A stretch of 42,094 bases of DNA. It comes from a virus. The translations under genes were made by a program, and so were the position numbers. Shown in pieces: positions 1 to 42,094 of this stretch. The stretch lies in the IMG/VR virus record IMGVR_UViG_3300030410_000069, positions 1-42,094 of that record; one strand, given 5' to 3'. Each line of letters starts with the position of its first letter. The first letter of the stretch is position 1. The notes beneath the pieces were generated by a model. It did no database searches and was not told the DNA's origin. It saw only the letters and a program-made list of their open reading frames with translations.

Positions 1-823
1 TGTGAAGCAGGGACTAGCGGCGCCTATGGCGGAAGCCGCCTTCCGTTCGGCTCTGGGAGCCCAAGCGAACCACGCTACCGTCAACATGGGCCAGCGGATG
101 ACGCAGGGCGTCCGCGGCTTCCTGCGCAGCGGAACAGCTGTGGCACGAGGCGAGCACGCGGAGGCCAACGCCAGCAAGCCCTCCTACACCATGGCTAGCT
201 ACCAGAAGTCCCTACAACTGGCAGACGAGCTTACGTCTGCTTCGCACCAGGCCAAGGTCCGGGAGACCACCGAGGCGTTGGCACAGCAGGGGCACCCCGA
301 GATGGCCCAGGCCATGGCCGAAACGTACGGCCGCGCGGTTGCCTTCGTAAACCATAACAAGCCCAAGAAGGACCTGGACGCTCACCGTGCCGGCAAGCTG
401 GGTAAGGCTCCCGAGGCGATGGGCCTGGATACCAAGGGCAACAGGTTCATTCGGCAGATTCATGCCCTCACGATGCCCATGGACGCCATTATTGGCGGTC
501 TGGTTAGGGGTGATATCTCCAGGGACGCGGTTGCTACGTTTCAGAACGTGTTCCCGGCCGCAGCCGCCGACCTGAATATGCGGGTAGCGCAGGAGGTGGT
601 AGAGTACCGTAATGAGGGCAAGTTCGTACCCGCTGACAAGATTGCGCTCCTGGGCACGGTATTGAACTTCCCCGTGGACTCCACGCTTGAGCCCTCTTTC
701 GTTGATGAGGTTCAGAAGGGTCTAGCGGCCAACAAGGCTCCGCCCCCCGACCAGAACGCACCGCCTCCTCCCCAGACCGACATCTCCTCCTACCAGACAC
801 CAATGCAGCAGGCCATTTCATGA
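1..823 (+). CDS. C-terminal part of the junction-spanning ejection-type protein
   Basis: This open frame has no true start here: its first codon (GTG at base 2) lies in the terminal overlap and corresponds to an internal valine codon at 41997 of the gene that starts at 40476. Joined in frame, 40476-41996 plus 2-823 encodes about 780 residues. This part supplies the last 273 residues, mostly helical with Ala/Gln/Lys composition, followed by a proline-rich tail (residues about 247-262 of this part) and SSYQTPMQQAIS at the end. The next gene starts on the ATGA overlap at 820. By position at the end of the virion gene run it is inferred to be an internal virion (DNA ejection) protein. I recognise no family motif. 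Confidence 0.85.
   Translation, partial: VKQGLAAPMAEAAFRSALGAQANHATVNMGQRMTQGVRGFLRSGTAVARGEHAEANASKPSYTMASYQKSLQLADELTSASHQAKVRETTEALAQQGHPEMAQAMAETYGRAVAFVNHNKPKKDLDAHRAGKLGKAPEAMGLDTKGNRFIRQIHALTMPMDAIIGGLVRGDISRDAVATFQNVFPAAAADLNMRVAQEVVEYRNEGKFVPADKIALLGTVLNFPVDSTLEPSFVDEVQKGLAANKAPPPDQNAPPPPQTDISSYQTPMQQAIS
2..99. repeat. Terminal overlap, left copy
   Basis: These 98 bases are identical to 41997-42094. Position 1 (T) does not match the base before the right copy (G at 41996), so the identity starts at base 2. Both copies lie inside one continuous reading frame, so this is best read as the overlap of a circular or circularly permuted assembly and not as a physical direct terminal repeat. 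Confidence 0.95.
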
Positions 824-1221
824 GCAACACGAACGACGCGAACGCACAGGCGCAGAACCAGCCTCCTCGGCCTGCAACCACGGACACCACCCTTCAGTTG
901 TTCTCTGCGGCCACTGCGATCGCTGCTACCAGCAGCGACATCTGGGCTGGATACCCCGTTGATGCCGGTGGCCTCAAGACGCCCCAGGGCAAGTGCTGGA
1001 TTGAGCTAGAGGCCGTGGGCTTCGCCGTCTACGTCCGCTTCTGCCTCACGGCCCTAGTAGGTACTACGGCCAATAACGGTGCGGTTCTTTCCGTGGGGCT
1101 ACCCCGTAGGTTCTATGTGGACCCCACCAAGGACCTGTTCCTGGACCACATTAGCCCCGGTGGCGTAGGTGCTATCAAGTGGCGTCGCGTGGGAGCCATC
1201 TGCGAGCGGAGCCGCGCGTGA
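820..1221 (+). CDS. Small virion-like protein, 133 aa
   Basis: Starts on an ATGA overlap with the preceding ejection protein, so translation is probably coupled. The first 25 residues are rich in Asn, Gln, Ala and Pro and look like a flexible linker. The rest is Gly/Val/Thr-rich and probably beta-structured, with two cysteines. The composition resembles small capsid-decoration or fibre proteins, but no family is recognised. It ends at 1221, overlapping the GTG start of the downstream protease by four bases. The placement at the end of the structural run suggests a virion part. Function is an inference. Confidence 0.7.
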   Translation: MSNTNDANAQAQNQPPRPATTDTTLQLFSAATAIAATSSDIWAGYPVDAGGLKTPQGKCWIELEAVGFAVYVRFCLTALVGTTANNGAVLSVGLPRRFYVDPTKDLFLDHISPGGVGAIKWRRVGAICERSRA

Positions 1222-1880
1222 GACTCCCCGGAGTCCTGGTGGCCCTGATTGTGACGCTGGTGGCCTGCGCACCGGCCCACAGCTACCGACAGCCCACGGC
1301 GCACACGGCCCTTTCGGCCATGGTTCCTGACGCCGACGACCTGAAGCCGGCATCGGCAACGATGCACATGGACGTGGACTTCACCCCCGAAGAGCGGGAG
1401 GACCTGGCAACGGCCGTTGGCATCTGGAGCCGACAGACCTCTGGCCTGGCCGCCATCTGGCTCATCTATGACCTGGACTTCAATGACCTCATCGGCCTTC
1501 GTGAGCACGTGTTCATGGACCATCACACGGTGGTCAGGCTGACTGGAGGCATGCATTCCGTAGAATCTGCGGACCTGGAAAGCGGCTGTAAGGAGTGCGT
1601 GCTCGGCTGGATGACTGAGGGGGGAATCCACAATTCGGCCCATAGGCCCGTTCACGGCGCCTTCGTGGTAGACAGGCTCACCAACCAGAACCGACGCATC
1701 CAGGTCTTCCTTCATGAGTTCGGCCACACCCTTGGCCTTTCTCACGTGCCTCAGAGGCATGCCATCATGTACGAGTCTGTGGTTGCGGGTAGGGTCACCT
1801 GCCTCAAGAAGCCCGACCTGGTGGAGTTCTGTAACGTAAACAACTGCCCCCCCAATTCACTCATCCTGCCGTGCGAGTAA
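1218..1880 (+). CDS. Lipoprotein metzincin (matrixin-like) zinc protease, 220 aa
   Basis: The best start is the GTG at 1218, on a GTGA overlap with the upstream stop. It gives a clean type II signal peptide: hydrophobic core at residues 6-16 and lipobox LVAC ending at Cys17. A longer in-frame start at 1179 would bury this signal. Residues 166-176 read HEFGHTLGLSH, the zinc-binding motif of metzincins, with three zinc-ligand histidines and the catalytic glutamate. A plausible Met-turn (AIMYES) follows at about 182-187. The predicted product is an exported lipid-anchored zinc endopeptidase. Two cysteine pairs near residues 124-127 and towards the C terminus could form disulfides. It lies between virion genes and tiny membrane genes, so a part in lysis, envelope remodelling or a virion role are all possible. 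Substrate unknown. Confidence 0.82.
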   Translation: MRLPGVLVALIVTLVACAPAHSYRQPTAHTALSAMVPDADDLKPASATMHMDVDFTPEEREDLATAVGIWSRQTSGLAAIWLIYDLDFNDLIGLREHVFMDHHTVVRLTGGMHSVESADLESGCKECVLGWMTEGGIHNSAHRPVHGAFVVDRLTNQNRRIQVFLHEFGHTLGLSHVPQRHAIMYESVVAGRVTCLKKPDLVEFCNVNNCPPNSLILPCE

Positions 1881-1887
1881 CACCACC

Positions 1888-2058
1888 GTGACCGACCCGA
1901 CCAAGTCCCTGTCCCTAGACCTTTCCCAGTCCCTAATTTTCTGCATCGTTTTCATCTCTATGTGTGTGCTGGTGGGACTCGGTAAGGTTGAGGCTGACAA
2001 GCTTCAGTATCTTCTCCTCATCCTAGTTCCGTCGCCCATCAAGAAAGACCCCGCATGA
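1888..2058 (+). CDS. Small two-helix membrane protein, holin candidate, 56 aa
   Basis: A GTG-started frame of 56 residues with a hydrophobic segment at about residues 14-32 (LIFCIVFISMCVLVGLG), a short charged turn (KVEADK), then a second hydrophobic stretch (YLLLILVPS) and a lysine-rich end. This is the size and topology of a class II holin. It fills the gap between the protease and the next gene and ends on an ATGA overlap at 2055. No Shine-Dalgarno sequence is visible before the GTG. The assignment rests on topology and position only. Confidence 0.5.
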   Translation: MTDPTKSLSLDLSQSLIFCIVFISMCVLVGLGKVEADKLQYLLLILVPSPIKKDPA

Positions 2059-2348
2059 CTCACGTTCGCGTCTCTATCAAGTCCCTCCACGACACCGGCC
2101 GAGACATGCTGGTTTGCCTGGCAGTGTTCGTTGGCCTTTGCGGTCTAGCCCACTGCTCCTCTGGCTGTCAGGACGTAAAGGACAGCCTGAGCGACCCCGC
2201 CCACAACTACGCCACGGAGATTATCGCCTGCGCAGCAACAGCCGGTTACCCGAGCGTCTACGACAGAGACAGTGACATGCGTTGTCGTGGCAAGGTTGAC
2301 CAGAAGTACGGCGTTGGTGCGTACCGTGACGCAGGAGCTGACCGATGA
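2055..2348 (+). CDS. Small exported Cys-rich protein, spanin candidate, 97 aa
   Basis: Starts on an ATGA overlap. Residues about 18-33 are hydrophobic (MLVCLAVFVGLCGLAHC) and are followed by CSSGC, which resembles but does not exactly match a lipobox. The remainder is polar, with Cys at about 58 and 77. An N-terminal membrane anchor or poor lipobox plus a short periplasmic domain fits an outer-membrane spanin or another exported lysis protein. No family is recognised. A later start is possible because the first 17 residues are basic and polar. It ends on an ATGA overlap with the next tiny gene. Confidence 0.6.
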   Translation: MTHVRVSIKSLHDTGRDMLVCLAVFVGLCGLAHCSSGCQDVKDSLSDPAHNYATEIIACAATAGYPSVYDRDSDMRCRGKVDQKYGVGAYRDAGADR

Positions 2349-2506
2349 TTACCGCAGAGCTGATTCAGGGGGCCGTGGCGCTTCTACTTGGCCTTCTGGG
2401 TGGCAAGCACGAAGAAGCCCGCAAAGCCATCAGTGATGATGAGGCAAGGCGGGCCAATGAGGTTGCGGATGCTGTGGCTGCGGCCAGGGTGCTGTCTGGT
2501 ACCTAA
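2345..2506 (+). CDS. Tiny membrane-anchored protein, 53 aa
   Basis: ATG start overlapping the previous stop by four bases. Residues about 8-20 are hydrophobic (QGAVALLLGLLGG), then a Lys/Glu/Ala-rich amphipathic helix runs to the C terminus. It is the last rightward gene before the convergent leftward operon, whose last gene ends at 2510, three bases away. A membrane helix plus a charged coil is compatible with a holin, antiholin or inner-membrane spanin, but the sequence does not decide. Confidence 0.55.
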   Translation: MITAELIQGAVALLLGLLGGKHEEARKAISDDEARRANEVADAVAAARVLSGT

Positions 2507-2509
2507 TCC

Positions 2510-3130
2510 CTACACTAACATCGTAGGCAAGCGACCCCGGTAATCCTGACCAGTCATGTTGGCGTCCACAAGGACGCCGCACCAGGTGACGGAGGGGAAA
2601 AACTGCCGCATGCAGTATCCCACGGTGGGCTCCGATAGGTTCCCGAAGCGGTCTACCTGGCGGCCCTGTCCAGCCCAGTAACGCGTGATGCGCGGGCGGT
2701 CACCAAGCTCCTTGCTGGTGAGGGGCTGGGGTACGCCGCAATATAGGCCGGCGACGTAGCCCGCGTCTGCAATGGGTGCAGCCCAGGCGTCAATCTTGGC
2801 GCACAGCTGGACCGGGTCATCCTTCCAGGCCTTCATGCCCTCCAAGTCCAGCCAAACGGTTACCCCGGCAGGGATGCCAAGGGCACGCAGCTGCGACAGT
2901 TCGTCCTGTGCGCCATCTTCGTACTCACCGGCCAGGGTAACCGGCATGAATCCAAGACCGCCGTCCAGGACGTAGCGGAGCCTATCCGTGTTCATAACGC
3001 CCAGGTAACCTACCACGGCGCTTACGCCACAGCACTCCAGTCGGTCTGCTTGGTCCAGGGTCCCAGCGCCGCTGAACGGAAGAGAGTCCACGACCACGCT
3101 TCCGGTCGGAACCACCTTGATGCTTGTCAC
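2510..3130 (-). CDS. GH25/DUF1906-like glycoside hydrolase domain, putative endolysin, 206 aa
   Basis: Starts at a GTG at 3130 that overlaps the upstream stop (GTGA). The pattern follows the GH25-like/DUF1906 (Rv2525c-like) TIM-barrel found in phage lysins: an early strand reading VVGYLGVMN, VTVWLDLEGM with an acidic DxE pair at the expected catalytic strand, AGYVAGLYCG, then RYWAGQG and VDANMTGQDYRGRLP near the C terminus. The role inferred is cleavage of peptidoglycan glycan strands at lysis. No signal peptide is seen, so it would need a holin. It lies in the leftward operon, convergent with and only three bases from the rightward membrane cassette. Lytic activity is not proven by sequence; some DUF1906 members are not shown to be enzymes. 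Confidence 0.65.
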   Translation of the reverse strand: MTSIKVVPTGSVVVDSLPFSGAGTLDQADRLECCGVSAVVGYLGVMNTDRLRYVLDGGLGFMPVTLAGEYEDGAQDELSQLRALGIPAGVTVWLDLEGMKAWKDDPVQLCAKIDAWAAPIADAGYVAGLYCGVPQPLTSKELGDRPRITRYWAGQGRQVDRFGNLSEPTVGYCMRQFFPSVTWCGVLVDANMTGQDYRGRLPTMLV

Positions 3131-4080
3131 AGGTACTCCTTGATGAGTGGAATCAGCGCAATGGCTTCGTCAAACTTTGCCTTCACCTCCTCCAGGGTCG
3201 TCTTTTGGGCGTCGTTGAACGAAGCCAGTAGACCGGCGAGGCCCATTACGTAATGGGCCTCTAGGCCCTTGGTCCAACTGCCCCTTTTGGCAACAAACGA
3301 CCAGTCGTCAACACTAGCGGCAAATAGTGAGGAGTGGGCAGCCTCGTGGGCAGCCTCGCTGGCGGCGCGCGCGACCTGGGCGGGTGCGACGGCGCCGGCG
3401 CCGGCATCGGCGGCCTCGGCGGCAACCATGATAGCCTCGCCAGCGGCGGACTCGGCAGCGGCAGCGGCGGCAGCGGCGCCGGCGGCCGCGATTCCGTCGG
3501 CGTGCTCCGCCCAGGCCACCGCCGCGACGCGGTGGATTTCGGCGGCCTCACGGAGGGCAACGTCGGCTGCCTCGTCAACGGCGGCGGCTTGCTCGGCGGC
3601 GGCGTCCTCGGCCGCGGCGGCGCAGGCGACGGCGGAGGAGGCGGAGGCGGCGGAGGCGGCGACGTCGGCAGCTTCAGTGACGGCGGCGGCGGCAACGGCA
3701 CCGGCGGTGGCGGCGCAGGCGCTGGCGCGGGCGGAGGCGCAGGCGGAGGCAACGACGCCGGCGGGACCGACGCCGGCGGCGACGCGCGCGGCGGCAACGG
3801 CGGTGGCGACGTCGTAGGCATCCTCTCTGCCGCTCACGGCCGAATATACCGCTTCGGAAGGAACACTGTCTGTGGCCAATCTGGCGGCGCGGGTCGCGGA
3901 GGTGAAATTATTCAGAGCCGAGATTACTTCGTCGTTGATGATTGCCTGAACGGCCCCGTGTGCACACATGCAGATGTTTCCATCGCGCTGACTAAAATAG
4001 TCCCCCTTGCTCCAGTTTTCCGCAGTGAGCGAATCCCGGGCCTGAGTCAGTACCTGCTCAACACTCTTCTCGTTCTTCAT
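3127..4080 (-). CDS. DUF6197-like protein with about 165-residue alanine-rich insert, 317 aa
   Basis: Preceded by a strong ribosome site (AAAAAGGAGTCACAA before ATG at 4080). Residues 1-60 look like the DUF6197 type of small phage protein: a helix starting VEQVLTQARD, then WSKGDY and CMCAHGAVQA. The C-terminal 60 residues carry the usual family ending (ASFNDA followed by a helix ending AKFDEAIALI). Residues about 91-256 are an almost pure Ala tract with scattered Gly, Ser, Glu, Asp, Val and a few Cys and His. The insert corresponds to DNA 3313-3810, which is extremely GC-rich and gives long spurious frames on the other strand. Function unknown. It is first or near-first in the leftward operon that ends with the putative endolysin. 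Confidence 0.75.
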   Translation of the reverse strand: MKNEKSVEQVLTQARDSLTAENWSKGDYFSQRDGNICMCAHGAVQAIINDEVISALNNFTSATRAARLATDSVPSEAVYSAVSGREDAYDVATAVAAARVAAGVGPAGVVASACASARASACAATAGAVAAAAVTEAADVAASAASASSAVACAAAAEDAAAEQAAAVDEAADVALREAAEIHRVAAVAWAEHADGIAAAGAAAAAAAAESAAGEAIMVAAEAADAGAGAVAPAQVARAASEAAHEAAHSSLFAASVDDWSFVAKRGSWTKGLEAHYVMGLAGLLASFNDAQKTTLEEVKAKFDEAIALIPLIKEYL

Positions 4081-4116
4081 TTGTGACTCCTTTTTCAGTA
4101 GTAAGTACAGATTTAC

Positions 4117-4308
4117 TCAGCGCAAGCCCCTGGGTACCGGGGTCACCATTACCCCGTCTCCACGGCTGCGTACGGTCACCGGGCACGAGTCGGCTAGGTC
4201 CGCAAGGACCGTGTTGGCCGTACTGACGGGACCTTCGCCAGGGTCAATGGCCGGGTATCGGCTCCTACACCATGCCGAGTACTGCTCAAAGCTAAGGTCA
4301 CTTTGCAC
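4117..4308 (-). CDS. Small hypothetical protein, 63 aa
   Basis: The likely start is the GTG at 4308, just inside the end of the upstream gene (11-base overlap). A longer frame from 4368 overlaps that gene much more. The N-terminal half is acidic and aromatic (SDLSFEQYSAWCRSRYP), the C-terminal half beta-like and basic. No family recognised. Its stop lies at one arm of a small inverted repeat at 4100-4117. Confidence 0.5.
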   Translation of the reverse strand: MQSDLSFEQYSAWCRSRYPAIDPGEGPVSTANTVLADLADSCPVTVRSRGDGVMVTPVPRGLR

Positions 4309-4720
4309 CGGTGGATTCCTTCTTCTGCTTGTCGCGAACGGCCTGAACCAGAACCTGGGTGACTGCATAGAGGTCCCTTTCGTGAACCATCAAGCCCACG
4401 TAGCCGTAGGCGGGTTTGGAGCCCTGCTTAGCCAGGGTCTCTAGGTAGTAGTGCCCTCCCATGAGAGAGCAGCGATACTGGTTGCCATCGGCGTCGGGGA
4501 TACCAAAGGCCGCCGTGGTCCACTCCTGGCCCCTGAAGGCCTTTTCGCGAAGGTTGTCCACGTCCTGCTCAAGGGGCACCCTCTCCTTGGTCTCTTCTGC
4601 TTCGGGCACAACGGGAAGCTCCTGAACCGGCACAGGAGCCCCGAACAGTCCTTTAAGGTTAACGGGAGAAAACATGCTGATAGTACGGTCAGCTGCCGAC
4701 GGCTTCTTCACTTGTCCCAA
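4298..4720 (-). CDS. Hypothetical protein, 140 aa
   Basis: ATG at 4720, overlapping the end of the upstream nuclease gene by 13 bases. Residues 1-60 are polar with a Pro/Glu/Val-rich linker; residues 60-140 form a compact alpha/beta-looking region with MGGHYYLETLAKQ and a Lys-rich end. No membrane segment and no recognisable motif. Conserved operon position between two leftward genes supports it being real. Confidence 0.65.
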   Translation of the reverse strand: MGQVKKPSAADRTISMFSPVNLKGLFGAPVPVQELPVVPEAEETKERVPLEQDVDNLREKAFRGQEWTTAAFGIPDADGNQYRCSLMGGHYYLETLAKQGSKPAYGYVGLMVHERDLYAVTQVLVQAVRDKQKKESTGAK

Positions 4721-5250
4721 GGCTCACCTTTGATGTTACCGACGAATTCGGAGAAGCTCCTGAGGCACGACTTGTGTGTGGCCCGGCAGGCGTAGGTCTC
4801 ATTTCGGGTCTTGTCCTTCTGCTCCTTGACGATGGTAGGGGAGCCCTTGGGTAGCCAGATGATGGCCCCGGTGACCCTGGACACCATGAGGAAGTCGCGC
4901 TGCGTCGTGACCGCGCCAGGCCATTTCTTGGTAAAGCTGCGGTCGCTGCACACCAGGACGCCCAGGTGAGGGTAGTCGTTTGGATGGTCGGAGAACTTCA
5001 GGTTGACGCTCTTGACCTCCACCGCGGTGAACACGTCAGCCCGGAAACCCTCGTCCACGACCCCCACATCAAGGTCCCAGCTGTGCGCATAGAACGACAG
5101 TGGATTACCCGTCTCCCCGGCCAGCGTGAACGGGTGGTGAACAGTGGTCAAACCTGACCGTGACAACATTGCCCCAACCCAGGCCTCAAAGAAGGCGCTG
5201 CTGTCAGCCCTCTGCTTGAAGCTTTCACTGATGAAGTTTGTCTTGGACAT
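4708..5250 (-). CDS. PD-(D/E)XK-like nuclease, 180 aa
   Basis: Residues about 57-82 contain SWDLDVGVV followed by FTAVEVKSVNLKF. An Asp followed by E-V-K on the next strand is the core pattern of the PD-(D/E)XK nuclease fold. The N-terminal helix and a small basic C-terminal end with two Cys are not diagnostic. Such phage proteins act as restriction-like or recombination nucleases, or as inhibitors of host nucleases; the sequence does not say which. It begins right after the stop of the upstream 66-residue gene. Confidence 0.55.
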   Translation of the reverse strand: MSKTNFISESFKQRADSSAFFEAWVGAMLSRSGLTTVHHPFTLAGETGNPLSFYAHSWDLDVGVVDEGFRADVFTAVEVKSVNLKFSDHPNDYPHLGVLVCSDRSFTKKWPGAVTTQRDFLMVSRVTGAIIWLPKGSPTIVKEQKDKTRNETYACRATHKSCLRSFSEFVGNIKGEPWDK

Positions 5251-5451
5251 CTATCGGTACCAGTCGCCAGAGGGGCTCATCTCGCCCCGGGCTTCCTTCT
5301 CCAGCTGCCTAAGTCGTCGTTTGTGCTCAGTTAGATACGCATCGTAAGCGCGCATAGCAGTCGGTGAACCGAGCTGAGCCCTTACGTTCCAGGGGTTAGG
5401 CTTGCGTTCGGTGGATGCCTTGATGGTGTGCTGCGGTTCTTCGTTGCTCAT
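5251..5451 (-). CDS. First gene of the leftward operon, small basic protein, 66 aa
   Basis: The frame is open from 5517, but the ATG at 5451 (MSNEEPQHTIKAS) keeps the divergent intergenic region free, so I prefer it. The C-terminal half is a charged helix (LTEHKRRLRQLEKEARGE). No family recognised. It is followed immediately by the nuclease gene. The Ser/Glu/Gln-rich N terminus and basic helix are compatible with a nucleic-acid-binding or protein-binding small protein, but nothing is specific. Confidence 0.55.
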   Translation of the reverse strand: MSNEEPQHTIKASTERKPNPWNVRAQLGSPTAMRAYDAYLTEHKRRLRQLEKEARGEMSPSGDWYR

Positions 5452-5568
5452 GGCGTGACACTCTTGCACTGAAACTTTGTTTGGCAAGGACCCTTGCGCG
5501 TTTCTGTCACGGTGCACACAGACTCAGTACAGCCGGGCCGCAGACAGCGGGCCGCAGAAAGAGACACC
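5452..5568. promoter_or_regulatory. Divergent early control region with inverted and direct repeats
   Basis: These 117 bases separate the leftward operon from the rightward early operon, so promoters for both should lie here. At 5484-5497 there is a perfect inverted repeat GCAAGG-AC-CCTTGC. At 5535-5544 and 5549-5558 the ten-mer GGGCCGCAGA is repeated with a 14-base period. No good sigma-70 -35/-10 pair is obvious in either direction. The repeats are candidate binding sites. Confidence 0.4.
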
Positions 5569-6075
5569 ATGAACGCTCATCAGGTACTCGTCGCGGCACG
5601 TGCCCTCATCTCCAAGGATGCCCGACCGGCGGACGGTTCGGCGCCCAAGTTTCCACTCAGTGGTCGCATCAAGGGCAGCATCTTCGCTACCCCCCAAGGT
5701 CAAGATACGCTCAAGCTCAGTAACGCTTCGTGCTTCTGTTCCGTCGGGGCCATCATTGGCGCCATCGGGTGCGATGCAGACACCTCCACCGGCAGGCTCG
5801 CCCCGGCACATAGCGCATGGGTACTGAAGCGCTCCCACCTGTCTGCGGACGTAAATAACCCGAATCTCGTTACTGCCACCGCATCTCAGCGCCGCGTATT
5901 CGGTACCGCTTACGAATACCTCAACACTGCTTGCGAGCGTCTATTTGGTAAGGGTGAGGAAATTATGGAATTGAACGACACCGCTTGCTCACATGAGAGG
6001 GTTCTTCAGGCTTTTGACCTGGCCATCAAGAACGCCAAGCGCCGTCACATCAAAGGCGGCAAGGTTTCCAAGTGA
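5569..6075 (+). CDS. DUF6197-like protein, 168 aa
   Basis: The ATG at 5569 (MNAHQVLVAARALI) is preferred over upstream starts because it follows a purine-rich stretch (GAAAGAGACACC) and leaves the control region free. The layout matches DUF6197-type phage proteins: N-terminal helix VLVAARALI, a central CFCSVGAI motif like the CA-GA motif of the family, then a helix pair and MELNDTACSHERVLQAFDLA near the end. It would be a distant relative of the Ala-rich protein at 3127-4080 on the other strand. Function unknown; it is the first gene of the rightward early operon and ends on a GTGA overlap. Confidence 0.7.
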   Translation: MNAHQVLVAARALISKDARPADGSAPKFPLSGRIKGSIFATPQGQDTLKLSNASCFCSVGAIIGAIGCDADTSTGRLAPAHSAWVLKRSHLSADVNNPNLVTATASQRRVFGTAYEYLNTACERLFGKGEEIMELNDTACSHERVLQAFDLAIKNAKRRHIKGGKVSK

Positions 6076-6500
6076 CCGCTCGCAGAGTGCGCGCTCCCAC
6101 CGGTAACAAGCGCCTGCTGGAGCTTGCTAGCTTTCTTTGCACCCTCAAGATGGAGCAGTTTGACTACTCTATCTTTGGTAGAGAGGCCGCGTGCGGAACA
6201 GTCGCATGCGCGCTTGGGTGGGCAGTTTTGTCCATGGACTTCTCAAAGAAGGCCGGCATATCTCTTGAAGAGGAGTCGTTTAACAAATGGAAAACTGGAG
6301 GAGGTTGGCAGTTCGTTAAAAACGAAGTTAGAGCGAGCTACAGAGATGTTTCATTTGCCCTGTTTGGCCTTAGTCCAAAAGCCACTAACTTCCTATTTAT
6401 CCCCGGAGATCACCCCGGAGATAGCGGTCTTACGAAGGATGCCTCCGCCCTGGCGGTGGCCACACATATCCGTCGGTTCGTAGAAATTAGGTCCATGTAA
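6072..6500 (+). CDS. Conserved phage protein with CGTxACALGW motif, 142 aa
   Basis: GTG start overlapping the upstream stop. Contains LKMEQFDYSIF and then CGTVACALGWA (about residues 41-51). The pattern FD followed by CGT-x-x-C-x-x-GWA is widespread in phage and actinobacterial proteins of unknown function. It is distantly reminiscent of the neighbouring DUF6197-like protein. C-terminal half is helical. Its base composition is more AT-rich than its neighbours, which may point to separate acquisition. Stop and the next ATG overlap by one base. Confidence 0.7.
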   Translation: MTARRVRAPTGNKRLLELASFLCTLKMEQFDYSIFGREAACGTVACALGWAVLSMDFSKKAGISLEEESFNKWKTGGGWQFVKNEVRASYRDVSFALFGLSPKATNFLFIPGDHPGDSGLTKDASALAVATHIRRFVEIRSM

Positions 6501-7456
6501 TGGAAGAGCTGGACAATTACTGCTCCGAGGACGACGACGACATCTCCAACGACCCAGGCGGAGAGCCTGACGGTTCGGAGGTTATGGACAACTGCGTCAG
6601 AAGCTTCATGGAGCGGCTAAAGGGTGAGGGACCACCGGAGATTAGCACCGGCATCAAGGCCCTGGACCAGGCCATCATCGGGCTGCGGCCCAAGAAGATG
6701 TACGTAATCGCGGCACGCCCGGGCATGGGCAAGACGGCCATGAAGGACACCATCCGTCGTTCGGTCATGGAGCAGGGCTACGTGGTCTGTGACTTCAACC
6801 TGGAGATGGGAAGTGACGAGATTGGAGAGCGGGAGCTGGCCTTCCGGAGCATGGTCAACCTGCGCAAAGTCATGGCCGCTCGCGATGTTTCAGATGCCGA
6901 GCTGGCTAGAGTTGTTGGGGCGGCCGGAACGGTACCTAGGGGTCTATGGTGGGTCTACGACAATTGTTTTTCAATGGATGACATCCTCAAGCGCTGCCGC
7001 GCTGCGAAGAAACGCGCGAAGAAAGAAGGCAAGAAGGTCGGCCTGGTACTCATTGACTACTTGCAGCTCCTGTCGGACCAGGGCACTGAGGGGCGGCAAC
7101 AGTCGGTGTCTGCATGCAGCCGCCAGACGAAGATTCTCTCCAAGGAGATGGATGCAGCTGTTATCGCTCTGTCCCAACTCAACCGGCAGTGCGAGTTTCG
7201 CGAGGACAAGCGTCCCATGCTCTCGGACATTCGCGAGTCTGGAAGCATTGAGCAGGACGCCGACATGATTGGCTTCCTGTACCGAGAGCACCAGTACAAC
7301 CCCTCCACAAGCCCTGAGATTACGGAGCTAATCATCCGTAAGCAGCGAGCTGGGCCCACGGGAACGGTGCACATCAAGTTCAACCCGAAGACGGTTCACT
7401 TCTCCGACGTGGACCCGCCCAAGCCGCCTCCCGGTGAGATTGTGGAGCCATCTTGA
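6500..7456 (+). CDS. DnaB-type replicative helicase, RecA-like core only, 318 aa
   Basis: A DnaB_C domain protein. Residues 72-79 are the Walker A motif ARPGMGKT, 183-191 the Walker B strand VLIDYLQLL, and the region after IALSQLNRQ with LSDIRESGSIEQDADM matches the DnaB H4 motif and arginine-finger region. The family unwinds DNA at the replication fork as a hexamer. The first 45 residues are acidic and unlike the N-terminal collar domain of DnaB, so the primase-binding domain is missing or replaced; the protein is shorter than bacterial DnaB (about 470 residues). No primase or helicase loader is recognised nearby, so it may work with host factors. Ends with a proline-rich tail and a TTGA overlap with the next gene. 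Confidence 0.92.
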   Translation: MEELDNYCSEDDDDISNDPGGEPDGSEVMDNCVRSFMERLKGEGPPEISTGIKALDQAIIGLRPKKMYVIAARPGMGKTAMKDTIRRSVMEQGYVVCDFNLEMGSDEIGERELAFRSMVNLRKVMAARDVSDAELARVVGAAGTVPRGLWWVYDNCFSMDDILKRCRAAKKRAKKEGKKVGLVLIDYLQLLSDQGTEGRQQSVSACSRQTKILSKEMDAAVIALSQLNRQCEFREDKRPMLSDIRESGSIEQDADMIGFLYREHQYNPSTSPEITELIIRKQRAGPTGTVHIKFNPKTVHFSDVDPPKPPPGEIVEPS

Positions 7457-7698
7457 GCGGCCTAGGACAGTTCATTGACCAGGTAGAGCGAGACATCAGC
7501 AGTGCGGCTAGGGGCGGCTGCAAGGTCAGGGCGATGTATCTGGGGCCCGATGGGGAAGCTGGACTCCTGGCGGCTAACCTGGCATCCCCTCACCAAGACC
7601 TGGATGTAATGCCAGAGCTTCGCATCCACGGTGTACCGGTAAAGGTGCACAAGAGTATACCCGGTGGGCGCTTTCTATACCTTCTGGAGGCCGCATGA
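7453..7698 (+). CDS. Hypothetical protein, 81 aa
   Basis: Starts with TTG on a TTGA overlap with the helicase stop, implying coupled translation. The N-terminal helix (LGQFIDQVERDISSAARGG) is followed by an alpha/beta pattern with LRIHGVPVKVH. No recognised family. Placed between the helicase and the DUF3310 gene in the replication operon. Confidence 0.6.
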   Translation: MSGLGQFIDQVERDISSAARGGCKVRAMYLGPDGEAGLLAANLASPHQDLDVMPELRIHGVPVKVHKSIPGGRFLYLLEAA

Positions 7699-7913
7699 GC
7701 GAGGTCAACAAGCCTGAGCACTACACCGCCCATCCGTCGGGCGTGGAGTGCATCACCATTACCGAGCACATGAACTTCAACCTGGGTAACGCCATAAAGT
7801 ACATCTGGCGTAGCTCACTCAAGGGCAAGCATCGCCAGGACCTTGAGAAGGCAATCTGGTATCTGAACCGAGAACTAAGCAGGAGCTACCCCGATGGCAA
7901 AAGCGAAGATTGA
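7695..7913 (+). CDS. DUF3310 family protein, 72 aa
   Basis: Begins VNKPEHYTAHPSGVECI and continues NFNLGNAIKYIWRSSLKG then DLEKAIWYLNREL. This order (N-x-P-x-HY, GNAIKY-x-WR, DLEKA-x-WYL) is diagnostic for DUF3310, a small phage family often labelled nucleotide-kinase-like. The biochemical role is unproven. It overlaps both neighbours (ATGA at the start, 20 bases at the end). Confidence 0.88.
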   Translation: MSEVNKPEHYTAHPSGVECITITEHMNFNLGNAIKYIWRSSLKGKHRQDLEKAIWYLNRELSRSYPDGKSED

Positions 7914-8082
7914 CGCGAAAGTTGTTCTCACCATTGAGATGACCGTTTCCGAGGCGATCCACCTGCATTTGTGGATTATGGCCGTAAGAGACGGTCGCAA
8001 CCTAACCGGTCCACAGCCGAACCTTGGACCCGTGACCAGGGCAATGCTCAAAGCATTCAACAAGAAGAATGGTGTCAAATGA
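7894..8082 (+). CDS. Small hypothetical protein, 62 aa (paralog of next gene)
   Basis: Starts at ATG 7894 within the end of DUF3310. Pattern: VVLTIEMTVSEAIHLHLWIMAVRDGRNL then a C-terminal helix LKAFNKKNGV. The same strand-turn-helix plan and several residues recur in the next gene (ISVDLTVEEA, VVLRDARDL, LRAFLAKHGV), so the two look like a diverged tandem duplication. No named family. Ends on an ATGA overlap. Confidence 0.65.
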   Translation: MAKAKIDAKVVLTIEMTVSEAIHLHLWIMAVRDGRNLTGPQPNLGPVTRAMLKAFNKKNGVK

Positions 8083-8303
8083 GAACGCACGAATTCACGT
8101 TCAAGAAGACGGTCAAGCGTTCGCAGGAGTTTGCGGCAATCAGCGTTGACCTGACGGTGGAGGAGGCGAGGTGCATGGTTGTCGTGCTCAGGGATGCCCG
8201 CGACCTGCCCAGCATGGCAGCCGCAGTACTTCTGGACACGCTGGAGGATAGCCTGCGGGCCTTCTTGGCCAAGCACGGCGTGTACGTTGAAAACCAGGCG
8301 TAA
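8079..8303 (+). CDS. Small hypothetical protein, 74 aa (paralog of preceding gene)
   Basis: ATG at 8079 overlapping the stop of the preceding gene. Residues about 20-70 read ISVDLTVEEARCMVVVLRDA, then LPSMAAAV and LRAFLAKHGVYVENQA, alignable with the upstream 62-residue protein. A short beta strand followed by TV-x-EA and a helical C terminus suggests a small binding domain. Function unknown. Confidence 0.65.
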   Translation: MRTHEFTFKKTVKRSQEFAAISVDLTVEEARCMVVVLRDARDLPSMAAAVLLDTLEDSLRAFLAKHGVYVENQA

Positions 8304-8739
8304 GGTCAAGAGTGCAAGACAGAAGGCGGGGACCAAGAAGCCCAGGGGTAAGTACCTCAAGGACGGCAGCGTCAAAGAGGCTTTCATTCAGGCGGAGATT
8401 CTGGCGTGGCTGCGCAGCACCGGCCTTCTACATTGGCGCAGCAATTCTGGCAGTCTGTTCCTGCACGGTCGCCACATCAATCTGGGTCCGCTTGGGTGTG
8501 CTGACATTAGCCTGGTACTTCCAACTCACGGCACTTTCGTGGGTCTTGAGGTCAAGTCAGCGAAGGGCAAGCTAAGGCCTGAGCAGGTCAAGTACGCGGC
8601 GGGGCTGACCAAGATGGGGGGTAAGTACTTCGTGGTCCGAAGCGTGCAGGATGCCAAGGACGCAGTGGCTGAGTGCCTGGGGAGTAACACATGGGAGAAG
8701 ATGTGCGAGTCACCGTTGAACTGGACAAAGGGAGGATGA
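8287..8739 (+). CDS. VRR-NUC domain nuclease, about 150 aa
   Basis: The domain runs from about residue 26 to 130: AEILAWLRSTGLLHWRSNSG, then GCADISLVLPTHGTFVGLEV followed by KSAKGKLRPEQ and GGKYFVVRSVQDA. The Asp in GCADIS, the E-x-K in LEVKS and the downstream Gln are the catalytic pattern of the VRR-NUC branch of the PD-(D/E)XK superfamily. Phage members act as Holliday-junction or flap nucleases. The start is uncertain: TTG at 8287 gives a basic N terminus; an ATG at 8194 would overlap the upstream gene by 110 bases. It fits with ERF, SSB and the other nuclease as a recombination set. Confidence 0.85.
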   Translation: MKTRRKVKSARQKAGTKKPRGKYLKDGSVKEAFIQAEILAWLRSTGLLHWRSNSGSLFLHGRHINLGPLGCADISLVLPTHGTFVGLEVKSAKGKLRPEQVKYAAGLTKMGGKYFVVRSVQDAKDAVAECLGSNTWEKMCESPLNWTKGG

Positions 8740-8936
8740 GCTGTGAAGCACCTACGCTGGAAGTGGCTCGTCTCGTGGCTTCGGCCCATGGGTACGACGT
8801 GGACTTGGAGCCGATGGAGCCCGGTCGCGTGAAGCTCACGGCTGTACACCGCAAGAAGGGCACCACCATATCCTTCTCTGGCAGTGGTGAGAACGAGGTG
8901 GCCTTCAAGATGCTTGAGGGCTTTTATCTTGGATAG
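8691..8936 (+). CDS. Hypothetical protein, 81 aa
   Basis: ATG at 8691 with GGGGAG seven bases upstream, overlapping the VRR-NUC gene by 49 bases. Strand-rich sequence (VRVTVELDKGRMSCEA, VKLTAVHRKKGTTISFSG), probably a small beta-sheet domain. No family recognised. Lies directly before the ERF gene. Confidence 0.65.
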   Translation: MGEDVRVTVELDKGRMSCEAPTLEVARLVASAHGYDVDLEPMEPGRVKLTAVHRKKGTTISFSGSGENEVAFKMLEGFYLG

Positions 8937-8961
8937 CTACACGACAAAGGGAGGATGGAGC

Positions 8962-9573
8962 ATGAGCGACAACATCAAGGACCTGGCAGCAGCTTTCGCA
9001 CGGGCTCAGGGCAAGGTGGAGAACGCCACCAAGCTGAGCAACAACCCGCACTTCAAGAGCAAGTACGCTGACCTTGCCCAGGTGTGGTCCACCATCCGCG
9101 AGGCCTTTACCTCTGAGGGCCTGGCCATCATCCAGTTCCCGTGCGAGGCCGGTGAGGGCCGCATCGGCGTCCGCACCATCGTCACCCACTCATCCGGTCA
9201 GTCCATTGAGGAGCGTTTCTCCATGGGCATCAAGGAGCCCAACAACCCCCAGGCAGCGGGCTCCGCTTACACCTACGCACGGCGCTACAGCCTCATGGCC
9301 GTGGCAGGAATCGGGAGTGAGGATGACGACGGTAACGCTGCTGCGGGCAAGCCTGGTCCTTCTCTGCCTGCTGTGGATTACACGGCAGCGTTCGCAGAGG
9401 CGCTCACCAAGCTGAACACAGCCACCGACGAGGAGGCCCGCAAGCTCTACGCCGAGGTCCGCAACAGCGGCATGGCGGAACCTCACAAGGCCGGCCTGCT
9501 CAGGCAGATGTACGAGAACATCCAGGCGCGTACCGAAACGAAGACCACCAAGACCACGAAGGGAACCAAGTAA
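8962..9573 (+). CDS. erf: ERF-family single-strand annealing recombinase, 203 aa
   Basis: ATG at 8962 follows a strong ribosome site (AGGGAGGATGGAGC). Residues 1-120 match the ERF superfamily: AFARAQGKVENATKLSNNPH, then FKSKYADLAQVWSTIREAF, GLAIIQFP, and GSAYTYARRYSLMAVAGI, ending with an acidic DDDGN. ERF proteins anneal complementary single strands and promote phage recombination and genome circularisation or concatemer formation. The C-terminal 80 residues are a helical segment and a Thr/Lys-rich tail. The next gene, an SSB-like protein, begins two bases after the stop. Confidence 0.92.
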   Translation: MSDNIKDLAAAFARAQGKVENATKLSNNPHFKSKYADLAQVWSTIREAFTSEGLAIIQFPCEAGEGRIGVRTIVTHSSGQSIEERFSMGIKEPNNPQAAGSAYTYARRYSLMAVAGIGSEDDDGNAAAGKPGPSLPAVDYTAAFAEALTKLNTATDEEARKLYAEVRNSGMAEPHKAGLLRQMYENIQARTETKTTKTTKGTK

Positions 9574-9574
9574 C

Positions 9575-9970
9575 ATGGCGACGATTGAGGGACGCGGGTT
9601 CGCTGGCAAGATTGAGCTTAAGGAGTCCGCGCAGGGCCCCTACTGCCGCTTCCAGGTGGCGGTGCAGCAGAAGTACAAGGACAAGAACAAGGTGGAGGTC
9701 AAGGAGACCATCTACTGGCGCTGTGTGAGCTTCAAGCCGGAATGCTTCCCCACGGACGGGGAGTACATGGGCGTCACCGGGTACGTCACCCTGACCAAGT
9801 GGGACGGTGGACAGAGCGGCAAGGGGGGCGTCAATGTGGAAGTCAATGTGCAAAGTGTGGAACGCCTCGCTCAGCGGGAGGGCAATGGTGCAGGCGGTAA
9901 GCCTCGCGCTACTGTGGCTGAGTCTGCTCCTCCCAGCGACCCGTTCGCCCTCAGCCCCGAGAAGCCGTAA
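9575..9970 (+). CDS. ssb: Single-stranded DNA-binding protein, OB-fold, 131 aa
   Basis: Starts MATIEGRGFAGKIELKESA, continues with YCRFQVAVQQKYKDKNKVEV, WRCVSFKPE, YMGVTGYVTLTKWDGG and NVEVNVQSVERL. The order of strands, with the aromatic-rich third strand and the glycine-terminated loop, fits the bacterial SSB OB-fold. The tail is Pro/Ala/Ser-rich and ends SDPFALSPEKP, reminiscent of, but lacking, the acidic DDDIPF tip used by host SSB to dock partners. It probably works with ERF and the nucleases. Confidence 0.8.
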   Translation: MATIEGRGFAGKIELKESAQGPYCRFQVAVQQKYKDKNKVEVKETIYWRCVSFKPECFPTDGEYMGVTGYVTLTKWDGGQSGKGGVNVEVNVQSVERLAQREGNGAGGKPRATVAESAPPSDPFALSPEKP

Positions 9971-9971
9971 C

Positions 9972-10136
9972 GTGCGGTACAAGAAGCGGGTGATTGAGGT
10001 CCTTTACCCAGGCACGACCATTGAGCAGCTCAACGGATGGCCCGGTACCGAGGTCTGGCACGGTGACAGCTGGCAGTACCTGGGCAGCTTCAACAGCGAG
10101 GGCGTGTTCGTGACCTTCATGAACACGCTGAACTAG
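9972..10136 (+). CDS. Small hypothetical protein, 54 aa
   Basis: GTG at 9972 directly after the SSB stop. Basic start (RYKKRVIEVLYPGTT) and an aromatic-rich C-terminal half (WHGDSWQYLGSFNSEGVFVTF). The longer frame from 9807 overlaps the ssb gene and is not used. No family recognised. The stop at 10136 abuts the GTG of the next gene. Confidence 0.6.
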   Translation: MRYKKRVIEVLYPGTTIEQLNGWPGTEVWHGDSWQYLGSFNSEGVFVTFMNTLN

Positions 10137-11168
10137 GTGGGAGCCAGCGCGAGCAAGTCGGCCCTCATCCTTAGCCCCTGTCTGAGGTGGGCCGCGATCG
10201 GCATGAAGGAATACGAGGACGCGTTCGCCGATACCACCAAGCGTGACAACGGGACCAGCTTCCACGCTGGCATGGATGCCTACTACCGAGACAGGGACTT
10301 GCGTGCCAAGAGCCCCTACATCCAGGACCTTGAGCTGGTTGGCTGGGGCCGCCAGATTGACCTCTGGAAGCCCCGTGAGCCCCAGGTGGCCAACTGGGTG
10401 CACGATGCCATCGCGTGGTCTGAGGAGCACCTGGAGCCACGGCTAAGCCTCATTGAAAGTGAGGTCTATGTCGCCTTCAACTTCGCCAACGGACTGCATC
10501 ATGTTGACGCCGAGGTGCGGGACCGCAAGTACCCGAAGATGCCCGGTTACCTACCTGGCACCTGTGACGTTGTGGGCGTACTTCTGTCGGGGCGACTACT
10601 GGTGGCCGACTGGAAGACCGGAGGCGGTACAGGTGCCGACAAGCAGCTGCTCACTCTGGCTCTTGGCCTTCGCGAAGAGTACAGGGCACCAGACGGGTCA
10701 CTTCGGCCTGTCACCCTGGCGGTGCTTTACGCCGGCAGTGAGGGTGTGCGACCTCACGAGTGGGAGGTGACCAATGAGGAGCTTGAGCAGCACCGTATCG
10801 CCATGCACCTGCAACTCGTGGACGTGGGCGTCAGGACTGAACCGGTGCCTGGCACGCACTGCCACAACCTTTACTGCAACCATCTGGCTTACTGCCCTGG
10901 CATCTCAGCAATCGTGGACGACGCGGCTGAATCTCCTGAAGGCCTTCTACCGGCGAAGCAGCTGGCGCGTAAGTTCACCATGGGTGGAGAGTTTACATCT
11001 GCCCAGCACGCGGGGTACGTAATGAGCAGGGTCACGGCAGCCAAGCGCCAGCTTGACTATCATTCCGCCAGGGTCAAAAGGCATCTGGCAAACGGTGGCA
11101 AGGTGCTTGCCGACGACTTAGAATTCAGCAATGGGCCAAATGGACACCGCTGGAAGCCAAAGAAGTGA
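10137..11168 (+). CDS. RecB/Cas4-like PD-(D/E)XK exonuclease, 343 aa
   Basis: GTG start directly after the preceding stop. The N terminus resembles the PDDEXK_1 family (SALILSPCLRWAAIGMKEYE). The nuclease core is at about residues 142-164: GTCDVVGVL, then GRLLVADWKTG, giving the Asp and D-x-K of the active site. At about 242-257 a Cys/His cluster HCHNLYCNHLAYCPG resembles the C-terminal cysteine motif that binds an iron-sulfur cluster in Cas4, AddB and RecB-like phage exonucleases. It is probably the end-resecting partner of ERF. It overlaps the downstream HNH gene by 38 bases. Confidence 0.82.
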   Translation: MGASASKSALILSPCLRWAAIGMKEYEDAFADTTKRDNGTSFHAGMDAYYRDRDLRAKSPYIQDLELVGWGRQIDLWKPREPQVANWVHDAIAWSEEHLEPRLSLIESEVYVAFNFANGLHHVDAEVRDRKYPKMPGYLPGTCDVVGVLLSGRLLVADWKTGGGTGADKQLLTLALGLREEYRAPDGSLRPVTLAVLYAGSEGVRPHEWEVTNEELEQHRIAMHLQLVDVGVRTEPVPGTHCHNLYCNHLAYCPGISAIVDDAAESPEGLLPAKQLARKFTMGGEFTSAQHAGYVMSRVTAAKRQLDYHSARVKRHLANGGKVLADDLEFSNGPNGHRWKPKK

Positions 11169-11583
11169 CTGCGTTGAGTGGGGCGGTCGCATCACTAGGA
11201 GCGGATACGGCCGACTTGACGTGAACAGGGAAGGTGGGTGGATACAGATTTACGCCCACCGTCTCATGTACGAGTTTCTACACGGGCCAATCCCTCCGGG
11301 GATGCACGTGATGCACAAGTGCGACAACCCGCCGTGCTGCAAACCAAGCCATTTGCTCCTTGGTACCAACGCTGACAACGTTGCTGACAAGGTGGCAAAG
11401 GGTCGTCAGACCAGCGGAGAGTCCCACCACACAGCTAAGATGACAGCTTCGGACGTTGGTGGAATCAGGCACCTGCTTTCTACCGGGCTGAGCACGGTGG
11501 AGATTGGTCGGGCGCTTGGTATCCCTCGTCAAACAATCAACGACATAAAGGCGGGTAGAACGTGGCGGACAAAAAAGACGTAG
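11131..11583 (+). CDS. HNH endonuclease with C-terminal helix-turn-helix, 150 aa
   Basis: Residues 41-81 contain YAHRLMYEFLHG and MHVMHKCDNPPCCKPSHLLL, the zinc-bound HNH pattern of homing-type endonucleases with catalytic His62 and metal His74. Residues 104-141 (MTASDVGGIRHLLSTGLSTV then EIGRALGIPRQTINDIKAG) form a helix-turn-helix typical of the same proteins. It is probably a free-standing homing endonuclease or a nicking enzyme in DNA processing. A related protein on the other strand at 17059-17607 lacks the equivalent catalytic His. Overlaps genes on both sides. Confidence 0.88.
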   Translation: MGQMDTAGSQRSDCVEWGGRITRSGYGRLDVNREGGWIQIYAHRLMYEFLHGPIPPGMHVMHKCDNPPCCKPSHLLLGTNADNVADKVAKGRQTSGESHHTAKMTASDVGGIRHLLSTGLSTVEIGRALGIPRQTINDIKAGRTWRTKKT

Positions 11584-11936
11584 CTCCGGGTGTTGTCTTT
11601 GAAAAAGCCGCTCGGCTTCGCGTGGAGTTTTGGGCATCCACCATTGACGCTTTTTTCCAGGACTTCCTGGAGAAGGCCGGAGACAACGACAAGCTGGGCA
11701 CCATCGTTGCGGCGGCCCGTCTGGCGCAGCTGGGTGAGTGCATCTCCAGGGAGTACGAGGCCAACTGTGGCGGCTTGTGCGAGAGCAAGACCGAGATCAA
11801 GGCAGCACAACAGGCGGCCGTGCTGGTGAATGAGATGTGCGAAAAGAACGCAGAGAGGTGTCAGTCCCTCATCCCCGCCCAGGAGGCGGAAGGTGCTCTG
11901 TTGCTGACTGGTACAGGGGACCGCTCCCTGAACTAG
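11562..11936 (+). CDS. Helical hypothetical protein, 124 aa
   Basis: GTG at 11562 inside the end of the HNH gene. Almost wholly helical, with four cysteines (LGECISREYEANCGGLCESK, MCEKNAERC). No family motif. It is the last gene of the rightward early operon: 98 bases downstream lies a strong rho-independent terminator. Confidence 0.65.
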   Translation: MADKKDVAPGVVFEKAARLRVEFWASTIDAFFQDFLEKAGDNDKLGTIVAAARLAQLGECISREYEANCGGLCESKTEIKAAQQAAVLVNEMCEKNAERCQSLIPAQEAEGALLLTGTGDRSLN

Positions 11937-12034
11937 GCCTTCCGCTGGGAGGCACTAAATCTGCGGCTTCCTTTAAGGAACGCCTTACGCTTTGGGCCCG
12001 TTTCGGCGGACACTTTCTCCTGCAAAAACCTGAG

Positions 12035-12069
12035 GCCCGGAAGATGGATTTTCCATTTCCCGGGCTTTT
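12035..12069 (+). terminator. Rho-independent terminator of the early operon
   Basis: The arm GCCCGGAAGATGGA pairs with TCCATTTCCCGGGC around a TTT loop: 14 positions with one A-C mismatch and one G-T pair. TTTT follows directly, then more T-rich DNA (GTTTTATTTT). A run of five A lies a few bases upstream, so weak activity in the other direction is conceivable. Confidence 0.85.
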
Positions 12070-12315
12070 GGCCGTTTTATTTTCCCTCTGAAATTTCGGC
12101 CCCGATTTGCCTTTAGAGCGCTTGGCTACCAAGATTCTTTACTGGTCGCCGGAGCACACCGGCGCGCACCACCGCACCGCACTCCACTCCACCCTGATGC
12201 GCACCACTGACGTGTGCGCACTGCAAGAACCGTTCCGTCGGTTGGCACGCTTCGTGACGGTACGAACATTGCTACGCGATACCCCACCGGCCCTGGGTAG
12301 CCTTTCCCGGGCAGG

Positions 12316-12418
12316 GTGTCCAGCTGGACACAAGCAGTGTCAAACTGGACACAAGCCAAGTGCCCGATGTTGCTACGGTAATCCAGATTCCAGTAAAACC
12401 GCGTGTCATCCGGGACAC
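12316..12418. promoter_or_regulatory. Triple operator-like array GTGTC-N6-GACAC
   Basis: Three 16-base sites share the half-sites GTGTC and GACAC. Site 1 at 12316-12331 is the perfect palindrome GTGTCCAGCTGGACAC. Site 2 at 12337-12352 is GTGTCAAACTGGACAC. Site 3 at 12403-12418 is GTGTCATCCGGGACAC. Sites 1 and 2 start 21 bases apart, about two helical turns, and are followed by the same bases CAAGC-shifted flank (AAGC). This is the arrangement of cooperative repressor or activator binding. No obvious DNA-binding partner gene lies next to it. Confidence 0.65.
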
Positions 12419-12541
12419 CGCTCCCCTCGCCCGCGCCCACTGATTCCGCACACTTGCACGGTTCTGAGCGTTGGCAGCAGTGTTGCATTACCTCTTATCA
12501 CGAGTGACGGAGAGTCCCTCGCAACACCGGAGCCAGCCCAC

Positions 12542-12784
12542 ATGATTCTCACCGTCTGCGTCTTCTCGTTTCTCTCCCTTACGGGCCCTGCGGCCGACAG
12601 TGAGACCTGTTACCGCGCTACGTCCAAAGACCTATCAGACATCAGGGTCGCCTGCTCAGCACTGGACCGCGACCCGCTCAGCACGTGTGAAGTGCAGCAG
12701 GTAGGAGCGACCAAATTCTTCGTACGCATCAGGCATATTGAGACCCATTCGGACACGGTCACTCGCGCCAAGGAAGAGGTCTGA
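12542..12784 (+). CDS. Secreted three-cysteine protein, 80 aa
   Basis: ATG at 12542 gives a signal peptide (ILTVCVFSFLSLTGPAADS, cleavage likely near residues 18-20). The mature part has Cys at 23, 38 and 49, with the block ACSALDRDPLSTCE. The same block with identical cysteine spacing (15 and 11 residues) is present in the protein encoded at 16665-16862 on the other strand, so the two form a small family. It is the first gene after the operator array. Function unknown; export to the periplasm or cell surface is inferred. Confidence 0.7.
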   Translation: MILTVCVFSFLSLTGPAADSETCYRATSKDLSDIRVACSALDRDPLSTCEVQQVGATKFFVRIRHIETHSDTVTRAKEEV

Positions 12785-12786
12785 GC

Positions 12787-12990
12787 ATGATTCACCGCTC
12801 CAAAACTAGCGTCGTTACCTACCAGTTTGCCTACGTCCCCGGTGAGTGTGACATGTGCGACAAGCATTCGGAGAATCCCTACCCTGGAACGCCCGCACTT
12901 GGCGCCGTGAGCCACGGCGCACACTTCGGAATATGCGAGTCTTGTGCGGTGGAAGACATGATTGCAGCAGCAGAAAGCGGAGCGGTCTGA
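12787..12990 (+). CDS. Zinc-ribbon-like small protein, 67 aa
   Basis: ATG at 12787, two bases after the preceding stop. CDMC at about residues 21-24 and CESC at about 51-54 form two C-x-x-C knuckles, the usual ligand set of a zinc ribbon. Probably binds nucleic acid or protein. No family name assigned. Confidence 0.65.
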   Translation: MIHRSKTSVVTYQFAYVPGECDMCDKHSENPYPGTPALGAVSHGAHFGICESCAVEDMIAAAESGAV

Positions 12991-12992
12991 AC

Positions 12993-13106
12993 ATGTACAC
13001 CTACGGCCGCTCTCCTCTCATCGTTCTGTCCCGCAACTGGGTGCAGCACTACTGCCTGCACATGATTGCCCGCGAGCCTTACGGCTATATCCAGGACCGC
13101 AAGTGA
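12993..13106 (+). CDS. Very small hypothetical protein, 37 aa
   Basis: ATG at 12993, two bases after the preceding stop and ending on a GTGA overlap with the next gene. Sequence is aromatic-rich (MYTYGRSPLIVLSRNWVQHY). No membrane segment clear enough to call. Support is its fit into the gene train, without which a real gap of about 110 bases would remain. Confidence 0.45.
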   Translation: MYTYGRSPLIVLSRNWVQHYCLHMIAREPYGYIQDRK

Positions 13107-13423
13107 CCGGCATCCACGTACGGTGCATCCTTGACCTGGCTTGGGCTGACGGCGAAACGATGTACGACGATAGGTACGAGGTGAGTGGCCTAGCCCACCG
13201 TGAGCCGTGTGGTTACGGTTGGGCAGATAGCTTTTGCTTCTCAATAACCGACGTTCTTATCTCGGCGCCCGACGGGGACGTCGCCACCTCCCGAGCGGTG
13301 CCCGAATGTCTACCGTCCAGCTGGTACGACGAGGCAGAGAGTGCACTGGCGGAGCAGGCTCGCGAGGACTACGACAACCGCGAGGACGACAGACCGGACC
13401 CCTACACACTTGAGGATTACTGA
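13103..13423 (+). CDS. Acidic hypothetical protein, 106 aa
   Basis: GTG at 13103 overlapping the upstream stop. The N-terminal half is strand-rich and aromatic (HVRCILDLAWADGETMYDD); the C-terminal 35 residues are very acidic (AREDYDNREDDRPDPYTLED). Strongly acidic tails are common in phage proteins that mimic DNA or bind basic host proteins, but nothing specific is seen here. Confidence 0.6.
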   Translation: MTGIHVRCILDLAWADGETMYDDRYEVSGLAHREPCGYGWADSFCFSITDVLISAPDGDVATSRAVPECLPSSWYDEAESALAEQAREDYDNREDDRPDPYTLEDY

Positions 13424-13424
13424 C

Positions 13425-13814
13425 ATGTACGAGAACCTGAACGTCTGCTTTCGCCTTCGCGTCCTTCTCGGCGACGGAAAGACTCTCGCGGTTACGGCTT
13501 GGGATGACGCCCATAGCAACTCTCCCTACCACCGCCGCATAGACGTTCGGGCTACGGTACTTTGGACCGAGGACGGAAAGCGTCGCAGCGCCACGCCGTT
13601 CAAGCGAGGAGACACTTACTGCGGTCTGCCCTCCGGGCACTGCACGGACAGCCAAGAGGCCAAGGCGCTCGTCCTGGGCTTGCTGGCGATGCGTCCCGGG
13701 GACACTGACCCGGACTACTTCTCCGACTACACTCCCGAGCAGCTGGCCTTCGCAAACGATTACTCTGACGAAATCACATGCGAGCAGATGCGCCGCTACG
13801 GGGAAGACTCATGA
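13425..13814 (+). CDS. Hypothetical protein, 129 aa
   Basis: ATG at 13425, one base after the preceding stop. Alternating beta-like stretches (VCFRLRVLLGDGKTLAVTAW, RIDVRATVLW) with an acidic C-terminal half. It shares length class and acidic end with the preceding gene but no clear homology. Ends on an ATGA overlap. Confidence 0.6.
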   Translation: MYENLNVCFRLRVLLGDGKTLAVTAWDDAHSNSPYHRRIDVRATVLWTEDGKRRSATPFKRGDTYCGLPSGHCTDSQEAKALVLGLLAMRPGDTDPDYFSDYTPEQLAFANDYSDEITCEQMRRYGEDS

Positions 13815-14002
13815 CGCTACCCAAGTACACTAGCGTGGGATGTTACCCTCTGTTCTACGTACACAAGGGCCATGAGGCCTATTGTCAAAAGTGTGCAGAA
13901 GAGAACGAGCTAAGCGAGTTAGACGCTCACGTTCATTGGGAGGGCGAGCTTACGTGCGACAACTGTAGCGAAGAGATTGAAGCCGCATACCCTGACACGT
14001 GA
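13811..14002 (+). CDS. Zinc-ribbon-like small protein, 63 aa
   Basis: ATG at 13811 on an ATGA overlap. CQKC at about residues 25-28 and CDNC at about 48-51 make a two-knuckle zinc ribbon, with His residues between. Partner unknown. Its stop is followed by a structured leader before the DUF932 gene. Confidence 0.65.
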   Translation: MTLPKYTSVGCYPLFYVHKGHEAYCQKCAEENELSELDAHVHWEGELTCDNCSEEIEAAYPDT

Positions 14003-14063
14003 GTCAAAGCTAACGACGAAACCCCGCCATTGGGGGTCTAGGGGAGATCGGCTACCCCTACCG
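14003..14063 (+). promoter_or_regulatory. Leader with two tandem hairpins before the DUF932 gene
   Basis: CCCC-GCCATT-GGGG (14022-14035) and TAGGGG-N10-CCCCTA (14039-14060) stand side by side in the short leader. The purine stretch GGGGAG lies inside the second hairpin, so a ribosome site could be masked. No T-run follows, so these are not terminators. Confidence 0.4.
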
Positions 14064-15041
14064 ATGAGTCAGCCTATGTCCTACATCAACCTGAATAGGT
14101 CCACACTAATGAGCAAGATTGCTAACCGCTACGACGTGTCTACGTGCTCCAGCCCGGAGGAGTTGCTACTCAAGTGCGGCCTCAACTGGGAGCCCGAGCT
14201 TCGCTCCGCAAGCAAGCTTGAGGGCGACGACTCCTACCTTGCTGACAAGTTTCGCGCGGTGGTGAACCCTCTCACGAACAAGGCGCTGGCCTTCGCTTCC
14301 ACGCGGTTCCGGCCCAACAGTCATATCAAGGCGGTCAACGACATGTGGGGGCTGGTCAAGCACGGTAGCGCTACGCCTAGCACCGTTAGTGTCTGGGATG
14401 GTGGTGGCCGCATCGCGCTTCAGTTCCGTTGCCCCGAGCTGGACGTCCAGGTTGGTCCGCGTAGCATTATCTCGCCCCTGCTCACGCTTGTGGTCAACCA
14501 CGACGCGGCCGGAGCTGACCGCGGCTTTTTCGCAGACTTTGACTACTGGTGCAAGAACCAGGCCGGCATGGTTGCCCGTGTCCAGGGCGACGGCGTGCGG
14601 CATGGCTCGGGCATCATCACGCGTTACGAGGACCTTCTTGAGGACCGAATCCGAAGCCTTCGCGTGGGCATGGGGGACCGCTATGCGACAATGAAGCAGA
14701 TGGCGGACAGTAGCCGTCAGTTGCGTGGCCCGGAGCTTCTTGCCTACTTCGGGCGCGCGATGGGGATGCCGGTTGATGCGGTAGCGCCGCTCGCGTTCAC
14801 TCCCGAGGGGGTTGAGGTACAGAGCGCCGAGGGCAAGGTTCTCAAAGCTATTGAGGCCGACTGGCGCGCGGACGACCACGGTGTGCCCGGTACGGTGTGG
14901 CACGCCTACAGTGCGGTTACGCGGTACACAACGCACACTGAGGGTCGCAACGAGGCGACCCGCTTGCAGCGCGCGATGCTTGGCTCCCAGGAACGTTTCG
15001 TCCGGGCGTTCGGCGAAGCGGCAAAGCTGGTGGACGCATGA
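14064..15041 (+). CDS. DUF932 family protein, about 325 aa
   Basis: Recognised by GTVWHAYSAVTRYTTHTEGR near the C terminus, the signature of DUF932 (phage/plasmid-like protein family TIGR03299). The middle has RSIISPLLTLVVNHD and DRIRSLRVGMGDRYATMKQ, consistent with the alpha/beta family body. Members are common on phages and plasmids, and their function is unknown. Start choice is uncertain: ATG at 14064, 14076 or 14109 are all in frame; I use the first after the hairpin leader. Ends on an ATGA overlap with a small basic protein. Confidence 0.82.
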   Translation: MSQPMSYINLNRSTLMSKIANRYDVSTCSSPEELLLKCGLNWEPELRSASKLEGDDSYLADKFRAVVNPLTNKALAFASTRFRPNSHIKAVNDMWGLVKHGSATPSTVSVWDGGGRIALQFRCPELDVQVGPRSIISPLLTLVVNHDAAGADRGFFADFDYWCKNQAGMVARVQGDGVRHGSGIITRYEDLLEDRIRSLRVGMGDRYATMKQMADSSRQLRGPELLAYFGRAMGMPVDAVAPLAFTPEGVEVQSAEGKVLKAIEADWRADDHGVPGTVWHAYSAVTRYTTHTEGRNEATRLQRAMLGSQERFVRAFGEAAKLVDA

Positions 15042-15175
15042 AGGTCCGGGTGTACAAGCGTAGGCTCACCAGGGTCATGTCCTACTACAGGAGCAGGATT
15101 CGCCTTACGCTAGGTCGTCACAACCGGTGCAGCCTGCTTGCTCAAGCATGTCTGTCCTACAGGGTGTGGCCGTGA
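15038..15175 (+). CDS. Small Arg-rich protein, 45 aa
   Basis: ATG at 15038 overlapping the DUF932 stop. The product is strongly basic (KVRVYKRRLTRVMSYYRSRI) with two cysteines near the end. It could bind nucleic acid. It is supported by overlaps on both sides (ATGA and GTGA). Confidence 0.5.
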   Translation: MKVRVYKRRLTRVMSYYRSRIRLTLGRHNRCSLLAQACLSYRVWP

Positions 15176-15246
15176 CGCATATCGGAGCCATCGTGCTCAT
15201 CGTCGTTTGGCTCGCGTGGGCAGTGGCCGAGCAGCAGGACGACTAG
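15172..15246 (+). CDS. Micro-protein with one membrane helix, 24 aa
   Basis: GTG at 15172 on a GTGA overlap. Residues 4-18 are hydrophobic (IGAIVLIVVWLAWAV), followed by an acidic end AEQQDD. This is the form of a single-pass membrane micropeptide. Real expression is inferred from the overlap only. Confidence 0.4.
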   Translation: MTHIGAIVLIVVWLAWAVAEQQDD

Positions 15247-15253
15247 GTTACAT

Positions 15254-15300
15254 CTACAACCACTGTAGGTTTGCCTGCCACCGCAGGCCACATTAAGGAG
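15254..15300 (+). promoter_or_regulatory. Two hairpins and strong ribosome site
   Basis: Hairpin CTACA-N5-TGTAG (15254-15268) and hairpin GCCTGC-N4-GCAGGC (15273-15288) are followed by AAGGAG at 15295-15300, five... to four bases before the ATG at 15305. The same AAGGAGTCAC context precedes the leftward gene at 4080. The hairpins may stabilise or insulate the message for the small gene that follows. Confidence 0.4.
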
Positions 15301-15304
15301 TCAC

Positions 15305-15478
15305 ATGGGCATCACCTCTTACGTAGTCATCGGTCACAACGAGCCCGGCAAGTCGGGCGGAACCCACATAAACGTACCTTCTGGTCCACACTCCCTCGCC
15401 TTGGCCGAGGCTGTTCTGGCAGTAGGCAAGAGTAGTGGACAGTACGACAAGCGCTCACGCCTTGGGGCTTCCAGGTAG
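15305..15478 (+). CDS. Small hypothetical protein, 57 aa
   Basis: ATG at 15305 with an excellent ribosome site (AAGGAG). Sequence GITSYVVIGHNEPGKSGGTH then LALAEAVLAVGK and a basic end. Gly/Ser-rich and soluble. No family recognised. The strong translation signal suggests high expression. Last rightward gene before the structured non-coding block. Confidence 0.65.
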   Translation: MGITSYVVIGHNEPGKSGGTHINVPSGPHSLALAEAVLAVGKSSGQYDKRSRLGASR

Positions 15479-15599
15479 CTGCGCCTCTACTGCTTACGTG
15501 TCCAGTAGTCCGGGGTAGGTAACGCGACACCGTCCAGTGCCCGCTGTCCTACTCGCGCCTACCCGGCTAAGTCGTTGATATTACAGCGAATCGTTTTCA

Positions 15600-15640
15600 G
15601 CGCGTCCGAGGGTAGAGGGTGCGGGGAGCCCTCGGCGCGT
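15600..15640. other. Long stem-loop
   Basis: GCGCG-T-CCGAGGG pairs with CCCTCGG-CGCGT; twelve pairs interrupted by one bulged T, with a 16-base loop rich in G. No T-run follows on either strand, so it is not a terminator. Confidence 0.55.
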
Positions 15641-15759
15641 TCCTGGGGCATCGTGGCGAAGTCTCAATTCCTGTACCAGTGACGCGGCGCGGTATACGCT
15701 GGCACTGTAAGGAAAGATTGGTGCCACCGTGTTCTGGCATGCCCGTTGCCTAGGACGTT

Positions 15760-15790
15760 GGCACGTTGTTTGGTGGGCAACAACCGTGCC
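15760..15790. other. Stem-loop in non-coding block
   Basis: GGCACGTTGTT pairs with AACAACCGTGCC around loop TGGTGGGC, with one bulged C. Its right arm contains the first copy of the AACCGTGCCA repeat. Confidence 0.55.
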
Positions 15791-15842
15791 ACTCAAAAAA
15801 CCATACCCCTGCAAGAACCGTGCCACTGCAAGAACCATGCCA
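15782..15842. repeat. Three copies of AACCRTGCCA
   Basis: AACCGTGCCACT occurs at 15782-15793 and 15816-15827; AACCATGCCA at 15833-15842. The last two copies share the longer flank CTGCAAG upstream and are 17 bases apart. Short iterated motifs of this type can be protein-binding iterons. Confidence 0.55.
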
Positions 15843-15858
15843 GCTTTTCCTTGGCACG

Positions 15859-15893
15859 AAAAACGCCGAGCCTAGTTTCCTGGGCTCGGCGTT
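15859..15893 (-). terminator. Terminator of the leftward operon (possibly bidirectional)
   Basis: AACGCCGAGCC pairs perfectly with GGCTCGGCGTT around a ten-base loop. Read leftwards the stem is followed by TTTTT (complement of 15859-15863), a good rho-independent terminator for the operon 17607-16061. On the plus strand only TTATCTG follows, so rightward activity is weaker. Confidence 0.75.
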
Positions 15894-15903
15894 ATCTGTG
15901 CCA

Positions 15904-16005
15904 GGGGGCTGCTGCCCCCACTGTGTGGGCTGGGGCCTAGGGGCTACTGCCCCCATGCCAACGTGACTGGGGGCTATGGCCCGGGGGCGCTTACCCCCAT
16001 TGGGG
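15904..16005. repeat. Chain of short G-run/C-run hairpins
   Basis: Successive small palindromes: GGGGGC-TGCT-GCCCCC (15904-15919), GGGGC-TACT-GCCCC (15940-15953), GGGC-TATG-GCCC (15971-15982), GGGGG-CGCTTA-CCCCC (15983-15998), then CCCC-ATT-GGGG. The first two share the core GGGGCTNCTGCCCC. They are spaced by roughly 30-40 bases and follow the terminator hairpin. Confidence 0.6.
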
Positions 16006-16060
16006 TGGCATGATTTTTGCCCCGAAGGGACCCATTACACCCGCGTAATGCCAGGAAGTT

Positions 16061-16333
16061 TCAGTAACCCGGAGAAGCAGCTCGCTCCAGCTCAAGGCGC
16101 TGTAGGCCAGGCTCAGTGTACCAGACCGCGGGGAGTCCCGTGGCCACGAGGACGCACATCAGGACACCCGACTCATCCTTGATTTGCTTGTTGGTTCCGA
16201 TGTTTGCGGCGATAGACACAGCCAGGCGGTTACGTGTCGTACCCGTGAGGGAGACGACGGTGAAGGTTGCGACAGCAATAGTGGCGATATTTGCAAGAGC
16301 CGAATCGGCGTCCTGCTGAACGTTGGTACCCAT
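16061..16333 (-). CDS. Small protein with two hydrophobic segments, 90 aa
   Basis: The ATG at 16333 (MGTNVQQDADSALANIAT) is preferred to the frame start at 16408, which overlaps the upstream gene. Two hydrophobic stretches, about residues 13-31 (ALANIATIAVATFTVVSL) and about 57-72 (GVLMCVLVATGLPAVW), may be membrane helices. Last gene of the leftward operon, upstream of the terminator at 15859-15893. No family recognised. Confidence 0.55.
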   Translation of the reverse strand: MGTNVQQDADSALANIATIAVATFTVVSLTGTTRNRLAVSIAANIGTNKQIKDESGVLMCVLVATGLPAVWYTEPGLQRLELERAASPGY

Positions 16334-16374
16334 TGGTGTCAAGGTAACACCTGACCTGGGCAAAGCCAGTCTTT

Positions 16375-16665
16375 TTACCAGCCCGGCGAGCCGGTGCAGC
16401 CCTTGCACCTACACGGTGCTTGCGTCCGCGCGGGTGCGTCGTTCCTAGCACCCCCTTCTTCCAAGGCCCTCTCGCTCAGGTTCCTAGCGTACGCCTCCTC
16501 CAGCTGGTAGCGCTCCCACATGGGAAGGTAGCTCCTGGAAGCTACCTCAAAGACTTGAGTTTCACGCTTGTGCAGTAGCCAGAAGAACAGCCAGTCATCC
16601 GAAATGAAGTTCTTCAACTTGCTGGAGCGCCGCATTTGCAGGCTCAGCATGTCCAGGCGGGTCAT
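16375..16665 (-). CDS. Hypothetical protein, 96 aa
   Basis: ATG at 16665 on an ATGA overlap with the upstream secreted protein. Residues 1-70 are helical, with aromatic clusters (DDWLFFWLLHKRE, YLPMWERYQLEEAYARN); the end holds CRCKGC. No family recognised. The C-terminal Cys cluster could bind metal. Confidence 0.6.
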   Translation of the reverse strand: MTRLDMLSLQMRRSSKLKNFISDDWLFFWLLHKRETQVFEVASRSYLPMWERYQLEEAYARNLSERALEEGGARNDAPARTQAPCRCKGCTGSPGW

Positions 16666-16862
16666 CAGAGGCTCCGGTGAACGAACAGGTACATAGACCC
16701 GTCCGAGGTTCGTAACGCCTCACAGGTGGCAAGGGGGTCCTTCTGGGCGGCACTACAGGTAACCTGGGCCCGGTGGAGGAAGGCGGCGTCAGCCGCAACA
16801 CAGCGAGTCTCCCGAGGGAGAGGGCTGGAAAGGGAAAGGAGCATGATGCAAACAGTAAACAT
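16665..16862 (-). CDS. Secreted three-cysteine protein, 65 aa (paralog of 12542-12784)
   Basis: Starts on a TAATG overlap at 16862, giving a signal peptide (MFTVCIMLLSLSSPLP). Mature part has Cys at 21, 36 and 47, and the block TCSAAQKDPLATCE, matching ACSALDRDPLSTCE in the protein at 12542-12784 with the same cysteine spacing. It is therefore a member of the same secreted family, here in the leftward operon. Function unknown. A third residue pair of interest is the C-terminal FVHR, matching FVRI in the paralog. Confidence 0.7.
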   Translation of the reverse strand: MFTVCIMLLSLSSPLPRETRCVAADAAFLHRAQVTCSAAQKDPLATCEALRTSDGSMYLFVHRSL

Positions 16863-17062
16863 TACGAATGGTTACACTCCGAATGGTCGCCAAGATTGTG
16901 CCGACCGTATTGTTCAGCTTCTGCCACGTGTCGGTCAAAGATTACCCTGTGGGTAAGTAGCCCGTGCCAGCCCAATGTGCGCTTGGAGCGGCGCCTAATC
17001 ATTTTGTATAGGTCCGCGACCAGCCTCTTCATGACTCGTTCCTTGAGTCTCCGGTAGCTCAC
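16862..17062 (-). CDS. Small basic protein, 66 aa
   Basis: GTG at 17062 overlaps the stop of the HNH-like gene (GTGA) and its stop overlaps the next ATG (TAATG), so it is embedded in a translationally coupled chain. The N-terminal half is very basic (SYRRLKERVMKRLVADLYKM then IRRRSKR); the C-terminal half is His-rich. Likely nucleic-acid binding, by composition only. Confidence 0.6.
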   Translation of the reverse strand: MSYRRLKERVMKRLVADLYKMIRRRSKRTLGWHGLLTHRVIFDRHVAEAEQYGRHNLGDHSECNHS

Positions 17063-17607
17063 GCGGCCACCTTAGCGTCACGCTGACCGGGGAGCCAGAC
17101 GTGCTTGATGAGTACGGACATTCGCCTGATGCTGTCTAGGCCCCAGCCTGAAACATAAGCGATATCATGCACATTGGCTCCATGTCGGAGCATGGAGCCA
17201 ACCACATCGGCGGGCTCCTTGTCGGCCGGGCCGTTTACCTTAGCGAATCCCGGGTCGGGCGGCGCCGCGACTCCGCCAATCTGAATCTTGTTGTGCAAGT
17301 TGGCGAAACTGCGAACGAATCTGACGTTGGCCGCAACCATGGTCATGTGCCCCGGGTTGCAGCAGAGCTTGTTCCGGCACTTGGGCGAAAGGGCCACTGC
17401 TTTCAACAGGTTGCACCCAAACTGGGCCTCGTACATGGCGATTCTTGGCGTCAGGTAGAGCCAGGTCTCGCCACACATGGCCCTGTAGGACGGCTTACCG
17501 TACTGGTCCATGTGCCCCGTCCAGCTCCAGCAAGCTGTTGGATTACGAACACTTACGTACTGGGCAACCTTGGCGCTGTACTCATTGGGTACCCCAAAGA
17601 CCATCAT
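17059..17607 (-). CDS. HNH-fold protein lacking catalytic His, with HTH-like tail, 182 aa
   Basis: Start taken at ATG 17607 (MMVFGVPNEY), with AAGGAT about 12 bases upstream; the frame is open further to 17676. Residues 26-92 follow the zinc-HNH plan of the protein at 11131-11583: CWSWTGHMDQYGKPSY, then TPRIAMYEAQFG and LSPKCRNKLCCNPGHM. Where the active relative has MHKC (catalytic His) this protein has SPKC, and AHRLMYE has become TPRIAMYE. The zinc cysteines and last His remain. Residues 133-171 (ADVVGSMLRHGANVHDIAYV then a second helix) match the relative's HTH. It is probably a DNA-binding protein that can no longer cut, and it heads the leftward operon. A regulator role is an inference. 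Confidence 0.65.
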   Translation of the reverse strand: MMVFGVPNEYSAKVAQYVSVRNPTACWSWTGHMDQYGKPSYRAMCGETWLYLTPRIAMYEAQFGCNLLKAVALSPKCRNKLCCNPGHMTMVAANVRFVRSFANLHNKIQIGGVAAPPDPGFAKVNGPADKEPADVVGSMLRHGANVHDIAYVSGWGLDSIRRMSVLIKHVWLPGQRDAKVAA

Positions 17608-17647
17608 GAACGGAGCTATCCTTTCAGAAGTATTCTGCCCCTTCCCT

Positions 17648-17674
17648 GGGGCCTGGTGTGCTTCGCACGGCCCC
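17648..17674 (-). promoter_or_regulatory. Hairpin in the leader of the leftward operon
   Basis: GGGGCC and GGCCCC enclose GTGC-TTC-GCAC with a four-base bulge (TGGT). It lies about 40 bases upstream of the HNH-like gene. Further upstream the minus strand has a perfect TTGACA (complement of 17728-17733) and, 17 bases on, only a weak AACAGT. A leftward promoter is likely somewhere here but not firmly placed. Confidence 0.35.
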
Positions 17675-17782
17675 ACCGTGTGATTGGGGACCGGGTTACT
17701 TATTTACTGTTGGGATTCTGGGCCGCATTGTCAATGGGGGCCCATGTGCGATTCTGGAAATATTTCTCAACTGGCACGGTCC

Positions 17783-17811
17783 TTGACGCGGTCGTGGGGC
17801 ATCACTAACAT
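17783..17811 (+). promoter_or_regulatory. Sigma-70-like promoter for the late/packaging block
   Basis: TTGACG (17783-17788), a 17-base spacer, and TAACAT (17806-17811). Transcription would start near 17818, at or just before the ATG at 17819, so the first message may have almost no leader. Confidence 0.5.
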
Positions 17812-17818
17812 GCAACAT

Positions 17819-18460
17819 ATGACCAAGCGTAACCAGAAACCAAGGGCCAGATTCAGCCAGAACAGTGGCAACGGAGTCGGTCCTCAGATTCTGGTCAGAC
17901 CCGGCGAGATGTCCGACCCAGCCGCCCCCGAGACCACACTTGCTCACGGTGCAGGTAAGGGTAGGAAGACGAAGCTGGCGGCCTTTGGACTAAGCCCAGC
18001 CATGGTGAAGGCTGGTGACCCAAGGTATTCAGCTTCACTACATCAGGCCAACAAGTACCGCAAGATGCGGATGAAGGAACTAGCTCAGCTACATGGACAC
18101 GTCTCAGCCGGCGTCGGCGCTCTTTTGGCTTCGGCTGCTCTTGCACTCGCCGCGTCAAGATTTTTATACGAGGCAACTGCTGAGGAGCCAGACAACCAGA
18201 CGCTCAAGGACGCCAGTAAGCTCGCCGACAGCGCCCGACAGCACGAGCTTGCCGCCTACGAGCTTGCCTCGCGAGAGGGGACCCTGAAGCGCCGAGTCTC
18301 CATGGCTACCGACGGGATGCCCTGGATGCTCAAGGAAAACGGGGAAGAGCTGGCCAAGCCGGGCCGTAAGACCAACGAGGAGCGGTTCGCCCGGGAGACT
18401 GACGTTCCTGTCCCCCCGATGGTACAGTCCTGGGAGGAGCCAGACGACGATGCCCGGTAA
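17819..18460 (+). CDS. Putative small terminase-like protein, 213 aa
   Basis: ATG at 17819 chosen because the promoter at 17783-17811 fires next to it; another ATG at 17810 is in frame. Residues 1-60 are basic and Gly/Pro-rich. Residues about 64-165 are helical: GDPRYSASLHQANKYRKMRM, then HVSAGVGALLASAALALAAS and ASKLADSARQHELAAYELAS. This pattern resembles proteins labelled small terminase subunit in other GC-rich phages, which recognise packaging sites, but I am not certain of the family. The end is acidic and Pro-rich. Large terminase is 4.7 kb downstream, unusually far. Confidence 0.5.
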   Translation: MTKRNQKPRARFSQNSGNGVGPQILVRPGEMSDPAAPETTLAHGAGKGRKTKLAAFGLSPAMVKAGDPRYSASLHQANKYRKMRMKELAQLHGHVSAGVGALLASAALALAASRFLYEATAEEPDNQTLKDASKLADSARQHELAAYELASREGTLKRRVSMATDGMPWMLKENGEELAKPGRKTNEERFARETDVPVPPMVQSWEEPDDDAR

Positions 18461-19115
18461 CAAGAACGGCGAGACCCCCGAAGACTACGCCGAGTACAAG
18501 CGCAAGCAGACACTGGAGGTTCCCGTCCGTGACGTCCAGGACTCCGACGAGTCACCCGGTGACCGGTTCAAGCGTCACCTGGAGTACAGCGTCCCCGCGG
18601 ACGAGTCTCCGGATGCCAGGACGCAGCGGCACCTGGAGAAGGCTAGGCGCTCCGGGTACATGACCCAGTCCCCGATGGCGCCCACGGGCAGCGACATCGC
18701 ATCTTCCCTGGACAAGTACCGGGGCAACGATGAGCAGGACAACCGCATCCGTCAAGGCATCCACGATACGCTCAACCCAGAGCCCGCCATGGAGGCCGCA
18801 GGCAAGGTAGCCCAGTACGGCAAGGAGCACCTATCGGAGGGCTTCAGGGCCCGACTGAGGGGCCTTGCAGAGGGTTACGTGGCCAGGGTCAGCCCCGCGG
18901 CCAGCCAGGCAGGTCAGGACCGAGAGATTGAGGAGAACGCCAGGGCCATTGAGATTGCCCGTAAGCACACGCAGCCTCGTGACGGCGGTGAGATTGACGA
19001 CCCGGGTCCCGTCCGCCAGCCGGTTATGCAGGAGCGTGGGTTCAGTAACGATGACGAGAAGCAGCGTTACTTGGACAAGGTCCGTCAGGCCATGGCGAAC
19101 GCTGGTAAAAAGTGA
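18450..19115 (+). CDS. Charged hypothetical protein, 221 aa
   Basis: ATG at 18450 overlapping the previous gene by 11 bases. Highly charged and poor in hydrophobics, with a loose repeat DESPGDRFKRHLEYSVP / DESPDARTQRHLEKARR near residues 33-68 (same DESP-D-R-x-x-RHLE pattern). The rest is helical and Arg/Glu-rich. Likely partly disordered. No family recognised. Coupling to the putative small terminase suggests a virion or packaging link. Confidence 0.65.
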   Translation: MPGNKNGETPEDYAEYKRKQTLEVPVRDVQDSDESPGDRFKRHLEYSVPADESPDARTQRHLEKARRSGYMTQSPMAPTGSDIASSLDKYRGNDEQDNRIRQGIHDTLNPEPAMEAAGKVAQYGKEHLSEGFRARLRGLAEGYVARVSPAASQAGQDREIEENARAIEIARKHTQPRDGGEIDDPGPVRQPVMQERGFSNDDEKQRYLDKVRQAMANAGKK

Positions 19116-19118
19116 CAC

Positions 19119-19520
19119 ATGTGGCCCCGATGCCATTGCGGCGAGGGTCCAGCGTGCACACAACATGGTGACGGAAACTGGTACTGCCCGGTTCACTACG
19201 TCCAGGCAGAAATCACCAACTACAACTGTGGAGATAATCTTGCGGAACAGAATCAGCCCCTTTGGGACAATCACGACGCTTATCGTTTTCCTTCTCTTCA
19301 CCGTCCTGCCCACCGTTCTCTTGACGTGGGCCATCGTTCACTTCGCGTGCAAGTACTGGTGAACGGTGGACATCACATCAATCGCGGACGCCGTCTCGGT
19401 CCTAAATTACCTGCACCGAAGGGAACTAATCTGCGTCCTGTGCGGCGACAATCCCGCCTCCGGCATCCACACGGCAAGCAAGCGCCCATGCTGCGACAGC
19501 TGCCGTTCCCCAAACGCTAA
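19119..19520 (+). CDS. Cys/His-rich small protein, uncertain C-terminal extent, up to 133 aa
   Basis: Starts MWPRCHCGEGPACTQHGDGN then WYCPVHY, a zinc-binding-like arrangement (C-x-C, C, H, C, H). Three bases separate it from the preceding stop. After about residue 40 the composition becomes Arg/His/Pro-rich and overlaps two frames that look more like genes (19228-19362 and 19366-19653). Either the open frame simply continues by chance through its neighbours, or the true product is shorter and the sequence has an indel. Confidence 0.45.
   Translation: MWPRCHCGEGPACTQHGDGNWYCPVHYVQAEITNYNCGDNLAEQNQPLWDNHDAYRFPSLHRPAHRSLDVGHRSLRVQVLVNGGHHINRGRRLGPKLPAPKGTNLRPVRRQSRLRHPHGKQAPMLRQLPFPKR
19228..19362 (+). 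CDS. Single-pass membrane micro-protein, 44 aa, nested
   Basis: GTG at 19228 inside the preceding frame. MEIILRNRISPFG is followed by a long hydrophobic helix (TTLIVFLLFTVLPTVLLTWA then IVHFACKYW). A basic N terminus and one membrane span are clear. It ends TGG-TGA, and the next gene (19366) is in the same frame, one codon later. Confidence 0.45.
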   Translation: MEIILRNRISPFGTITTLIVFLLFTVLPTVLLTWAIVHFACKYW

Positions 19521-19653
19521 GTACGAAGAGGTGGTAATCAGTGTCCTTGAAAAATGTGTTGTCTCTGCTTTGCAGCGATGGAACACAGCCAACAATTCAG
19601 CTGGTGAAGGAAGGGAGCGTACTGGAGACGCTGCTCATAGTTCCGGCACTTGA
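19366..19653 (+). CDS. Zinc-ribbon-like protein, 95 aa
   Basis: GTG at 19366. CVLC at about residues 23-26 and CCDSC at about 42-46 form a two-knuckle zinc motif. The last 38 residues overlap the GNAT-like gene and look less ordered. The frame is the same as that of the membrane micro-protein just upstream, separated only by TGA and one codon. No family recognised. Confidence 0.5.
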   Translation: MDITSIADAVSVLNYLHRRELICVLCGDNPASGIHTASKRPCCDSCRSPNAKYEEVVISVLEKCVVSALQRWNTANNSAGEGRERTGDAAHSSGT

Positions 19654-19999
19654 TGCCCACCGAAGCTTCATCATCTCCACCTGGGTCAAGTCCTACGAGT
19701 CCCAGGCCCGACGGAGCGGCATCTCCAAGGAGATGTACGCGAAGCACGAACCTGGCATCGCCGAATCACGTTGGGCCGATAGTTGGGTGCTCACTGATGA
19801 TGGAGGTTTCACCGTCCACGGATGGGTCTGCGGAAGTAATGGCCAGCTTTGGCACTGTTATGTTGTGCCTGAGCTGCGTAGACTTCGTGTGGCAACCCGC
19901 CTGATTGAGTACGCGTGCGGACCTCTGAAAGAGTACGCTCGTCCGTTCCCGTACGCACAACACGCGCGCTTGAACCCCTACCTGCTGAGGGCAAAATGA
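19541..19999 (+). CDS. GNAT-like acetyltransferase, 152 aa
   Basis: GTG at 19541 with a good ribosome site (GAGGTGG). ALDAHRSFIISTWVKSYESQ is followed by a central WVLTDDGGFTVHGWVCG and WHCYVVPELRRLRVATRLIE. The last piece has the order of GNAT motif A (strand, V-P-x-x-R-R-x-x-V-A-x-x-L), though the usual Q/R-x-x-G-x-G/A acetyl-CoA loop is imperfect (RRLRVA). Phage relatives with this plan are of unknown substrate. Ends on an ATGA overlap. Confidence 0.6.
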   Translation: MSLKNVLSLLCSDGTQPTIQLVKEGSVLETLLIVPALDAHRSFIISTWVKSYESQARRSGISKEMYAKHEPGIAESRWADSWVLTDDGGFTVHGWVCGSNGQLWHCYVVPELRRLRVATRLIEYACGPLKEYARPFPYAQHARLNPYLLRAK

Positions 20000-20148
20000 C
20001 GAACGATGAACGGTGCCAGTTGAAGCGGAGACTTGAGACGGTTTCCGACCAGTTGCTCATGGCGATGTACAATCTATTGACGGGAGACGTTGACGCAGTT
20101 GACATGTTCGGAACCAGAATAATCATCCAGAAGAAAGAAGACGAATGA
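19996..20148 (+). CDS. Small helical protein, 50 aa
   Basis: ATG at 19996 on an ATGA overlap with the GNAT-like gene and ending on an ATGA overlap at 20145. Predominantly helical with charged ends (MTNDERCQLKRRLETVSDQL, IIIQKKEDE). No family recognised. Confidence 0.55.
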   Translation: MTNDERCQLKRRLETVSDQLLMAMYNLLTGDVDAVDMFGTRIIIQKKEDE

Positions 20149-20387
20149 GTGACTTGAAACTGAAGAGTGGCACGGCGAACAAGGGTCCCGAGCTTGTGAG
20201 CGTTCGGACCTTGAGAGACGTCCAGTTTTTTGGCCTCCACGGGAGCCAGATTAGCGCCAGCATGGCCGGCCTGCACATTCACTGGAACGGGGACGTTGTG
20301 GTTGTGACCCACGATTCCTTCCCTGGACAGGTGAAGTGGCTGATGCCTGGTGGAATTGAGCACCTGACGTTCAAGGAAGCCGAATGA
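20145..20387 (+). CDS. Hypothetical protein, 80 aa
   Basis: ATG on an ATGA overlap. Mixed beta-like sequence (LHIHWNGDVVVVTHDSFPG, VKWLMPGGIEHLTF). Probably a small beta-sheet domain. No family recognised. Overlaps the next gene by four bases. Confidence 0.6.
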   Translation: MSDLKLKSGTANKGPELVSVRTLRDVQFFGLHGSQISASMAGLHIHWNGDVVVVTHDSFPGQVKWLMPGGIEHLTFKEAE

Positions 20388-20650
20388 GTGAGCTACCTAA
20401 GCTGATTCCGGTGACGCGGCGGGTGCCGCCTCCGGGCTACGTGGCCCCCCGCTACCAGGACGCGTACGACTCTGACGAGATGGCTGATATCTTGCCGTAC
20501 GACCGGGTGGAGATGGAGATGGAGGACAACCGGCGCCTCCAGGAAGCACGCCGGCAAGCGGGATACGCCCTGTACACGTACCGTTGGTGGGGCCTCACGA
20601 ACATCCTCAACACCATCCGCATCTGGATTCAGGCAAGGAGACTCCGATGA
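20384..20650 (+). CDS. Hypothetical protein, 88 aa
   Basis: ATG on an ATGA overlap. N-terminal Pro-rich and acidic part, a charged helix (DRVEMEMEDNRRLQEARRQ), then an aromatic, basic end (YRWWGLTNILNTIRIWIQAR) that could associate with membrane. No family recognised. Confidence 0.55.
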   Translation: MSELPKLIPVTRRVPPPGYVAPRYQDAYDSDEMADILPYDRVEMEMEDNRRLQEARRQAGYALYTYRWWGLTNILNTIRIWIQARRLR

Positions 20651-20790
20651 CTCTGCATGAGGAGAGGATTCACAAGGCCGCAGTGAAGCTGGCCAAGGCC
20701 TACATCCGCCACGGTAAGGCGCTGGATACCGAGATTCATGCCCTGGTCAAGGCGGTGGTGAAGAAGTACCCGGAAATGGACAAGGGATGA
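20647..20790 (+). CDS. Small helical protein, 47 aa
   Basis: ATG on an ATGA overlap with the upstream gene and ending on another at 20787. Two amphipathic helices rich in Lys, Ala and His (EERIHKAAVKLAKAYIRHGK, HALVKAVVKKYPE). No family recognised. Confidence 0.55.
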   Translation: MTLHEERIHKAAVKLAKAYIRHGKALDTEIHALVKAVVKKYPEMDKG

Positions 20791-21041
20791 GGAAGTACAC
20801 CGAGCTTACGGCAAACATCCGAGGCCTTCTACGAAGCAAGCGCGGCTGGATGGATTACGCCGATGACAGCACCGTCTCTGGTGGTGGCGGTGACCAGAGG
20901 TTGCCAAACGCACTGGCGGTACTTGCGGCCAGCGAAGCACGACTCATATTCCTCCTGGTCAAGCTGTCCGGATGCAAAACCGACGGAGGATACGCCAATG
21001 AACAGTCCGAGTCTGAAGCCCGAGCCCCAGCTGGCCCTTGA
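20787..21041 (+). CDS. Hypothetical protein, 84 aa
   Basis: ATG on an ATGA overlap. N-terminal basic helix (YTELTANIRGLLRSKRGWMD), a Gly-rich turn, then a hydrophobic helix (LAVLAASEARLIFLLVKLSG). The end overlaps the next gene by 44 bases. No family recognised. Confidence 0.55.
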   Translation: MRKYTELTANIRGLLRSKRGWMDYADDSTVSGGGGDQRLPNALAVLAASEARLIFLLVKLSGCKTDGGYANEQSESEARAPAGP

Positions 21042-21387
21042 GGCCCTCATCCAGAGCAACGCTGATGAGGCGAAGCGTCTCCTGGACACAAACGACCGCA
21101 TCTATCAAGAGATGGCAGCCATCCTGAAGAGCACGCCTCCCCCTCCCCCGTCCGATAGGCTCGTGGAGGCCTTCCAGAGCGGCACAAGGGCGACGCAAAA
21201 GTCGGAGCGTTACACGGTGCCGGTGGCTAACGAAGAGCCCGTGAGCACCCGCCTGGCGGCCAAGGAGGAGGTGCTTTACGCGGCACTGGCCATCGTGCGA
21301 AGCTGGCACCGTCGTCACAAGAAAAACTGGCAGTCGCAGGAGCGCGAGCTTGAGGCGGCTGTTCAAAAACTCACCTGGGACAAGTAA
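20998..21387 (+). CDS. Helical hypothetical protein, 129 aa
   Basis: ATG at 20998 with CGGAGGA eight bases upstream; the longer frame from 20863 is not used. Two helical regions, about 10-45 and 85-128, joined by a proline run (six Pro near residue 48). The last helix is very basic and aromatic (RSWHRRHKKNWQSQERELEA). No family recognised. Ends on a one-base overlap with the next ATG. Confidence 0.6.
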   Translation: MNSPSLKPEPQLALEALIQSNADEAKRLLDTNDRIYQEMAAILKSTPPPPPSDRLVEAFQSGTRATQKSERYTVPVANEEPVSTRLAAKEEVLYAALAIVRSWHRRHKKNWQSQERELEAAVQKLTWDK

Positions 21388-21716
21388 TGGGCATCGCCAA
21401 AAAGAAGACGCTGGAGCAGGGCATCCGTGAGCGGGCCTTTGAGAACCGCAACGGCCTGTACGTGCCCCGTGTGGAGGGCGACAACAAGCTCTCCACATGG
21501 CCCGTGTGTGGCACCTGCCACAGAGATGTGGACCGGGTGAACATTGAGGGGTACACCGACAACACCGTGGATATCCGCGTCTGGTGTCACAACGAGGAGT
21601 GCACCGTACAGATGCAGTTCCCCTTCGGGATGACGTCTAAGGACGACGAGGGCGCCTGGAGGCAGATTCACCAGGCCATCAACAACACAATCTGGTTTGA
21701 GACCAGCATCGCCTAG
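21387..21716 (+). CDS. Zinc-binding-like protein, 109 aa
   Basis: ATG at 21387. CGTC at about residues 41-44 and CHNEEC at about 67-72 are candidate zinc ligands, in the form of a ribbon. The N terminus is basic (MGIAKKKTLEQGIRERAFEN). No family name. Last gene before a candidate promoter at 21721. Confidence 0.6.
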   Translation: MGIAKKKTLEQGIRERAFENRNGLYVPRVEGDNKLSTWPVCGTCHRDVDRVNIEGYTDNTVDIRVWCHNEECTVQMQFPFGMTSKDDEGAWRQIHQAINNTIWFETSIA

Positions 21717-21720
21717 GAAG

Positions 21721-21729
21721 TGCTATAAA
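21721..21729 (+). promoter_or_regulatory. Possible extended -10 promoter
   Basis: TGCTATAAA fits an extended -10 element (TG-n-TATAAA). No -35 hexamer stands 17 bases upstream. It would start RNA near 21736, ahead of the genes from 21767 and the tRNA and packaging block. Confidence 0.25.
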
Positions 21730-21766
21730 GAACGATGCCCACCCAATCTACCCAAGGCCACTCCTG

Positions 21767-22177
21767 ATGCCCGGCCCCGACGCCATGCTGCTTGGTCTGG
21801 ACGAGAACCAGCGCATTGACCCACAAACGGGCAAGGGGTTTGTGGCTCAGCCGCAACAGCAGGCACCCTCGGTCCAGCACGCAAGCCTATCTGGACCCGG
21901 GCCCAGCTTCAGTACGCCTCCACCGGCGGAGCGGGGCCACCCAGACGACCGCGTGGGCATGATGAAGACCAACACGGCTCAGGGCGTGCCTCGCCAGGCC
22001 CAGGCAGTTCGTCCCCTCAACAGTGATGAGCTTCTGGCAAAAGCCAACGAGATGCTTGACAGCCACCGTGTGCAGTCACAGACTATCCTTGGTCAGGGGC
22101 CATCAACCGGCAACACGAATGATGCGGGGGGGAAGATGCCTGAGTGGCTCACCGATTACATGAAGGATGACCAGTGA
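21767..22177 (+). CDS. Disordered Gln/Pro-rich protein, 136 aa
   Basis: ATG at 21767. Rich in Gln, Pro, Gly and Ser (FVAQPQQQAPSVQHASLSGP); short helix near residues 84-97 (LNSDELLAKANEMLDS) and a C-terminal EWLTDYMKDDQ. The composition matches the Gln/Ala/Gly-rich virion proteins at 35402-38447, so it may be structural. No family recognised. Ends on a GTGA overlap. Confidence 0.55.
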   Translation: MPGPDAMLLGLDENQRIDPQTGKGFVAQPQQQAPSVQHASLSGPGPSFSTPPPAERGHPDDRVGMMKTNTAQGVPRQAQAVRPLNSDELLAKANEMLDSHRVQSQTILGQGPSTGNTNDAGGKMPEWLTDYMKDDQ

Positions 22178-22440
22178 CACCGTGGCTCGTGCTAGCCTCC
22201 CTGCTGTCAGTATTCATCGCCGCAGTTGCGGCTCTCACAAGGAAAGTACGCACCATGTCTGCTTCTACGGATTCTCTCTTCGCAGCTGTCTCTGACCTAT
22301 CGGTCCAGGTCACCGCGGTTGCCGCCCAGGTCGCTCACCTCAAGGCCGGTCAGACCAGTCCCGCGGATACCTCGGCGGTGGACAAGGCCGTTTCGGAAAT
22401 CAAGGTGGCCACGGACGCGCTAAAGGCTGCCCTAGTCTGA
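22174..22440 (+). CDS. Membrane-anchored coiled-coil protein, 88 aa
   Basis: GTG at 22174 overlapping the upstream stop. Residues 4-20 are a hydrophobic helix (WLVLASLLSVFIAAVAA) followed by a basic stop-transfer (RKVR). The rest is an Ala/Val/Ser heptad-like helix (LSVQVTAVAAQVAHLKAG) and an Ala/Asp/Lys end. It looks like an inner-membrane protein with a periplasmic or cytosolic coil. No family recognised. Confidence 0.6.
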   Translation: MTPWLVLASLLSVFIAAVAALTRKVRTMSASTDSLFAAVSDLSVQVTAVAAQVAHLKAGQTSPADTSAVDKAVSEIKVATDALKAALV

Positions 22441-22510
22441 TTTGTCTGCGTATCTGAGGTGACGGCAAATCACACTGCCAGCGTTATATGGGCAGTCGTA
22501 CTCAGAGCTT

Positions 22511-22587
22511 GCCGCAGTAGCCCAATTGGAAGAGGCAGTGGTCTTAGAAGCCACGTGTTGTAGGTTCAACTCCTACCTGCGGTACCA
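22511..22587 (+). tRNA. tRNA with anticodon TAG (Leu codon CTA), short variable loop
   Basis: Full cloverleaf: acceptor GCCGCAG/CTGCGGT, D arm GCC/GGC, anticodon stem GTGGT/GCCAC with loop CTTAGAA (anticodon TAG at 22545-22547), five-base variable loop GTGTT, T arm GTAGG-TTCAACT-CCTAC, discriminator A, and an encoded CCA at 22585-22587. The anticodon reads CUA leucine codons and A73 is what LeuRS needs, but bacterial leucine tRNAs carry a long variable arm, which is absent here. Confidence 0.85.
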
Positions 22588-22629
22588 GCCCTACATAATC
22601 CCGGGGCGATGTAAGAATACGGGACTCTG

Positions 22630-22711
22630 GTCGTTCACACCCATGGCGGGTAACGTGGCTGTAAACCACGGGGGCCTTATGGCTTGCTAGGTTCAATTCC
22701 TAGGGACGGCA
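22630..22711 (+). tRNA. tRNA-Tyr (anticodon GTA)
   Basis: Acceptor GTCGTTC/GGACGGC (with G-T pairs), anticodon stem CGTGG/CCACG with loop CTGTAAA, class II variable arm with GCC-TTAT-GGC stem, T arm CTAGG-TTCAATT-CCTAG, discriminator A, no encoded CCA. The long variable arm and GTA anticodon both fit bacterial tyrosine tRNA. The D arm (ACCC-ATGGC-GGGT) has an unusually small loop. Confidence 0.8.
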
Positions 22712-22716
22712 CTATG

Positions 22717-22788
22717 CCCCTGGTCGTCTAGCGGTCAGGACACAGTGCGCGACGCGCTGGAACGCTGGTTCAACTCCAGCTCGGGGGC
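22717..22788 (+). tRNA. tRNA-like element with abnormal anticodon arm
   Basis: Acceptor CCCCTGG/TCGGGGG, then TC, D arm GTCT-AGCGGTCA-GGAC, four-base variable loop GAAC and T arm GCTGG-TTCAACT-CCAGC are a good Glu/Asp-type body. But the anticodon arm CAGTG-CGCGACG-CGCTG has G at position 33 instead of the universal U, and the loop can close to a seven-pair stem with a CGA triloop. It is therefore a decayed tRNA or a tRNA-like structure. Formal anticodon would be CGA (Ser). Confidence 0.6.
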
Positions 22789-22792
22789 CCGG

Positions 22793-22818
22793 GTTGACAT
22801 TTGAGGTTTCGTGTCAAC
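22793..22818. promoter_or_regulatory. Perfect inverted repeat GTTGACA-N12-TGTCAAC
   Basis: A seven-base palindrome just after the tRNA-like element and just before the lipoprotein gene. Each arm carries TTGACA on one strand, but no -10 box stands at 16-18 bases. Operator or RNA hairpin are possible. Confidence 0.4.
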
Positions 22819-22828
22819 TCTGCATGAC

Positions 22829-23137
22829 ATGAACCTCATCGCTTTCGCGGCTGTCTCCCTACTACTCGTGTCTGGATGCGTGGTCCATGACCGGCATGCG
22901 GAGATTCTTGAGGTAAGTGCCGATTGCGGCCACCACGACGGTGGTGTCACCGCGCCCGACTCAGCTCCGGTGGAGTTATACGCAGAGGCTGGGCATGATG
23001 CTGATAACTGGGCCGACCCGCCCACCAGCTGCTTTGACTGCCCCGTTGGTCAAATCGGAGAGTGCGCCATCCTTTGTACCAACATTGGGGGATACATCGC
23101 GGGGGACGGCAACCCGTTCCAGTGCTGCCACTGGTGA
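22829..23137 (+). CDS. Small lipoprotein, 102 aa
   Basis: ATG at 22829 gives MNLIAFAAVSLLLVSGC, a classic type II signal with lipobox ending at Cys17 (GTG at 22811 would add six residues). The mature part is acidic, with a cysteine-rich end (CFDCPVGQIGECAILCTNIG then FQCCHW). The product should be a lipid-anchored, disulfide-rich envelope protein. It stands alone between tRNAs and the large terminase. Phage-encoded lipoproteins often block superinfection at the receptor, but this role is only an analogy. Confidence 0.7.
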   Translation: MNLIAFAAVSLLLVSGCVVHDRHAEILEVSADCGHHDGGVTAPDSAPVELYAEAGHDADNWADPPTSCFDCPVGQIGECAILCTNIGGYIAGDGNPFQCCHW

Positions 23138-23149
23138 TGTGCTAAGGGT

Positions 23150-24802
23150 ATGACGGTGAAGCCCACCGTCCTGCCATTTTGGCGTTTTGCGGAAGAGATT
23201 ATAAAGCTCAAGCTGACCGTGGGCCAGCGGGTGCTGGCAAAGGTGGCGTTCGGCGACCACGAGGTTGCTGACCTGGAAGGTGAGGAGCTGGAACTAGCTC
23301 GCGTCATCCTGGGAGGCGCCGAGAAGGTACCCGACTCCGCCAAGCGCTTCGTGTGCATGCTCCTTGGGCGAGGGTCGGGTAAGACCACACTGTGTGCGGC
23401 GTACTGCGTGTACGTTGCTGTGTGTCAGCCATTCTCGGTGGGACCCGGAGATACCCCGTACTGCATCACCATCGCCCCCGACCTGCCCACGGCGAAGCTA
23501 TCCATTGCCATGGCTCGGGAGATGATTCGCTCCAACCCCGCCCTTGAGCGGCTGGTCGTGGGAGATGAGAAGCAGCTCATTGCGTTGCGTCGTCCGGACG
23601 GCAAGCAGGTCAAGATTGAGGCCTTCGCCGCCAGCCGTGGAGGCAGCACCGTCCGAGGCAGAACGATTCTTTCGTTCCTGCTTGATGAGAGCTGCTTCTT
23701 CACCTCCGGTGAGGGCTACGCGGTCAGCGACAAGGACATCTTCAACGCCCTAACCCCTCGGCTCGTGAAGGGCGGGAAGGGCATGCTGGTCTCTACGCCC
23801 TGGCCCGTGGAGAACCTGCTGGGAACGATGCACGAGGCCAACTGGGGCAAGCCCCTGACGGCCCTGGCGGTCAAAGCCCCGACCCTTCTGGTGCGAGGCA
23901 ATGACCCGGACGTAGTGGCTAACGTTGAGGCCGAACGAATCCGTGACCCGGACAACGCCCGGAGGGAGTACGACTGCGAGCTTGACGGGGTGGGAGGCGA
24001 GGGGTGGTTTGATGCCGCCAGCCTAGCTGGGAGCCTCCAGGAGGGCGCCTACACGATGGAGAAGGACGGGGGCACCTCATGTATCTTCGGTGCCTACAAC
24101 CCCCTGTGGCCCACCGCCGCGGCCATGGACCCCGGGTTCGTCAAGGACAGCTCCACGCTCGTCATCAGTCAATACGACGGACGGAGGTACCATGCCGTAG
24201 CAATGGTGGAGATGCGCCCAAAGCCCGGTTCCCCACTCAAGCCCAGCGCCGTCGTAGCGAAATTCGCAGATGTTGCAAAGCGTTACGGTTGTCGCTTCAT
24301 CATCTCCGATAGTTACTATCGGGAGACCGTCAAGGAACACCTCAAAGAGCACGGGCTTTCCCTGGTAGACGCGCCCGAGGGCATGTCTGGCAAGCTGGAG
24401 AGCTTTGCCCGCTGCCGAAGCGTTCTTCACGAAGGACTCATAGTCCTCCCTCGCTCCGACCTTTCCAACAGACTTGTAGCGCAGGCGAAACTGGTTTCCG
24501 GCAAGCCGGCGCCAGGTGGCGGAATCAGCATCAAGGTGCCTCGTAAGGCGGGTATGGGGCATGGAGACCTTGTATCGGCATGGGTGGTCGCTACCTACCA
24601 TCTGGCGTACGGTAGGTTGAAGTCTGAGAAAAGGGTCCTGGAAGTGAACACCCCTGAATACAATCAGGAGGTTGAGCTTCGTATTCGTGCTTACTACGAT
24701 AAGCAGCAGAGCAAATCGCTTCGGGAGGCCGAACGCGAGATGAAGGCACGAAACAAGGGGAAGCGAGCCGATGGGGTTACCTTCGCAAAACACACCCGCT
24801 AA
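23150..24802 (+). CDS. terL: Large terminase subunit, 550 aa
   Basis: ATPase and nuclease that packages DNA into the prohead at the portal. ATPase part: Walker A LGRGSGKTT (residues 72-80), Walker B LSFLLDES (174-181), coupling motif VSTPWP (214-219). Nuclease part: Asp327 in AAMDPGF, Asp387 in FIISDSYY and Asp473 in GHGDLVSAWVVA, the three acidic positions of the RNase H-like fold. ATG at 23150. Overlaps the next small gene by 32 bases. The family fixes this as a tailed phage. Confidence 0.95.
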   Translation: MTVKPTVLPFWRFAEEIIKLKLTVGQRVLAKVAFGDHEVADLEGEELELARVILGGAEKVPDSAKRFVCMLLGRGSGKTTLCAAYCVYVAVCQPFSVGPGDTPYCITIAPDLPTAKLSIAMAREMIRSNPALERLVVGDEKQLIALRRPDGKQVKIEAFAASRGGSTVRGRTILSFLLDESCFFTSGEGYAVSDKDIFNALTPRLVKGGKGMLVSTPWPVENLLGTMHEANWGKPLTALAVKAPTLLVRGNDPDVVANVEAERIRDPDNARREYDCELDGVGGEGWFDAASLAGSLQEGAYTMEKDGGTSCIFGAYNPLWPTAAAMDPGFVKDSSTLVISQYDGRRYHAVAMVEMRPKPGSPLKPSAVVAKFADVAKRYGCRFIISDSYYRETVKEHLKEHGLSLVDAPEGMSGKLESFARCRSVLHEGLIVLPRSDLSNRLVAQAKLVSGKPAPGGGISIKVPRKAGMGHGDLVSAWVVATYHLAYGRLKSEKRVLEVNTPEYNQEVELRIRAYYDKQQSKSLREAEREMKARNKGKRADGVTFAKHTR

Positions 24803-25055
24803 GTCACCTGAGTCAAAAAACAGAGACGAACAGGAGACGGCGCAGCTCGGCGTTCTCGTACTGCTTGATGTGTACGGCGAGGTGGGAGAGGCCAAGATGC
24901 TGGAAGCCGAGGAGCTTATCCTGCGGGCCCTGGAGCTTCGGGACGAGGCCAAGGCCATCTTCAATCGGGCCCTGCGGCTGGCGGAGGGGCACTGTAAGAA
25001 GTACCCCGACCCGCTACCCCCCAAGCTTCCGGTGTACGACCCCATAGACTGGTGA
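24771..25055 (+). CDS. Small helical protein between terminase and portal, 94 aa
   Basis: ATG at 24771 inside the end of the terminase gene. A long charged helix (EAKMLEAEELILRALELRDE then AKAIFNRALRLAEG) with a proline-rich C terminus (KKYPDPLPPKLPVYDP). Its place between terminase and portal suggests a packaging or assembly accessory. No family recognised. Confidence 0.6.
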   Translation: MGLPSQNTPAKSPESKNRDEQETAQLGVLVLLDVYGEVGEAKMLEAEELILRALELRDEAKAIFNRALRLAEGHCKKYPDPLPPKLPVYDPIDW

Positions 25056-25085
25056 CTTGGCACGGTTCATGCTATTGCATGAGGC

Positions 25086-27122
25086 ATGGCAAAGACCTCC
25101 AGCAAGACTCAAAAGGACCTTCCCACCGAAGCTGAGTGGTGGAAGGCCAAGGAGCTGGGGAGGAAGCCGCACGAGATTCTGGATGCCCTGGTCCACCAGC
25201 TTGAGCTGGACCAAAGCAGCCGTTACGAGGCGTACCGCGAGTACGCGAAGCTCTTCGGCGCCGAGCCCGACATGTTCGGTACCGACGACTCCTTTGCCAT
25301 CCTTCGCCAGGCGGACACGGTCAGCCAGAACGAGCTGGCGAATACCATTGAGACCCTGCACGCTCAAATCTTCAAGAACGTCATCGTCCCCGGAGTAGCC
25401 TGCAACGAAGCCGACTACGAGGAGTGGACCCGAGCCAAGGCTTTCAGCCGTTGGATTGAGGGCGTTCAGGAGACCGCGGAGCTGTACTACGACGCCATGC
25501 CCCGGGCTGGGCTGGACATCTTCATATACGGCACGGGCTTCATTCAGGTTGGACACACTGAGGATGAGGATGGGTTTTGTACCATCCAATACACTCGCGT
25601 GGACCCGAGGATGATTCTTGTGGACCGGCTGGAAGCACGACAGGGCAAGCCCCGGAACCTGTACAAGAAGGACTTCGTGGACATGTACGCCCTCGCCGAG
25701 GAGTACGCGGACGAGGACAGTGGGTTCTACGGAACGGCCGCGGAGCGACGCTCTGGCATTCTGGACGTTAAACCCAACGATGACATGGACATGGCCATCG
25801 GTAGCCAGGTCAAGTGCTCCATGATTACCCTGCGAGAGGCGTGGCACCTGCCCGCACGCAAGGGTGGCAAGGGTGGCCGACACGTGGTGTGGGTCAGGGG
25901 CTGTACCCTGGTTGACGAGGAGTTTGAGTGGGCACGGTTCCCCTTTACCATCATGCGGTTCGGGCACCAGCTGGACGGATTCTATGGCAAGTCCGCGGTG
26001 CAGATTCTGGCCGCTACCCAGAAGAACTTTGACAAGCTGAACGCCAAGATTGATGAGGCCCAGGACATCATGGCGGTGCCTCGCATCATCTTGATGAACG
26101 GAGCCAACCTGGTCATGGACCACCTGGACGACCTTCCCGGTGGCATCCTCAGGATTGATGGCCCCACTGGCTCCATCCAGGAGTGGAACGCCTCTGCGAT
26201 GAGCCCCGAAATCTATGCCGAGCGAGCTAGCGCCCCGGACAAGATGCGGTCCCTCTTGGGCGTCAACCAGTTTGACACCCAGAACCAGCTGCCACCCGCC
26301 ATGCGCGAGGTCTCTGGGCCGGCCCTGGAGCGCCTTCTGGACTCGGGCACCGCTCGTCACGCCATGACCCACATGCAGCTTGAGCGGGCAGCCAAGGACC
26401 TCGCTTACCTTTCCATGGACTACGCTGCGGACCTGGAGGAGGAGGGCAAGGACATCACCGTCATCTCCCCCGGCTCCAGCAAGACGTCCGTGGAGCTTCT
26501 GAAGTTCGCAGACGTGAAGGTGGACCGCAAGCGGATGAAGCTCACGGTAATGCCCACCAACCAGATGCCCCAGACCTTCGCGGGCAAGGTGGAGCAGTTC
26601 CAGAAGCTGTACCAGGACAAGGCCATTGATAAGCAGACCTACCTACGAATGCTGGAGGTTCCAGACGTTGGTGGGGCTACGGACTTCCTTGGGTCGGATG
26701 AGGAGATTATCCTCAAGAACCTGCACTTCATGGTGAAGAAGGGGAAGTACATCCCGCCCCTTCAGTACGACAACCTTGACCTCATCGTCCCCATCACCTC
26801 GGCCTTCATCAACTGGTACCGCATCCGGGATGACGCGGACATGGAGAAGGTCGGCATGCTGGGTCAGTACATTGAGGACGCTATCGGGCTCAAGAACGGC
26901 CTGGGCTCCCCTGACCCCTCGGCTCCTCCGGCGATTGACCCGATGACGGGACTACCGACAAACCCGATGCTGCCGCCCCCTCCTCCGCCTCAACTTGACC
27001 CGGCCACCGGGCAGCCAATTCAGCCCGCAATGCCTCCCCCGCAAGGGCCGCCTCCTCCCGGGACTCCCGCAATGAGCGGGCAAGTGCCTCCCGCTGGAAT
27101 GATGCCGCCACCGATGGGCTGA
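25086..27122 (+). CDS. Portal (head-tail connector) protein, 678 aa
   Basis: ATG at 25086 with GAGG just upstream. The length and layout fit podovirus-type portals that form the dodecameric ring at the capsid vertex: N-terminal helices, an alpha/beta wing (IFIYGTGFIQVGHTEDEDGF), a long helical clip and stem (KSAVQILAATQKNFDKLNAK, TARHAMTHMQLERAAKDLAY), and a C-terminal tail of about 70 residues dominated by Pro, Gly and Met (LPPPPPPQLDPATGQPIQP). The position between terminase and scaffold/capsid supports this strongly. Confidence 0.88.
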   Translation: MAKTSSKTQKDLPTEAEWWKAKELGRKPHEILDALVHQLELDQSSRYEAYREYAKLFGAEPDMFGTDDSFAILRQADTVSQNELANTIETLHAQIFKNVIVPGVACNEADYEEWTRAKAFSRWIEGVQETAELYYDAMPRAGLDIFIYGTGFIQVGHTEDEDGFCTIQYTRVDPRMILVDRLEARQGKPRNLYKKDFVDMYALAEEYADEDSGFYGTAAERRSGILDVKPNDDMDMAIGSQVKCSMITLREAWHLPARKGGKGGRHVVWVRGCTLVDEEFEWARFPFTIMRFGHQLDGFYGKSAVQILAATQKNFDKLNAKIDEAQDIMAVPRIILMNGANLVMDHLDDLPGGILRIDGPTGSIQEWNASAMSPEIYAERASAPDKMRSLLGVNQFDTQNQLPPAMREVSGPALERLLDSGTARHAMTHMQLERAAKDLAYLSMDYAADLEEEGKDITVISPGSSKTSVELLKFADVKVDRKRMKLTVMPTNQMPQTFAGKVEQFQKLYQDKAIDKQTYLRMLEVPDVGGATDFLGSDEEIILKNLHFMVKKGKYIPPLQYDNLDLIVPITSAFINWYRIRDDADMEKVGMLGQYIEDAIGLKNGLGSPDPSAPPAIDPMTGLPTNPMLPPPPPPQLDPATGQPIQPAMPPPQGPPPPGTPAMSGQVPPAGMMPPPMG

Positions 27123-27130
27123 GAGGCATG

Positions 27131-27155
27131 GGCCCCTCACGGTGGGCCTGGTTTT
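27131..27155 (+). terminator. Weak terminator-like hairpin after the portal gene
   Basis: GGCCC-N8-GGGCC followed by TGGTTTT. Only five pairs, so it may attenuate but is unlikely to stop transcription fully. It would raise scaffold and capsid independence from portal levels only if a promoter lies in 27156-27243, which I cannot identify. Confidence 0.3.
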
Positions 27156-27243
27156 CGTGTGGCTTCAAGAAAAAATTTACTGACTTGTCGTACAAACGGG
27201 GCCGCAAGGTTGGCTCCTTTACGTGGAAAAACAGGACAAAACA

Positions 27244-28401
27244 ATGGCGACTGAGACTGTGGATACCGGCTCTGGTGATGTGACCTTCCTGAACGGCCAG
27301 GCCGTAGAGCAGGAGACAGGGGGAGAGACCCACGAGGGCACCGACCACGGAGACGAACTTGTGGCTGCTAAGGCAGCTGTCAAGAAGGTCCTGGAGGCGG
27401 AGGCCAAGGAAGAGGGGAGGAAGGCCGCGAAAGAGGCCAAGGCGCACCGCGAGAGGGACCCCCTAGTTCCCCGCGACGGGGATGGCAAGTTCCGGTCTAG
27501 TGCGGACCCCGTGGAGGCCGAAAAAGAGGCCGCAGTTGCAGCCCTGAAAAAGGAGTCGGACGACGACGCCTCCGCCCTCCGCAAGGCCCTCACCGAGCGC
27601 CGTGAGCTTGCCAAGTTCAAGAAGGAGGCATCCGAGTCACTAGAGAAGGAGCGCCAGGAGGTTCGCCGCGTCTACGCGGATACCCAGCGCCAGCGCCAGG
27701 AGGTGGAGGCCGAGAAGGCCCGCATCGCCCAGTACCGCAGCCGCAAGGACCCGGCCCTGCTGGCCAGGGAGGCGGGTTACGCCAACCCCGAGGACTACAT
27801 CCTTGAGCTGGCCCAGGAGGGTACCCCTGAGGGGCAGGCCCGACGCGCCAACCGTGAGCTTCTGGACCGCCTAGACCGCGCGGAGCAGTGGCAGAAGCAG
27901 GAGCTGGCTCAGCGTGAGCAGACTCGCCGGCAGCAGGAAGAGCATCAGCAGAACGCCTACCGCAGTCAGGTGGAGCGCGATTTCTTGTCCGAGGCCAGCA
28001 AGCACGACTCCCTGGTGGGCCTGTACAAGGGCTACGAGGTGGAGCTGATTACCCAGGCTGACACCGTTGCCCAGCAGTACCGGAAGGCGACCGGCCAAGA
28101 GGCGACCTTTGCTGAAATTGCTGAGTACATTGCCGAGCGTACGGAAAAGTGGTACAAGAATCGTGTGAGCAAGAATGGTGCCAGGCAGGCACCTTCGGGC
28201 TCTGGGACCCGGGACGGGTCCAGTGTTAGTGCGGGTAGTCCCACCCAAGGAAGTGCAACGGGCAAGAAGCGGCCCATCTCGGCTACCGGTTCTGAGCGTA
28301 GGTCGCTTGGTACCTCACTGGCTGACCTGGACGGCGATGAGCGGCGAGAGATGGCAATGAGCGCAGTACGTGCGGCTATTGCGGCCTCTGGCGAACGTTG
28401 A
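27244..28401 (+). CDS. Scaffolding protein, 385 aa
   Basis: ATG at 27244 (MATETVDTGSGDVTFLNGQA) follows AGGACAAAAC; a GTG at 27223 would add seven residues. Very charged and mostly coiled coil: residues about 40-80 Lys/Glu/Ala-rich, and 110-260 long helices full of Arg, Glu and Gln (KARIAQYRSRKDPALLAREA). The end is basic and Ser/Gly-rich. This composition and the position directly before the capsid gene are typical of podovirus scaffolds, which guide prohead assembly and then leave. Confidence 0.8.
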   Translation: MATETVDTGSGDVTFLNGQAVEQETGGETHEGTDHGDELVAAKAAVKKVLEAEAKEEGRKAAKEAKAHRERDPLVPRDGDGKFRSSADPVEAEKEAAVAALKKESDDDASALRKALTERRELAKFKKEASESLEKERQEVRRVYADTQRQRQEVEAEKARIAQYRSRKDPALLAREAGYANPEDYILELAQEGTPEGQARRANRELLDRLDRAEQWQKQELAQREQTRRQQEEHQQNAYRSQVERDFLSEASKHDSLVGLYKGYEVELITQADTVAQQYRKATGQEATFAEIAEYIAERTEKWYKNRVSKNGARQAPSGSGTRDGSSVSAGSPTQGSATGKKRPISATGSERRSLGTSLADLDGDERREMAMSAVRAAIAASGER

Positions 28402-28428
28402 ACAACCCTGTTTGAGATTACATAGAAA

Positions 28429-29664
28429 ATGACCGCTACTATTGCTGGCAGCCAGGCTGCGATGAAGGTTCTCTACCCCAAGGGAGAGCTTCCGAAGTCC
28501 ATCAACGACATGTTCGTGCTGACCAAGCGCCTCAAGAAAGAGGAGGAGTTCGTCGGTGAGCTTGCGTACGTGCCCATTCAGAACGCGAACCCCCAGGGCT
28601 CGTCTGCTGACATGGGCGAGGCCCAGGCGAACGTTCAGCAGGGCAACTACCTGCGCTCCGCGCTTACCCGCGTCACCCATCACGGCGTTGCCCGTGTTAC
28701 GGGCGAGGCGGCTGAGTCTGCGGTGAAGTCCGAGGGGGCCCTTGTGGACCTCTGGGACAACGAGACTCGTGGCATTGCTACCACGGAGATGAGCGTCCTT
28801 AGCACGTACCTCTACGGCTCGGGCGACGCTACGCTGTCCCAGATTCTGTCTGGCCAGGCGACGGCTACGGTCACTCTCGCGACCACGGCCAACATGAACT
28901 ACTTTGAGCTTGGGATGACCCTTCGGGCCGTCTCTGCCCAGGGTACCGCGGCCACGGTTCGTGTCGGTGGTGCGGCCAAGGCGAAGGTTGTCGGCATTGA
29001 CCGACGTAACCGTACCCTCACGTTCTCGGCGGCTCTCAGCACGCTCATCACGGACATCCAGGCTACGGACTTCCTGTGCCGCTCCGGCGACCAGGTTACT
29101 GGCGCGGCGAACATCGTCATCACCGGGATTGACGCCTACGTCGCTGGCGGCACGGCTCCCAGCCCGCTGTTCGGCCTCGTTCGCGCAGCTGACCCGGTCC
29201 GCCTTTCGGGCCAGGCGATTGACTACTCCGGCTGGGCCATGGAGGACGCGGCTGTGGACGCGTCGGCGCAGTGCGGGTTCCAGGGTATCGGTTACCCCTC
29301 GGTCCTCGTGGCCAACAACATTGACATCGCGAACATGAAGAAGAGCCTAGGCTCCAAAATCATCTACAACGATGGCGGTGGCAAGGCCAAGCACAGCTTC
29401 TCGGGCATCAGCATTGACGGCGAGGCTGGCCCGATTGAGATTCTCTCGGACCCCTTCTGCCCCCGCAACAAGGCGTGGCTTCTCAAGCTGGACGCGTTCT
29501 CGCTGTTCAGCCTCAAGGCCGCTCCCCACCTCAACAAGTTTGACGGCATGGACTTCATGCGCCGCCCGGATGCGGACGCGTACGAGGTTCGCTTTGTCTT
29601 CTACGGCAACGTGAAGTGCAAGAACCCCGGTCCGCACGTCAAGCTTGTCAACTTCGGTCTGTGA
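28429..29664 (+). CDS. Major capsid protein, 411 aa
   Basis: Assigned by position after scaffold and by sequence. An N-terminal helix-rich segment (YPKGELPKSINDMFVLTKRL), a Gly/Thr/Val beta domain with RAVSAQGTAATVRVGGAAKA, and a C-terminal region LDAFSLFSLKAAPHLNKFDG fit HK97-fold capsid proteins of podoviruses. It has almost no cysteine (three). ATG at 28429 has no good Shine-Dalgarno sequence (GAGATTACATAGAAA), which is odd for the most abundant virion protein. Codons are dominated by preferred C/G/T endings, as expected for high expression. Confidence 0.85.
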   Translation: MTATIAGSQAAMKVLYPKGELPKSINDMFVLTKRLKKEEEFVGELAYVPIQNANPQGSSADMGEAQANVQQGNYLRSALTRVTHHGVARVTGEAAESAVKSEGALVDLWDNETRGIATTEMSVLSTYLYGSGDATLSQILSGQATATVTLATTANMNYFELGMTLRAVSAQGTAATVRVGGAAKAKVVGIDRRNRTLTFSAALSTLITDIQATDFLCRSGDQVTGAANIVITGIDAYVAGGTAPSPLFGLVRAADPVRLSGQAIDYSGWAMEDAAVDASAQCGFQGIGYPSVLVANNIDIANMKKSLGSKIIYNDGGGKAKHSFSGISIDGEAGPIEILSDPFCPRNKAWLLKLDAFSLFSLKAAPHLNKFDGMDFMRRPDADAYEVRFVFYGNVKCKNPGPHVKLVNFGL

Positions 29665-29677
29665 TAGGAGCGACTGA

Positions 29678-30109
29678 ATGACGACCCCTAGTACTGCTAG
29701 TGCGCAGAACGCGGCCGCCATCACTCCCGAGTTTACGGTTCGTTCCGTGTACACGGGAGCTGGTGCAGCGGCCATGACCAAGGTGCGAGGCAAGGGGATG
29801 GTTTCCCCGGGCAACACGCGCCAGGGCATCGGGCTGTTTACCCTACAGGTTGTGGATGGCGGCGCTCAGGTCATTGGACTTGACGGCATTACCCACACGC
29901 CTGCCGGGACCATTCCGCAGAGCTGGAAGTTCGTGCCAGGCACGTACGTCCGTTCAACGGCTACCGGTCCCGCCAGCGTTCAGGTGGAGTGTTGGCAGCC
30001 GCTGCTTGTTTCTGGAGCCGCGGGTCAGCCGGTGACGGCGCTTGCCGACCCTCCGGCTGGTTCCCTGGTTATGCTCCAGCTAACCTTTGCGGACAACATC
30101 GTGGACTGA
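29678..30109 (+). CDS. Capsid-associated protein, 143 aa
   Basis: ATG at 29678 with AGGAGCGACTGA upstream. No cysteines except one; rich in Gly, Thr, Val and Ala, probably an all-beta domain (GLFTLQVVDGGAQVIGLDGI). Placed directly after the major capsid gene, so a head decoration protein is the natural guess. No family recognised. Ends on a TGATG overlap. Confidence 0.65.
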   Translation: MTTPSTASAQNAAAITPEFTVRSVYTGAGAAAMTKVRGKGMVSPGNTRQGIGLFTLQVVDGGAQVIGLDGITHTPAGTIPQSWKFVPGTYVRSTATGPASVQVECWQPLLVSGAAGQPVTALADPPAGSLVMLQLTFADNIVD

Positions 30110-30513
30110 TGGCCAAGCAAAGTAAGATTGGGAAGGCCCTGGGTTTCTCTATGGACTTCGGGGATGGGACAAACCCCGGCCCGGAGGATGACAAGCGGCA
30201 GCTGGACGGATTCAGTGAGGGCGAGATGGCTCGCACCGCTGGCTCTGCTCTTGGAAAGGAAAGCTCGGGTAGAAAGCTGCCCAAGATTGACGACTCTCCC
30301 GCCGAGATGGACTCTGACAACGACAATGGAGAGGACCCCCACGATGGCCCCTCCAGCGATTCGTCCCCCGACAGCGGGAGCACGAAGGGTGACGGGTCTC
30401 CCGAGCACATTGCGATGAAGATGTTCAGCCGTGCAAAGAGCCCGCATGAACAGGCCTCAGCGCTCAAGGCGTTCGGTGAGGCGATGGGCTGGGGCGGTCA
30501 GTCCGACTACTGA
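30109..30513 (+). CDS. Acidic, disordered head-module protein, 134 aa
   Basis: The ATG at 30109 overlaps the preceding stop (TGATG); the frame is open further up but that part is a shadow. Residues about 58-100 are dominated by Asp, Ser, Gly and Pro (SDNDNGEDPHDGPSSDSSPD); the end is a short helix (SPHEQASALKAFGEAMGW). Likely an intrinsically disordered virion or assembly protein. It is the last gene before a strong terminator. Confidence 0.65.
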   Translation: MAKQSKIGKALGFSMDFGDGTNPGPEDDKRQLDGFSEGEMARTAGSALGKESSGRKLPKIDDSPAEMDSDNDNGEDPHDGPSSDSSPDSGSTKGDGSPEHIAMKMFSRAKSPHEQASALKAFGEAMGWGGQSDY

Positions 30514-30531
30514 ACGCACCAATGTAAGGCC

Positions 30532-30567
30532 AGGGGCCTCCGGTCTAACCGGGGGCCCCTTTTCTTT
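30532..30567 (+). terminator. Strong rho-independent terminator after the head genes
   Basis: AGGGGCCTCCGG pairs fully (one T-G) with CCGGGGGCCCCT around loop TCTAA, and TTTTCTTT follows. Twelve pairs, almost all G-C. It separates capsid genes from tail genes. Confidence 0.93.
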
Positions 30568-30582
30568 GGTAGGATGTAAGCA

Positions 30583-31320
30583 ATGGCACGAACCGTACTG
30601 GCTAGCGAAATCATCGGACGTGGTCGCGAAGCGGCCGACGCCGTCAACGACACCAACATCACCGATGCTTGGCTGTACCTCCAGGCCACGGCCCTGGTGG
30701 CCCGTCTGTGGCTGAACATCACGCGTTCTGGCTTGGGCGGGGAGGGCATCAAGACGGTCTACTTCAGCACCGTGGCGGGCCAGCAGAACTACGACCTGTC
30801 CAGCGCCATCTGGAGCACAACGCCGGGCGGCTTGCCGGGCTCGGGAACCACGATTCCGGACTTCTACAAGGTCAAGACTCTCTACTGCAACGACGGCAAC
30901 GGGCTCTTCCGTCCCATCCTTCGCACTAACCCCAGCGAGGAGTACGCCCTGAAGGCCCCCCAGGCAGTGCTGAACCTGAAGCTCTGCTACCTGCCCTGCG
31001 CCCCCATCTGGGTCACCGGGGCCGAGAGCTTTGACGGTATCAACGGGTACGAGGAGTGGGTGGTCCAGGGGCTAGCCTACGCTATCAAGATTAAGCAGCA
31101 GGACGACGGAGGTTCCCACAAGGGCCTCATGCGCGAGATTGAGGACGACATCAAGACGTCCGGTGGACGCAACCTGGACACCCCTCCCAGGGTCATTCGG
31201 CGGCGGGCCACGAGCCGTTGGGCCGCACGAACGCTTCCCTACACGGGTGGCGTTGGGGCCTGGGACCTTCGTGGAAACAACTTGGAGCTGTACGCTCCCA
31301 GCTACGGGATTTTCATCTGA
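30583..31320 (+). CDS. Head-tail adaptor / tail tubular A-like protein, 245 aa
   Basis: ATG at 30583 with AGGATGTAAGCA upstream. N-terminal helical part (DAWLYLQATALVARLWLNIT) then GIKTVYFSTVAGQQNYDLSS and a central GYEEWVVQGLAYAIKIKQQD, followed by an Arg-rich C-terminal part. Helix bundle with an inserted beta segment, as in adaptors that sit below the portal (T7 gp11-like). The position between the capsid module and the 1082-residue tail protein supports this. Confidence 0.7.
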   Translation: MARTVLASEIIGRGREAADAVNDTNITDAWLYLQATALVARLWLNITRSGLGGEGIKTVYFSTVAGQQNYDLSSAIWSTTPGGLPGSGTTIPDFYKVKTLYCNDGNGLFRPILRTNPSEEYALKAPQAVLNLKLCYLPCAPIWVTGAESFDGINGYEEWVVQGLAYAIKIKQQDDGGSHKGLMREIEDDIKTSGGRNLDTPPRVIRRRATSRWAARTLPYTGGVGAWDLRGNNLELYAPSYGIFI

Positions 31321-32144
31321 TGAAGTTTGTCAGTCTCGTGACCCAGCTGCTGGGAAAGACGCGGCGGGCCGTAGCTCAGCCGGCCAGCGTGCAGGACCTG
31401 GACGTCAAGGACCCGGCCAAGATTGGCGAGGCTCTGAGGCAGCTCACGGCCCGCCTGAACAAGCTTGAGGCAGCAGCCCAGCCCGAAGCTACCGAGTTTG
31501 AGGTGGACCTGCTGGACACCGGAGCCCTGGTGGAGCTTCCCCACGGCTTCAAGACCCGCCAGGTACGCTGGTCGGTGGTTGGCTGGTTTTGCCGCGTGGG
31601 CGGTGTCAGCCCGACTCAGCCTCCGAACCTGGTCTATGACGGCTCCAGCTCGCCCACCAGCCTCTTCCTGAGGTCGTACGTGGCAGGTAGAGCCATCGTC
31701 CGCGTGGAGCCCTCCCAGAGCTTCCTGGACACGGGAAACACGCTTGACCTTACGGACACCCAGGCGTTCCCCCGTAACCCCTTCGGCACCCAGCGTAAGC
31801 GGGTGACCGTCGTGGGCACCGCCAGCACCGTCCTGATGACGGTCCCCATCCCCGACAACAGCCTCTGCGTGTTCCGCACCAAAGTCATCGGAAAGAACCG
31901 AACTACTCTGGCGACCAACATGCGAGAGATTGCCATCTGGAGCGTCTACAGGGATAACGCTGGGGCTCCCACAAATCTTACCGTTACGGTTCAGCACACC
32001 CTGGTGGTAGCGGGCATGACATACACCTTCCCGGTGGTGGGCAACGACCTCGTACTGAGCGTACAGTGCACCACCCTGGCACAGACGGTTGACTGGACAG
32101 TCGCCGTTGAGCCCATCCACATTTATCTGCGAGACGAGCCATGA
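31320..32144 (+). CDS. Virion/tail protein, 274 aa
   Basis: ATG at 31320 on an ATGA overlap with the adaptor gene. Residues 1-60 include a helical coiled coil (IGEALRQLTARLNKLEAAAQ). Residues 70-140 contain VELPHGFKTRQVRWSVVGWF and a Gly/Ser-rich beta region, a pattern seen in small phage tail or fibre-associated proteins. The C-terminal half is beta-rich and Thr/Val-rich. It could be a fibre-like or stopper component between adaptor and tube. Function is inferred. Confidence 0.6.
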   Translation: MKFVSLVTQLLGKTRRAVAQPASVQDLDVKDPAKIGEALRQLTARLNKLEAAAQPEATEFEVDLLDTGALVELPHGFKTRQVRWSVVGWFCRVGGVSPTQPPNLVYDGSSSPTSLFLRSYVAGRAIVRVEPSQSFLDTGNTLDLTDTQAFPRNPFGTQRKRVTVVGTASTVLMTVPIPDNSLCVFRTKVIGKNRTTLATNMREIAIWSVYRDNAGAPTNLTVTVQHTLVVAGMTYTFPVVGNDLVLSVQCTTLAQTVDWTVAVEPIHIYLRDEP

Positions 32145-35100
32145 TTACCCCCGTTCCTCTTGAGAAGCAGCTCGTCAACATTGACCTCGGCAAGGGGGTT
32201 GACGAGTTCTCGCGTCCAGAGCTGATGTCGGGAATTACCACCATGGAGAACCTGGTCTGTAACCAGACCGGCTCCTGGGTGAAGCGCGACGGGACGTATA
32301 TCGGCCCCCTGGAGGACGTCTCCGGTAGCGGCACGTACCCGATTGCGGTGAAGAAGATTGTGCCCTTCATCAACGGGTGGGGGTGCATCGCGGACGGTGG
32401 CAGACTCCTGCACAAGCAGGACCAGACGAACACCTTTCGCGCTCGGCAGCGCGTCATGGACTTCAATGTAACCGACGGGAGGGTGTCGGGCTCGTCTGGG
32501 CTCAGGACCTCTGCCGGGGCCTTCGGCCCGAACGTCAAGGCCGTTGCTGCCAGCACCACCTTTGATGCGTATGTTATCAACAGTCTGCCAACGGCCTACG
32601 GTGGCGGTGGCGGTGACCGACTGTGCCTCATTGAGAGGCTCACCGGCACCGAAACCGTTTACGAGCTTGGAAAGGTGTCTTGGCCCGGTACCGGTGGCTC
32701 GGGCCGCGAGGCCCAGATGGCTTTCGTATCTGACAGATACTTGCACGTCTACGTAACCAACCTGCCCGGTTCGTCCGCAACAGACGTCTCCCTGGCGGTC
32801 ATTGACTGCGGCATAGCGCTGCCGGCCTCTGAGGCTTCTATCGTCGCCTACAACGTAATCAACCAAGTTGCGGGTGGCCTAGCGCTCTACGATGTTACGG
32901 GTGGAGTCAGCCGTAGCTGGTCACTCGTGTACAATGGCACCACGGGCTGCGTGGTATCCGCCCGAGACGTGAACGGAAACGTGATTGACAGCGTAACGTT
33001 CGCTACTGACGTTTACTTTTCCATGGACGTGAACGAAGTCACGGGCAAACTGTGGCTTGGCACCAAGAGCGCCACGACCGCCAAGTACGTAGCCCTGAGC
33101 CCCACTGTCACGTCAACGGTGGTGGTCGCGGCCTGGACGTCATCTAAGCCCGGCACCTTCCTATCCTGCACCTCGGATGCTACGGACGTTGTCCTGACCT
33201 CATTCCAGGGCCTACCCACATTCGGCAGCGGAAACGTACCTACCCTCCAGGTCGCCTACTTTGACACCGGGCTATCCGTTACGGTCGTGGGCAACAACTA
33301 CGGATGGAGCCTGGCTAGCAGACCATTCTACTCTGCCGCGGGCAACAGGTGGTATGCACACATGACCAAGGCTGGAGGGGCAGAGGACCTGTCTTCAAAT
33401 GTCCTGGTTTGCCTCTACGACACGCTGGGTACGCCGACCAGCAGCAACCTCACAAACTTCACCCCGTTCTTTACCAACAACCCATCCCTAACGCTTCCCT
33501 TTGGCAGTTTCCGGGTAGCGTGTGTACTTGAGCCAATGAACGGGTACAAGGGTACCGGTGCATACAGCCCCGGCTCCGTCACACTGGTTCCCCTCAAGTA
33601 TCAGCAGATAGGTGCTGGCGCCGACGGGCGCAACTTCTCCGTATGTGTCCCCTCCCAGTCCGCCCAGAGGGTCGGGAGCGTCAACTTCTACATGCTCTCT
33701 TACGTGGACGCCACAGCCTTTGGTCGCGCCTCGTTCTCCGGTAATACGTACCTATCCCACGGTGGCCTCAACTCCTACGATGGAAGAAACCTATTTGAGC
33801 AGGGGATGGTGGATAGCCCGTTCTTCAACTTACAGGTTGGTTCAGTTGGTGCCCTCAACGGCTCCTACCGATACGTTGCGGTGTACCGGCACGTGGATGC
33901 CAACGGCGCCAGTACCTACAGTCGGGTGTTCGGCCCCCTGCCCGTGGTGAACATTGCTACCAGGAACACCGTCGTCATCCAGCCGTACGGAGTTACCAAC
34001 AGGGACTCCGGCAAGGGAGACTCTGCCCCCTACGTTGAGCTGTACCGAACCAAGAGCGGCGGCACCCAGTTCTACCTGTGCGCCACCCAGGCCACCTCGG
34101 CCTTTTCGGTCAATAACCTACAGCAGATTTCAGCCGACCCCACCACTGGCCTACTTACGGTATCCGACAACTTGGCCGACTCGGCCCTTGGGGCCATGGC
34201 AACCATGTATCGGCAGCCCGGTACACCCAATGCTGCGGCCGATAGGTACGCGGCACCAGCAACCAGAATTGTGTGCCAGCACAAGGACCGGCTATTCTGC
34301 TCCGACCCCCTGGGTCTAAGGGTCTACTACAGCAGCTTCTTCGTTGATGGAGAAGCCGCCTGGTTCAATCCCGCGTTCAACTTCTTCGTTCACGCTGGCG
34401 TGGGCCCCATTACGGCCCTGGCTAGCATGGACGGCAGGTTGTTCATCTTCAAGCGTGACCAGGTGTTCGTGGTGGACGGTGACGGCCCCGGTGAAGCCGG
34501 TCCTACGGGCAACGAGTTCAGCCCGCCGCAGGCCCTGGCAAGTCGCTACGGATGCGTGGACCACCGAAGCGTGGTGGTGACGCCCGATGGGATTATGTAC
34601 CGAAGCACGAGGGGCATTGAGCTTCTTACGCGCAACCTGAAGGTGCAGTGGATTGGCGACAAGGTGCAGAATACGGTGAACGCCAACCCGTACACCACTG
34701 GCGCCGCCATGGGCCCCGATGCTCGCATTTACTGGACGCTGGCCTCGGACAAGAACAACGTCAACGGGCTCTACTACGTGCCCGGCTGTACGGTTGTGTA
34801 CGACACTTCGTGCGAAGGCTGGAGCATCCACCGGCTCACCGGCTATACCGGCATACTGGGTCATGCCAAGCAGAGTCTAGCGTTCGTGCAGGAACCACTA
34901 AGGGGGTTGGCTGGAGCCATGCCTACAGAGGTTCTCGTGTACGCGGATGGGTACATTTCCGTATCCATGCAGGACCAGGTGGACTCAAACGACACCGCCT
35001 ACTTCACCCCGTTCACCATTGAGACCGGATGGATAAAGCAGGGCCTTATGGCTCGCCAGCGCGTGAGTGACCTGCTGTTCCTGGCCAAGAAGCGTGCTGG

Positions 35101-35389
35101 AGGCAACCACGCGGTGAAGCTTTCCATTGCGTACGACTACTCCGACACGTACACACAGACGCACACATTCCAGCCTAATGAGGTGTTGAGCACCGTCATT
35201 GAGGAGCTGGAGCTACAGCCCAGCAAGCAGCAGGTGCTTGCCATCCGGTTCAAGGTTCAGGACCTGGACCCCTCCGACCTGGCAACGTACCCTCGCGGCA
35301 ACGGCAAGGGTTCGGATGTGCTCGGTATCGTCGCAGAAGTTGCCCCCAAGATTGGCAGCCCCAAGCTGTCCGCTGCCCAGAAAGCCTGA
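32141..35389 (+). CDS. Tail tubular B-like protein, 1082 aa
   Basis: ATGA overlap with the preceding gene. Beta-rich throughout, with TMENLVCNQTGSWVKRDGT near the start, the signature-like opening of T7 gp12 / phage stabilisation-type tail tube proteins (N-terminal strand then G-x-W-x-K-R-x-G). The middle has HKDRLFCSDPLGLRVYYSSF and LTALASMDGRLFIFKRDQVF, also typical of this family. It would form the nozzle of a short tail. It is longer than T7 gp12 (about 794 residues). The size suggests inserted domains in the first half, about residues 180-480. Confidence 0.78.
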   Translation: MITPVPLEKQLVNIDLGKGVDEFSRPELMSGITTMENLVCNQTGSWVKRDGTYIGPLEDVSGSGTYPIAVKKIVPFINGWGCIADGGRLLHKQDQTNTFRARQRVMDFNVTDGRVSGSSGLRTSAGAFGPNVKAVAASTTFDAYVINSLPTAYGGGGGDRLCLIERLTGTETVYELGKVSWPGTGGSGREAQMAFVSDRYLHVYVTNLPGSSATDVSLAVIDCGIALPASEASIVAYNVINQVAGGLALYDVTGGVSRSWSLVYNGTTGCVVSARDVNGNVIDSVTFATDVYFSMDVNEVTGKLWLGTKSATTAKYVALSPTVTSTVVVAAWTSSKPGTFLSCTSDATDVVLTSFQGLPTFGSGNVPTLQVAYFDTGLSVTVVGNNYGWSLASRPFYSAAGNRWYAHMTKAGGAEDLSSNVLVCLYDTLGTPTSSNLTNFTPFFTNNPSLTLPFGSFRVACVLEPMNGYKGTGAYSPGSVTLVPLKYQQIGAGADGRNFSVCVPSQSAQRVGSVNFYMLSYVDATAFGRASFSGNTYLSHGGLNSYDGRNLFEQGMVDSPFFNLQVGSVGALNGSYRYVAVYRHVDANGASTYSRVFGPLPVVNIATRNTVVIQPYGVTNRDSGKGDSAPYVELYRTKSGGTQFYLCATQATSAFSVNNLQQISADPTTGLLTVSDNLADSALGAMATMYRQPGTPNAAADRYAAPATRIVCQHKDRLFCSDPLGLRVYYSSFFVDGEAAWFNPAFNFFVHAGVGPITALASMDGRLFIFKRDQVFVVDGDGPGEAGPTGNEFSPPQALASRYGCVDHRSVVVTPDGIMYRSTRGIELLTRNLKVQWIGDKVQNTVNANPYTTGAAMGPDARIYWTLASDKNNVNGLYYVPGCTVVYDTSCEGWSIHRLTGYTGILGHAKQSLAFVQEPLRGLAGAMPTEVLVYADGYISVSMQDQVDSNDTAYFTPFTIETGWIKQGLMARQRVSDLLFLAKKRAGGNHAVKLSIAYDYSDTYTQTHTFQPNEVLSTVIEELELQPSKQQVLAIRFKVQDLDPSDLATYPRGNGKGSDVLGIVAEVAPKIGSPKLSAAQKA

Positions 35390-35401
35390 TAGAGTCCAAA
35401 C

Positions 35402-36190
35402 ATGGCCACGACCCATATTGCATACACCCCTCCCGCACAGTACGGAGGTAAGCCGGGCGGCGCCGCTGCGGCGCGGGATGAGGGGCTGGCCCGCGTTGGA
35501 AACAACGACGCTGAGCAGGCGGCGGTTCAGGGCGGGGCTAACTACGCCAATGGCCAAGCTGCCAACGGTCGTCCGGGGGCGGACCAGGACGCCACGGCCG
35601 TAGCAAACCAGACCTCGGGGGCCAACGGAAACCAGGCCGGAGCCATTGAGCTGGCTAGGCGTCAGGCCATGGGGGTCACCCCGGGCGCTGGTGTCATGTC
35701 CCTCCAGCGCAACCTGCAAGCTGGTTCACAGCAGCAGGCCGCTGTCGCTGCGGGAGCGCGTGGTTCAGCGGCCATTGCTACCGGTCAGCAGAACGCGGCA
35801 GCCAACACCAGCAACATGCAGCAGAACGCCTTTTCTGGGGCCGGCATGATGCGGTCTCAGGACATGGCGGCGGGGCGAGGTCTATACGGCACGCTTACCG
35901 GCCAGGCGCGGGCACAGGACCAGTCGGCTCTGGGGGAGGCCAACCAGTTCGGCCAGGCCAACGCGAAGGCTGCGGACGATTACCAGCTGGGCATGGGCAA
36001 GGCCGCTGTCGGTCTTGGGCAGGTCGGCAACGCACAGAACAATGAGGACTTCATCAACTCCCGAAACTCCTTTGATGCCACGAACGCTCAGGACGACGCA
36101 AACCAGGACGCCGCAACGTGGGACGCTACAAAGCGTAAGCAGGCTGTGGCGGACAATCAAAAAGACGCTTCAACGTGGGGACCTAGCTGA
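35402..36190 (+). CDS. Gln/Ala/Gly-rich internal virion protein, 262 aa
   Basis: ATG at 35402. Almost free of hydrophobic clusters and Cys; composed of Gln, Ala, Gly, Asn and Met. Residues 80-245 align with the next gene's product (AIELARRQAMGVTPGAGVMS; RGLYGTLTGQARAQDQSALG), so they are diverged tandem copies. By place after the tail tube it is inferred to be an ejection-type protein. Ends with a one-base overlap with the next ATG. Confidence 0.7.
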   Translation: MATTHIAYTPPAQYGGKPGGAAAARDEGLARVGNNDAEQAAVQGGANYANGQAANGRPGADQDATAVANQTSGANGNQAGAIELARRQAMGVTPGAGVMSLQRNLQAGSQQQAAVAAGARGSAAIATGQQNAAANTSNMQQNAFSGAGMMRSQDMAAGRGLYGTLTGQARAQDQSALGEANQFGQANAKAADDYQLGMGKAAVGLGQVGNAQNNEDFINSRNSFDATNAQDDANQDAATWDATKRKQAVADNQKDASTWGPS

Positions 36191-37308
36191 TGGCTGGACC
36201 GAGAATTGACCTACCGGACGGAACCAAGGGCACTCAGCGAGAAGCTGATGCCATGGCCAAGCTTGCTGAGATTCGCGGCAGGGGCGGGTCTCAGAGCGAG
36301 ATTGATGCGGCAAACACGGAGCTTGGCAACGCCAGTCAGGAGGACTTCACACAGAACGGTAGTGGTGGACTCACCAATGATGACCTAAACGACGCCAAGA
36401 GCAGAATATACAACAACCCACCCGCGGCAGATGTGGGCGGGTACGCCGGCGGCGCCAAGGATATCCATGACTTCTTCCGAGCCGGAGAGGGCAACAACGA
36501 CGCCGCTCAGGCGTCCAATGATGAAGCCATGGGACTCAGTCTTGACCGCATGCGTCAAGACAGGGCTCCCATCGCCGAAAACGCAGCTCTTGTAGGTCGT
36601 GAGGCGGGGGCGCGGGGTCAGCAGCTCCAGGCTACCGACCTTGCTCGCCAGGCGGCCATGGGCCAGGCACCCAGCGCTGCGGATGCCCAGACGGGCATGG
36701 ACATGAACAACATCATGGGCGGCCAAGCCGGCGCCATGGGCTCTGCGCGGGGCCTGGCGGGGCTCAACGGAACCCAGGGCGCTGGCGCCAGCATGATGGG
36801 GATGCAGTCGTCCCAGGCGGGGCTACAGGGCGCCCAGGGCCGCAGTCAGGAAGTCAACTCGGCCATGTCCGGGTACGGCGGTCTTGCCGGTGACGTTCGC
36901 TCAGGAGACCTCGGTCGCGTTCAGCAGTCGGACCAAAACGCTTTGGCTGGCCAGGGCATCAACGATGACTGGAAGCTGGGCAATGCGGGCCTAGCTGCCA
37001 GCCAGGGCGGTCTAGGGGTCTCCATGAGACAGGCCGACGACCAATACTTTGGAGCCAGCCAAGAGCCCGCCCAGCGCCAGCTGGGGTATGACCAGGAGAT
37101 GAATTCCATTGCGGCGGGGCAAAGTAGCCAGGAGGCTGCTGCACGAAGGGCCAAGTCTCAGGAGGGTCAGGACCATGCCAGGCAACTTGCTGGCGGGGCC
37201 ATTACTGCGGGCCTCACCGTAGCCGGGACCATGGCCGGTGGCCCCGTCGGCGGCGCCGCGGGCGGCGCAGCTGGCGGCATGATAAACTCAAGAATCAACA
37301 GTAGGTGA
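36190..37308 (+). CDS. Gln/Ala/Gly-rich internal virion protein, 372 aa (paralog of previous)
   Basis: Residues about 139-290 (LARQAAMGQAPSAADAQTGM; LGNAGLAASQGGLGVSMRQA; DQYFGASQEPAQRQLGYDQE) align with the upstream protein. The C-terminal end is a small Gly/Ala-rich hydrophobic segment (AGGAITAGLTVAGTMAGGPV, GGAAGG) that could enter a membrane. It resembles glycine-zipper membrane-active ends of phage ejection proteins. Function is inferred from place and composition. Confidence 0.68.
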   Translation: MAGPRIDLPDGTKGTQREADAMAKLAEIRGRGGSQSEIDAANTELGNASQEDFTQNGSGGLTNDDLNDAKSRIYNNPPAADVGGYAGGAKDIHDFFRAGEGNNDAAQASNDEAMGLSLDRMRQDRAPIAENAALVGREAGARGQQLQATDLARQAAMGQAPSAADAQTGMDMNNIMGGQAGAMGSARGLAGLNGTQGAGASMMGMQSSQAGLQGAQGRSQEVNSAMSGYGGLAGDVRSGDLGRVQQSDQNALAGQGINDDWKLGNAGLAASQGGLGVSMRQADDQYFGASQEPAQRQLGYDQEMNSIAAGQSSQEAAARRAKSQEGQDHARQLAGGAITAGLTVAGTMAGGPVGGAAGGAAGGMINSRINSR

Positions 37309-37311
37309 TAC

Positions 37312-37962
37312 GTGTCGCGATATTCAATGCAGAAGGACTCCAACATGGAGAGCGCCATCTCTGCAATCCGCAATGGTGAAACCCGCGGCCAGCAAAACCG
37401 AAACCTTCGTGAAAAGATTGCTTTCACGGGGGCCCAGGCGGCCATGACCGGTATCAGCGGGTACCTTCAGGGAAGGGAGTCTGACCAGCTTCAGGAGGAA
37501 AATAAGAACCGCGCCAAGATGGGCAATGCGATTCAGAGCCAGACCCAGGAGCGGGACCGGCTGCTTCGGGCTCCTGACGACTACAAGTCCTATGACGATG
37601 GCTCCACGGGGCCAGAGTGGCTCCGTACGGGCAAGGTGGAGCACGGTAAAGACTGGTTCCCCGGTGAACCCAAGCAGGACCAGGGCCCCGTGGACCTGAG
37701 CCTCCCTGGCGACCACGACCCTTTCGTTCAGGATGCGGCCAAGAGGGCCAGGGAACAGCAGGGCTCCAACGTCGCAGCGGCCGGCGCAAGCATTGGCGGC
37801 TACCGCACGGTCCAGGGTCTAGACGATGCGGACCATCAGTCGGACGTTCTAGCGGCCGACATGAGCACTGGAAAGAACCTGATGAAGGCTGGCAAGATGA
37901 TGACGGGTGGTGGTAATGAGTTGGGGGGGATGATGTCTACGCCCCCGCGAAGGGGTTACTGA
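37312..37962 (+). CDS. Internal virion-type protein, 216 aa
   Basis: GTG at 37312. Residues 1-85 are a charged helix region (MQKDSNMESAISAIRNGETR, QLQEENKNRAKMGNAIQSQT), then KPKQDQGPVDLSLPGDHDPF. The sequence DLSLPGD (37693-37713) recurs in the 676-residue protein downstream. The C-terminal half is Gly/Met/Asp-rich. Probably a virion component. Ends on a TGATG overlap. Confidence 0.62.
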   Translation: MSRYSMQKDSNMESAISAIRNGETRGQQNRNLREKIAFTGAQAAMTGISGYLQGRESDQLQEENKNRAKMGNAIQSQTQERDRLLRAPDDYKSYDDGSTGPEWLRTGKVEHGKDWFPGEPKQDQGPVDLSLPGDHDPFVQDAAKRAREQQGSNVAAAGASIGGYRTVQGLDDADHQSDVLAADMSTGKNLMKAGKMMTGGGNELGGMMSTPPRRGY

Positions 37963-38447
37963 TGGGCTTCTCCAGCATGAATGCAGTCAACTCGGCGAAG
38001 GGGCTCCAGGGCACCAGTCGCCAGTCCTCAACGTTCACGGGTCTAGGCGGCGCTCCCCAGGCCCCCGGCATGCAGGCTCCGCTACAGACCGCCAGGGAGG
38101 CGCCGATGGGCAGTTCCTACAGCACCTCCGGTGGTATGCAGAACACCGCCAGGACCAACGTGAACCTAACCAACTACGCCAGCATGCCAGACGCAAACGG
38201 CGTCATTGCCGGTCAGCAGGGGAAGATGGCGGACGTGGGTCAGGTTGGGCCCCGGCTCACGAATGCAGAGATGCAGGACCCCGCCAACGCTGCGCTTGCT
38301 GGCTTCCAGTTCGCCCAGGGCCCGCCCGCTCAGGCACCGGCTCCGGTGAACGCCGGTCAGCCCCCAGCAGCAGCGGCTCCCGCGGCACCAAACAGGGTTC
38401 CGGCAACATCCGCAAACCAGGCTCTTCAGTACGGAAGGTTGATGTGA
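37962..38447 (+). CDS. Disordered Gln/Ala/Pro-rich virion protein, 161 aa
   Basis: ATG on a TGATG overlap. Low complexity: Ser/Gly/Gln/Ala/Pro (NSAKGLQGTSRQSSTFTGLG, APAPVNAGQPPAAAAPAAPN). Few hydrophobics. Similar in composition to the protein at 21767-22177. Probably flexible and structural. No family recognised. Confidence 0.6.
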   Translation: MGFSSMNAVNSAKGLQGTSRQSSTFTGLGGAPQAPGMQAPLQTAREAPMGSSYSTSGGMQNTARTNVNLTNYASMPDANGVIAGQQGKMADVGQVGPRLTNAEMQDPANAALAGFQFAQGPPAQAPAPVNAGQPPAAAAPAAPNRVPATSANQALQYGRLM

Positions 38448-38448
38448 C

Positions 38449-40479
38449 ATGAGCGACCCGAAGCAGGATGCGCTAGCTGAGCAGGAGCGAAAGCTTGCTG
38501 AGGCTCGGGCTTACAACGACGCCCGAGGCATCAAAGACGTGCCTTTTGACGAGGGTCCTGCGGCTGCGGCGCGCCAGTTTGGCGTCAACGTGCTCGGCGG
38601 CGACGGTCGCCAGGGGGCCGGGCAGGCCCTCCTAGATGCGGCGCCCCCCGTGCGTGACTTTATTCAGGGTACCGGTGGTCCTAAGCCCGCGGCCGTGGGT
38701 CCCGAGCCTGCCGACCTGAGCCTACCGGGGGACCCGGGGAACCAGACCGCTCGCGACTTTGGCGAGGGCGTATCCCAGAAGACGATGAACTTTGAGCGGC
38801 CCTTTGAGAGCCCTCAGGCTGCTGAGTTTTTTAGGAAAGAGGGCTACAGCAAGGCCCCCGTGGGCGGAGCTGCGCTCTACGACGAGACGTTCATCCATGC
38901 CCCCAAGCGCCGTGAGCAGGCGGAGGGAGAGCTTGCTGGGCTCAGGGGCGACCAGTCCAAGGCCCTTTCGGACTTCTACTCCAAGCAGTCCGAGTCTGAA
39001 ATTACCACCGCGGCGGCTGCTAAGCAGAGCGCCCAGGAGGACCAGGTCAACCTCAAGGCTCGCCAGCAGCGCCTTGATGAGGCCGCCAATTACTACACGA
39101 ACGACCTGGCAGACCAGGGCAAGTTTTGGCAGAACCCTGGCAACATCGTTAGCGCCATTGCGTTCAGCCTGATGCCCATCTTCTCCAATGACCCGACGAT
39201 TGGCGTGAAGCTCATCAACCAGGCCATTGACCGAGACATGGCGAATCGCCAGCACGCGGCCAACCAGACACTGGGGGCCCTACAGAGCAACCTGTCCGGC
39301 TACCAAAAGATTGCAGGCGACCGTCAGGCCGGTGACCTTCTGGCCCGGGCAGAAGCCCACCGCATCGCAGCTCAGCAGATTCAGCAAATCTCCATGAGCT
39401 ACGAGTCTCCCATCGCCAAGAAGCAGGCCCAGGTCGCCATTGAGGACCAGAAGGTGCGCCAGGCCGCTGCGCAGATGGAGTTCTACAAGGCCAACATCCA
39501 CGTTGACGCAAAGAAGATGGACCCCAGGCTGGACGCGGCGTCCGTGCAGGGCGGCCCCAACGGGTACAACTCCGGCATTGCCCCCCTGGGAGGCATCCCC
39601 GCCCCCCAGTCCGCCGGAGGTCCGCAACCGACTGCTGTCGTGGGTGAGCTGGGCAAGACCGGACTCGCGACGACATCAGGAAACGGCAAGATGGCCCCCA
39701 CCACCGTGGCCCTGCTCAACACGGGTGGGCTAGCGGGCGTCAACAAGGGCGTGTCCAAGGGCGTAGTGCGCGGCGACCAGCTTGAGGAGGCCACCAGGTC
39801 CTTCATCTATAAGCAGGCCATCTCCATGCACAAGGACCCCAACGTTCACTTCCACGACGAGATTGGGAAGGCCAACCAGGAGCTTGCTACCGCAGCCCCG
39901 CTCATCGCCAAGAATGCATCCTCGGGCGCAATTATCAGCTCCCTACAGACCCGCATGAAGGTCATTGAGGACCTTGAAGCCTCGGGCCGCAGGGACCCCA
40001 ACGACTTCGTTGGTTACGCGCGCAAGGTTGGGTTGCCCGACTACCTCATCAAGCAGTACGATCAGATTACTGGTGGTGACCCGAGGAACGCCAAGAACAA
40101 GGCCGAAGAGCTGGCCAAGTGGAAGGCAGACAGCATCCGCGGACTTGAGCAGCACATGGCAATGGCCATCAACCAGAATATTCACGACCTATCAGGCGGC
40201 GCCGTCAACGTGTCTGAGCAGGGCCGATTGGACAAGGAGATTTCCCCGTCTATGCCGTGGCAACAGCAAAAGTCGTTCGTGGACATGAAGAGCAAGGCGC
40301 TTCAGGCCTACGTTGACGCCCAGGCCCGAGGCATCGCTAACCCCGTGGCCCAGGCCCTGTACCGCATCAACAGTACGGGCGGCAAGCTGAACGACCTGGA
40401 GCGGCCCGGTCGCCCAGGTCCCGCGACACCGCCTGGCTATGGTAAGGGTCCCGTTGTGCCGTACGGTCCCCAGGGATGA
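38449..40479 (+). CDS. Large internal virion protein, 676 aa
   Basis: ATG at 38449 with GGAAGG upstream. N-terminal 110 residues include EPADLSLPGDPGNQ, sharing DLSLPGD with the 216-residue protein. Residues about 150-345 are long coiled coils rich in Gln, Ala, Glu and Lys (KQSAQEDQVNLKARQQRLDE; RAEAHRIAAQQIQQISMSYE); the C-terminal half is helical (LQTRMKVIEDLEASGRRDPN, DQITGGDPRNAKNKAEELAK). This fits the large, helical ejection proteins of podoviruses that form a channel through the envelope. Ends on an ATGA overlap with the junction gene. Confidence 0.7.
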   Translation: MSDPKQDALAEQERKLAEARAYNDARGIKDVPFDEGPAAAARQFGVNVLGGDGRQGAGQALLDAAPPVRDFIQGTGGPKPAAVGPEPADLSLPGDPGNQTARDFGEGVSQKTMNFERPFESPQAAEFFRKEGYSKAPVGGAALYDETFIHAPKRREQAEGELAGLRGDQSKALSDFYSKQSESEITTAAAAKQSAQEDQVNLKARQQRLDEAANYYTNDLADQGKFWQNPGNIVSAIAFSLMPIFSNDPTIGVKLINQAIDRDMANRQHAANQTLGALQSNLSGYQKIAGDRQAGDLLARAEAHRIAAQQIQQISMSYESPIAKKQAQVAIEDQKVRQAAAQMEFYKANIHVDAKKMDPRLDAASVQGGPNGYNSGIAPLGGIPAPQSAGGPQPTAVVGELGKTGLATTSGNGKMAPTTVALLNTGGLAGVNKGVSKGVVRGDQLEEATRSFIYKQAISMHKDPNVHFHDEIGKANQELATAAPLIAKNASSGAIISSLQTRMKVIEDLEASGRRDPNDFVGYARKVGLPDYLIKQYDQITGGDPRNAKNKAEELAKWKADSIRGLEQHMAMAINQNIHDLSGGAVNVSEQGRLDKEISPSMPWQQQKSFVDMKSKALQAYVDAQARGIANPVAQALYRINSTGGKLNDLERPGRPGPATPPGYGKGPVVPYGPQG

Positions 40480-42094
40480 GTAACAAATACGCTATCGCGC
40501 CGAACGGTCAGGCGGTCCTGCTTACGGATGAGCAGGCCGCCGCGACGTCTGGAGAAGCGGGCTTCACCCCAATCACCGAGGGCGACTACAAAGGCCAGAG
40601 ACAGGCCCAGGTCGCCTCTGACTACGTTGACCAGAACTGGGGCACGAGCGGCAAGGCAGCGGCTGGGCTCGCGAGCGGTCTCACGCTTGGCCTAGCACCC
40701 TCCTTGGCTTCCCGGATGGGGCTCGTGGACAAGGACCACCTTGAGGCGGCGGAGCAGTCCGGCGCTTACATGGCTGGCGACGTCGCGGGCATGGTGGCCC
40801 CGTCCCTGCTTACCGGGGGCGGCTCACTGGCGGCCCGTGGGGCGGCCCAGGGTGGACTAAGGGGGGCTTCTAAGCTGGCCCTGGCCCTGACACCGGCTGG
40901 CCTCATGGGCGAGGCTGGTGGGCTTGCAGAGCGCTTCACGGCGAAGATGCTGGGCGAGGCCGGCATCATGGGGAAGCTCGCCAATCCGACCATCAGCATG
41001 GCGGCCCGGGGAGCTACCGAGGGCGCCATCAACAACATGGCCCACACGGTCTCTGACCAGGTCATCCAGAACAAGCCCCTGGCCGCTGAGGCTATCCTTG
41101 CGTCTGGCATGGATGGGGCCCTGTTTGGTGGGCTTACGGGCGGTGTTCTGGGCGGAGCTTCGGCTGCTGCTGGGGCCGGAATTGACCTCGTGGGTGGCCG
41201 CGTGGCCAGTGCCGGCGCTGGGCGCGCGGGTGCTGGAGCCAAAGTCATGAAGTACCTGGGCTCCTCCAGGGAGGACGTGGCCGCTATCGCGGGTCGTGAA
41301 TCGGGAATTCTGAACAAGGCCGCGGGGGCTGAGCGGAGCGGCGTTGACCAGATGGTCCACGGGCTCCAGGACATCCTCCAGAAGGGTGACGGCAGCGTAT
41401 CGGCTGGCGTCCAGGACGTCCGTAGGGCCAGTAAGGTGGCCTATGAGGGGTACTCTGCGGGGCTCAAGGATGACGTATCCACGATGACCAGGGACGCGGC
41501 TGCGTCTACGCCCACGGTCGCCAGGCTCAATGCCCGCATGAACACGGAGTTGGGGGCAAAGTTCAATGGCACGTCGGAAGCCATGGAGGTGACCGCGCTG
41601 AACCGACAGATTCAGAAGCAGTTCCGTTCCGTCAAAACCTGGGAGGGTTGGGCCAAGTCGCGCGAGTCCCTGGCGACCAAGCTAGAGGGCATGGGCGAAG
41701 GCGTCCGCAAGGACGTGCTCAAGACGACGCTCAACATCATTGATGACGAGATGGTGGGGGACGCGAGCGCCCTGATGGCTTCGCACCCCGAGCTGGCCAA
41801 GAGCTACGCGGCCAACGTGGTAGGCAAGGGCTTTGCCTCCGACTACATCAAGATGACGGCCGTAGGGGCAGCCAATCCGGCGACCTCAAGCTTCAACGTG
41901 GGGCAGGCGGTTGGCGTAGCCGGCTGGTCTGGCGTCATGGGCGTTCATCCCGTTATCCCGCTGGGAATGATGGCCGGTAAGCAGATTCTGGATAAGGTGA
42001 AGCAGGGACTAGCGGCGCCTATGGCGGAAGCCGCCTTCCGTTCGGCTCTGGGAGCCCAAGCGAACCACGCTACCGTCAACATGGGCCAGCGGAT
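40476..42094 (+). CDS. N-terminal part of the junction-spanning ejection protein (about 780 aa in all)
   Basis: ATG at 40476 on an ATGA overlap. The frame has no stop before the end of the window, and base 41997 is in phase with base 2, where it continues to 823. Residues about 60-260 are unusually rich in Gly and Ala, with hydrophobic patches (KAAAGLASGLTLGLAPSLAS, DVAGMVAPSLLTGGGSLAAR, GALFGGLTGGVLGGASAAAG) that look like glycine-zipper membrane segments. The rest is helical. The position after the 676-residue protein and this composition suggest a membrane-inserting ejection protein. I recognise no peptidase or lytic-transglycosylase motif. Confidence 0.85.
   Translation, partial: MSNKYAIAPNGQAVLLTDEQAAATSGEAGFTPITEGDYKGQRQAQVASDYVDQNWGTSGKAAAGLASGLTLGLAPSLASRMGLVDKDHLEAAEQSGAYMAGDVAGMVAPSLLTGGGSLAARGAAQGGLRGASKLALALTPAGLMGEAGGLAERFTAKMLGEAGIMGKLANPTISMAARGATEGAINNMAHTVSDQVIQNKPLAAEAILASGMDGALFGGLTGGVLGGASAAAGAGIDLVGGRVASAGAGRAGAGAKVMKYLGSSREDVAAIAGRESGILNKAAGAERSGVDQMVHGLQDILQKGDGSVSAGVQDVRRASKVAYEGYSAGLKDDVSTMTRDAAASTPTVARLNARMNTELGAKFNGTSEAMEVTALNRQIQKQFRSVKTWEGWAKSRESLATKLEGMGEGVRKDVLKTTLNIIDDEMVGDASALMASHPELAKSYAANVVGKGFASDYIKMTAVGAANPATSSFNVGQAVGVAGWSGVMGVHPVIPLGMMAGKQILDKVKQGLAAPMAEAAFRSALGAQANHATVNMGQR
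41997..42094. repeat. Terminal overlap, right copy
   Basis: Exact copy of 2-99. See the left copy. Removing it gives a circle of about 41,995 bp. Confidence 0.95.

Follow-up and report, generated by a model that had tools for sequence, protein, structure and literature searches.

The array considered here, three dyads of the form GTGTC-N6-GACAC, shares features with several described systems. Operators of the lambda OL/OR type, which serve CI/Cro-like XRE repressors, likewise consist of several dyads of 16–17 bp placed about two helical turns apart in a promoter region, and temperate-phage operators likewise vary in sequence among relatives while keeping their position. The iterons of the lambda origin, as recognised by O-type initiators, are also tandem imperfect dyads (21–25 bp), and the very motif found here occurs in the initiator genes of many other phages. 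With sigma-54 promoters and their upstream activating sequences (UAS), for which TGGCAYG-N4-TTGC is the textbook -24/-12 pattern, the locus has in common an element of -24/-12 type lying 54 bp downstream, from which the dyads stand at the usual distance, and an enrichment of such elements across the family. Stoperators, such as those of cluster A mycobacteriophages, are phage-specific repeated repressor sites dispersed over the genome.

In each comparison the locus also differs. Unlike the lambda OL/OR type, it lies far from any regulator gene, and no XRE repressor, divergent repressor/cro pair or integrase was recognised among the Pfam and PHROG matches. Unlike the iterons of the lambda origin, the array is non-coding, comprises three sites only, with spacings of 21 and then 66 bp, and is accompanied by no detected initiator gene; unlike typical sigma-54 promoters with UAS, most of the -24/-12-like elements are clustered away from genes. 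All three sites are confined to one spacer, in contrast to stoperators, for which a better candidate was found in L007, a 14.9 kb phage contig of 38% GC with 15 dispersed exact copies of the motif.

The window, i.e. the whole 42,094-bp stretch of phage DNA that was analysed, contains exactly three copies of GTGTC-N6-GACAC, all inside the single non-coding spacer listed in Table 1 with the other features and with the relatives G031 and G046; the three sites described in the earlier note, and the spacings between them, were all recovered in place. Taken with the flanking AAGC, dyad 2 repeats dyad 1 directly over 20 bp with 90% identity, and the gap between dyads 2 and 3 holds no degenerate site. 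No further copy, exact or with one mismatch, was found in the whole record and the motif is consequently not common in coding sequence, frequent occurrence there being one of the two circumstances that the earlier note had named as counting against the array, the other being absence from related phages at this position. Because the last 95 bases (42000–42094) repeat bases 5–99, the genome was judged circular and essentially complete, so that the absence of other copies applies to the phage as a whole. When 60 windows were simulated with a trinucleotide model of the same composition, in none of them did a given 5-bp-arm dyad (spacer 0–12) reach three copies within 150 bp, and in 10 of the 60 there were two. 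Perfect 5-N6-5 dyads in the spacer number six (at 12148, 12228 and 12251, plus the three GTGTC sites) against about 0.6 expected by simple arithmetic (605 positions × 4^-5).

Table 1. Positions of the array, of the surrounding features and of related elements (positions refer to the window unless a locus of a relative is named).
Feature	Position	Strand	Remarks
Dyad 1	12316..12331		GTGTCCAGCTGGACAC; perfect 16-bp palindrome
Dyad 2	12337..12352		GTGTCAAACTGGACAC; starts 21 bp (two helical turns) after dyad 1
Dyad 3	12403..12418		GTGTCATCCGGGACAC; starts 66 bp after the start of dyad 2
Spacer between replication and accessory operons	11937..12541		Non-coding; syntenic in G031 and G046
Element TTGGCACGCTTCGTGACGGTAC	12242..12263	+	Counterpart in G031 spacer is CTGGCACACTTCGTGACGGCAC; overlaps dyad TTCGT-N6-ACGAA at 12251
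Block conserved with G046	12442..12503	+	69% over 62 nt (blastn, E 0.03); presumably contains the promoter of the accessory operon
Sigma-54-like element TGGCAGCAGTGTTGC	12472..12486	+	Fits -24/-12 pattern TGGCA-N6-TTGC; G046 keeps GG-N10-GC (TTGGTACGTGCGGTGC)
First accessory gene	12542..12784	+	80-aa secreted Cys-containing protein
Second conserved non-coding region	15735..16020		TGGCA-N6-TTGC repeats at 15735, 15777, 15811, 15828, 16006
Family-wide TGGCA-N6-TTGC clusters	L247 8913-8947; L227 13787-14030; L248 4484-4532; L252 4466-4594		Both orientations; non-coding

The spacer comes after the gene at 11562–11936, with which the replication operon ends; the genome encodes DnaB_C, ERF, SSB, a PD-(D/E)XK exonuclease and a VRR nuclease. 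A hairpin at approximately 12034–12064 was read by eye after that operon; the terminator scan did not flag it and made only one call, a weak one at 12121. A consensus scan returned no sigma-70-like promoter, and Rfam gave no match. Downstream, GGAG stands 9 nt ahead of the ATG of the secreted-protein gene at 12542. This protein and the product of 16665–16862 (-) look like paralogues: each is small, secreted and Cys-containing, and DPLxTCE is present in both. G031 has a homologue at L227 14127–14333. A coding role for the array was rejected: the sole frame reading VQLDT..VKLDT..VIRDT (12258–12443) has no ATG, GTG or TTG start. The weak initiator-HMM match of frame 12258–12440 (E 0.016) is produced by the array's own translation, and hence is not independent of it.

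Relatives found via the portal and TerL alignments constitute a family of 38–44 kb phages across which the replication operon is syntenic. INPHARED yielded no DNA match for 11500–14000 or 20000–42094, and over these ranges the family is without a DNA-similar representative in that collection. Of the 16 relative records, several of them fragments, 14 lack the exact motif; a single copy is present in each of G034 and G046, in both cases in another non-coding region and not in the spacer. The closest relative having the spacer region is G046 (TerL 66%), in which the spacer follows the homologue of the gene at 11562 and was recognised by a common CACCGCACCGCACTCCACTCCAC repeat and by the block aligned to 12442–12503. 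Its spacer dyads, ATGACACCCATGTCAT and ATGACACTAACGTCAT, are both ATGAC-N6-GTCAT (L247:4776 and 4832) and have the same 5-N6-5 build; between the end of the second and the conserved block there are 23 nt, exactly the distance found for dyad 3 in this phage. The objection that related phages might lack the array at this position therefore holds for the GTGTC sequence but not for the feature, another dyad occupying the slot in the closest relative.

Comparable dyads mark the second non-coding region of several relatives. ATGAC-N6-GTCAT appears again in that of G046 (L247:8787, 8830 and 8853, in addition to degenerate copies), the G031 genome has just three copies of TGGTT-N1-AACCA, one in the spacer and two in the second region, and G032 and G037 have pairs of TGACA-N3-TGTCA dyads 31 bp apart in theirs. 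Two of these dyads in G032 (L228 3408–3451) exactly bracket the element TGGCACGGGTCTTGC, an arrangement with the look of operator, promoter and operator. Each of these lineages thus possesses a repeated dyad of its own in corresponding locations, which is why an operator system is preferred here over iterons or chance. In the present phage, the second region (15735–16020) contains no GTGTC dyads, whereas the lineage-specific dyads of G046 and G031 do recur in theirs.

The array is non-random, non-coding and confined to the spacer before the accessory operon, and what it has in common with the closest relative is position and not sequence. It is a real and probably regulatory element of a kind already known, and its three palindromes look like an ordinary but fast-changing candidate control switch. 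On balance it is probably a lineage-specific operator at which a dimeric regulator would control the promoter of the accessory genes. As with CI/Cro-type operators, tandem dyads lie in a non-coding spacer in which a promoter is presumed. A dimeric, sequence-specific DNA-binding protein would occupy all three dyads and control the accessory operon from 12542 onwards: the dimers on dyads 1 and 2 would lie on the same face of the helix, at a spacing suited to cooperative binding, while dyad 3 would be bound nearer the promoter, and the operon would thereby be switched. Binding would act on the promoter presumed in block 12442–12503. The sequence of the sites would change along with the binder from phage to phage, as with the operators of heteroimmune phages, and the binder could be either a phage protein with no recognisable HTH or a host factor. 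Counted against the operator reading are the facts that G046 is the single relative with the slot match and aligns weakly there (E 0.03), that neither an HTH_3 nor an O-like winged-helix protein and no sigma-70-like promoter were found, and that the phage's own dyads are missing from its second region.

The description of the locus as an operator array with no obvious partner has held up: the sites are non-random, and searches for HTH_3 and winged-helix partners came back empty. Pfam searches of the 65 ORFs returned no regulator, and no integrase or repressor was recognised among the Pfam and PHROG matches. The only HTH_3 signal in the genome was a sub-threshold match within the HNH protein at 11131–11583 (15.4 bits against a cut-off of 23), and hence the cognate XRE repressor that CI/Cro-type operators have in the same genome was not detected. 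A winged-helix initiator was sought by phmmer, a family HMM and HTH_36, which gave nothing except the array's own translation, and the array is neither in nor beside a gene of this type, as iterons would be. The partner may be a host protein. For the HNH-HTH protein at 17059–17607, proposed in the earlier note as a binder, no support was obtained: its resemblance is confined to HNH endonucleases (PHROG 1872, E 1.3e-14), and it has no Pfam HTH match and is without a homologue in ten relatives.

Several further candidates were tried and rejected. The HNH_3 protein at 11131–11583, which has a C-terminal HTH, has homologues in five relatives that lack the array and none in G046; because of the former it is taken to be mobile rather than a partner, apparently behaving like a mobile endonuclease. 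The DUF932/TIGR03299 gene follows TGTCA-type dyads only loosely, with G038, G039 and G045 as misfits. For the product of 4298–4720, a leftward gene kept in six relatives, the beta-beta-beta-alpha model is of low confidence (pLDDT 62) and supports no conclusion. Sites of the MrpC-like CRP type have a longer spacer and were discarded as a match, a search of papers giving nothing useful.

In IMG/VR, at least 120 stretches were found to have two GTGTC-N6-GACAC sites no more than 30 bp apart, against a chance expectation of about one estimated from base counts, although many contigs in the sample are near-duplicates and the array counts are consequently not independent; the excess was judged from spacing and gene context. 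Among the matches listed, spacings peak at 22–25 bp, and at most loci a single gene, which encodes a phage replication initiator, contains the sites immediately behind its winged helix; of 92 ORFs that span an array, again among the matches listed, 81 belong to one BLAST-connected set, and DnaB/DnaC-type genes are often nearby. The layout is, by analogy, that of lambda O and its iterons, and examples from many unrelated phages (L005–L123) include L005 2810–2897 and L022 5796–5900, with 22–25 bp spacing. A smaller group consists of non-coding tandem pairs adjoining HTH_3 repressor genes (L025, L060, L064, L099, L109), sometimes as a divergent pair, i.e. what from their context seem typical repressor operators. 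Tandem arrays of this dyad in phage DNA thus appear to be mostly replication iterons, a reading missing from the earlier note, and as a motif common to the initiators of many unrelated phages the dyad offers a ready search key for phage origins. One dyad evidently serves different proteins in different phages, as these gene contexts suggest, and for that reason the motif alone cannot decide function. It was not found printed in the open papers searched, in the notations tried.

These arrays supply the main rival to the operator reading, namely that the three dyads serve as iterons of a replication origin and are recognised by an initiator in the way that lambda O recognises its own. Most of the IMG/VR tandem arrays listed sit inside winged-helix initiator genes, the nine pairs at exactly 21 bp are mostly in or beside such genes too, and the array comes after the replication operon; nevertheless we regard the proposal as unlikely, since the phage encodes no such initiator by the searches described, the array lies outside any gene, and its longer gap is devoid of even a degenerate site. 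Moreover, the conserved region 15735–16020 looks the better origin candidate. In it, repeats with a 17-bp period (GCAAGAACCRTGCCACT) at 15777–15842 adjoin a hairpin with 27-bp arms (15849–15906), and the region may be an origin or a promoter cluster. TGGCAYG-N4-TTGC repeats in both orientations mark it in most relatives, and TGGCA-N6-TTGC occurs 8 times in the phage record where approximately 0.5 would be expected. Most relatives show an enrichment as well, in contrast to 40 other phage loci, in which 7 copies were seen and 8.0 expected. Either the family makes use of host sigma-54, as these repeats could indicate, or its origin iterons merely resemble the sigma-54 pattern. If the former applies, the array is placed like an enhancer, and it could be a UAS for a host sigma-54 activator (bEBP) acting on the promoter TGGCAGCAGTGTTGC at 12472. 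This copy, 54 bp past dyad 3, faces the accessory gene, and its GG-N10-GC is kept in G046; counted from the presumed start, the dyad centres would by arithmetic lie near -87, -153 and -174, distances usual for such sites. The UAS proposal was judged less probable again than iterons, most copies being clustered in both orientations within one gene-free region, in a manner more like iterons than promoters, while none precedes the accessory operon of G031 and no bEBP was found among the Pfam matches of the phage genome. Marginally more doubtful still is the broader proposition that host sigma-54 promoters, in the form of the TGGCAYG-N4-TTGC clusters, drive part of the transcription in this family, with the GTGTC dyads as a phage-borne enhancer for a host activator and different host activators matched by an exchange of dyads among relatives; if true, the accessory genes would be switched on by host physiology.

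Two other explanations were considered. A host regulator or resident prophage repressor might happen to recognise them, or they might be a decoy titrating a foreign initiator or repressor: the motif is common to the iterons and repressor operators of many unrelated phages, no partner was found in cis, and ectopic copies of the lambda origin do block lambda replication (PMC4488673). The co-positioned yet different dyads of G046 and G031 argue instead for a system evolved within the phage family and make this quite improbable. It is more improbable again, and by our estimate scarcely credible, that the array is a product of chance or a structural by-product (RNA hairpins, or repeats with no binder): a short hairpin is possible at each dyad, and a CACCGCACC-type simple repeat common to G046 lies in the neighbouring spacer, but the simulation, the positional conservation and the lack of an Rfam match all speak against it.

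Under the favoured operator reading, the locus would represent operator turnover in phages with no recognisable repressor, slot and dyad build remaining the same while the sequence differs, and would provide a small testable case. Although of an ordinary kind, the array is moderately interesting because the sites turn over while the positions stay, and its binder, once found, would show whether a novel kind of phage regulator is at work or the host is in control.

Elsewhere in the genome, three tRNA genes (Leu, Tyr and Ser-CGA) were located at 22511–22790, ahead of the terminase. The gene at 1206–1880 codes for a Matrixin-like metalloprotease that is kept in 9 of 10 relatives, and its weak similarity to a protease family of Myxococcus (E 8.9e-5), well below that family's cut-off, is a possible hint as to the host.
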